Shown here piece after piece: positions 1-55,366 of a DNA stretch of 55,366 bases; within the stretch, counting starts at the first letter, position 1; each line of letters begins with the position of its first letter. The notes under the pieces were generated by a model. It saw only the letters and a program-made list of their open reading frames with translations, ran no database searches and had not been told where the DNA came from. The stretch is from Basidiobolus meristosporus CBS 931.73 (lineage: Eukaryota > Basidiobolomycota > Basidiobolomycetes > Basidiobolales > Basidiobolaceae): positions 1 to 55,366 of the forward strand of contig MCFE01000589.1 of the NCBI GenBank assembly GCA_002104905.1. The letters are read 5' to 3'. The position numbers and the translations under genes were made by a program.

Positions 1-2733
1 GGCAAACAGCTATGTTTCAGTGTTCCTACTGAGAATATTAATGTGGACTTTGCAGGCTCTCAGTCAAGGAGGTAAATGATAATCTCTGTGGAGCAGTAAG
101 CTGACTATGATGCTCAGGCATATGAGAATATAGCAAATGCAGTACCTCCAGTGGAAGACCAGCAAATGACCCTCATAACATTACCACTACTAGTATAAGC
201 AAATATGCTGTCAGCTTATACCAAAGCATTGATGAGTCAATCAGGTGCAGTGGCTAATAAGATAGTAGCAATGGCCCAGAGAAATCAGGAAATACTCTGG
301 AGACAGCATGCGCAGGTATCAAATGTAGACCAATCAATATCTTAGGTAGAGAGAGCTGTATTTAGGCTGCAAAGAAGGAACTCAAGTAGCTCCATGTCAC
401 ATTCCAGAACTGAGTCACTTCCCAATTTAATATCAGAGGAATACCATACAGTCTTTAAAGCACCACAACAGTGCCCAAAGATAAAGCCCAAGTAATGCCT
501 ATCACAGCATGTGAGGGAGAGACTGTGATCTTTATACCCCAGCCTGAAAATCAAAAGACATGCAAGATCCATAAAGTCAATGAGTGCAATCATGAAATGT
601 GCATCATTTTTTAAGAGTCTGTAAGAAGTCTAGCATGGCCTCACCTTAAGGACAGCATACCAGGGGCATTATCTTGAATTCAAGCTAGCAAATGAATTTT
701 GGGCCAGCATTGATATGCAATGAAGTATCTCAGAAATAGCAGACACTATCAAAGGAAGAAGAACAATGGTGCCATGGCTAAAAGCCAGTGGCATTCCTCA
801 AAAGCTTGTCACAGCAGGGCTGAAAGCTTGAAACAAGTGTCAAAGTGATGTGGTAGCCCAAAGAGTGCCGCTAAGAAACTAACAGGCAGAAACAGAAGCT
901 TCAGTGTGCTGTTTATCAAGGAAAGAAGTATAGTTCAATATAACAAGCACTCAGTCAAGGTATTAGTGAAGTGCTTGGCAGTGATACAAAGCTGCATCGC
1001 TTTCTACAGCCTGTCCCAAGCAGGGCTAAAAGCTCAAACAAGCAGCAAAGATACAACAGGTTGCCAGGAGAGTGCCAGTTAGGGACAAGCAGACCAATGC
1101 CTATGCATCAGTGAAGTATCTGTCAAGGAGGAAATGTAGTACAATACAAGAAGCACATGGTCAAAGTAGCAGTCAAAGACATGGCAGTGATAAAATTAAA
1201 GGTAAAGGGGAAAACATCTACCCAAGCCAGAGGCCAGGAAGCATAAGAAAAAAGTTGCAGTTATTACCAATTAATGCTGTCAGCCCACCACAGGCTGAAT
1301 TCTGTAATAGCCAAGAAGAATTACCAGCAAGATAACATCTAATTTTACTTGAGTTGGATGTGCATCCAGTTTAGCTACTCTCCAGTGAGATAGATGAGCT
1401 TGCAGAGGAGGGCAACTTGTCTATAGAGCCTTCACATCTTCCATTGCAGATAGAGTGCAGATCCCACTGACAGATAATGCAACAACATCAAGAATGCAGA
1501 AGACTATCACAAAGCCTACAGTGGAACTTTAGAACATCAATAGGCACACCAAGAGGTTGCAGTACTTCTTCAAGAGCAGTGCACAAGTGAATGCACTTGA
1601 ATATTGCAAGGATTTGTTGAAAAGACTGGCAGGTGAGGTGCTAGACCTTGTAGTACCAGCTGAAGACCAGGACATTGTTGTCAGAGTCTTTGAGATATGC
1701 AAAGGTAATTGCTTGCAGCTGAGGACATTGTGTAATGCATTTGAATGTAAAGGAACTCAACAAAAAAATATTGTATCCAAAAGAAAGGTGTAATAAAGCT
1801 CCTGAAAGGGTTAACTGAACCAACAAGACAATTAAGTACAGGATCTTAGAATTGTCAGAGAGTGTCATAAATATTAGCACAAGGATTCTGGTCTTATATT
1901 GGTCTTATATATAGCTGGGTTTGGCTATGAGAGCAATGGAGTTGGGTTGCTATGCAGGCTAGGCTTGGTGCTCTTGGGAGTGCTAGATATGCTAGGCATG
2001 GGTAGAGACTAGAAGAGAATTGTTGAGTTAATTTTGCTGAGACACAATCTTAACTTTGCCAATCCACACACTAAGCAAAAAGTTGCAGTAAAGTTTCATC
2101 ATACTTCTTCTGATCAAGTTGAATTAGTAAGCACCAAGAGACTGGATTAATTGAAATCCACTTGGATGTTGTTAGGCAGATAGAATATGTGAAAATGGCA
2201 TTATCAATTAGCTGATGTCCTGGCAACTGCAATGTGGTTGGATAGATCTCAGATGACTGGTCACCTGAGAAGGCATGGCAGATTGGTTGATAATATAATG
2301 ACCACATGGAAATGAATCAGGTGTGATAGCCAAAATAGATTCTGAGACAGGATAAAATAAATTGTGTCTGGGATTAGTTATATTGGAGTTGAGAAAAATC
2401 AGTTAGGGTGCTGGATTTTCAAGCTTCAAGTAAACCTATAGGAATTCAGAGCAAGATCTTGTGGGATACTCTGATGATGATTGGGGACAAACTTAGAAGA
2501 CTGAAGATTCATCACAGGATACAACTTTCTTTACTGTAGAGGAGCAATTTAATGGAATTCAAGAAAGCAACCAACTGAGGTACTTTCTACAACAGAGGTA
2601 GGGTATATTGCAGCTGGTGAGGCTACAAAAGTAGTGATGTGGTTAAGAAAGCTTTTCAAAGACTTAGGCTTATGTCAAAAATGTTGTATGAGTCTTGGAG
2701 ATATTGGAAGTGATTGGGAGGACAAGTAGATTA
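1..2733 (+). mobile_element. Decayed Ty1/copia-type retrotransposon, internal region
   Basis: Only the 3' part is identifiable. Around 2441-2485 a frame reads GYSDDDWG, the RNase H start of copia elements. From about 2562 another frame reads KQPTEVLSTTE then YIAAGEATK, the conserved copia RNase H core. Stops and a frame change separate the two, so the copy is dead. A purine-rich stretch (2712-2730) sits just before the LTR at 2734, as a polypurine tract should. Upstream of about 2400 I see no protease, integrase or reverse transcriptase motif. Assigning 1-2400 to the same element rests only on the absence of other genes and on stop-ridden low-complexity coding texture. Confidence 0.5.
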
Positions 2734-3016
2734 TGTAGTTTTCACTTGATGATTTATTGAATGTAAAAGTAGTATCTATACTTTTTCATGGTCTTGGCGT
2801 TACAAACACGTATAATAGGCTAAGGAAGGTCCCAAGAACATGTGTGCAAAGTTTGGGGCTGTTTGGACAACTTATCTAATTTTCATGTTCTGGGTAAATA
2901 TTCTAAGTAAATCCCGACAAGGAATTTGGTCAGTATTCTCTAGGATTTGAAGGTAATGATCTAAGTGACTAAGTTAGGTGAATATTTAGGTGGAATTCCG
3001 AATTTTTTTTACAACA
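2734..3016 (+). repeat. LTR of the copia-type element (copy 1 of 4)
   Basis: A 283-bp segment starts TG and ends in ACAACA directly after the RNase H remnant. Related segments recur at 27262-27597, 27803-28079 and, inverted, 31664-31946. Shared blocks include the first 30 bases after TG, a block around GGAAGGTCC, and an ending with AGTGACTAAGTTA followed by TTTACAACA. The position right after the RNase H coding remnant makes this the 3' LTR. Confidence 0.65.
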
Positions 3017-3588
3017 ATTATAACACAAGCAAAGGCAGTCATTGTCTGGTAAGATTGCGTAACAACGGCCGAAATACTTGAGTGTTACCCACGATAAGTA
3101 CATGCCATCCAGTAATTTTTAAAAGTGATATCGAAGGTCGATAGCGAAGATAGTGCTCTGGCTACTCGGCATGTACGTACTGCCAATCAGAAAGGCATAG
3201 TCTCTCTCAGAGTAAGGCTTGATGTGTTGCCCCTGGGGTTCAAGAATCTCACCGACGATATAGTGAGGTCGGCACAGCTAGCTTTGATCAAGAAGCTTTC
3301 AAGAAATATTGGTGTGGATATGTGGCTTGGCCACACTGGGAAGTATCAGCACGCGTTACTAGTGATGTGTGGTACAACGATGATGAGAAGCTTCACCAGA
3401 TGGTAAATTTAGAAATATCGGGATCCAACACCACACTTTGTAATTTAATCAGTTATTATGCATGATTATGGCGGAAGGTTACATGATCGCTTGGATTAAG
3501 AAAGGTGAGTTTGGACGCAGGTTTTCGGGTCTTGGTGGCCGCAGGAAGAAATCCCGATGGACAAAGGTAAGAACGACAAGCATGGATC
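3017..3588. other. Spacer without recognisable gene
   Basis: It lies between the LTR and the 3' end of the FAD monooxygenase. A 93-codon open frame at 3125-3406 matches no family I know and has no ATG start. I see no clear signal here. Confidence 0.5.
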
Positions 3589-5150
3589 TCAGGAACACGT
3601 CTTCGATACTCTTTGGGGCTGAGCTGGATGGGTGCCTCGTTCTGGCACCTGAGGTAGGATGCTGGCACTGAGCTGCGGTCGGTAGGTGAGCATAGCGGAA
3701 TAGCTGTCGGTCTGAAAACGCTCAGGCATTAAGCAAAAGAAAACCTTACGAGCCACGGTGTCGAACCAAGACTATGAAATAGCAAAGGTTAGCGAATCCA
3801 ACAGGCGTGCCCCCACAACTCGCCAACTCACCTGACCGGCCACGACACGAGCCATGCGTCTACTGCGCTCGAGCTCAGCAACCGCGTGCGGATACCGCTC
3901 CTGATAATACTCTTCAAATGCGCCGGCGATTTTCTCGCTGCTTGGCTTTTCACGGCCAGTTATGGAGAACAGAGCATTCGTCAGGATTACCGCGTCAAGC
4001 ATGGCGTTGACCGCACCGCGGCCCGAATTCGGAAGCATCTTGTGGCATGAATCGCCGATGAGCACCACTCTCCCATGGTGCCACGTCTCATAGAGCTTCT
4101 CTTCCAGCACCACTTTCGAGATAGTGTCCTCCGGGGTGTTCTTGATAAGGTCGCCCATGGTGCCGCCGATCGGGATCGGGAAATTGTGCCAGCTTTCAGG
4201 AATATCCGTCTTGATCCTGGACTGAGTGCCCCACTCGGGCAGATTGGCTGCGGATTTGCCGTTTTTGTAGGCCAGGTGATGGTCAATTCTCCAGCAAATA
4301 CGATTGCCCGGGATCGTGAAGTATCGCCACTATTGCTTGTTTGTTAGTGCGAAATGCCTCGATCTAGATAGATAGTGACAACCTGCCATACCGTGTTGGG
4401 CTTGTCTTTCCCAATGACACTCTCGTATCGCGTACCTGGCTCCAGTAAAACCGGGTACTTCTGTGGATCCATCGGACCTGTAATGCCAAGAACACTCATG
4501 TGCCAGGCGGTTAGCTTCTCATCATCAGCCTTGGGAAGAATTCCCCGAGATTTCATGTCCTCGTAGAGGCTGTGCCGCACCTTTGAGTAGGCACCATCGG
4601 ACCCAATGAGAATATCGCCAGTGTGGGTGGAACCATCGGCGCAGTGGATGCTAACCTTATCAGAATCCTGCTCAATGGACAGGACCTTTTTGCCCAGGTG
4701 GACCTTTTCTTTAGGGACACGAGAGAGCAGCAGGGCATGAAGGTCTGGCCTGGCCATACTGCGGGAAACATAGCCGCACCTGGTTGAACACCCGGTTTGT
4801 ATTTAGAAGTAGGAAACGAAGGACAAATACGGGCATACGTACTGTTTGGCGTACTTTTCATAGTCGATGATACCAATGCGTCTCATGCTCTCTCTGTATA
4901 CATTGACCTTGCTAGAAGGCTTGGATATCGTGTACAGCTCGTCCAAAAGTCCAAGTTGCTCGAATAGGGGAAGGACATTTGGGCCTAGGTTGGTGGCACT
5001 GCCAAGGGCTCGAACCTCGCTGCTTCGTTCATAAACCTGGTAGTCGATCCCTGCCTCTTGTAGGAGGATGGCCATTGTGAGGCCACCAAGGCCGGCGCCT
5101 ATGATCATGACCGAAAATGGAGGCTCTGCTCCGGCTGGAGGAAGTGTCAT
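3589..5150 (-). CDS. FAD-dependent monooxygenase (PHBH/UbiH-like fold)
   Basis: Flavoprotein hydroxylase of the FAD_binding_3 family; these use NAD(P)H and O2 to hydroxylate a small, often aromatic, substrate. The substrate cannot be told here. Four exons: 5150-4843, 4779-4392, 4329-3832 and 3771-3589, giving 458 aa. The N-terminus has the dinucleotide-binding GAGLGG (residues 18-23). The middle has a DG motif (GSDGAYSKVR), and the later GD motif is GDSCHKMLPNSGRG, which contacts the FAD ribityl chain. The C-terminal exon reads YRPQLSASILPQVPERGT, a tail I recognise from fungal members of this group. An apparent TAG at about 3774 lies inside a 60-nt intron with GTGAGT donor and TTTCATAG acceptor, so the gene is intact. 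The second donor (GTATGG at 4391) could instead be 6 nt later. Confidence 0.85.
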
Positions 5151-8100
5151 GGTAGAATATCAGTTAGATGTACGTTTTTAGAGTTGCGACTTTGCCAGCT
5201 CTTGACTGAAGAGGGGTCGACCGAGTGTGATGTGGAGAAATCGAAGTGTATGTCTTGAATATGCTGGTGCGGAAGAGCAATAAATAAGAAATTCCAATAA
5301 TGAGATCCGGGATTAACGCAACGTGCGATCAACAGTGCTAAGGGGCCGAAACGGGAATAGTGTTACGTTCTATTGGGTACATGGAGCAAGGCAACGCTTT
5401 TATGTACATATTGCCCCATGCGTGGGCCGTGGGAGTACGGCACTGCTGATGCACCTCCCCTGAACGGGAAGTGATTAGCAAGTCCATTGTATTGAAGCTG
5501 GATAATACCCGTTTGTTCCAATCCTTGGTAACTATTGAAAATCGGCATATGTCTCTCCAAGCCACTTTTGGAGGCCTAAGCGATGACTTCATTGTAGCTT
5601 TCCTCGTTCATTTCGAGATGAGATTTCGTCTATTTCAATCGGTTGTTGAGAACAATTGCTGATGCTCGACTCTTCTATGTCTCTGTATGCCAATGCTGGT
5701 GGCATATTTGAAAACGCATATCGCATACTTTTCCCAGTATGTTGACCCCTATCAAGCAAGTCTCATATGTTTGATATTGCGATGGTGGAGTTTGGCTGAT
5801 GCATCAACTATTCCCATACCACTTTTTGAGCAATGTCAATATGGGCGACTGATAGCATCGTCCTGAACCACCCATTCTACTGGCTAACCAATATCTTCAA
5901 TGATTTGCACATTACACGGCTAGTTGCACAAATGTCTTAGCGCCACGTAGCATCCAATGCCTGAACTGAGGCTGGATGATTTGGCAACTTGCTCTGCTTT
6001 GAATGATTCGTGGCCTAGAGTTTAGACAAAATTGAGTAAACTTTGTCTTAAGAGCGTTGATCGGGTATAAGCCTATGCATGGGGACTAATATGAGTAGGC
6101 GGAATTCACGGTGAAATATTTGGTTTAGCAACTGCATTACCTAAAGTGTCCACCTTGCTGGCTAATACACTCGGTAATACTGTCATTCGATTTTATCGCC
6201 ATCATATTGGCAGACTCCTTCAGTCGGCAAGCCCTGGCACCTAGCTTATTCATTTCAAAATTATCTAAAGCCCCAACTAGACTGGTTCCTTGATTGTGAA
6301 TCAAGAACTTGAGGTATAGTTGATATGATATTGGCAATTCTTTGAATTAGTGGAGCTATCAAAGCTTTCAAGTTTATCCAATTGACCCCAAGCTTTCTAG
6401 CTCTTTTGAACAAAACCCAAATATGTTCTTCCAATTCAATGAGCTAAGGAGTGAATCTTTTTTGTTACTTTTATTCTCCAGATTACTGTTAGCAAGTAGT
6501 AATCTAATACTCAACTTTTATCACGTCAATTTGAGGAAGGTCTTTCACTTGAGACAGGCTTAGTACGTGAAAAGTCAAGTAATTGGTCACTAGGGATGAC
6601 AGTAGGCCAAGCTCTAGTATAACCAATTTTTTGAAAGGTGTGTGATTTTAAGGACTTGAATGGTTGATAACTTCCATGTGGTACTTCAGTAGCGTGTAAG
6701 GAAAGGTTGTGCCAGAAGTAGCATACGTATGCATTAATGGCTCCAAATTACTCCCAATCACCAGTTGAGCTTAACATGTAGCATGCATACTGTTGCCACA
6801 GGCCTTTGGATCTAAGCATCATCAGCCTATATTACAATGTTACTTGTGTAGTACATAGTGTACATACCCTGGACCTCAGTGGGGAAAGATCAAGTGAATG
6901 AGTAGTGTCTTGGGGTAGGCCTTTTCATCGACTCTAGAGGGCTTCCATTGCTCCCTAATAAAGACCTAATCTCTCCACTAATAATGTTGAACTGGATGCT
7001 TCGGAGCAGTGGCATTGGTTTGGCCACGGCATCAACCAATGATTTTGACAGCCACTGCCCCTTGAGCATACCTTGGTATTATGAAAGCACGAAACTGTCC
7101 TGGAAGAAAGAGTAACCATGCACTCCGCTCCATTTGCTGCGGATCAGAAGGAGGGTACTTCGATACTTTGTACCGACAGGACGCAGCCGCGAATCCCAAC
7201 TCGGCCCAATCGAAAATCCTCAAAAGTCTGGTGTGAGGACGTGAGCGTGACGCATACTGTGGGATTTCTGGTTTTCGCGGCACCTTACAGCAGAGAGGAT
7301 TGACAAAGGTAGGACCGCCAGCGCGACAAAGCATCCAATCCAGTTTCGGCAGTGCCATGAGGCATCGACGAGATCCCGCAAGACTTGGTGCCCCACCCCG
7401 AATACATCTGTATGTGAGTAAGGTTGGAGCTTGTGGGGATAAGAACTAATCCTTTGCTAATTGCAGCAAAGACGGCTTCGTTGCGGTCAACCCAGGCCAG
7501 GATCCGACATAGAAAAGATCAACAACAATCCTGACCTGCAATTCATCCCATTCATCGGAGGTACACATCGCATGAAGATACGTGCCAACCCTCGTGGCAA
7601 AGGACATCAGGATCCAGCTTCTCCACCAAGAACACTGGAGTGAGATGACACAACCGGATGACCAAGTTGGAATGCAAACCAGTTATTTCTGGATGGATCT
7701 GGGAATTGTCATGCATCTGATGGAGGAACCGTATCAAGGACCGTATCAAGCAACACATCATTGTTCACTCATCTGGTCAAGTGACACGCCAGCAACTACC
7801 CAACAACCACAAGATGATGGTGGCAATTCGTTCATCATGATCACAAAGGCGAGGGCGAAGGTGATTCGGATTTAGGAAGAAAGAAGGCGGGCATTTGGAG
7901 TGCTGGTGGCTTACTCCTATTCCTGCTCACACAACATGAAGTGCGGGGTACTGTCCGCATATCGGAACTAAAAGACGGCACGAGCTCAGATGGGCAAATG
8001 GGAGAATAAGGGAATTTCAGGGAGCGATGTTATGGTCGGGTGGGTTTTAGAAGTATCTAGATCCTGGCCACAATTCAGGGGATTTCTGGCGTCACATCCA

Positions 8101-8344
8101 TGATCACATTACAGCCAACACATCAAGCGCATCCCACTCTACACATTCCACATCTCCCTACGCAGCGATTCACACCCATCCGCACCCATTCGTCGACACG
8201 GGATCCACCCGTTCCCTATTTAATCCGACGCCCTCTCTCCGCTGGACTGAATTGTGTTCTTTGTGACGGTTTATTCCCCTTTTCCATTGGTCACTCCTTT
8301 CTTCTCATTGACTCCTCCCACCCACATCGCTAACCATCGAAGTC
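5151..8344. other. 3.2-kb region with no recognisable gene
   Basis: No frame gives a protein family I recognise on either strand. Between about 7080 and 7900 base composition is GC-richer than the flanks, and an intron-like pair exists (GTGAGTAAG near 7415, CTAATTGCAG near 7466), but the flanking frames stop quickly. This may be a dead gene. The last ~250 bases are C/T-rich and probably hold the promoter of the gene at 8345. Confidence 0.4.
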
Positions 8345-9661
8345 ATGAGCGGAAATCACGAGGATCTCGAGCTCTCCTTTGAAAATGTCATGTTCGACAA
8401 CGACTCCCACTCAGAGACGCAGAGCGACTCCGCTGAATCCCCCGCGAACGAGAACAGTGAGAGGTCGAGCCAGGAAGGCAGTGGCAAATCGGGTGGTGGC
8501 CCACTGAAGGTATCCGTAGCCATGTGTGGGTCCAGCAATCAACATTGTACTGACTGCATGGCTTCCCTGTAGGTCGAAGTGGAACCCATTCAAGGGGAGA
8601 TCATTTCTACCGCGGTGGTGATCAAGAATATCCCCTTTTCTGCCAAGAGAGACACCCTGCTATCTTCATTGGTATAGTGGTCACCGTAACCATCCCCACC
8701 TCCATCAGCATTCTAAACGTGTTCGGGGATTAGGCCGCCTTGTCGTTGCCAAAGCCCTACGCCCTAAACTACCACTACGACAACGGGGCGTTCCGTGGCC
8801 TGGCCTTCGCCAACTTCAAGACGGCGGAGGAGACGGATCAGGTCATCGCCCAGCTCAACGGATACGAGATCGGCGGACGGAAATTGAAGGTCGAGCACAA
8901 GCGCACAGTCCTTGGAGGAGTGGAAGGCAAGAAGGACCCCGACAGACTGGGGGTTGAGAAGTCCAAGAAGGAGAAACTCAAGAAAGGGGAGAAGTCGAAG
9001 TCGGTCCCGACGTCTCCGATGGCCGGTAAGTGGAAAGTGATGAATGGGGTGGGTGGGTGTGGGCCACTGATTCATCCCCTCCCCTCTCAATTCTCTAGAT
9101 TCCGGCAATCTGCTTGAAATGCTAGAAGACCCTGAGGTGCGCGAGGTCTACGACAAGATGGTTGCATTCAGAGACGATCTAACCAAAGAGGAACTGACCA
9201 TCTTCCTCTCACCCACCACGATCACCAAGAAGATCGTCCACACCCTCGCCCAGAAGCTGGGGATGCTTCACAAAAGTGAGACGGAAGGGAACCGAAAATG
9301 CTCCAAGGTGTATCGTAAGGCGACCCCGATCAAAACCCAGCTGGCGAAGAAGCTGCCCATCCCCATTGCTCGGTCCCGACTCTCCCCCGGACCGGTGTCG
9401 AAGTTCTCCAAGAGCATGGGGGACCTGGGCCAGCATTCGCCTTCCTCCCGCTCGCCGTTCCGAAGCAGCTTCAAGCTGCCAGACGGATTTCCCTCGGTCG
9501 TACCCATACGTCAGCCCAGAGGGCCTGACCTGGAGCGCAACTTCGCCAATCGCAGTCGAAAGGGGCCAGTCAGTAATCTGAATCCCAAGTTCACGCTGAC
9601 CCCGGCCGAGAACAACACCGACCAAGCGGCTCCGTTGAGTGCCCTTGCGCCAGTCTACTGA
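8345..9661 (+). CDS. RNA-binding protein with RRM and R3H domains (Pin4-like)
   Basis: Probable post-transcriptional regulator that binds single-stranded RNA. Exons 8345-8509, 8573-8671, 8734-9025 and 9099-9661 give 372 aa. After an acidic, Ser-rich N-terminus there is an RRM: RNP2 is VVIKNIPF and RNP1 is FRGLAFANF, joined across exons 2-3. The linker LPKPYALNYHYDNG is characteristic of the Pin4/Cip2 group of fungal RRM proteins. Exon 4 begins with an R3H-like domain (DPEVREVYDKM, then KIVHTLAQKLGM). The C-terminus is basic, Ser/Pro-rich and probably disordered, with SP sites typical of kinase targets in budding-yeast Pin4. A paralogue of that family cannot be excluded. The start was chosen as the first ATG after a C/T-rich leader. 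Confidence 0.85.
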
Positions 9662-10136
9662 GACTTGGTGGGTGTGTAGACCCGCAATATCCATATAACT
9701 TACCAGTGTTTAGATATGTATTTAAGGCCACCGTGGGCCATCCTTCCTTAACTTAACATCAGTGTATTTATAGCTGGTTGGTTGAAGGACACCTTCCCCC
9801 CTGAAAATAAACCAACCTTTTTCGTTACGTACGTACGGATGGCCGTTGACCGCGCCACATACCAGATGGATCCATTGCACGGGTCTGAGGCTCACATATA
9901 AACACCAGTATTGTTGTTGGCAATTTATTCTTTCGTCTCGTGGGGAACCTTCACCCTCCCCCAAACGAATGAACAGCGTAAGAAAGGGTTTAGGGGAGCT
10001 GGATTCCCCCTGGAAAACCACATTAACCTCGAAGAAGTCCCAAGGGGGTCTTAGGGCTAGGCCATAATTAGGCGTAAAAAATCGGTGGCCGCGAGAGGGG
10101 CCTCACGTCGTATTGGGGAAAAGTCGAACCGGTGAG
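9662..10136. other. Convergent 3' intergenic region
   Basis: Between the 3' ends of the RRM gene (+) and ENY2 (-). It contains AAAATAAACC near 9805, a plausible polyadenylation signal for the plus-strand gene. No gene seen. Confidence 0.5.
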
Positions 10137-10505
10137 TCAGTTGGGCAGATTCTCCTCCAGGTACTTTTTTATCCGTAACAGCATGTCGGCCTTGATGTCT
10201 TCCGGCACGGTACCCCTCGCGTGGGGGGTAATCTGGGAGACCATCTCGTTCACGGAAACTCCGGTGACCCCATCGGTCTTCAGCTTCTCCTTGACCATCT
10301 CAGAGCACTGGCTCTTGATGTTCTCCAGCCAACCGCACTCTCGCAGCCGCTCCTGCAGTAGGGATTGCAACCTGGAAACGAGAGTTAGCCGGGCAAGAAA
10401 AAGGAAGAGGCGACTAAACGCCGGTTACCTATCCTTCTCCCCTGATTCGGTGAACTTCTGACAGAGGGAGATGCGGATCCTCTCTTCTTCGGTATTTCCA
10501 GCCAT
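10137..10505 (-). CDS. SUS1: ENY2/Sus1 homologue (SAGA deubiquitinase module and TREX-2)
   Basis: Small helical protein that is part of the SAGA deubiquitinating module and of the TREX-2 mRNA-export complex, linking transcription to nuclear-pore export. Two exons, 10505-10429 and 10371-10137, give 103 aa, the usual size. The C-terminal half reads LLQERLRECGWLENIKSQC, then NEMVSQITPHARGTVP and ADMLLRIKKYLEENL. These match the alternating amphipathic helices of ENY2, including the ECGW and ITP.GR..VP signatures. The single intron (GTAACC donor, TTTCCAG acceptor) joins the codon for Arg in frame. Budding-yeast SUS1 is also intron-containing; whether that is related is unknown. Confidence 0.9.
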
Positions 10506-10862
10506 TCAAGTTGTACGTGTGTCCAGGTGAAAAAGCAATCCAATGGGGGAATCAAGATCAAGTGAATTATACCACATCATTCCACACATCATTCGGATGA
10601 AAAGAAATTTGTTGTTGATTTGTGAACCCAGATTGGGAGGGCGGATGATGAGGCTAGCTACTTGTATCGAATCATACAACAATATATTTCTTTAATGACG
10701 TTATAGCTTTCTTGACGAATATATTGTTAACAGGGACTTTCGATAGGATAAAGAGCAAAAGTATCCTAAGGGTAGTGCATCTATTCTATCAGAATAGGGG
10801 AGTAAACGGTTAGATTGGATACAGTTTCTAGAGGTGGTGAGAGTTCGTACAGGGGAGGGCGA
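10506..10862. other. Promoter of ENY2 and 3' region of Rab2
   Basis: AT-rich spacer. No gene or RNA recognised. Confidence 0.4.
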
Positions 10863-12166
<1,304 letters not shown>

Positions 12167-12543
12167 CTGGGGTAGATTGAACGGATTCGAGAGGCTTCAG
12201 GAGAAATGAGATTAAGTGGGAGGGGTTGGAATAAGAAGCAGTTAAGTTGTGGTTCACGCTTTGAATTGGAATAGTTAAATTAAAGCACCAAGCATTAGCA
12301 GAATTTTTGTGTTCATCGTGACACATTAGGGTGACTGGGTTCTTATTGAAAAGATAATCTAATTTGCAGTGACTGATTGCATTGATTGTGGGGGATTCAA
12401 CAAAGCCAAATCGCACCGATTCCAACAATGACGTGAACTGGCACGTTGGTTACAACAACCGGCAAACAAAGCATAACCACGACTACGGGCTGGGGAAGAG
12501 TGTGTTTTCAAATGTTTATTTATTATCTAGAAGGTGTGTCGAT
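12167..12543. other. Rab2 promoter region and uL14 3' region
   Basis: AT-rich spacer. No gene recognised; an open frame on the plus strand running into 12382-12957 is the antisense shadow of uL14. Confidence 0.4.
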
Positions 12544-13047
12544 TTAAACAACAGTACCGGAGCTAGAGGCAATTCTGGGCCACAAATCGGCGCACTCCTT
12601 ACCGACAGGACCGGTAATGGCAGAACCCTTCATTTCACCCTTAGGGTTGACAATGACACCAGCGTTATCTTCGAAGTAAAGGAAGACACCGTCGCGTCTA
12701 CGCCAGGCCTTGCGTTGACGAATGACAACAGCGGGCATAACCTTCTTACGAAGATCGGGCTTACCCTTCTTGACGGTAGCCATGACCATATCTCCAACAC
12801 CAGCGGCAGGAAGACGGTTCAATCTACCCTTGATACCGGTGACGGCAATGATGTAGAGGTTCTTGGCTCCAGAGTTATCGGCGCAGTTGATAACAGCGCC
12901 TACTGGGAGACCCAAAGACATACGAAACTTGTTTCCTGCAGCTCCTCCGCGTCCTGAAGAGAAGTGAAAGGTTAGTGTGAATCTTTACAAGCATCGGGAT
13001 CCATCCATTCAGGAAATCAGTCTCGTTGACGTACCGCGCTTAGACAT
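12544..13047 (-). CDS. RPL23: 60S ribosomal protein uL14 (L23)
   Basis: Large-subunit protein at the subunit interface that contacts the small subunit. Exons 13047-13035 (13 nt, ATG TCT AAG CGC G) and 12953-12544 give 140 aa, the universal eukaryotic length. The protein reads [15 protein letters not shown], then [20 protein letters not shown] and ends in [11 protein letters not shown], all diagnostic. The intron has donor GTACGT and acceptor CTCTTCAG. It is head to head with eL27, starts 369 bp apart, so the two ribosomal genes probably share control elements. Confidence 0.98.
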
Positions 13048-13415
13048 CTTGCTCTGTAAGGTGTTGAGAAAAGAACGACCCTCAGATCGTCGGGCCTGGT
13101 TTTGTCTCTTGATCCATCAATCGCCGCTCAACAACCCTTTGGATTAGCAGGGGTAGTCGGCAGCTTTTTTTCCGACTTAACCTGTGCACTGATTTGATCA
13201 ACCTGCACCTAGCTATGGATTTAAGCAAGAAGCCGTGGATTTAGGCAGCAAGTTAGTCGGGGTTTGGCGAGCCTCATTTGCGGAAGAAAAAAGGAATTTT
13301 TTTGATGGGCAAGGGGTTCGGGAACTCGATGGGTGGGGGAGACAAGTTTAAAAAGCAAATTTTACAAATGGAACACTCCTTTCACTAATTCTTGGCAAAT
13401 ACTCCTAATACCACA
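13048..13415. promoter_or_regulatory. Divergent promoter between uL14 and eL27 genes
   Basis: The 368 bp between two ribosomal-protein start codons transcribed apart. It contains poly(T)/poly(A) tracts (13165-13172, 13287-13303), as nucleosome-excluding stretches in many fungal ribosomal promoters, but no TATA box I would defend. Shared regulation is inferred from the arrangement. Confidence 0.5.
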
Positions 13416-13904
13416 ATGGTGAAGTTCATCAAGCCCGGTAAGGTGAGTCGACGGGAATATTGGGGTGGAACGGAACATTTATCCTTGGAACTTCACTAAA
13501 CCATCCATCGTCTTTTCCAGGTTGCTATCGTTCTCCAAGGTCGTTATGCCGGTAAGAAGGTCGTCGTCGTCAAGAACTTTGACGAGGGTACCAAGGAGCG
13601 TCCCTATGGTCACGCCATTGTTGCCGGTGTTGAAAGATACCCCCTCAAGGTAAACAAGTCCATGGGTAAGAAGCGTATCTCCAAGCGCTCCAAGGTCAAG
13701 CCTTTCATCAAGGTTGTCAACTACAACCACATCATGCCCACTCGTTACGGTTTGGAATTGGAGGAGATCAAGAAGTCCGTCTCCACCGAATCTTTCCAAG
13801 ATCCCACTCAAAGAGCCGCCTCCAAGAAGACTGTCAAGAAGCTCTTCGAGGAACGTTATACTACCGGCAAGAACAAGTGGTTCTTCACCAAGCTCAGATT
13901 CTAA
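13416..13904 (+). CDS. RPL27: 60S ribosomal protein eL27
   Basis: Eukaryote-specific large-subunit protein. Exons 13416-13442 (nine codons, MVKFIKPGK) and 13521-13904 give 136 aa, the standard length. Diagnostic segments are [33 protein letters not shown] and the C-terminal end [11 protein letters not shown]. The intron is GTGAGT to TTTTCCAG and sits directly after the first nine codons. Confidence 0.98.
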
Positions 13905-14174
13905 ATTTCGTGTTTTCCCCTTGGTCCTGCGATTAGTTTGCCGATCTAGCGAGGACAATTATTCGCGGTTGCTCGTGAGTGACTGTGGATAAGAGAAAGC
14001 CCAAAATAAATCTTTTCAAGCTGAACTCTCGTTTGTTGTGTCGTTATGTGTATATGTCAGTGTATTTGTTTTCGGTGTGTGATTCATGAAGAGAGAAGGT
14101 GCGCTTGGATACGTTGCAGAGTTTTGAAGATTTATTAATGTATAAAGGGTAACTTGAATACACGGTGATGAGAC

Positions 14175-16103
<1,929 letters not shown>

Positions 16104-16775
16104 TGTATGTAGTTCGAAATTAAGTACACAAGAAGCGATAAATAAAGTGGACCGGTGAGAGGGCTCGGGTTTCTTTTCTCAAGTGTTGGATGGAATAAAG
16201 GAACAAGTTGACTTTTTCTTTCGCTTGTTCAAGGCCTTTAACTAACCTATACGTAAAAGTGCCTCTACCCAACTAAAATCAATTCTTCAATGATGACGTT
16301 CTCAGATCAACCTCTACCCTTTCTACCGTCATTCCTGAGTTGAGAAATGTCGATTTTTCCCCCAGGAAAATTAGCGTATTCCTCATGGAGCTTACGTCAC
16401 ATTTCGATAATATCACGATTTGTAATGGTGATAGATCTCTAATGAATTCCTAGCCACTTCAAACCGTTAGCATGGTTCGTAGTAGAATCCATTATCGCAA
16501 TTACGGAGAGGGGAATGTTTCAAAATCCCGGCGAAACATGTGTTTCGGGATTCCGCCCTGACAAACTACCGGATTCCATCAGGAGGCGAATGTAGAAAAA
16601 AGAAAAAAATGGACTTCACACAATTCACGAGCGCATTCGAAAAAAAAAAGGAATTACCATTGCACCACAACCACCGTTTAAGAGCAATTTTTGTGGTAGC
16701 GTCTTTCCCGGCGGAATTCAAGTCAACAAATCAACCTCTCTTTGCCAGTTTGACAGCGAAGAGGATCTCAAAAAC
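16104..16775. promoter_or_regulatory. Divergent promoter between Rpt1 and Rrp15 genes
   Basis: A 672-bp spacer between oppositely transcribed start codons. A-rich tracts lie near the Rrp15 side (16590-16650). I see no proteasome-associated control element (PACE-like GGTGGCAAA) on either strand. No gene seen. Confidence 0.4.
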
Positions 16776-17636
16776 ATGCCAAAGAGAATTAGAGCAACCA
16801 AAGAAGAGGAACCCTCCCTCCCTGAAGAGGTTGAGGAGGCTGAGGTCATGGGCCTGAGCGATGTGGATTCGGAGGGGTTAGACGAGGAAGACATTACCGA
16901 GCAGAAAGACGAATTTAGCGACGTCGATGCCTCGGAAGAGGGTTCTGACGAGGAGGATGATTTGGCCGATCTCGAACGCCCCACCAAGAAGCCCAAGAAA
17001 ACGAAAACCGACTTCGCTGATGCTATGGCCAAAATTCTTGGCACCAAACTGAAGCGCTCCGATAAGGAGGTAGACCCGAATTTCCCACCTTCTCGTGCCG
17101 GGACTTTGCTTGAAGAATAGGCACCCAGCTCACCTGTTGCGGGACTAACCTTTCCCTGTCCTTTTAGGCCCCCATTTTGGCTAGAAGCAAAGGAATTGAG
17201 AAGAAGATCGAGGAGGAGAAATTGGAGTACAAGGCGAGAAAAGCTCTCACCGCAGAAAAGAAGAAGTTGGCCCAGAAGGACCGAGTTGTTCCCGACCACA
17301 CCACTCTAGACTACGAGAAGAAGCTGAAAAAGGTGGCCACGCGTGGTGGTAAGTTGATATGAATGGGCTGGTGCGTGCTCGAGGGAAAGGGAGCGCTGAT
17401 AAATCTTCACATTCTAGTCGTTAAGCTCTTCAATGCCATCAAAGCGCAGCAAAAGGAGGCCGAGGGAGTACCAGTAGTGAAGGCAGCGGCGGACAAGGAG
17501 AAGGGTTAGTTGTTCCGATTCACCTGTTACCTGGGGGATGTTTTATTAATACCATGTGGATGTCAATCTAGTGGCCAGCATGTCCAAGGCCAAGTTCCTC
17601 GATATCCTGAAAGGTGGCAAGTCCGTGCCCAGTTAA
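16776..17636 (+). CDS. RRP15: Rrp15-like ribosome biogenesis protein
   Basis: Nucleolar protein required for pre-60S rRNA processing. Exons 16776-17069, 17168-17348, 17418-17504 and 17572-17636 give 208 aa. The N-terminal ~75 residues are highly acidic (EEDITEQKDEFSDVDASEEG), followed by a KKPKK-rich stretch. The conserved core reads ILARSKGIEKKIEEEKLE, then YEKKLKKVATRGVVKLFNAI and MSKAKFLDILKG, which are Rrp15 family signatures. The codons for VVKLFNAI are made by joining exons 2-3 in frame. The very charged N-terminus is typical of nucleolar assembly factors. Confidence 0.9.
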
Positions 17637-17971
17637 GCACCGGACACGGCTTGACTGCACATTCCTTTTTGCTTCTGTAATCCTAACCACGGTCGCTGCC
17701 GACCACTTTATTCTATTACTTTGATAAGACCACCACTTTCGCAAATCCATGTACGAATATCTTTCAAAATGTCTGTTTTCCATTTTTTATAATATAGAAG
17801 TGGGCTCTTTCGATGCAAGAGTTTCCCAACCTTGGTTAAAATATCTCGCCGATCGTATTTCCCGACTATACAGCTGCTTAGCTCTAGACAAACGGATAGT
17901 GTTTACTTGAAAAACGTTACTGGGTATGGAGAGTGGTGTAGCAAAGAAGTAAAATGGGGGAGGTGATCCTT
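17637..17971. other. Convergent 3' region of Rrp15 and DHHC genes
   Basis: 335 bp between two stop codons facing each other. No gene recognised; A/T-rich tracts could serve 3'-end formation on both strands. Confidence 0.4.
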
Positions 17972-19458
17972 TCATGCAATGGACTCGTTCGTGTCGGAAG
18001 TCAACGTGCTGTAGGCGTAGGAGTTTAATGGGTAGCTTATGCCATCTCCGATGCTAAAGCATAGATGAAATTAGCAGGACGCTTCCATCAGTAAGAATCG
18101 CTGTACATTTACCTGTTGAACACTGGGATAAACCAGAGTTGCCATTTGGGGCCCATGACCTGCATGAAGTTGCGTCTAAACATACCAACCGGTTATTTCG
18201 GGATATCGATGTCAAGTATTAGGCGAGTTTGCGCATACCTCTTCCCTAGATCAAACAGGTTCACGTATTTTTGTGCGGCTGACTCGCCCTCTATTTTGTA
18301 GTTGTGCTTCTGGTATGTTTCAATGGTGGTTACATTGTTCAATATCATAGAGGTATGGAAGCCAGTAAACCCTATCAAGCATATGGAGAATAGACCACCG
18401 GCCAAAATTAGAAACACCCAGTGGATGCTTAGCAAGAAGATTCCCTACAACCCGAGCGTTAGTGAGAAGGGCTCTGTACCCGAGCAACATATAGGTCCTA
18501 CATCTTCCAGGCTGAGCAAATGGAACAGCGGTGGTAGGGTTGTCAGACAAACGAAGGTGCAGTAAAGAGCCCCGTACAGAATAAACAAATAGAAGAATTT
18601 CTGATTTCTGAAACCTACGCAATTATTGATCCTAAAACGATCGGTTACTTGGACTATCCAAGAAAATACCACTCCACAAGTAGATCACTTACCAGGGACA
18701 GTGACTAAAGAGCAGTATGTGCATATAGGTGGTTAGCGTGCTAACTGTAGTGAAGGGGCAAAAAGTCTTACTGGTCCATCTTCAAAACACACCTAAACAT
18801 TATTCCAGCTCAATTAGTTGGTGATGACGTCCAGATGGCGTGCAAACTCAACTTACTCTTGGCAAGCGCTGCAATGGTGAGCCCGATCTGGCTTCTCAAC
18901 TCTACATTTGCGACAGTATCTCTTTGTTCCATCGTTCTTGACGGTGACGGTGGCGTTTTCCTTTGTGCGTGGCAGAAGCCCATCCAAGTTCGAATCACTT
19001 AGATTGAGGTTCTCACTACTTTCTGCGAGGATGCTACAACCCTCACCATTTTCCTCGTCCAAAGGAACCAAGCTAGGTGGAGACTATTCACGGTATTAAC
19101 GTCAGGGAGAAAGGAGAGCAAAAGCGAAACTTCCATTAACCTGAACGGGATTTCCAGGGTTTGTGAACACGCACTTGAGGTAGCTCCACATGAACAATAC
19201 GAACAAAGCGTGGTATATGATCAGATACAATGCACCTTGGCAAGAAAAGAAATATAAATGCGAGTCATGCGGGTGGGGTTTTGAGTTTCACACAAAGGTA
19301 CCTAAGAAGGGATTCTCCTTGCGAATATAGCTACATACGCTGAATACGTATCCATAATAGGACCAACCTACGATGGATAAGCAGAGCAGCACCATAAAGT
19401 AGCCAGCGGTTTTCCATACCCTTTTACGAGTACAGCGTACAGTTAGTAGCGGATACAT
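17972..19458 (-). CDS. DHHC palmitoyltransferase (Pfa3 / ZDHHC2-15-20-like)
   Basis: Membrane S-acyltransferase that palmitoylates protein cysteines at Golgi, vacuole or plasma membrane. Nine exons: 19458-19302, 19235-19141, 19083-18857, 18792-18772, 18704-18693, 18631-18502, 18444-18239, 18175-18113 and 18053-17972; 330 aa. Two membrane segments (about residues 18-40 and 54-74) precede the cysteine-rich domain, which has RYCRKCRVEKPDRAHHCSAC and the catalytic D166-H167-H168-C169. Two more membrane segments and a TTIE (TTxE-like) motif follow. The catalytic tetrapeptide is assembled from exons of 21, 12 and 130 nt; the 12-nt exon 5 supplies the end of His167, then His-Cys-Pro. The C-terminus ends SDTNESIA. 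The placement near Pfa3/ZDHHC20 is inferred from topology and size. Confidence 0.92.
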
Positions 19459-19863
19459 TCTTTTCGAACCAAGTGGGACAGGTCAAATATTATACAATAC
19501 GGAAAGTCTATAAAACACAAGTCAAAGTAGGGTAAGTGGGAAAACGAGAGAAGGGAGCTACTAAATTTAGACTCCTCTTGATCACCTATCACATCCCAAC
19601 GCCTTCATATAATGTCACTAATCAGCCCGTAGTCAATATCAGGTAGGGCCGTTGATTTCAGCGATTCACTTTCATTTGAGATTGTCATAGGCTCCCTGAA
19701 TTTCATGACTTGTGCCCATATTATAATCAAGATTCCGCTTATAGGTTACTACGTTGTTGCCCTCCTTTGACACTTCCGCAGAGACTGACCAAACGATAGC
19801 TCCAAAACGTAGTGCTTGTGCTGTATCCCTCACCTCTCTTCATTCTCTATAGAGGCTACGATA
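19459..19863. promoter_or_regulatory. Divergent promoter between DHHC and GPHR genes
   Basis: 405 bp between the two start codons. No TATA box near either start stands out. No gene recognised. Confidence 0.4.
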
Positions 19864-22012
19864 ATGCCACCAACCAACGTCTCCACCTTTGTCCTGATTT
19901 ACGACTGGCTGATACTCGCAGGCTCTCAAATCCTATTTTTTGCATTTGGCTGGGTGTTCCTGGTAAAGAAGCTCTTCAAAGATTACGAACTCAACACTGA
20001 GCGGCATGGTTTACTACAAGTCGTGTTTGCCTCGACCTTCGCCATGAGTTGCACGCTGTTCGAGTTGATTATTTTCGAAATTGCCGGAGTCATGGAGAAC
20101 AGGTACCCTCTTGCCAGCAAGCAGTGAATGGTTTGGTGGACCTCCTTCCTGACTCTCTTGTCGTTTAGCTCTCGCTGGCTACACTGGAAACTTAACCTTT
20201 ACGGGCTGCTGCTAAACGTCATTGTGCTGATCCCGTTCTTCCAATTTTTCCTGTTTCTCAGCAATCGGCACGAAAGTAACCCACATCATTTCCCTCCGCA
20301 GCCACCCACACAGTCGGCTAACCTCTTTCCCCCGCCTTTTTAGGCTTCACCCGGCGTAACTGTTTACCGTTAGCGGCTGGTTGCTGGCTGGTGTACTTTT
20401 ATTTCTTCTGGAAAGTCGGGCATAAATTCCCCATTCAAAACGAGGACAAAGGTAGCTGAATATACAGCAGCACTTTCACGGGTTCTTGCACTTACGTATC
20501 GGAATAGGATTCTTCGCTATCGAGCCCGGACTAAGCAGGGTGGGTGTTATCGGGGTCACCATTATGGCGATTCTTTCGGGATTCGGTGCGGTAAACAGTC
20601 CGTACACCACGTTGTTCGTGTTCATGAGGTAAGCCATGTTCAATACAGACCGCGCGTGGGGTCGATGCTAACTCGGCCAACAGACAGGTTCAAGATACCG
20701 ATATCCTAGCTGCGGAGCGCAAGCTGGCCCAAACGATCGACATGATCATGAGCAAGAAAAAACGAATCGTCTCAGCTCAGATGAAGGTCAAGGGAACGCA
20801 AGAGGTAAGTGGATGTGGATTCCAAACTAACGATCTGGGCTAACCGGGTGGCAGAAGAACAGAAGCACAGGCGGGTTTATGCGACGCATGTTCAACACTG
20901 TAGCGACGAACATCGGGCTATCCGGCGAAAGTATCCTTTTCTCCTGAGATAACATCGCTTCACCAGGCCACCAAAACGAACCCTTAACTCTGACAGATGT
21001 CAACACGCTACGCCAGGAGATCGACGCTCTGGAAACGTTCAGCAGACAGCTATTCATGGATATCGACGATTTGTACCAAGAAAAAGTATTTCGGGCCGGC
21101 AGATCTCATCCAGGTGGAAGCTAACAACGACTCTACGACAGGATCGCCTCAAATATGCACAAACCTGGCAAGGAAAGTACTTCAACCTGATGGGCTACTT
21201 CTTCAGCGGATATTGCGTGTACAAAGTGTTTATGGTAGGCTTCTCTAGAAATCACTACAGATCTGTGTGTTCACGAAACCGTTGTTAGGCCATCATCAAC
21301 ATCGTTTTCAATCGCATCGGTAAGACAGATCCTATCACATATAGTCTGGCGTTAATGGGAACCCACGTGAACATGGAGGTCGACGTTCAATTCTGGTCGC
21401 AGCAGCTTAGCTTCCTCTTTGTCGGAATCATGATCATGTGCTCCATTCGCGGGATGCTTATCCAGCTGATGAAAGTATGTGGCTGTTGGACCGTTGCCAT
21501 TGGCTGCTTCGTACTGACCGCTCGCTAGTTCTTCAAGGCGTTCTCAACCAGCGTTTCTCCGGGAAATATCGTCCTTTTTTTGGCCTATATCATGGGAATG
21601 TACTTTCTAAGCTCAGTGCTGATGTTACGTATGAGTCTGCCATTGGAATACAGGTTCGTGTCACTTGCAGTTGCACTTGCACTTGCGCTCGTGCTCGCGC
21701 TTAACGAGCGTTTCTTTTAGAACCATCATATCTGAAGTGCTGAGCGCCATCGAATTCAACTTTTACCAACGCTGGTTCGATGTCATCTTCTTGGTGAGTG
21801 CTATCGCCAGCATGGTGTTCATCTACTTCGTGCATCAACAAGCGACGAATCCAGCAACCTCGGGATCTGTGGACTGCTTCGAGCTGCCAGGAATTGGATC
21901 CACCGGCAGAAGCACGGCAAGCTCCTTCGACTTCGATCGCTCGTCGCCTTCCCCCACATGGGGCAAAGGCTCAAGAAGCTTCGAGGCTTATCCGTATAAC
22001 CCCTTCACCTAG
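19864..22012 (+). CDS. GPR89/GPHR (Golgi pH regulator) family membrane protein
   Basis: Polytopic membrane protein; animal GPHR is an anion channel setting Golgi pH, plant homologues (GTG1/2) were reported as abscisic-acid-binding. Eleven exons: 19864-20102, 20169-20275, 20344-20451, 20508-20628, 20684-20804, 20855-20930, 20997-21085, 21142-21234, 21289-21474, 21529-21653 and 21721-22012; 518 aa, somewhat longer than human (about 455). Conserved blocks: [86 protein letters not shown], and [16 protein letters not shown]. The last ~55 residues are a Ser/Gly-rich tail not seen in animal homologues. Intron 6 (20931-20996) is U12-type. Apparent stops after exons 1 and 2 are intronic. Confidence 0.95.
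20931..20996 (+). other. U12-type GT-AG intron in the GPHR gene
   Basis: A 66-nt intron with donor GTATCCTTTT, the minor-spliceosome consensus, and branch-like CCCTTAAC at 20981-20988, about 9-10 nt before the CAG end. Removing it joins SGE to [13 protein letters not shown] in frame, matching the family. The other ten introns of this gene look like ordinary U2 introns. Confidence 0.85.
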
Positions 22013-22653
22013 ATCTAACAGCTTTTGAATGTACACTAGCACTTACTCCATAAATTGTACACAATTTCCCACGGGAAGCGATGCAGAGAAGCGATGCAGT
22101 GCTAGACTAATAGAGATATATTGCTGGTGGTATTGTGCGACGTAGTTGGCCAATATGTATCAATAGCCACGGATTAAGGGGTCGCTTAGATTAAGTAGAG
22201 AGCGTACGAAATCATGTGAGGTTATCTAGAGTTGACCACAAAGTTCTAAAAATATTTCGCTGGGATTTGTGTAATTCACCAGATGACGAGGAGCTCCCTC
22301 TGGGCAGAATGCCATAATCCCATGATTGATGTGACGTGCGGGGTGACTGCTCCAAATTAAATGCCACGAAATCACCGTATCATTGAATCAACGGAGAGAA
22401 AGCCCGTATTTTATTTCCGACGAATTAGCGTAATGCACAAGAACCACCAGGTGAGTTTGTAGTATGGTATTGGTGTAGTGGAAAAGCATCCATGAAATTG
22501 TCCCATCCTTGCATAAAGTACCATGGCCACCGACCCCAGTTGATACTCGTATAAAGCGGCCAGCTCTTGCCTTTCTTGAACCAAGATCAACTCCTTTAAT
22601 ATCTTCTCTTCTGCTCCAGCTTCTTTTCTTGCTTTTCCTTAGTTTCTTTTCCT
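22013..22653 (+). promoter_or_regulatory. Intergenic region with TATA box upstream of the ATP-grasp-like gene
   Basis: The first ~400 bases hold the GPHR 3' end and nothing recognisable. TATAAAG at 22550-22556 lies about 100 bp before the ATG at 22654, followed by a C/T-rich leader, so it is a credible core promoter. Confidence 0.55.
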
Positions 22654-24355
22654 ATGAGCATCAACAGCGATCTTCAAGCGCCGTCCCCGAACGGGGTTGA
22701 GCGTCGCTCAAGCTTGGCTGATGGAGTCTCCATGGCCACTCAAACCAGCCAGCCTGCCAATCCTGACATTGTTGAGCAGATGCCCAGCAAGAAGGATCGC
22801 GGCAAGGTCTCGGCGAAATTGGTTAACTCTGGTGAGTTTGAGTCTGAGCAGCACTTCTACCCTCGTGTTCTCAATGCTCAGATTCACCCCCTTGTTTCGT
22901 CGTTCTTCACATTGGGTAACGAGCGCATCATGGCTCGCTATGCTCATTTGAACCCTCAGGTCGACACCAAGGTTTTAAGCAAGTTTCTGTGTGAATACCA
23001 TCCCAATCACTTCCAGTGGGCAGGTTAGCAAACCCAATGAGTAGTCTGTACGTTGTCCTGTTATTGACACTGTCCCTCTAGGATCGGATTTGTTTAACGT
23101 CACCAATGCGCAAGGACATCGTCAGATGATCATTGTAGAAACCAATTCGTGCCCTTCTGGACAGAAGTCCATGCCGTTGCTGAGCGACACCGATGAGTTC
23201 GGCGGTTATCGAATCGTGCTGGAATCTGCCTTCCGCGAACAATTAAGCACTGCCGACCCCAGTCTTGGTGGACTGGCGGTGATTTATGACAAGAATCAGA
23301 TGGAGGCCAGTGGGTATGCCGCAGTCATGGCTGATATCACCCACGAAAAGGTGCATCTGGTCGAGTATTACCAGGACGATAACGATCCACCTGTCAAATG
23401 GGTTGATCGCGTTTTGCACATTCGTGATCGCAATGATGGTAACTACTGTTCCACCCTCTCCTTCCCAACTCCCTCTGACGCTAACCTTCGTATAGAATGG
23501 CATTCGATCCGTGCCTGCTTCCGTTACGTGACGCAGAAGCCATGGAATCGTATTCCTTTGAATACTCGCACCGTTGTGATGAACAAGATTATCTCTTGCT
23601 TGGCTGGTGGCCGCAATAAAATGATGGCTGCTCGTGCCTACGAATTCCTCAATGCCGAGATCCAGGATAGTGGTCTAGCCGTGCGTATGCCCGAGACGAT
23701 TCGAAACGTAACCAAGAATGAGATTCCCCTGTGGATCGACTCGATGGGAGGCCAGGCGGTGCTTAAAGTGCCTTACAGCAACGCCGGCCAAGGAGTATAT
23801 ACCATCACCAACCCTAAGGAGCTTCAAGACTTCATGGAGACAGAGCATCATTACGACAAATTCATCGTTCAATCTCTTGTTGGCAACGCATCTTGGTCTT
23901 CCACCACCCGTGCTGGCCGTTACTACCATGTTGGCACCATCCCCAACCGCAGAAACCACACCTATGTTTCCGATCTGAGAATGATGGTTGCTGGAGATCG
24001 AAACGGCTTCCGACCGGTTTGTATTTATGCACGCAAAGCACGCAAGCCTCTGTTGGGTCATCTTGAGGATGATCCCACCTCCACTTCTTGGGAGATGCTT
24101 GGTACCAACTTGTCAGTGAAGAAAGAAGACAGTTGGTCCACTGAGACATCCAGACTCCTGCTGATGGACCGCAAGGACTTCAACCAACTGGGCATTGGGA
24201 TCGATGACTTGATTGATGCCTATGTGCAGACGGTGCTCAGCGTGGTGGCTATAGATAAAATGTGCGAAAGATTGCTGCCTAATGGGGAGTTCGATCAATT
24301 ACTATTTAGCGCGTTGAACCCCGATGACGCGCTACTTAACGAAATCGTATTGTAA
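22654..24355 (+). CDS. Uncharacterised ATP-grasp-like enzyme
   Basis: I do not recognise a named family. Exons 22654-23023 and 23082-24355 give 547 aa. The N-terminal ~45 residues are low-complexity. The core looks like an ATP-grasp ligase: ETNSCPSGQKSMP (about 145-160), a helix NKMMAARAYEFLN, then the strand-loop AVLKVPYSNAGQGVYTI with Lys352 and a Gly-rich lid. After FIVQSLVGN comes a DLRMMVAGD segment (Asp421), like the metal/ATP-binding strand in ATP-grasp enzymes. There is no signal peptide or membrane segment. ATP-grasp enzymes join a carboxylate to an amine or thiol; the substrate is unknown. The gene has one intron and a TATA box, unlike its intron-rich neighbours. Confidence 0.7.
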
Positions 24356-24459
24356 ATAACTTTTCTCAATCCTTTCCCCTGCTGTGCCCGTTCTCTCACT
24401 AAAATACATAATAAAATTAATTGGCTTCAATGGAGTTCATTGGTGTAGTATAATACAAT

Positions 24460-24705
24460 CTATAGGTTGTTGTAGGCCTCGCTGGAACGAATTAGATGAG
24501 GAGAGCGGTGTGTAGGTGAGATGGGGATGTGTGAGCCAAGGGAACCGAAGTCATCGTCGTGGAATATTCCGTTGGCGTATGTTCGTTGATCGTAGCTGGC
24601 ATCACGGCGGTCGAACTCGTAAGACCTACTTCTTCTCTTGGTGTACTTCCTCACTCTCCAGTGAGTAAAAAGGGAGGAGTTTTGAATCTTCTGGATCAAA
24701 CCCAT
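24460..24705 (-). CDS. Small orphan protein (81 aa) with its own TATA box
   Basis: Single open frame of 81 codons, MGLIQKIQNSSLFTHWRVRK at the start, and a polar Arg/Ser/His-rich C-terminal half ending SEAYNNL. No signal peptide or known domain. What supports it is a perfect TATATAAG (24757-24750) 45 bp before the ATG and protein-like composition. It lies just downstream of the CaM-kinase gene on the same strand. It could be chance; there is no family evidence. Confidence 0.35.
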   Translation of the reverse strand: MGLIQKIQNSSLFTHWRVRKYTKRRSRSYEFDRRDASYDQRTYANGIFHDDDFGSLGSHIPISPTHRSPHLIRSSEAYNNL

Positions 24706-24749
24706 GCTAAATATACAAAGACTGTGAGGTTGGTCTCTAGCAATCGGCG

Positions 24750-24757
24750 CTTATATA
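24750..24757 (-). promoter_or_regulatory. TATA box of the small orphan gene
   Basis: TATATAAG on the minus strand, 45 bp upstream of the ATG at 24705. Confidence 0.45.
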
Positions 24758-25049
24758 GGTTGGAGACGGATGCTAATAATATAATATAGCAACAACAATA
24801 TAAAATGGCTTGGTGGATTTTAACCCTTCTTGGACAGGTAGACAATTTCATTGGGTTTGGCCAGATCTGGATTTGGTAGATATCACCAGAAGCTGATAAC
24901 AACACAGCAACAACGAATAATGAATCGGCCAAGAATGAATAATGTGGAGGAAAATTTCCCATTTGATGGACGCGTTGCTTGGTAAATAAATAGGTGTGAT
25001 TCTATTGATGGTTTATTGTTAACATATGCATCTGGGTGAGCGCGATTGA

Positions 25050-26582
<1,533 letters not shown>

Positions 26583-27261
26583 GATTGCTCTTTTAGCTCG
26601 AAGAGGTTTACTCGGTCTTCTTAACAATGATAAGAAACCGGGGCCGAATAAAAATACCAAGCAATCACATGTGGAATAGATGGCTGAGGATATAGCCACA
26701 TCTACATATATATAGTACCATACGTATATACAACCCATACGATCCGGATAAGACTGGTAATCAACTTGAATGCACCGGGAATAATAATAGTATTCAAAAT
26801 GTTTCTTATGTGGATCGGGCTCGACACTTGCCTACAATCACAGGAACGATCTTTCCCAAACCGAGGACTATGATACATTATGCATAATTTTATGTACTTG
26901 TTTATGAATATTAGAATACGCAGAGTTGTGATTATTTATGGAGATAAGAATATGCGGAATTGTGGTTGTTTATGAAGATAAATACTGACGATGCTAGCTT
27001 GCTATAGTCTGTATTCTAAAACTCTGGTGAGCTATTAATCAGCATATGAAAATGTTTCAAACAGTCCAAACCCAGAATCACTTGCTTGTATTGTCCCATA
27101 TCATTCATGTATCGTTTATTAGAAATGAATTGATGATATTATTGCTAATCTCCAAGTCTCCCAAACTTTGCACAGGACTTTTCATTCCTGTCTACTTGAA
27201 CTCAATTTCATTCTTCTGAATGTTACTTCAGTTTTTATAGTGATTGGGTGAACTAATAGAT
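26583..27261. other. Kinase promoter region and AT-rich decayed element remnant
   Basis: A TA-rich stretch (26701-26716) lies ~120 bp upstream of the kinase ATG and may be its promoter. From about 27000 to 27261 the plus strand resembles the internal end of the copia-type element next to the LTR copy at 27262 (TGATTGGGTGAACTAATAGA at 27241-27260 is the polypurine-tract counterpart). No gene. Confidence 0.45.
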
Positions 27262-27597
27262 TGTTCAGTGTTCACTCAATGATTTGAGTGTAGACGTTTA
27301 CAAGTAAAGCATATAGAATAAGCTTAGGAAGGTCCAAAGTACATGTGCACAATGCTTGGGGCCTTTTAGACAACTTGGGGAATATTTCGAATATGTTTCA
27401 CCAAAATGTCAGATACCAAAAATATGGTATAACTCCATCAGAATATTTGGTTAGGGATCAAAAAAGCTCATAATAGGACCTGAGTGACCAAGTTAATGTA
27501 AATATATAGGTGTAAATACAATATACCTGAAGCATTTTTGGCTTTCAGAATTCTTTAGCTATTTATGCGTTTAGGTGTAAATATGAAACTTACAACT
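27262..27597 (+). repeat. Decayed LTR (copy 2)
   Basis: Divergent copy of the LTR at 2734-3016, with extra sequence before the 3' end. Recognisable blocks are TTCACTCAATGATTTGAGTG, GCTTAGGAAGGTCC, GAGTGACCAAGTTAA and a terminal TTAGGTGTAAATATGAAACT followed by TACAAC. Confidence 0.6.
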
Positions 27598-27802
27598 TCA
27601 AGTCCAAACCTTGACATGCCAAAGAATCATGACGGCAGCAACTGTGTTGAGAATTATCCACAGGTCGAGCATACGGGAGTTATTATTAATCTTAATCACC
27701 CATACATCTGGTTTTATATCTGGATACTCCTGTTCTTTGGAATCATCTGTTGCAAGATTCTAGGGAGTATTGGAGGTGATTTGGAGAACTAGAAGAATTG
27801 CA
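27598..27802 (+). mobile_element. Short internal remnant between two LTR copies
   Basis: About 205 bp between LTR copies 2 and 3. The right end (GATTCTAGGGAGTATTGGAG to 27802) corresponds to the sequence preceding the LTR at 2734, so most of the internal region has been lost by deletion. A 75-codon open frame here (27565-27792) is chance. Confidence 0.5.
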
Positions 27803-28079
27803 TGATATTCACTTGTTGTTTCATTGAGTTCAAATAAAATATTTATACTTTTGGGGCAACCTCGTAAAGTTAATGATAGGAATGCTATAAAGAAGGTTCC
27901 AGGAAGCCATGTGCAGAGTTTAGGGGCTTCTCAACGAGTTTGAGAATTTTGATAACTTCCAGGTCTTCACTAATATCCTACGAACTAAATCTCAAGTAAA
28001 TAATTCACAACTTAGCAATAGGCTAAGTCGAATCTTACGTAATATGAATGGTTTAGGTGTAAACTAAATATTTACAACA
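27803..28079 (+). repeat. Decayed LTR (copy 3)
   Basis: 277-bp relative of LTR copy 1, beginning TGATATTCACTTG and ending TTTACAACA. It keeps the AAGAAGGTTCC and GTGCAGAGTTTAGGGGCTTC blocks. Confidence 0.65.
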
Positions 28080-29078
28080 TTATCAACAGCAGATTAACAG
28101 GCTGCAACAGCCTTGTCTTCACTCAACAAACCAACAAGTGACAATCACACTAACGTCACCTTCGACGGAAATGCAAAAGAATCTGGACAATAGCTGGGAT
28201 GTATATTTTGGGAAGGAGGCTCTAATAGCCAAAAGTAACAAGAGTTTCCGAGATGAAGTGCTAGGAAATAGCAATATAGTCTAGTACTACCACCCACCGC
28301 CCACCGCCCACCACCTACTACTTGCTACCAAACACACTCGCCCACACTCGTCCACCCAGTAATATCACTATCGTTGATGACTAAGCTGGAAATCCAAACA
28401 AGTGGATTCACACCAACCCCTTTGCCGTCCTAGATCTTGGCACCGATCAAATTGCCTGAGATGTAGATGGGAAAAACCAGTGGCTGTATGGGAACGACGA
28501 TTGGCGGGTGACGGTTGTACTATCGTAACCAGTGGCTGAGATACAAAGAAGGCAGGAGAAAAGACTTGGTGAATTTGTTGGGTTCTTTGTGTATATATGC
28601 ATACAATCGCCAAACACTGTTCGACCTGATTTCCAAGTATATCCATTGCCTTCTAGACTATTCAGTCCTGATATATCACTTCGTGCTCAACACCGGCAAG
28701 TTATTAATCTTAACTAACGCGCTAGTATACTTTCGATCCGAGCCAGACAGATACATGTGATGCCTTTTATACCTATTCTAATGCGGTGACCGATTAGAAC
28801 ATTCCATGGGCAGTTGTGTGCAACGATACTTAATAAATTCGCACTGAGTTACTAATATAGTAGGTGCGGTGTGCATTTGAAGACTATCCCTTTATTGATG
28901 AGGCAAGGATCAATATGTATCTAAATGGGAATGCTCAATGTCTATGTTACAGAAGCAATTATTAGAAGGATTTCGGGACCCGGTGGGGGTCTGTGGAAAC
29001 AAAGTCGTTAAGAAATTTTTACAGCAAGTGAGGGAATGAATCTAGATGCTACAAATGATGCTAATCATGAGGGTTGGA
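28080..29078. other. AT-rich intergenic region with a short C-rich repeat
   Basis: No gene recognised. 28291-28317 is a short imperfect CCACCGC/CCACCCA tandem repeat. The final ~130 bp belong to the 3' end of the bZIP gene. Confidence 0.4.
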
Positions 29079-29876
29079 TCAGCGCTGAGAAGCCGCATTG
29101 CGCAAAACCTCCAACTCCCGTAGAACGTCGCAAAGTTTGGTTTTGAGCTGACTGTTCTCGCTCTGAAGTGCGTGGTTGACTCTTTCGAGATCATGCAAAA
29201 ACTGGGTGCGTTTTTCCCGGCTTCTACGAGCGGCGAGTCTGTTACGCTCTCGTCTTCTGTTGAGACGCTTCTCGACCACGGTTTGTTGTTCGCAATCGCC
29301 AGCTTTGGTAGATGGTTTGGATTCCCTTGGTTTCGAGTTGTTGTCTGAGCTAACTTGATCTTCAGTGGTAAAGGTGGCCGATCTTGGGCTGCTCAACTCT
29401 TCACTCATGAAGGAGTTGCTTTTGTCAGTTGGTAAGGGAATGCTAATTGATGCACGGCGCATTGACATGTCCATATTGTTTAGATTCATTGGGGTTTCCA
29501 GGTCACCCCAAGATACAACTCTTCTGCGACCTTGAGCCAGGTCTGGAAAATCAGCAAGTGAGTTGTCGGGAAAACTCGAACGTCTGTGGTTGAATGGTTC
29601 GGTGGGAAAATTGGTCAGGATGTTTCCCGTATTGTCCCATTCGAATGCCCCCATGGAAACAGCTTGGGAAATGTCATTGTTGAAGCCTGGATTCATTTGA
29701 TAGTTGATTAGGTTCTCATATCCATTGACATCGCTGCTATTGTCAGTGGGCTTCAGGTTCTGTGGGTTGGTCAACTCGCTGTCCTTAGAATCCATGTAGC
29801 CCCATATGGGATTGGAGAGTGATTCGGAGATAAGGTGAGAGGGAAAACTGCCCAAATTGTTAGTGGCGAGCTCCAT
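29079..29876 (-). CDS. bZIP transcription factor
   Basis: Single exon, 265 aa. The basic region RRRERNRLAARRSREKR (N-x7-R pattern) is followed by a leucine zipper with heptad leucines (LHDLERVNHALQSENSQL, then LCDVLRELEVL) that reaches almost to the C-terminus. The N-terminal 200 residues are Asn/Ser-rich and probably disordered. They contain three RR-x-S-like sites (RRSS, RRVVS, RRAS), which are basophilic kinase consensus sites of PKA or CaMK type. Regulation by phosphorylation is inference. A TATATAAA (29968-29961) lies 85 bp upstream. The zipper and basic region resemble CREB/ATF or AP-1-type fungal factors; the exact subgroup is not clear. Confidence 0.9.
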   Translation of the reverse strand: MELATNNLGSFPSHLISESLSNPIWGYMDSKDSELTNPQNLKPTDNSSDVNGYENLINYQMNPGFNNDISQAVSMGAFEWDNTGNILTNFPTEPFNHRRSSFPDNSLADFPDLAQGRRRVVSWGDLETPMNLNNMDMSMRRASISIPLPTDKSNSFMSEELSSPRSATFTTEDQVSSDNNSKPRESKPSTKAGDCEQQTVVEKRLNRRRERNRLAARRSREKRTQFLHDLERVNHALQSENSQLKTKLCDVLRELEVLRNAASQR

Positions 29877-29960
29877 AGTGTGAAAGGGTTATTGAGAAAT
29901 GTGAAGTCGAGTGGAAAATACAATAACAATGACGAAGTTCCACCAACCGAAGATGCGACC

Positions 29961-29968
29961 TTTATATA
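29961..29968 (-). promoter_or_regulatory. TATA box of the bZIP gene
   Basis: TATATAAA on the minus strand, 85 bp before the ATG. Confidence 0.5.
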
Positions 29969-31663
29969 TTTCGAAGCGGTTTTCTAGTTCTCTCCGAAAC
30001 AATGGCGGTGTAATGGTTCGTCACATTTCGATTTGGATGATTGGCTGTGATTCAAAGTCTGTTCTCATGATATTAAGCAAGCATCAAGAAAACCGGTAAT
30101 TTATATCGAATTGGGATCATCCCTTTGGTTCAAATAAGACAGCCCTACACTGGATATAGAATGATTTATTTGGCCATGAATATCAGAGGCCGAATTGGGA
30201 ATTATTACTGCCTTGACTCTTTACCAGCACCAAGCTATTCTTCATCCTTACCGACAATGTACGATTGGTGTGCATTAGTGCGGAACTCATAACCAATTAC
30301 GTACACTGCATGTTCCATTGTGATGTAATAAGCATGAAGTATTCTCGATCTGAGCTACAAGACAATAATTTAGCATATCATAGCATCATAGATGTCGTAA
30401 CTGCGTCGACCATTGGCTCATTTAGTCTTGGTTCAAGAGATATGTTTGGCTGTGAAGGAGTGTCTGCGTAATTCCAGAGTCATATAATGTTAGCCTTATT
30501 AGCAGACATTGCAGCCATTGAAGTTCACCATATGTTTCATGCTAATTCCTTCTTTGCTGAGCCCCTCCTACGATGCCAAGTACTTTACCCAAGTCAACTG
30601 AGCATCAGCAAACCAGAATAGACAGGTTTTTCGATGACGCCCTTGATGATCTAAGGTTGCATAGTCTGCTGCAATGCTATACCATAAGTATACTAGCGTC
30701 AAAACCTTTTGTTTGCCTGTCTGTTTGCCACTTCTCCTGCAGCCAAGCGTTGCTGGATCGATATTTCAAAGGTGTATATATGGATGATATTGGTGGATTC
30801 GGCAAAATGCATCTCTGATACCAATCAAAGAGATGGAAGAAGTCTACACCCCACAAACAAGGAAGTATTCTCTTTTTCGCTATATCTATTCCACTTCGAG
30901 AATTTGATCACATGGAAGTTAAACCATCAAACTCCGTTTTGAGATATGATGAAGATAGCGTATCGACGATTAGTTTTGCTGAGATGGAATAGCTTCGAAT
31001 GACTGGTCCAGATAAAACTAGACTACAGTCGAGACATTCATAAAAGAGGACATGGCACGCACTGAAGGAAGGTCGGGTGAGACTTTGGTCTTATACACAA
31101 TATATAAATCGACTTCGGATTTTGCATATTGAACTCCTGCTGCTGTGCTCTTGCTCCTGTATTCCTACTCCGATTAACGCCTTATCATGATGATAGCGAA
31201 ATTCTAGTCCAGACTCTCGGCATCTCAAACTAAGGCTGGACTTACTCCCCAAATATAGTAATATGGGATCGGCCAGCCACTAAGCTGCGAGATAGGCATA
31301 AATTAATTTTCCTCAATGACTGTTATTTAAATGATGTAAATCTTGGAAAATGCCCAACAGTCTACCAATAGCTTGACTCACAAGCACAGGAATTGTCGGT
31401 GCTACTCTCCACCATGATATTTCTCATATCGTTTGGCTTCGTACTACCTTGAAATCATCTAATTAGACAATACAACGTTGTTCCATTTTACTGTGGAATA
31501 CTTCAGAATCGATCAAGCAACAAAATAGCCAATTTTTAGTGGTCATGTCTTACACACCATTAGTTCTTTAGATTTTGCTTACTATCGTTAAGCAAGCCTA
31601 CTAGTTGAGTGTTGAATACACTCAGCACGCAACTGTCACCCTTTCAAGTGCCACACTATATTC
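29969..31663. other. 1.7-kb AT-rich intergenic region
   Basis: No frame or RNA that I recognise on either strand; short open frames (30265, 30573) have no family resemblance. Confidence 0.45.
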
Positions 31664-31946
31664 TGTTGTAAATTTCGTAATTACACCCAAATATCCTCTT
31701 AACTTAGTCACTTAGATCATAGTCTACAAAACTTTGAGAATTCTGGCCAAATTCCTTGTTGGGATATACTTTGAGATTTTTCATGTCCTGGGTACCTGGC
31801 ACGTTGGTGAAATATTCAAAGTTGTCTAAGTGGGCCCAAACTTTGCACATATGTTCTTGGGGACCTTCCTAAACATATTCTGCCAGGACCATGTAAAAGT
31901 ATAAATGCTACTTTTACATTCAATAAATCATCAAGTGAAAACCACA
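31664..31946 (-). repeat. LTR (copy 4), inverted relative to the others
   Basis: Its reverse complement starts TGTGGTTTTCACTTG and ends TTTACAACA, 283 bp, the same length as copy 1, and is the closest match to it. Sequence to its right (minus-strand upstream) keeps the polypurine tract AGTGATTGGGAGAACAAGTA, so this is the 3' LTR of a minus-strand copy rather than a clean solo LTR. Confidence 0.7.
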
Positions 31947-32120
31947 ATATCTACTTGTTCTCCCAATCACTTCCAACATCTCCAAAACTTATACAACATA
32001 TTCTATCTTAAAAACATCCCATTCAGAACAAATGTGTTGGAATCTTCTAGTCACGTGCAGAAGGAGAGGACAGTTGATTATAACCTCAATCAGGGACACA
32101 TATGGATCAAAAAGAATTTA
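31947..32120 (-). mobile_element. 3' internal remnant of the inverted copia-type copy
   Basis: Minus-strand sequence immediately before LTR copy 4 matches the end of the element at 2690-2733. It reads a short frame resembling the C-terminal end of copia RNase H (ICSEWDVFKIEYV). Beyond about 32120 the similarity is lost. Confidence 0.5.
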
Positions 32121-33280
32121 TGCTGTGAACTCTCGAGTGTATATACAATTCATCAGAGTCAGGTTATTATGGTGACATATATTTATATAGCTGGAGAAAA
32201 GCTCCCGTAGTGTTATATATATATATATGCCAAAATAGTAAAGCCCTGTGTAGCCTTACACTTCGATTCCAAGATTAACAAGATCATAAATGGGGATGTA
32301 TTCTGTGATATGGGGCAAAGAAAGAAATATCAATAATGACTAGGGAATATGTGGAATATAGTAGAGATTACCAAGTCTTCATTTTTGATAAACCTGGAGT
32401 AGAGTAAATGGGATGGCCACTCATTAATTCTTTGTAGATCATCTATACCTTTGGGAGTAATGCTGAGGGGTTTTGGGCCACATCGGCTCTCCAAGTACAA
32501 CATTCTTCGGTTATTTACGCAGTGATATCCGCTAATCTCTTGGATGGCCAATATTGAGCAGGTAGGTCCTTCGATTGTACTGGATGTGATGGCGGAATTT
32601 CATGTTATGACAACGACAAATATCGCAAGTTTTCATACATAGGCAGGTTTACTTGGAGAAAATCTTGACATATGGTGGGGTTAGGTGGCTTGACTTCTCA
32701 CTGTCAGTTGAAAGTCATATCGAGCATCCAATCAACTCTTCCAATACTGATCACACTTCTGACTCTAGCCAATCATTCGAGGGAATTCCTATCGAGGTCA
32801 AGATAACCAGGGCCAGTTCTGAATTAGTACTACTTCCATACCATCATTGGACGTGAATTCAGATTTCCGAAGCATTTTTGAATACCGGAAGGCCTAGATT
32901 TTGGGAATATTCTTACACGTAGAGTGAAAGAAATATTGCCACGTTTAAAGTGTTTTCGTTGGTAGCTGGAGCGACCTATGGCTTAATAATGTGGAGTTGA
33001 GCTATGCTACATGGACTGTTGGGTATCTACGATGCGTCTTTGGATTCTAGAATCAATTTAAAACCTGGTAGGAAATCACAAATCAATCAACTCCTGTATT
33101 GTAGGAGCACATTGGCTACCACACTTGGGAATTACTCTTGGAAATAAGGTCCCCTATATGGAGGTCTGGAATATCATCTCAATCCTCAAAATCTATTGGG
33201 CTAACGTTTATGCTTATTGCCTATATAACAGCCAGTCTAAGCTTCAGGCCTAGACAAGCAATTCCTGCAGCTTCTTTACA
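32121..33280. other. Intergenic region; TATA box of the desaturase at its end
   Basis: A short TA repeat is at 32213-32228. No gene recognised. TATATAA at 33222-33228 is 53 bp upstream of the desaturase ATG and is a good core promoter. Confidence 0.5.
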
Positions 33281-34580
33281 ATGACCAAGACTGAGAAAGT
33301 TAGAGATATCCCTTGGGAAAAGCGTTCTTTATGGAGCCGTCTTCACAAGGTCCATTGCATCCTACTGATTTCCACTCCTCTTATCGCACTTTATGGCTTC
33401 GTGAACGTTTCATTGCAAGCCAAAACCCTTCTCTGGACATTGTTCTACTACTACATCTCGGCGTTCGGTATTACTGGAGGTAAGTCTCTTCCATGCTCTT
33501 ATTCAATGGAATGATCCTAATCATCCTTTGCAGGATATCATCGCCTGTGGGCTCACAAGTCCTATTCCGCCATACTTCCAGTTCAAATTATGCTCTCTTG
33601 CGCAGGAGCTGCCGCAGTCCAGGGTTCCATTCAATGGTGGAGTCGTGGTCACCGCGCTCATCACCGCTATGTAGATACTGACAAGGTATATATTCCCTAC
33701 TGTGTGTGTACAAAAGCATATACTAAACTAAATCTAGGATCCTTACAACGCTAATCGAGGACTTTGGTACTCTCATCTTGGCTGGTTGCTGATGAAGCCT
33801 GAACCCGGAAAGATTGGCTACGCTGATACGTCGGATCTAAAGAAAGACCCTGTCGTGGTCTTCCAACACAAGCATTATGTGAAATTCGCACTATTCATGG
33901 GATTCGTCTTCCCCACATTGGTCCCTGGTCTATGCTGGGGAGATTGGCAGGGAGGATTTTTCTATTCTGCCATTGCACGCCTAGTTTTTGTGCATCATGC
34001 CACCTTCTGCGTCAACAGTTTGGCACATTACATTGGAGAATTCACTTACGATGATAAGCACACCCCACGTGACCACATCATCACGGCCTTTGTCACTCTT
34101 GGAGAAGGATATCACAATTTCCATCACGAGTTCCCTGGGGATTATCGCAATGCCATCCGGTACTATCAGTATGATCCCACCAAATGGACCATCCGCTTGC
34201 TTTCCTTCTTTGGGCTCACCTACGATTTGAAACGATTCCCCACCAATGAGATCGTCAAGGGCTATGTCCATATGCAGGAGAAGAAGATCGATGCTATCAA
34301 GCAGACCCTCGACTGGGGTAAAAAGCGTGAAGAACTTCCCGCCTACAGCCCAAAGCAATTCCAGCATCGAGTCAAGGTGGACAACTGCAATTGGGTCATC
34401 ATCGATGGCTTCATTCATGATGTGGCTGATTTTATTCAAGATCATCCTGGAGGGAAGGCATTGATTAAGTCCTATATTGGTAAAGATTGCACAGACGCAT
34501 TCACCGGCGGTGTGTACGATCACAGCAACGGTGCCCGGAACTTGCTCACGTCTATGCGCGTGGGCACCATTAGTAAATAA
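33281..34580 (+). CDS. OLE1: Stearoyl-CoA delta-9 desaturase with fused cytochrome b5 (Ole1-type)
   Basis: ER membrane enzyme that inserts the delta-9 double bond into stearoyl/palmitoyl-CoA, using electrons through its own C-terminal cytochrome b5. Exons 33281-33479, 33534-33685 and 33738-34580 give 397 aa. The three histidine boxes are complete: HRLWAH (69-74), HRAH-H (106-110) and HNFHH (243-247). Hydrophobic segments flank them. The b5 domain occupies about 310-392 with heme ligands His353 (HPGG) and His379 (YDHSNGA). This fused architecture is usual in fungi; animal enzymes lack the b5. The protein is shorter than yeast Ole1 mostly at the N-terminus. Several paralogues are common in early fungi, so the symbol is by function. 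Confidence 0.95.
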
Positions 34581-34634
34581 TCCCTTGTGAATAAATATCT
34601 CTGTTCAAATTGAAATGATATATATATCTGGGCA

Positions 34635-36211
34635 TCATTCCCGCACTCCGGGGTAGCTTTTCCACTTCTGCAGCGAATTCGGTCAGCCTCGTGGCATAGG
34701 AAGCTCTAACTCGTGATGTAGACTTACTTTGTGGTTTAGCTTGCGAAAGTCTTTGATCTCGGAGATCAAGATCAGATACTTGGCTAAGGGGTACAGCTCG
34801 CGGTCAGTGGCTCTGGACACCGGTCCGTTCTTGAATGCGGAGATTTTAAGTCCCTGAGCGATGAAGGTGAGCCAGACCTCAAAAGGAGACGACAGTGCAT
34901 GACCTTACACTTGCTGGGTTCATCGCAAAGTTCCTCCCCAGGTCATCGATATGAATGGTGTTCTCAGCTGAGAATTGATCAGGAAACTTCGACCAGATTA
35001 TGTCCAAAGCCTTCACCTGATGTTTGAACGGCGTGCCATCTGGGCGCCTGGTTGTGATGGAGAACATGCAAGAGATATCGATCACTGGGGCAATCGGTAA
35101 GCAGATTGGTAAGCAGACTTGTCTGATGTACACTGACCTGCGGCAATCTTGTACTCCGGGTGTGTTAGGAGACCTAGTTCGGTCACTTTCATTTCCTTCC
35201 AATAAAGTCTGTTACCACAACAGTTTGATCGTCTCCTATCGATCTGCTGCTTACCAGGGTTCTCCAGGATGTTTGACTCCAAATCATAATGTCGTAGCAT
35301 TCATACACAGTAGCCTGAGATGAGTGAGTGGTCGTGCCATGCGAACGGGAGAGATCGTACACTTGTCCTTACCATAAATTCATGAAGCCCAGGCCTCATT
35401 AGCTCACTGATGTGATTTGCTGGTGTTTTGCAGTCAAACAGAGTGTAGTCTGATGCGAATGATTTAGATATGTGGCGTTATGCCTTTTGCTTTCTGCCAG
35501 TATTCCATATGTTACCTAGATCTAGTACAAGGAGCTTTTTATCTACGGGGGTGTTAGCGATGACGGAATTCCGAGGAAAATGAAGCTTATACAACCTTGA
35601 CGCAACGGGTTCAGTAGGGGGATTTTTGCCTAGTGAATCGTTAATACAACTTCGATATCGCAGGTAAACCACAGATACCTTCGAGATGGTTTCCATGAGC
35701 TTGGCCTTGTTTTCCTTGTCGTTCTTGTAAGTATCATCATCCTCTGGTATATAGTCATAATCAAGATCATTGATCACTTCAGGGAGATCAAGTTCGCTAG
35801 GATCTTTGAGAATGTTTTCCTCTGGGGTACCTAATGCACAGTGGGTGAGTTCCAATGCAGCAATATCCCCAAAGGTCGAATAAGCTTACCCATCATTATG
35901 AATGTATGATTGTCTTTCAGTTGCAGTGAGCCAAGTACAATATCATCCAGCTAAAATGAAGCCGTTTTAAAAGCCAATTCAGAGGAAGAGTTGCTTCGAG
36001 ATCTTACAGGAAGCTTTCCTTTGACTAAGCCGATGATCTTCTGTCGTTTTGGCTTCACTTGAGTTAGATGGGCTAGTTTATCCTTTAAACTCCCCACTGT
36101 GTCTGTTGTCAATACCTCTATGGGCAATTTGGTACCTTTCCATGTGGCAGTCATATTAAGACGCCTTTTTTTCGATACCTCCAGATCAGTATCTACTCTA
36201 TTATTACTCAT
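34635..36211 (-). CDS. UBLCP1-like ubiquitin-like-domain FCP/SCP phosphatase
   Basis: Nuclear HAD-type phosphatase; animal UBLCP1 dephosphorylates and restrains the 26S proteasome through its ubiquitin-like domain. Nine exons: 36211-36008, 35950-35890, 35830-35516, 35449-35373, 35314-35255, 35195-35138, 35084-34909, 34853-34728 and 34667-34635; 369 aa. The N-terminus is a ubiquitin-like fold (KLPIEVLTTDTVGSLKDKLA, then DNHTFIMMGTPEEN). The catalytic motif is D192-LDYT, followed by ELMRPGLHEFM, IMIWSQTSWRTLE, IHIDDLGRNFAMNP and LNHKKWKSYPG. The linker between the domains is about 15-20 residues longer than in animals. It may include an unrecognised intron, but the frame is open throughout. Its stop is only 54 bp from the desaturase stop, tail to tail. 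Confidence 0.92.
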
Positions 36212-36586
36212 GATATAATGAGAAAGACGCTCAAGATAGTCAGGTAACGATGGTACTTTATTTCCCCTGAAATTTCAATTCAAGAAAATAATCGTGGAAG
36301 GGGATTTGAAAACTTGTTTTGCGGGGGTATTTACGCCTAATGAAATGAAATCAACACCACGCCTTTCGATAATGTACTTGTTATGCAGATGACACCCATT
36401 TGGTGCCTCACTCAACTAAAAATAGAATACAATGTGAAAGGTTGGAGAAGACGTGACCATCATGACAGCTCCACACGAAATGCAATAATCCCACCAAGAA
36501 CAATTGCATTCACCCCACTTGGCACGATACATATCAACTGAGCAAGTTGCGCTTCAGTGGATATATAACAAAGATTTGCGCCAAAT
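36212..36586. promoter_or_regulatory. Divergent promoter between UBLCP1 and multicopper oxidase genes
   Basis: 374 bp between start codons. TATATAA at 36562-36568 points towards the oxidase. It is only 19 bp before the first ATG (36587) and 34 bp before the next in-frame ATG (36602), which favours the second as the real start. Confidence 0.5.
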
Positions 36587-38230
36587 ATGCCGCCATCAAC
36601 CATGCATCACTGCCTCATTTCGCTATTGCTCCTTTGCAGCCTTGGCCAGATCCTGGCCAAGGTGGTTAAATATAACTTCAATGTAACCCTCGAAGACTAC
36701 GCCTCGGACTGCTTCACTCGCCCTAGTGTCCTGATTAACGGCCTCTCGCCGGGTCCGGAAATCCATGTTGAAAGCGGTGATCAGTTGATTGTGAATGTCA
36801 AGAACTCTATGAAAGAGTCCGATTTCGCTTTACATTTCCACGGAATCATCCAACGGGGGACGCCCTTTTCCGACGGGGTTCCGTACCTCACTCAATTCCC
36901 TATCGCTCCTGGTAGCAGCTATCGCTATGTCATCAACATCGGGAAACAAGCTGGAACGTACTTCTACCACGCACACACCGAAGCCTCTGCCTCGACCGCC
37001 TACGGCGCCCTTATTGTTCATGAGAAGGACGAGTCGGAAATCCCATACGATTATGATGAAGAAAAAGTGCTGATGCTGGGCGATGTATTTCATAGGAGTG
37101 ATGAAGATATTGTCAACGGGTTGCTGGGAATCCCAAGCTTCAAACCCATTGGAGATCCCAACTCCTTGACCATCAATGGAAAAACCTTCGCCAAGTGGAA
37201 CTGCACCGAACCTGGAGCCAGATGCGACGATACGTGCGAACGGGAGGTAGTGACAGTCGATCCAGGGAAATCATACAGGTTTCGCATCATCAACTCCTCG
37301 TTAAACCGCCACCTTTCTTTTGCCATTGAGGGCCATCCACTGACAGTGATTGAGGCAGATGGCTCTTATGTGGTTGCCCATGCAGTAAATCACATCCAAA
37401 TCTCTCCAGGACAAAGATACTCGGCGCTGGTCTATGCAAGCCAGCAATCTGGCAACTTCTACATGCGATCAGAGATCATGGAACGATCGCCAGCCCTGAG
37501 CAACGGCTTAGCAATTCTGCATTACTCAGACGCATCCGAACCAAACACCAGGGCGCTAAACCCAGTGGTGAATGCGCCCATCGTGCGTACACTCACGTTT
37601 TTGGAAGAATTTGAGCTTTACAAGCCTTTGCCGGGATCCCCCACCCATAGCGAAGTGGCATTTCCTAGATACTTCGATCGGGAGATTGTGATTGAGATTC
37701 GCGAGACCGAGGAGAGGTCCTACTTGAATGGTAGGTCTTATCAGCTACCCAAAGGAAATATGCTACAAGCGTTGTATACTGGAAAGAGATCAAACAACCC
37801 TGACTACGAGACTGCTATCGCCAGGGGAGGGTATGATGCAGCAAGAGAATCGTACCCCATTCGACATGGCGAGGTGATCCAAGTAGTGCTTCAGAACACT
37901 TACTTGAAGGAAAGCAGGGCATGCATAACCCATCCATTTCATCTGCATGGCCATTCTGTGTATGACCTTGGTGGAGGCTATGGCAAATACAATCCAGAAA
38001 CCGACCGCCTTGCTGCCTCACAGATTGTAGATCCCTTGTACAGAGATGTGGTCAACGTTTATGGCCAGTCGGATACCGGTGACTACGGGATGCCTTGTGG
38101 CTACCGCATCATCAGATTCGTGGCAGACAACCCAGGAGTCTGGCTATTCCATTGTCATATCTCCTCGCATATGATCCAAGGCATGCAAGCAGTCTTTGAG
38201 ACTGGCGTTGAGGAGCTATCATCATACTAA
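36587..38230 (+). CDS. Secreted multicopper oxidase (laccase-like)
   Basis: Copper enzyme that couples one-electron oxidations (phenols, Fe2+ or ascorbate) to reduction of O2 to water. Intronless, 547 aa from 36587, or 542 aa from the better-placed ATG at 36602. A signal peptide (CLISLLLLCSLGQILA) opens the protein. All four copper blocks are present: HFHG (83-86), YHAHTEAS (His128, His130), HPFHLHGHS from 449, and HCHISSHMIQGM (522-533), whose Met533 sits in the type-1 axial position. HFHG replaces the common HWHG. There is no C-terminal membrane anchor, arguing against an Fet3-type ferroxidase. The complete lack of introns contrasts with most neighbours. Confidence 0.92.
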   Translation: MPPSTMHHCLISLLLLCSLGQILAKVVKYNFNVTLEDYASDCFTRPSVLINGLSPGPEIHVESGDQLIVNVKNSMKESDFALHFHGIIQRGTPFSDGVPYLTQFPIAPGSSYRYVINIGKQAGTYFYHAHTEASASTAYGALIVHEKDESEIPYDYDEEKVLMLGDVFHRSDEDIVNGLLGIPSFKPIGDPNSLTINGKTFAKWNCTEPGARCDDTCEREVVTVDPGKSYRFRIINSSLNRHLSFAIEGHPLTVIEADGSYVVAHAVNHIQISPGQRYSALVYASQQSGNFYMRSEIMERSPALSNGLAILHYSDASEPNTRALNPVVNAPIVRTLTFLEEFELYKPLPGSPTHSEVAFPRYFDREIVIEIRETEERSYLNGRSYQLPKGNMLQALYTGKRSNNPDYETAIARGGYDAARESYPIRHGEVIQVVLQNTYLKESRACITHPFHLHGHSVYDLGGGYGKYNPETDRLAASQIVDPLYRDVVNVYGQSDTGDYGMPCGYRIIRFVADNPGVWLFHCHISSHMIQGMQAVFETGVEELSSY

Positions 38231-38327
38231 ACATACCATCTACATATCATGCAATACCACATTTCTTTGTTGACAATAAACAGCCATTGTTCTATATTAA
38301 GGATACATTGATGATGGGTCTTTTGGG

Positions 38328-38858
38328 TTAAGGATAGAGGGTACATTGGTTGATGAGTCTCTTGAGAGGGAAACACTTCACAACGAAGAGCTCAGGCTTG
38401 AATATCTTTTCGTATCTGTCGATGATTTCTGTCACATCGCCTATGCATCGGTTCCCAGAGATATCAATGAATATCTTGTTGAATTTCTTATCGAGTTTAC
38501 GAACTGCGTTGACATCAAATGCGTCCAATACGACATAGCTTAGGTTTGGATACTCTGAAGCAGGAAACCGCTCTACCGCCGCTGCATGCTGAAGTAAGGA
38601 TTTGTCGACACCCACAACCTAAATATAGAAGCGCTGCTTAGTGGGATGCCCTTTCCGTAGAAATAATGCGATATTCACCTCTTTACAGTATTTGCTCATA
38701 ATCGAGGCGCTAACTCCTTGTGCCGAACCTAATTCTAGAACAACATCCTCTGGTTTCAAGATTTCTCTCATCAATCTCCGGTATTCATCCACATTTTCAG
38801 TCACCGTTATGGGCGTCCCAGTTAGGTTGTGTCTGTCACCCTTCATCACTGTGTTCAA
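38328..38858 (-). CDS. Small SAM-dependent methyltransferase-like protein
   Basis: Exons 38858-38679 and 38618-38328 give 156 aa. The first exon carries the SAM-binding motif I strand-loop VVLELGSAQGVSAS, and exon 2 continues with VVGVDKS (motif post-I acidic turn) and a KIFIDISGNR strand (motif II). That is a Rossmann-like methyltransferase core but short. The start ATG is followed by a polar NTVMKGDRHNLTG segment. Neither target nor partner can be inferred; it is not an rRNA or protein methyltransferase I can name. It is divergent from the J-domain gene, starts 313 bp apart. Confidence 0.8.
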
Positions 38859-39171
38859 CCCAAGGACTAACCAGTATTGATATCGTTGTTCTATTCATAT
38901 AAAAGTGAACAGTATCAATAGAAAAAAAACCAACCAGCTTGACTCGCCTGCCGACCGATTCACCGATTAAATATTTACCCAGATTTTCCTGATTCTCATT
39001 GTTACATCAACAAATACGGTTGTAATTGAACGTGCACAGTGGAGAATCCTTGATCCTCATTGAAACAACCTTCCCCATTTCACCAAGTGACAAAACATGA
39101 GCTCGTGACTACGTTTTATTAGTGCATGCCCTCGGTACATTTCCCCATTCCTACTCTTCCCCTCCACACCG
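38859..39171. promoter_or_regulatory. Divergent promoter between methyltransferase and J-domain genes
   Basis: 313 bp between start codons; no TATA box that I would defend. No gene. Confidence 0.35.
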
Positions 39172-39837
39172 ATGTTTTGTTCTTTCCCGCCGTGCAACAG
39201 GAACGTCACTGCCTTTGGCAAACGTCTGATGAGCACCACGTCCAATGCCACTCACTACCAAATCTTGGGGGTTCACGAAAAAGCCACTAGGAAAGAAATT
39301 CGCAGGAAATATATCAGTCTTTGTAAGCTGCTTCACCCCGATATTGTTGGGAAAAACAAGGACAGCAACGAGCGTTTTCTGCAGATCAAAAATGCCTACT
39401 CTGTCCTGTCGGACCCACAGCAACGAAAAATCTATGATGACGGAAAGGTGTACTACAACAACTTCGTGAATAATACTCACCATTGGGCACGACACGCTAG
39501 AGCTCAGAATCCGCGGTGGGGGTATGATGCCCGTGTATACGGTCAGCAGACTGCTGGCTACGGAGGTGGTAAACCACTCTACGGCAGCAACAATAAAATA
39601 GCAGCCATCATCCTGGTATTAGTTGGCTTTGCGGGAATCGGGCAGTTTCTTCGCTTTGAAAGGGTCAGCAACCGAGTCAAGAATACCAACATGTTACAGC
39701 ATCAAGCCGCGGCTGATGCATACCACAAAGTACGCACCATGGCAGCAGAGTTAGGGCCAGCTCGCAGGATCGAAATGTTGGTTGAAAGTCATCATAAGAC
39801 CAAGGCCAAGTTGGACGAGTTAAGAAAGAATAAATGA
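39172..39837 (+). CDS. J-domain co-chaperone, probably mitochondrial, with one membrane segment
   Basis: Hsp70 co-chaperone. Single exon, 221 aa. The first ~25 residues are basic, Ser/Thr-rich and lack acids (a mitochondrial presequence is likely). The J domain spans about 28-91 (HYQILGVHEKATRKEIRRKY, then the HPD tripeptide, ending QQRKIYD). A Gly/Tyr-rich linker follows, and one hydrophobic segment lies at about 141-160 (IAAIILVLVGFAGIGQFL). A basic, helical C-terminus (SHHKTKAKLDELRKNK) ends the protein. The layout resembles DNAJC30/DNAJC4-type proteins, but orthology is not certain. Confidence 0.85.
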   Translation: MFCSFPPCNRNVTAFGKRLMSTTSNATHYQILGVHEKATRKEIRRKYISLCKLLHPDIVGKNKDSNERFLQIKNAYSVLSDPQQRKIYDDGKVYYNNFVNNTHHWARHARAQNPRWGYDARVYGQQTAGYGGGKPLYGSNNKIAAIILVLVGFAGIGQFLRFERVSNRVKNTNMLQHQAAADAYHKVRTMAAELGPARRIEMLVESHHKTKAKLDELRKNK

Positions 39838-40550
39838 ATATGTAACACCAAGGTAAAGCCCAGATCGTGTACTAGAATCGCTCAACAATCCATTGTTTTC
39901 TTAGGCTAGACCATCAGAAATAAACAAATTGGTGGTAACATAATCAAGAAGAAAAATTGCAAATGGGCCTACACGCAAGATGCGCCGCAGCAGCGCAAGT
40001 TGATTTGTTAGCTTCAGATAGCGGGATAACTTGATATTCTGTTACGTATGGCAGACGTAGGTGTGCCAGATTGTTGGTTCTGTGATGTGCGAGAGTACTC
40101 GGCAAGTCACAAATTAACAACCTTCGGGTAATTGCGAGTATGGTGGGAGAGTGCAGTAATGATATAATAGATTCATAGATATATTCACATTCCATGATGT
40201 CGCAAATCTGCTCTCCTCGACGTTCCCAATCCGGCAATATAGTGTATTCCTCAATATATCAGCATTTACTTCGGTTTCCCATGATTGTATGCCAATTCCA
40301 TTCTAATTTGGTCATTCATCCACCGCCGCTCTATCTAGATACCTTATTAATATTCCAATGAAATTCTTATTTAAGCAAGAAATGGTTTTGCTGGACGAAA
40401 CTCTAAATTCTTCCCGACCAGAGCCTTTGTCTCACGCTTTATACCTTTGCTCAAGCTCCAAATATTAATATTTTACTTACAGTATATTCTACCTTTTCAC
40501 TATCTGCTTACCACTTAAAATCAGTGCATAGACCTGACTTGACTTGGTAT
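39838..40550. other. Intergenic region before the BED-RNR gene
   Basis: AT-rich, no gene recognised. An in-frame GTG at 40524 extends the next reading frame upstream, but 40551 is the first ATG. Confidence 0.45.
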
Positions 40551-43500
40551 ATGACAATATCTTCACCCACTTATATACAGCTTGATACAGAACTGTTCAA
40601 CAGATCCAGTTCACGCTCGACGTCACTCTCACCCTCCCCGGTTGATACACCTACTGTCCATGCCGGCAGACCGCGGAATGAATTGTGGGAGCATTTTTTG
40701 AAGGGAGAAAGACGGTCTACCACAAACAAATATGATGCACGCTGTCGCTACTGTGTTGAGAGATTAGGCTTTGATATTGTCCGGCCGGTACGCGGCGAAA
40801 AGAAATTCATGGTTGCCCATCTTAAAAAATGCGAGAATGCTCCAGAAACCCTAAGAACAAGGTACCGTGTTGGAGCAGCACAAAGTCCAGATATTTTCAA
40901 CAGGACCGAAGAGAAGGCAACAGAGCTGAAGCAGGAGTTGAATAAACCGTCCACGAAGAAGCGGAAAATCAACAGTCTTTTGGATTCCGAATGGATACCC
41001 ACTACTATTACTTCTCACGTCCTCAACGAGTTTTTTAACTCATATACAACTCAGCTGGAACAGAAGCCCCAGGCATGCAAGTTCCAACTAGCAGAAGGCT
41101 TCCTTTCATACTACAAAGATCGGATTCCCCCATTTGGCTTCAATGGACTTGGTGAAATCATTTACCGCAGAACCTATAGTCGACTCCGAAAAGACGGGGC
41201 CCGAGAACAATGGTAATCATGATTATGCCCCAGCAATCAGCCACGATTTCGCTAATTTCTGGTGTTAATTTAGGTGGCAAACCGTCAAACGAGTCGTTGA
41301 TGGGACGTTCAATATGCAAAGGAAATGGTGCGAGCGCATGAACTCTGGCTGGGATGAGGAGAAGGTATTTGCAAACACTGTTGACTGGCTTCTAGTTCGC
41401 CCCAGGTTTTAAGTCCAATTTCAACAAAGGCGCAGCGCTCTGCTCAAAAGATGTATGAGCGTATTTTCCACATGAAATTCCTTCCTCCAGGAAGAGGTAA
41501 TAATGTTATACTATGATTGGTTTCCAGTTATTTTGAGTTTAACAATGAATTCCAGGTCTCTGGGCTATGGGGTCACCGCTAACCGAAGAGCGAGGGATAT
41601 ATGCGTCGTTAAATAATTGTGGATTTGTTAGCACAGATTGTATGTGGACCAAGGGATCAACACCTAGCAAACCGTTTTCCTTTTTGATGGATGCCTCCAT
41701 GCTGGGGTATGTGTTACACTTGAATCCCAAGACTCGATTCGTTACTTATATTCGTATTAGGGTTGGCGTTGGATTCGACACAAAAGGCGCCGCCATTGCC
41801 AAAGACCAACAGATACTCGTAACTGGCCCTAATCTCGCTCTTTCCCCTTCCACCTTCGTTATCCCTGACTGCCGAGAAGGATGGGTCAAGTCCGTAGAGT
41901 TGCTCATCGACAGTTACTTTGATCCTAACATGAGCGTACAAGTATGACGAGTCTACAGTGCACACTGAATCCACTTTAACATAGTCTAACGCAAGCTTTG
42001 ATGCATTAGGAATTCAAATATCATTGCATACGCCCGGAAGGCACCCCTATCAAAGGATTCGGAGGACAGTCCTCCGGGCCACAGTCCCTGATGGAGCTGC
42101 ATCAGCGCATACGCGAAGCTCTTGACAGGAATATTGGCGCCCCGATCTCTGTAACCACGATTGTAGACATAATGAATTTGATTGGAAAATGCGTCGTCAG
42201 TGGAAACGTAAGTGCGACCCTGATACTCTGTGCTTCGGCAGAGTATCTAACCGTTTCCTGGTCAATATTATTTATATTATATTTACAGGTTAGGCGTAGC
42301 GCAGAAATTGCATTTGGTGACCCATTCGATGAGGAGTACATTGATTTGAAAAATTATGAGGTGAATCCGCATCGTTGTGAATATGGATGGACCAGCAATA
42401 ACTCGGTAGGGTACAGCATCTCATGTATCGTTGTTTCGGTATATTAATCCCGATCCTCGTAGGTGTTTGCCAAGATCGGTATGGACTACCACAACATTTG
42501 CAAGCGCGTGGTCTCCAATGGAGAGCCCGGTTTTTCTTGGCTAGAAAACGCAAAGGACTACGGAAGAATGGGCGACCCCATGGTAATGAGAGATATACCA
42601 TCTACATTATCCTGCATATCACTTACCATTCCCATTACCAGACAAAGCGAGACTATCGTGCTCAAGGCGGCAACCCATGCCTTGAACAGACTTTGGAATC
42701 CTTTGAGCTTTGCTGCCTTGTAGAGGTTTTCCCCAATAATCATTCTTCAATGGAGGATTTTCTGGGAACGTTGGAATCGGCATTTCTTTATGCAAAGACA
42801 GTCACTCTTGGAACAACACATTGGCCAGAGAGCAACAGAGTGATGATGAGAAATCGGCGAATCGGGACTGGGTTAAGTGGCATTGCACAATTTATTAGCA
42901 AAAAAGGCACGCCCCAACGTTCTGTACATATTGCGCGCTACAAAGCTGTTAACCATATGACATGACTTGCAGGGATTGAAGAGCTCCGGATATGGTGTGA
43001 GAGTGGATATAAGCATCTTTCAGAAGTGGATAAGCAGTAAGTATCCATACATCGGTGGTGCATTCTATTAACAACCATACTAAATTGCTATCTTGTTTTA
43101 GGCTGTGTGAATGGTTGTGCATCCCCCAATCAATCAAGATTAGCACAGTTAAACCGAGTGGAACTGTATCTCTTCTAGCCGGAGGTACGTTATTAACTTT
43201 CTTTACATATCTCAATTCCATGAACCTCATCCTCATTCATGGTTGTAGCGACCCCTGGATTACATTATCCAGAAAGTAGATTTTGTATTCGTCGTGTGCG
43301 CCTGTCTAAACTGTCTGAAATGGTAGACCCTTTCAGAGAGGCGGGATACAGAATAGAACCTGACGTTGGTAAGTATATATAATCGACACGCTCCAACTTT
43401 CTAATATACAAGTCTAATCCTTACTCAAATTGCGATCTTGAAGTCGATCCCAATACACTGGTAATAGAAATTCCTATTGATCATGGTGAAGGAGTGAGAT

Positions 43501-43988
43501 CTCTAGCCGAAGTAACAATGTGGGAGCAACTCTCCTTGGCAGCCTTTATGCAGAAATATTGGTCCGATAACCAGGTCTCATGCACCATCACATTCGATCC
43601 TGAGTCTGAGGGGCCTCAACTGAAGCATGCGCTTAATTTCTTTCAGTATCAATTGAAAGGAGTTTCATTCTTGCCCAGGATCGCGATGGGCGCTTATTCC
43701 CAGATGCCGTACGAAGCCATATCTGAAATGAAGTATTATCAACTAACTTCAAGTATAACCAGACCAGGTCCAAAAAGTCCCAGTTTGACACGCCTGTTAC
43801 TAAATCCACAGTGCTTGACTGCACCTGATCTTCGGAATGTCGAAGGAGATACCACTGTCGACCCAGAAATCGAGAGGTTTTGTGATTGGAGTCCATACAT
43901 GCTCGAAACTACCTGTCCTGGCACAGGGTTGGTAATGAATGTCAACGGGCTTGAAGAACATAGATTACCCACAAATACTAGATTTTAG
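40551..43988 (+). CDS. BED zinc finger fused to adenosylcobalamin-dependent (class II) ribonucleotide reductase
   Basis: Monomeric class II RNR: makes deoxyribonucleotides with a thiyl radical started by B12 coenzyme. Exons: 40551-41212, 41274-41364, 41430-41496, 41556-41706, 41761-41941, 42010-42207, 42289-42405, 42463-42582, 42642-42918, 42973-43036, 43102-43184, 43249-43368 and 43444-43988; 891 aa. Residues 38-100 are a BED-type finger (C65-x2-C68, H90-x3-C94), followed by KKRK (136-139), a possible nuclear signal. RNR sequence starts near 178 (YRRTYSRLRKDG, VKRVVDGTF). Active-site residues match Lactobacillus leichmannii RTPR: Cys295 (NNCGFV, C119), N540-P-C542-L-E544 (N406/C408/E410) and Cys553 (C419 at the same 11-residue spacing). 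VKPSGTVSLLAG is conserved. The C-terminal cysteines (857, 868) are spaced C-x10-C, not C-x4-C. Finger and RNR start share exon 1. Confidence 0.93.
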
Positions 43989-44457
43989 AATGTACTCTAC
44001 CCTACTCGATACTGAATTACTAGAAAACGACCGATTTTGGAGCAGTAATATCTTTCAAAGGATACCAAAAACCTCGATACCTCTAAATGAGGGATTGTAT
44101 GAGGAATTGTGATATTTTACCGCAATTCGTACGCATTCCACTGTACATTTCGTCAATATTCTGTCATTAAATATTTGGATTTACCCTGATTTGTAATAGT
44201 AGCACTTGAAAGTACCCAATTGCCCGTTCATAGCATGTATAATTCCCACCTATTATCTTGCATTGATTCTTTTTTTTAGAAAGGGGACCAGGTTTTTTTG
44301 TAGAATAGCTGCGTTCAATGAGGGGAAGGTGATCAAATTTTACGCGCTTCACCCACTTCCGGTTCAGCGGAGTAAAGTGAAATACTATTTATACACATAT
44401 TACTCACACCCACGCCCGCACCCGCACTTACCTCATCAAATAATAGACCCAACTAAT
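43989..44457. other. Intergenic region upstream of the acidic orphan
   Basis: AT-rich. CTATTTATAC near 44384 may be a weak TATA element for the next gene, ~70 bp before its ATG. No gene. Confidence 0.4.
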
Positions 44458-44940
44458 ATGGCTTTAGACGATCGCACAAAGGCTCTACTCTCCACTTTCT
44501 TGCTGTTGTGGATGAAGAATAACGAGCTGATCTGCAATCAAACCTATGTTGATTCCTCGAGCGATTCGGAAAGCGACTTCTCCACCGATTATTCAGACGA
44601 CGAGGTGGCTAGCGTGGAGGATCTATCTGACACCGAGGAGAAGTTATTCGAGGAGTACCGCAGTCTACAGGAGCAGCACAAGAAAATGGAACAAAAGGCC
44701 CGTTTAGCCCAAGAGCTAGAAGCAGCACAGAACGCCGAAATCAAGATCGAAACCGAAACTGAAACCAACCACCAACTACTAGAGGAGAAGGTGGTTCAGG
44801 AGGGTGAGGGAGGGGGTCAGGGCGAGGAAGATGCAGCCAACGCCAGTGTCCTTCAAAAGCGGAGTATGCTTCTAGATGAAGAGGACTACGACGAGCCGCT
44901 GGAGAGTGAAACCAAGAAAAGAAGAATGGAACTCCTCTAG
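44458..44940 (+). CDS. Acidic coiled-coil orphan protein (160 aa)
   Basis: I do not recognise the family. The protein begins MALDDRTKALLSTFLLLWMK, a short hydrophobic helix, then has a Ser/Asp/Glu-rich acidic tract (DSSSDSESDFSTDYSDDE) with casein-kinase-2-like sites. A charged helix (about 75-110, EEKLFEEYRSLQEQHKKMEQ) looks like a coiled coil. A Glu/Gly-rich section and a basic end (KKRRMELL, possibly nuclear) close the protein. The open frame extends upstream to 44206 without a conserved start, so 44458 was chosen as the first well-placed ATG. Codon composition is protein-like. Confidence 0.6.
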   Translation: MALDDRTKALLSTFLLLWMKNNELICNQTYVDSSSDSESDFSTDYSDDEVASVEDLSDTEEKLFEEYRSLQEQHKKMEQKARLAQELEAAQNAEIKIETETETNHQLLEEKVVQEGEGGGQGEEDAANASVLQKRSMLLDEEDYDEPLESETKKRRMELL

Positions 44941-45516
44941 ACCTTGCGTATGGCTCATACCCACTGCCCTGAAGTGCGCATAGAACTAGTTTTGTGCAGA
45001 AACATTTTTCCAACCAATTTCCTTGAATTCGTCTCTTCTCCATCCACACACCGGATTGTTTATCGCGTCTGTACATTCCTAACCTGGTACCACACTTTCT
45101 ACGCCGAGATGGTGGTGAGTACGGATTTGGTGGGGGTATCAATATTATTGACATGGTCTTTTGTATTCTCTCTTCGACAGAAATCTACCTTCTGTGTAAT
45201 ATAAACCAGTATTTTTATGAATGCAAAACCAAGCTTGATTTACTAACCCTAAGAAGAACGGGTGCTCTGACTGGTGGGATTTGTTGGATTCGTGAATCAC
45301 GTTCATGTTCTGGCCGAGGGGCTGTTCAATAGTCGCCCGTTACTATAACAAAATACTGGTTTGATGAAATCGAAATTTCCATGTAGAATTGAGGGATGAG
45401 TGGAGATAAATTAGTTCATAAATAAATCCCTTGGCTTGTCAACTTGATTGAACTTGTTGGTCCTCAGTCGCTTTTGTCAAGGAACGCACCCATCTGTTTT
45501 GAGAGTTGCCTTTACT
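44941..45516. other. Intergenic region with no recognised gene
   Basis: A 86-codon open frame at 44944-45204 has no family resemblance. AAATAAATCCC near 45420 is unassigned. Confidence 0.35.
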
Positions 45517-46450
45517 ATGGAGCTCCCACATATTGGCAAGAACTGCGCACTAAACGACTGTCATCAATTAGGTAAGTCTTTGAGTACTATGCGCGTCTTC
45601 GAACATCCCATTCACGGTCAAATTCGTTGGAGCCAGACTTTTTACCGTACAAGTGTCATTTGTGTAAACGCGACTTCTGGTAACTTCATTAGAGAAAGCT
45701 CGTCTCTTTCAATTGGTTGCTTATTACTGTTTGCGACTACCGATGGAAGTCAGGATCATTGGAGACCTGAAAACCATCAGTGTCAGTACGAATCGGAGGT
45801 TAGCGATGTGAGGGTTCCGGTTTGCCCACTGTGTGCCAAGCCCGTGCCGGTGAACAAGGGAGAGAATCCCAATCGACGGGTAGCTTGAACGCTTCTATGG
45901 ATTCACTAGCCCCTATACTAACCACTTCCCAAGATTGACGAGCATATTAGAAAGGGATGCATAGAGCCAGCTACCACTACAGACAGGTCACCAGCCTACA
46001 AGAATGTATGCTCTTACCGTACATGTAAAACCAAGGTGCTAGTTTCGGCAAAGTGTCCCTCCTGCCATAAGCAGTACTGTTTGAAGCATCGCTTTGAAAC
46101 CGATCACGATTGCACCAAAGACGCCAAAACCGGAGGTACAGTATCCAGCATCCAAGTGCAATCATACTGAAGTGGATATCTTATCTTACATCTCATAGGC
46201 ACTAGTAAGGCACCCAAGCGGGCACTATTTCACGGGTACTTGAGTCTTGCAAAAGCCCATTTTTCTGAGCTGCGTTAACCACCAAACCTCCACTCAATAT
46301 TAGGACAAAATCTGGCCAGCCATCTAGCCAGCCCAATCCACGTCAAGAGGTAGGGGATTTGGCACTTGCGTATTTAGGCATTCACTCACTCTTCATATTT
46401 AGCACCAAAAACCCGGGAAAGCCAAGAACAAAGGGTGTATCATCAGCTAA
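45517..46450 (+). CDS. AN1-type zinc-finger protein with C-terminal CaaX box (ZFAND2/AIRAPL-like)
   Basis: Ubiquitin-proteasome stress factor; animal ZFAND2A/B bind the proteasome and p97. Seven exons: 45517-45571, 45637-45679, 45750-45879, 45934-46135, 46199-46235, 46304-46349 and 46403-46450; 186 aa. The first AN1 finger is MELPHIGKNCALNDCHQLDF followed by LPYKCHLCKRDFC; then VPVCPLCAKPVP. The second AN1 finger has CSYRTCKTK, CPSCHKQYC and HRFETDHDC. The C-terminus is KNKGCIIS, a CaaX motif (Cys183, X = Ser, farnesyl-type). Animal ZFAND2B/AIRAPL is prenylated in the same way, so this looks like the membrane-attached form. There are no ubiquitin-interacting motifs visible, unlike AIRAPL. Confidence 0.9.
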
Positions 46451-46687
46451 TATTCTCATTCCATTATATTACAATCACGCATACATTAATCAATTTTGTC
46501 AACGTTAATAAACCCATTTCAACTCGCAACTCGCAACTCGCATCACTGATCGCAGAATATTCGAGGTAGAAGGAAACGTTGATTTTAGGCAACGCGCTAA
46601 TCCAAGGATTGGCCATCCATATCTCGGATTGTCTTTATCTCGGTGCCTGGAATAAACTTTTTCGATGAAAGAAAACATTGGAAAACC

Positions 46688-46695
46688 TATAAAAG
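46688..46695 (+). promoter_or_regulatory. TATA box of the GPI-type protein gene
   Basis: TATAAAAG, 44 bp before the ATG at 46732. It argues against the closer upstream ATGs at 46705 and 46708. Confidence 0.6.
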
Positions 46696-46731
46696 GTTGC
46701 ACACATGATGGGGATTACTTTTCCTACAAAC

Positions 46732-47347
46732 ATGAAGGGTATCTTGAACTACTCGCTGCTATTCGCCATCTCTGCTCTTGCTGTGAATTGCGAGACCACC
46801 ACGCCCAGTGCCTCCTCGTCCAGCGTTCACACCACAGCTAGTAATATTATCGTTTAACTTTTCTTGCCTGGAAGTTACTAACATTGCGTTGACAGCCCCG
46901 GTAGCACAGTCCAAATACGAAAAGTGTGTTCAGGAGAGACATTGCACACCAGGTGATGTTAACTGCTTAGCTATATGTGTTGGCGTGCCCAACCCTAGCA
47001 AGGAGCAGACCATCAAGACAACTGAATGTGTCGCCAAGTGTGATAAAAATGACGTCGCACAATATAAAATATGCGTACACAACTGCATAGAAAGTAATTT
47101 CATGGCCAACAACTTGGGCAATTCGTCATCTAGCTCGACTGCTGCTACCCAGTCCAGCGATAGTACCAGCTCTGGCCACTCCAGTGCTTCCTCTTCCTCT
47201 TCCTCTTCCACTGCGCCAAGCAGTAGCCCCAGCAGCTCCGATAAAGATAAGGAAGATAAAGATCACAAGAGCGGCTCGGCTCCAGGTCTCATGATCCCTA
47301 CCATGGCCATTCTAGGTGCTTTGAGCGTTGCCCTGGCAATGATCTAA
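46732..47347 (+). CDS. Secreted Cys- and Ser-rich protein, probably GPI-anchored
   Basis: Exons 46732-46840 and 46896-47347 give 186 aa. A signal peptide (MKGILNYSLLFAISALAVNC) is followed by a Ser/Thr stretch and a compact eight-cysteine domain with spacing C-x5-C-x6-C-x3-C-x16-C-x3-C-x10-C-x3-C (three C-x3-C pairs). Next comes a ~50-residue Ser-rich, probably O-glycosylated region, a charged DKEDKDHKSGS patch and a hydrophobic C-terminal tail (LMIPTMAILGALSVALAMI). That end is typical of a GPI signal with small residues before it. The cysteine pattern is not the CFEM spacing I know. Probable cell-surface protein; function unknown. Start chosen by the TATA position. Confidence 0.8.
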
Positions 47348-48640
47348 GTTGAACCCTGCACTCTACACATTCAATTGATTGATAATAAACTGCGTTAACA
47401 AATGATGCTCTCACTGTATAAAAGTCACAATTAGCTTCCCTATAGTAGTGTTAAAGGAGACATGGGCAGTTAATCTAGTAGCCAAGAAGAAATTATGTGC
47501 GATGGATATAGCACCTGGATGAACACAAGTGGCTTAGTACTTTTCACTTAATATGTATGGTATTACATTGCAGAAGGTCATGGAAAGATATATGTAAAGT
47601 CTGGGAACTCAAAATTCTTAGTTGTCAAAGTGTATAATCGTAATATATGAGTCAGTCGGTGGTGCTAATCATTTGCAACGTTGTGCATTATATTATCATT
47701 CTTCCCTACAAAAAATAGCAAATTCCATTGGGAACAACGCGAGGCTTAAAAGGTATGATTTGCTCCAGTATCCTTGCTGGTGATATTTATTTTGAATGGT
47801 AGCCAATAAGGTTAAATGTATACCAGTACACCTAGACATATCAATATTCTATTTTTGCCTAGAAATATCATACTGCTGCACTTAGAGCATATTGAGGATA
47901 TAAAATATGTAATCACTGTTTGGTAATGAAAGTTATAGGGGAGTTCGAAACTCCTTCAATAGAGGCACCCCAGCCTAACATAATGTTCCATCCTAATTCA
48001 TAATCATTGGTATGGCTAATTTCTGGTGACTCATTTCCCTGATATAGTAGCGGACGATGCTACGTTGGGTGGATGATTAACTGTAAACCACGTTGACCGT
48101 GTCTTACCTCCACTTATCGACCGAAGTGATACAATCGTTTCTTCCGAGACTCCTAATTTACGAAAGTTATGAATGGTTATAAAAGGTAGTACAAAGCCGT
48201 ATGGGGTTAGAATTTTATCTCTTTGCTTGCTATTTAGAACAAACGTGTTATTTGTTGGTTCACCAGTAAACTGATTCATTTTATTTTGGTCTGTTGTCAT
48301 TGATTATTATTCCCTGAATCTTCATTGCATTTGAGTATACCGTCTACAAAAACTTCTCTCTCCAGCTTTATGGTACCATTGCTAACATTGGTATTTAGCC
48401 TCATTATCATTGATGCCTGTCGACGATCATAAATACTCTATAAATTCAAGGTAAGTTTCAATAATTTCCTCCAGTTCTCCAGAATACTTCCGCTACTTCC
48501 CAAATCTTACTAACCCAAATTTCCAGGATACTGAAAGTATGTGTTTCGATTTCTCAATGTTGACACTGCGAAGTTAGTAATGTGCTGATTCAAATAACCG
48601 AAGCAACATCAAATAGGTGATTTATTCAAGAACATCCTAA
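47348..48640. other. AT-rich intergenic region with one doubtful short reading frame
   Basis: On the minus strand, 48300-48031 is an 89-codon frame (MTTDQNKMNQFTGEPTNNTF at its start) with protein-like composition and an internal GTAAGACA donor-like site, but no known domain. It might be an exon of an unrecognised gene. The rest shows nothing. Confidence 0.3.
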
Positions 48641-50286
48641 TCAGCAAGCGCCGAGATCAGTCCAAACATTTTGACTGTTGCTGCCAGGAGTATCATTCTG
48701 AGTCCACCATTTGGCTTGCCAAAGGTGCCCCTTATACACAACCTTTTGTGCTCCATTGTACGCGGTAGCTGCACTCCAATCAGCAACACCGCCACAAATT
48801 CCGGGAGCTGAGGTGGGACTAGGTGACCCAGAAGTGGAGGCAATGCTGGAGGTAGCAGATGGGACAGTAGAGGTCTTGCTGGTGACGGTCGTAGTAGGGC
48901 GTACGGTGGATGTGGGTACTGGTGGAACGCTAGGTGATGGGCATCCTGAACCGGTGCAGCGGACTCCTTGCAGAACATTGAGAAGCTCATCGTTGGAGTC
49001 ATGACTCATATCCCAGTACATCACACCACGAAGACCAGATTGCCTAGTGTAGTCAACCTTGATCTTGAGAGATTGAGGATCATCATAGGAAATGAATCGC
49101 TTGTCACTGGCTCTGAACAACCAGGGAGTCTGAGTGGTGTTGTCCCAGTAACGACTCCAACCACTGGCGGGAGTATTGGGGCCAGATTGGAGAATATCGC
49201 TGCGGATGGACTTCCACTTCCAGATGCCAGAGTAGAATGTCCCTTCGTTACAGAAGGAGTTGGGCTCATTGGCATCATACGAGTCACCCTTTGGTGTCAC
49301 ACTATCCTTCGCAGCATACATATTCCCAGGACTGGAGTTCATATCCACAGTGGCGGTCAGTGAACGACCATAGAACGCCATTCCCATGACAAGCTTGTTG
49401 GCTGGCCATTTGGCTCCGAGCCAATCATTGACAGCTTGGCGGAAAGAGTAGGCATCCCCACCCTTCGCGGTATCATAATCAAATGGAGCATTAGGCCCAG
49501 TGGTGGCTGACCATGAGCCCATGATGTCGTATGCCATGACATTGATGTAGTCAAAGTACTGAGCATAAGCGGACACATCGGCCATTGGCTTACCATCCAC
49601 ACCATCGAATGGTTGAACTCTCACGGCAGCGGTCAATAGCTTGTGTTCATTGGGGAATTCCGCATCAAGAGCAGCTCTGAGCTCTTTGAGAAGAATGAGG
49701 TAGTTGGCACTGTCGTTCTTGTCAACGACGTTACAGATAGCTGCACTTCTACCAGGATACTCCCAATCGATGTCAATTCCATCAAGATCCCAGCCATCTG
49801 GGTTCTCATCGTATTCGGGTTTTGTGTTTTTGCGCACGAAGACAAGTGCATTGTTGATAAACTTCTTACGCAATGCTGCATCTCGTACAATGGTGGAGAA
49901 TGTCTGACTGCCAGTCCAGCCGCCCAATGACATCAGTGTCTTGACACCTTTTGCACTGGCAAGCTGCTTCAGCTTGCGGATTCTAGTGCCATCGTAATAC
50001 CTATCGATGGTGATGGTAGTTGGATCACCAGTCTTTGTAGTCAATACACCAAAGCCTTGAGGGATAATTAGCAAAGCTGTCCCGATGAATCGATTATGGG
50101 TGAGATTCACGAATACTGACCGTAGTTGATATGGGTGACTTTGTCCAAGCTCAGCTGTTCAGGTTCAACTTTGCCCCATGGAACGTAGTAGCCTACAACC
50201 ACTTTATCATCAGCCGCCAAACTCTCTAAAGGAGCAAAAAGTATAGCAGCAGAGATTGTTGAGATTAGGAGAATATTAAGCTTCAT
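48641..50286 (-). CDS. Secreted GH18 chitinase with C-terminal CBM5/12 chitin-binding module
   Basis: Retaining endo- or exochitinase acting on cell-wall or environmental chitin. Exons 50286-50121 and 50055-48641 give 526 aa. A signal peptide (LNILLISTISAAILFA) precedes the catalytic TIM barrel. KTLMSLGGW is the conserved SxGG block and DGIDIDWE (147-154) the catalytic DxxDxDxE with acid/base Glu154. NVMAYDIMGSW and GVMYWDMSHD are further GH18 signatures. A Ser/Thr/Pro linker (about 410-475) leads to a C-terminal CBM5/12-like module (WSAATAYNGAQKVVYKG, then LWQAKWWTQNDTPGS). TATATAA (50339-50333) lies 47 bp upstream. This modular design is bacterial-like and is also common in early-diverging fungi. 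Confidence 0.95.
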
Positions 50287-50332
50287 GATAAGCTCGCTTC
50301 GATGATTTCACTCGGTTTGCAAATACGATGAT

Positions 50333-50339
50333 TTATATA
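50333..50339 (-). promoter_or_regulatory. TATA box of the chitinase gene
   Basis: TATATAA on the minus strand, 47 bp before the ATG at 50286. Confidence 0.55.
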
Positions 50340-51005
50340 GTTTTTGTCATTACTCAGAGAACCTCGTAAAACTTGTTGCAACAGCTTATGAGAATCCATC
50401 AAAACATGAATACAGCTCAAAATTGACGCATGGCGACACAGCATTTAATATATCTACGGATTGCCTATCACTTCTTAAAGTGTTCATATTAACAACAACC
50501 TACGTGGGATTGAACATGGGTGCACGCGCAGTTCATGTAGGCATCAGGTATGCTCTCTCGTTAGACCCGAACAACCGCTTCTATTACTGTAATACTTGCT
50601 ACTTCTTTCCCTTCTCTAGTAGATACACGTTCCAAGGTAGACGACATTTTGGTAACTGCCACATCCTAAAAGGGTAACTGCCACATCCTGAAAGATTTCA
50701 TTTTGCAGTTTGTTGACACTGTGCGGTATACGAAATAGCAGCATAGCCTGGATGAGGAGAGTGTATGTGACTTGCACTTCATAAGTAAAAGTGGCAAGGT
50801 GCTTTGAACTGACAATTTTTCCAATTTAGGCTTGGTTTCGTTGAACGAAATATATTTGTCCAGCAAGAAACTGGCTTAGTGCAATAAAAGTCTTAATCAA
50901 AATTCCTTGCAAATCCTACATAATCTTACGGTTACTAGTAATATCTAACGTCACATACTTACGGAAACGCTAAAAGGGGTAAAATATATAACTATCTCAT
51001 GGGAT
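50340..51005. other. Intergenic region after the chitinase promoter
   Basis: A direct repeat of about 16 bp (GGTAACTGCCACATCCT with an A between copies, near 50650-50690) is present. AATATATAA near 50983 could be a TATA element for the frame that follows. No gene recognised. Confidence 0.35.
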
Positions 51006-51410
51006 TTGTCCAACTATACTCAATGCATCACTGGACTTGAAAGATACATCGGATTCGGTTGTCGATTAATCATTCCATCGTTCGCTTGGTTCGATTTCGA
51101 TACAGTATGCACGCTTATTCCAAATAGCGAGACCTATACCTCTTGTGATACAGCAGTAAGGGTATTTGGCCAAGAGAAAAGTGCCATGAGCAATCTGATA
51201 TCCACTTATAATCCTGGTAATGGGTATTCGAGCAGTACTAGTGTCACACGTAATGGTATTGCTGCTCTAATCCGCAAGGAGTGTAAACAACAGAACTTGA
51301 ATGCGCAAAGATACGTCTGCAGATCTGTAGATCCCACTGCTATAGTTACTGCTGAGTGTAAGCGACAGACCACCAACGCCGGTAGAAAACACTGTGTTTT
51401 ACGTGCATAA
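51006..51410 (+). pseudogene. Cysteine-containing open frame without an ATG start
   Basis: 134 codons open from a TTG at 51006; the first in-frame ATG is only at 51186-51188. Translation is protein-like (CITGLERYIGFGCRLIIP, FDFDTVCTLIP, later AECKRQTTNAGRKHCVL) with eight cysteines, as in small secreted proteins, but no signal peptide is attached. It is either the last exon of a gene whose first exon I cannot place, or a decayed gene. No family recognised. Confidence 0.35.
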
Positions 51411-51714
51411 CATTGAGATGTTAATCATCCATTAATCTGGTCTTGCAATGAAAGAACCATTGGCTATGCAACAATAAATCTCTAATATGGGAATATCGAG
51501 CTTCTAAGCTCCTGATGGATCATTGTTTTAAAAGAAAATATTCATGGTAACACTCATATGTAACTCCAGTTGTAGTTGTGTTCTTATACAAGAAGATATG
51601 CTCAATTACCAGCAGGCGTCAAGTACAGAGTAACCTTATGGTTCAAAAGTAAACCATCAGGATTATCTGCCTTGATTGTTGTGTCTGGTTCACTGTTAAA
51701 TTCTAACATACATT
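51411..51714. other. AT-rich spacer before the LINE copies
   Basis: 304 bp with no recognisable gene; the LINE 3' end starts at about 51715 (the boundary is approximate). Confidence 0.4.
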
Positions 51715-53596
51715 GAGAATATCACTCAGGGAAGTGGCAATCACCTTAGGGGAGGGAAAGTCACCAAGCTGGTGAAGTTGTAATTTGCTTTTAAGCACTA
51801 ATCTAAGTACAAATAAAGGAGCCAATTGAGAGGTAGGGTTAGGGGGGAGACAGTCACCAACAGGTGAAATCTTTACTTCAGTTGGAATAAAGAAGCCAGC
51901 GCTACTGTTGTAGCTTTGATACAAGAGTGTGTAGCTGAGGGGAATCTGTAGGTAAGTTAATAACAAGTGATGATAGTTCTTCAGTGCTAAAGACACTGTT
52001 CAGTGGGTAGCAAGAGGGGCAAGAATGATATGTGAACAACATTAATGAGGGGAATATGATATGGATTGATATTCATCATGAAGGGAGTGTGCTGCTTCAG
52101 ATACTGCTGCCAAAGGTCTGTCAAGTACTTCAGGTAGGCTGGCTTGGGGTTTTCTGACTGCAGAATATAATGAGAAAACTTCTTGACATCAGAATCTCCA
52201 AGTATTGTTCTGCAGCTGGAGCCAGGTGTAGTGTGGTGTGTACTCTTCCAGACCTTGATCAATGGGCTGTTGCAGTGGTGAAATCTGAGATATAATCTGG
52301 TTCTAAGATAGAGAAGTCTGATCTTATAGGGCATAAGTCTGAAAGCACCAAGAAAAGCATGTCTGTAGGGGCATTAAGGCAGATGAGTCACCAAGGAGGC
52401 AATACACCAGACTGCAAACCTGTCAAGCTTAGTGCAGTCTCTAGAAGTAAGAGAGAAAAGTGGTAAGCCAAATCCAGGACAGGGAAGACAAACTGCTTGA
52501 GTAGAAGGAGGCAGCTGGGAGCTGAAGTTGTAGGAGGAGTAACAGCCAGTAGCTTGTGGAGTGCCTGTCTTGCCAGGATAATTCTCTTCTTCAGGTGTGC
52601 TCCAGAGTCTAGTCCAGTAGGAAGGAAAGGAAAGCCAAGATATGTAGCAGAAACCTTAGCAGGTTGAGAGCAGTTCTCCAAGTTCATAGGACAACCCAAA
52701 GAAACTATCTTTGCAATGGAGAGCTGAAGATTGTTCTTCTGCAGATACTGGTGGATGGTCTGGGAATCTTGCTGCACATTGGAGGAGGATATTCTGATGT
52801 CATCAGCAAAGAGTGTAACCAGGCAGTCAGCTGAGAGTCTTGGGAAGTCATTCAGGAAGATGACAAACAGTATAGGACCATGCAGAGAACCTTGAACCAC
52901 ACCATTAGGAGCTGAGAACACAGCTGATTGCTCACTTGGGTGCAGAATTCTTGCTTGTGGATCCAGTAACAGATACCTGACAAGGAGGGTGTGAGATGTA
53001 CAGGAGAAGCATTGCAACTTGGACTAAAGCAGATTTCTGCCACTGAATCACAGGCCTCAGAAATATCAAACAGAACAGTGGGATACTTGCACTGGAGAAG
53101 TGAACTTGACCAAGAATGGCTGCATATTCCAAGGAGAGGCCAGGAACAAAGCCAAACTGTGCAGGGTGAAACCTGAGGGAGTCAGAGTAGAGCTCCTGAG
53201 TAATCAAAAGTTCAAACACCTTTCTGCAGGTGGGCAGCAGGGATATTGGCCTGTAGGAGCTAGGATTCTGGTGCTTTCATTTACCCTTGCACAGTGGTGG
53301 AACATTGGCAAAGGACCATTCCTCAGGTGTAGAAAGCTGGGCTGAGCATTGTCGAAACAGTGGAAGCAGAAGAGCAAACATAGCCTTTGTTCTAATCTTC
53401 AGAAGCTCATAGGAGATTGTGTCCACACCTATGGCAGCAGAGTTGGGAAGCCTCTTGAGCACATTACGGATTCTCTCTTGATCAAGTGCTAGTGGTATTA
53501 GCAGAGTCTTGAAGTCAAGATGAAAGCCAGGGGTTGAATACCGCTTTGTAGAGAAGAAAATGTTAGCCAGCTGTTCTGTTGACGGTAACTTCCTGG
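51715..53596 (-). mobile_element. Non-LTR retrotransposon, 5'-truncated copy A
   Basis: Reverse-transcriptase half of a LINE-like element. Reading down the minus strand from 53596: RKLPSTEQLANIFFSTKRY, then LPNSAAIGVDTISYELLK (RT motif 1-2 region), the palm motif GVVQGSLHGPILFVIFLND, and the catalytic box FADDI (a YADD variant) near 52800. Translation needs several frame changes (for example between FPVLDLAYH and the next frame near 52480), so the copy is dead. The 3' end contains a ~90-bp unit twice (about 51750-51840 and 51842-51935), each with an AATAAAG-AAGCCA-type segment. It is cut at ~53597 by the 3' end of copy B. Confidence 0.85.
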
Positions 53597-55366
53597 GGAG
53601 GGAAAGTAACTAAGTTGGTGAAATCTTTATTTGAGTCATGAACTAGTCTAAGGACAAATAAAGAAGCCAATTAAGAAGTCTAGAACCTCTCTAATAGGTA
53701 ATCTAATTTATACTTTGTTTCATCTCTGATGTTTGCTTCTATAAAGTAAAGCTTGTTAGGGGTAAATATAAAATTCAAGGGTTTTGGGGGAAGGGGGGGG
53801 AGACAGTCACCAACAGGTGAAATCTTTATTTCAGTTGAAACAAAGAAGCCAGCGCTACTGTTGTAGCTTTGATACAAGAGTGTGTAGCTGAGGGGAATTT
53901 GTAGGTAAGTTAATAAGAAGTGATGATAGTTCTTCAGTGCTCAAGACACTGTTCAGTGGGAAGGGGGGTAGCAAGAGAGGTAAGAATGACTTGTGAACAA
54001 CATTAATGAGGGGAATGTGATAAGGATTGATATTCATCATAAAGGGAGTGTGCTGCTGCAGATATTGCTGCCAAAGGTCTGTCAAGTACTTCAGGTAGGC
54101 CAGCTTGGGTTTTTCTGACTGCAGAATATAGTGAGCAAACTTCTTGACTTCAGGATCTCAAGTATAGTTCTCCAGCAGGAGCCAGGTGTTGTGTGGTGTG
54201 TTCTCTTCCAGGCCTTAATCAGTGGGTTGTTGCAGTTGTGAAGTCTGAGGTATAATCTGGTTCTAAGGTAGAGAAGTCTGACCTTATAGGGCATAAACCC
54301 AAAAGCACCAAGAATAGCATCTCTATAGGTGCATTCAGGCAAATGAGGCACCAGGGAGGTAATGCACCATACTGCAAACTTGTCAAGCTTAGTGCAGTCT
54401 CTAGAAGTAAGAGAGAGAAGTGGTAAGCCAAATTCCAGGACAGGGAAAACAAACTGCTTGAGTAGAAGGAGGCAGCTGGGAGCTGAAGTTGCAGGAGGGG
54501 TAACAGCCAGTAGCTTGTGGAGTGCCTGTCTTGCCAGGATAATTCTCTTCTTCAGGTGTGCTCCAGAGTCTAGTCCAGTAGGAAGGAAAGGAAAGCCAAG
54601 ATATGTAGCAGAGACCTGAGCAGGTAGAGTGGAGTTCTCCAAGTTGATTGGAGAGCCCAAAGGTACTGTCTTTGCAATGGAAAGCTGGAGATTATTCTTC
54701 TGCAGATACTGGTGGATGGTCTGGGAGTCTTGCTGCACATTGGAGGAGGATATTCTGATGTCATCAGCAAAGAGAGTAACCAGGCAGTCAGCTGAGAGTC
54801 TTGGGAAATCATTCAGGAAGATGGCAAACAGTATAGGACCAAGCACAGAGCCTTGAACCACTCCATTAGGAACTGAGAACACAGCTGATTGCTCACTTGG
54901 GTGCAGAATTCTTGCTTGTGGATCCAGAAACAGAGACCTGACAAGGAGGGTGAGAGAGGTACTGGAGAAGCATTGCAACTTGGACCAAAGCAGATTTCTG
55001 TCAACTGAATCAAAGGCCTTAGTAATATCAAACAGAACAGAGGGATACTTGCACTGGAGAGAGTGATCTTGGCTAAGTATGACTGCATATTCCAAGGAGA
55101 GGCCAGGAACAAAGCCAAACTGTGCAGGATGAAACTTGAGGGAGTCAGAGTAGAGCTCCTGAGCAAGCAGAAGCTCAAACACCTTTCTGCAGGTGGGCAG
55201 CAGAGATATTGGCCTGTAGGAGCTAGGATCCAGGTGCTTTCCTTTACCCTTGTACAGTGGACAGAACATTTGCAAAGGATCATTCCTCAGGAGTAGAAAG
55301 CTGGGCTGAGCATTGCTGAAACAGTGGAAGCAGAAGTGCAGACATGGCCTTGGTACTAGTCTTCAG
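53597..55366 (-). mobile_element. Non-LTR retrotransposon, copy B, running off the window
   Basis: Same family and orientation as copy A, roughly nine bases in ten identical by eye. The main frame 55275-54091 encodes SYRPISLLPTCRKVFE, FDITKAFDSVDR, NGVVQGSVLGPILFAIFLND and FADDI, a complete RT palm. A stop replaces the Trp codon of STPEEW upstream of the frame (near 55280), and a one-base shift near 54160 puts the C-terminal part (WQQYLQQHTPFMMNINPYHI at 54060) in another frame. No endonuclease domain lies inside the window. The 3' tail (53600-53870) carries the repeated unit seen in copy A, again twice. Confidence 0.88.

Follow-up and report, generated by a model that had tools for sequence, protein, structure and literature searches.

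The locus described here raises the question of whether a fungus has joined a DNA-binding type of zinc finger to a ribonucleotide reductase (RNR) and, if so, what such a finger would do on an enzyme of nucleotide metabolism. A preliminary description of the window (the whole 55,366-nucleotide stretch from Basidiobolus meristosporus CBS 931.73 analysed here) had proposed that one uninterrupted first exon encodes a BED-type finger, a KKRK basic patch and the beginning of a monomeric B12-dependent RNR, and that the finger could either place dNTP synthesis at chromatin or be a captured transposase start.

The finger-RNR gene and its second copy

From the ATG at 40551 to the donor at 41213, the frame of exon 1 (40551-41212) contains 0 stops, as had been claimed, and the remaining two frames contain 7 and 11. 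By spliced alignment to the protein of an unfused paralogue with few introns (C358), followed by joining and translation, the finger-RNR coding region (40551..43988, + strand) was resolved into 13 exons: 40551-41212, 41274-41364, 41430-41496, 41556-41706, 41761-41941, 42010-42207, 42289-42405, 42463-42582, 42642-42906, 42973-43036, 43102-43184, 43249-43368 and 43444-43988. The aligner had set a false intron in the last exon, which was merged by hand since the window copy and a second copy in the same genome (C374) are conserved there. The joined frame encodes 887 aa without internal stops. The donor of exon 9 is a GC (42907-42908, +); a GT alternative at 42919-42920, 12 bases downstream, would keep the frame and add four residues, as read from the sequence.

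No tRNA or Rfam matches were found in the window. The neighbours of the gene, recognized by eye, are ordinary: a multicopper oxidase (36587-38230, +), a DnaJ-type protein just upstream (39172-39837, +) and a chitinase (48641-50110, -). Two related open frames (52388-53017 and 54091-55275, -) resemble, by eye, non-LTR reverse transcriptases.

The second copy (C374, L008), which encodes 879 aa, matches the window copy in both the order of its parts and its exon pattern; the two proteins are 59% identical over residues 8-221. In P0002, the NCBI model of this copy in Basidiobolus meristosporus CBS 931.73, the start lies ahead of the finger. Comparison of the two copies gave 80% identity and a dN of 0.112 for the finger (56 codons), 84% and 0.098 for the RNR part (672 codons), but 35% and 0.644 for the linker (residues 107-178, 69 codons). 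The difference in identity between finger and linker gives a Fisher p of 3e-7 (45/56 vs 24/69, counts derived from rounded fractions). Only dN was used, since the NG86 dS was saturated for all segments except the linker. Across these two diverged copies, the finger appears to be about as constrained as the enzyme, and the layout goes beyond chance, because a second locus repeats the arrangement with few amino-acid changes in the finger.

These observations bear on the suspicion that the gene model is an artefact, composed of two neighbouring genes or of a chance open frame. The model is indeed computed and has GC as the donor of exon 9, but the finger and the RNR start share one stop-free exon in both copies, and both P0002 and P0123 (a finger-bearing deaminase of B. 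ranarum, described below) are single annotated proteins, so an artefact is hardly credible. A chance open frame was rejected in view of the second copy and the stop counts of exon 1, and a wrong joining of two genes in view of P0002 and P0123 being single proteins and of the absence of a Met between the parts.

After the Met inside the finger (residue 87 in the window protein, 86 in the C374 protein), the next Met comes at 235 and 231, respectively, by which point the RNR core motif, with its first residue at 195 (window) or 191 (C374), has already begun. A start behind the finger would therefore, barring a leader exon, cut into the enzyme. Some or most transcripts might nevertheless lack the finger through an upstream leader or an internal splice, in which case an ordinary RNR would be made and the finger would rarely be used. 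Both annotated B. ranarum RNR models (P0003 and P0005) fit this in that they start at the internal Met of exon 3, and are themselves silent on the finger. However, these models appear truncated, as conserved RNR_Alpha sequence is missing from them, the stretch separating the finger from the RNR core contains no in-frame Met in either copy, and the finger is conserved at the protein level; we therefore consider such transcripts improbable. That the fusion is encoded and retained is very probable, and the finger and the RNR are presumably expressed as one protein.

The BED-type finger and its other carriers

The finger comprises residues 39-94 (GRPRNELWEHF ... C65xxC68 ... H90xxxC94; 40665..40832, +), as judged from alignments, a zf-BED match below the cut-off, and hhalign. 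The BED signature consists of C-x2-C ... H-x3-5-[HC] with an aromatic W..HF ahead, and its residues are present in the window finger as C65-x2-C68, H90-x3-C94 and W46..HF; the W is replaced by S in a more distant finger at C578. The two cysteines, the histidine and the last cysteine thus stand where the preliminary description had placed them, and its BED-type assignment agrees with hhalign, which gave 96.5% for the finger family (5 rows) against the zf-BED fingers of C458 and C791 (2 rows), the two places at which zf-BED occurs as a Pfam family in the whole genome at E up to 0.001. The Pfam scan of exon 1 itself, however, stayed below the cut-off of 20.6 bits (E 0.023, 15.1 bits), as did those of C374 (15.7), C475 (12.3) and P0123 (15.2), and scans of C578 and P0122 gave no zf-BED match. 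Because the cut-off is missed, the finger is filed here as BED-type and not as a member of Pfam zf-BED. With the finger model, Foldseek returned 8 matches at E up to 10 and 0 at E 0.001, and ZBED1 and ZBED3 came out on top of the realigned structure list with low Z; the proposed BED identity rests on the profile comparison together with these weak structural matches. The predicted structure of the 879-aa C374 protein had a mean pLDDT of 63, and below 50 over residues 1-169, and was not used. In common with the BED finger (PF02892) of ZBED proteins and hAT-type transposases, the window finger has W..HF, CxxC and HxxxC; it differs in a longer stretch between CxxC and HxxxC, in the GRPR ahead, and in that no transposase stands behind it.

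The KKRK basic patch was found at residues 136-139 (40956..40967, +), as described, and TKKRK is also present in the C374 copy; going by its consensus, we take the patch to be nuclear-signal-like. Zinc and DNA binding by the finger and a nuclear location of the protein are plausible on these features.

The genome (89.0 Mb, 1311 contigs) was searched for further fingers by best-scoring candidates only, so that more distant ones could escape. With the C374 finger as query and E up to 10, the matches were C374, the window, C512 and C475, with C578 at E 0.0056; the C475 finger retrieved C475, C512, the window and C374; and the C578 finger retrieved C578, the window (1.6e-4), C374 (0.0015), C512 (0.14) and C715 (1.8). 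Apart from the one weak match to C715, no further carriers appeared in these searches. A DNA pattern for GRPRxx-x-W-x-HF occurred at 4 places in 89 Mb (C374, C475, C512 and C856) and at 0 in the reversed control, and the GRPR ahead of the finger is invariant in the finger alignment.

At C475 (L010, 17000-26900, -) and C512 (L013, 75000-84900, +), the finger is followed by a cytidine deaminase, with CAE and PCG..C present in candidate splice models in which the finger-linker exon join is provisional; the C475 deaminase domain matches PF00383 with 63.4 bits. The fingers of the two genes are 87% identical over 69 codons (dN 0.092), and the deaminase parts 78% over 128 codons (dN 0.130). In B. ranarum, finger and deaminase form one annotated protein of 239 aa (P0123; 2 proteins were obtained from 4 candidates), which is identical to C475 at 52/57 positions of the finger, 22/44 of the linker and 117/130 of the deaminase. 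The CAE stretch is present in P0123 but has been lost from P0122, the 340-aa NCBI model of C475, which continues through introns. At C578 (L038, 46600-56500, -), the distant finger (C578:51372-51545) shares its reading frame with the beginning of a NIF3/DUF34 domain; PF01784 scores 12.6 bits on the finger exon, which is sub-threshold, and 51.9 bits, above the cut-off, further along the gene. In collections poor in fungi, the finger alignment gave 26 pattern stretches in viral contigs and 48 in other genome contigs, 0 of them confirmed in either case. Exon 1 matched one protein among 97 candidates, P0001, which has no finger, in a protein database that holds few fungi or other gene models; negatives from such collections carry little weight.

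Because related fingers stand on RNR, cytidine deaminases and NIF3, the finger is best read as a retained module on metabolic enzymes and not as a stray transposase start. BED fingers are typical of hAT-type transposases, and a relic of an old transposase capture, persisting without a function of its own, would suit the 96.5% hhalign match to the C458 and C791 fingers, which we take to look hAT-like (in the C791 frame, zf-BED is the only Pfam match). Such a relic is very unlikely, however, since the finger is conserved like the enzyme while the linker has drifted, the deaminase fingers are more conserved than the deaminases (87% and 78%), the finger occurs on three kinds of enzyme, and flanking inverted repeats of at least 14 bases are absent from 39840-41300. 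The suggestion of a captured transposase start, if inert or recent, is accordingly disfavoured by the constraint on the finger, the missing repeats and the sharing of the finger among enzymes, the last of which goes beyond the preliminary description; an old origin of the finger from a transposase is possible. A recent transposon insertion was rejected in view of the constraint and the missing repeats. A hAT-type transposase was likewise rejected as the identity of the gene, an RNR and not a transposase domain following the finger in the same exon.

The reductase core and its C-terminal tail

The monomeric class II RNR part covers residues 177-887 (41079..43988, +), according to the matches to RNR_Alpha and 1L1L. 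RNR_Alpha (PF17975) was detected within exon 1 at residues 180-221 (E 2.1e-10) and in P0002 (E 3.4e-41), and the window protein matches L. leichmannii RTPR (PDB 1L1L) over residues 180-614 and 628-812 (E 2.4e-94), so the start of a B12-dependent RNR was correctly recognized. By alignment, residues N540, C542, E544, C295 and C553 are retained equivalents of RTPR N406, C408, E410, C119 and C419, which we take to be its active-site residues. C295 ends the motif LNNC (residues 292-295; 41609..41620, +), and C542, E544 and C553 lie in NPCLEQTLESFELC (residues 540-553; 42672..42713, +). By core homology, the protein is a predicted adenosylcobalamin-dependent class II RNR. RTPR and its early-fungal relatives have RNR_Alpha, the insertion domain and the active-site residues in common with it, and the identity to RNRs of other fungi is 59-72%. 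Unlike them, the finger-RNR has an N-terminal finger and linker of ~175 residues and a Cx10C in place of CxxxxC; it also reads LNNCGF and FGGQ[S][SC]G where the relatives read LNNCAF and FGG[VL][ST]SG (in a comparison of the window with 8 retrieved proteins). That early fungi have class II RNR is already known (PMC8085122); the main text of that report contains no "fusion", no "domain architecture" and no Basidiobolus, and "zinc" in the reference list only.

The tail alignment places C853-x10-C864 (43881..43916, +) where other class II RNRs have their CxxxxC, a feature that the preliminary description did not include. The Cx10C tail is found in the window, C374 and B. ranarum P0003. In contrast to this, [FYH]C-x4-C occurs within the last 120 residues of 113/121 retrieved proteins (the best 120 of 7998 scored homologues, plus P0001). 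Four of the other eight (P0001, P0005, P0017 and P0118) are fragments or end early, in P0060 a different letter precedes the Cx4C, P0022 carries Cx5C, and the last two, P0002 and P0003, belong to the Cx10C finger clade. The finger-RNR is thus a predicted variant of monomeric class II RNR in which the core is homologous and the usual CxxxxC redox pair is missing.

An added zinc-binding-type domain is not in itself foreign to class II RNRs. NrdJd carries a C-terminal zinc-binding domain with six cysteines, to which the available part of its report assigns electron transfer and oligomerisation (PMC5704485). The finger-RNR resembles NrdJd, so far as described there, in combining a class II RNR with such a domain, here a predicted one; it differs in that the finger is N-terminal and common to other enzymes and that the six-cysteine C-terminal domain is absent, the 60-residue tail of the window protein having three cysteines (the C830 region, C853 and C864) and no six-cysteine array. 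The finger might by analogy be a protein-protein or oligomerisation module, either for a common docking partner or as an aid to electron delivery that replaces the lost CxxxxC. We regard this as a tentative alternative. The cysteine-rich domain of other class II RNRs (PMC5704485, in the part available), the loss of the usual tail spacing in the finger clade and the position of the finger below the zf-BED cut-off speak for it, while the cytidine deaminases with the same finger need no electron delivery, and KKRK is kept in both RNR copies inside a linker otherwise 35% identical.

A tree was built with 28 rows, namely 27 from the 121 retrieved proteins (the C374 row from the genome model) and the window; the window and C374 rows were trimmed of their finger part, and the Amoeboaphelidium row was dropped for an insert. 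P0033 of Amoeboaphelidium occidentale (1059 aa) belongs to the class II RNRs and contains an insert that resembles an intein (PF14890). In the tree, the window grouped with C374 and two proteins of B. ranarum at 100/100 with a stem of 0.33, and this finger clade joined unfused B. meristosporus copies at a 94/95 fork, below the starred threshold. The finger profile was significant in the window and P0002 only, both of which had helped to build it; the next value among the other 120 retrieved proteins was E 0.38.

The genome also contains unfused relatives of all three enzymes: RNR genes at C716 and at the nearly identical C358 and C304, a deaminase at C480 (N-terminus MSNIQLTKEQ) and a NIF3 at C902 (L071, N-terminus MSLLSRV). 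None of these five was among the matches of the finger searches of the genome. The class I RNR small subunit has three matches in the genome. Because unfused paralogues and a class I RNR exist, the fused versions appear to be additional, specialised genes. At C716 (L009, C716:51000-60900), the frame ahead of the start in the NCBI model looks, to the eye, like a mitochondrial signal. C358 (L011) and C304 (L012) have similar flanks, and C304, only 11.6 kb long, could represent either another haplotype or a recent duplication.

A proposed role at DNA

The reading that we prefer, at a probability of about one half, is that the finger tethers a specialised copy of the enzyme to DNA in the nucleus. 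The Basidiobolus lineage would have placed the finger module on several metabolic enzymes; the KKRK patch would direct the RNR to the nucleus, the finger would attach it to DNA or to a partner in chromatin, and its enzyme core would act at that place. Housekeeping dNTP synthesis would be left to the unfused class II paralogues and the class I RNR. The C-terminal tail presumably has a role in reduction by thioredoxin, in part following the available text of PMC5704485, and its altered form should affect that reduction. Because the redox tail is altered and other RNR genes can cover housekeeping, a DNA-bound regulator that senses nucleotides seems somewhat likelier than a bulk supply of dNTPs at chromatin. 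The placement at chromatin suggested by the preliminary description would be compatible with the observations.

A doubtful, more specific form of this proposal is that the finger turns nucleotide enzymes into DNA-bound sensors, in which the RNR core, its redox tail altered, would read the dNTP and B12 state and the deaminase would read pyrimidine nucleosides, with related fingers directing both to shared target genes, as a eukaryotic functional counterpart of NrdR. NrdR is a bacterial repressor of RNR genes. The two would be alike at most in working principle, a zinc DNA-binding part with an RNR-related nucleotide-sensing part, and no membership is claimed; unlike the finger-RNR, NrdR is bacterial and combines a zinc ribbon with an ATP-cone, the RNR catalytic core being absent. 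Among fungal metabolic enzymes with activity as transcription factors, the PAPS reductase of Tuber has a proposed nuclear regulatory role in the available part of its report (PMC4848566); it is a different enzyme, and that proposed role is the likeness to the finger-RNR.

No published BED-type finger on an RNR or a cytidine deaminase was found in the literature covered, which was available in part and holds few subscription journals; within it, Basidiobolus together with cytidine deaminase gave nothing, and together with ribonucleotide reductase only a reservoir survey. A DNA-binding-type finger on RNR, if true, would physically tie dNTP synthesis or sensing to the genome, and the spread of the module across metabolic enzymes in an early fungal lineage hints at an undescribed route of enzymes to DNA. 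RNR, deaminase and NIF3 would be linked in one regulatory circuit should their fingers bind the same DNA sites; a shared partner protein would instead mark a new docking module. The finger at C578 would also provide a context for the poorly understood NIF3/DUF34 family. As to the deaminases, four partial PF00383 matches lie within 6 kb on both strands at C1009:23603-29264, perhaps as a local cluster.
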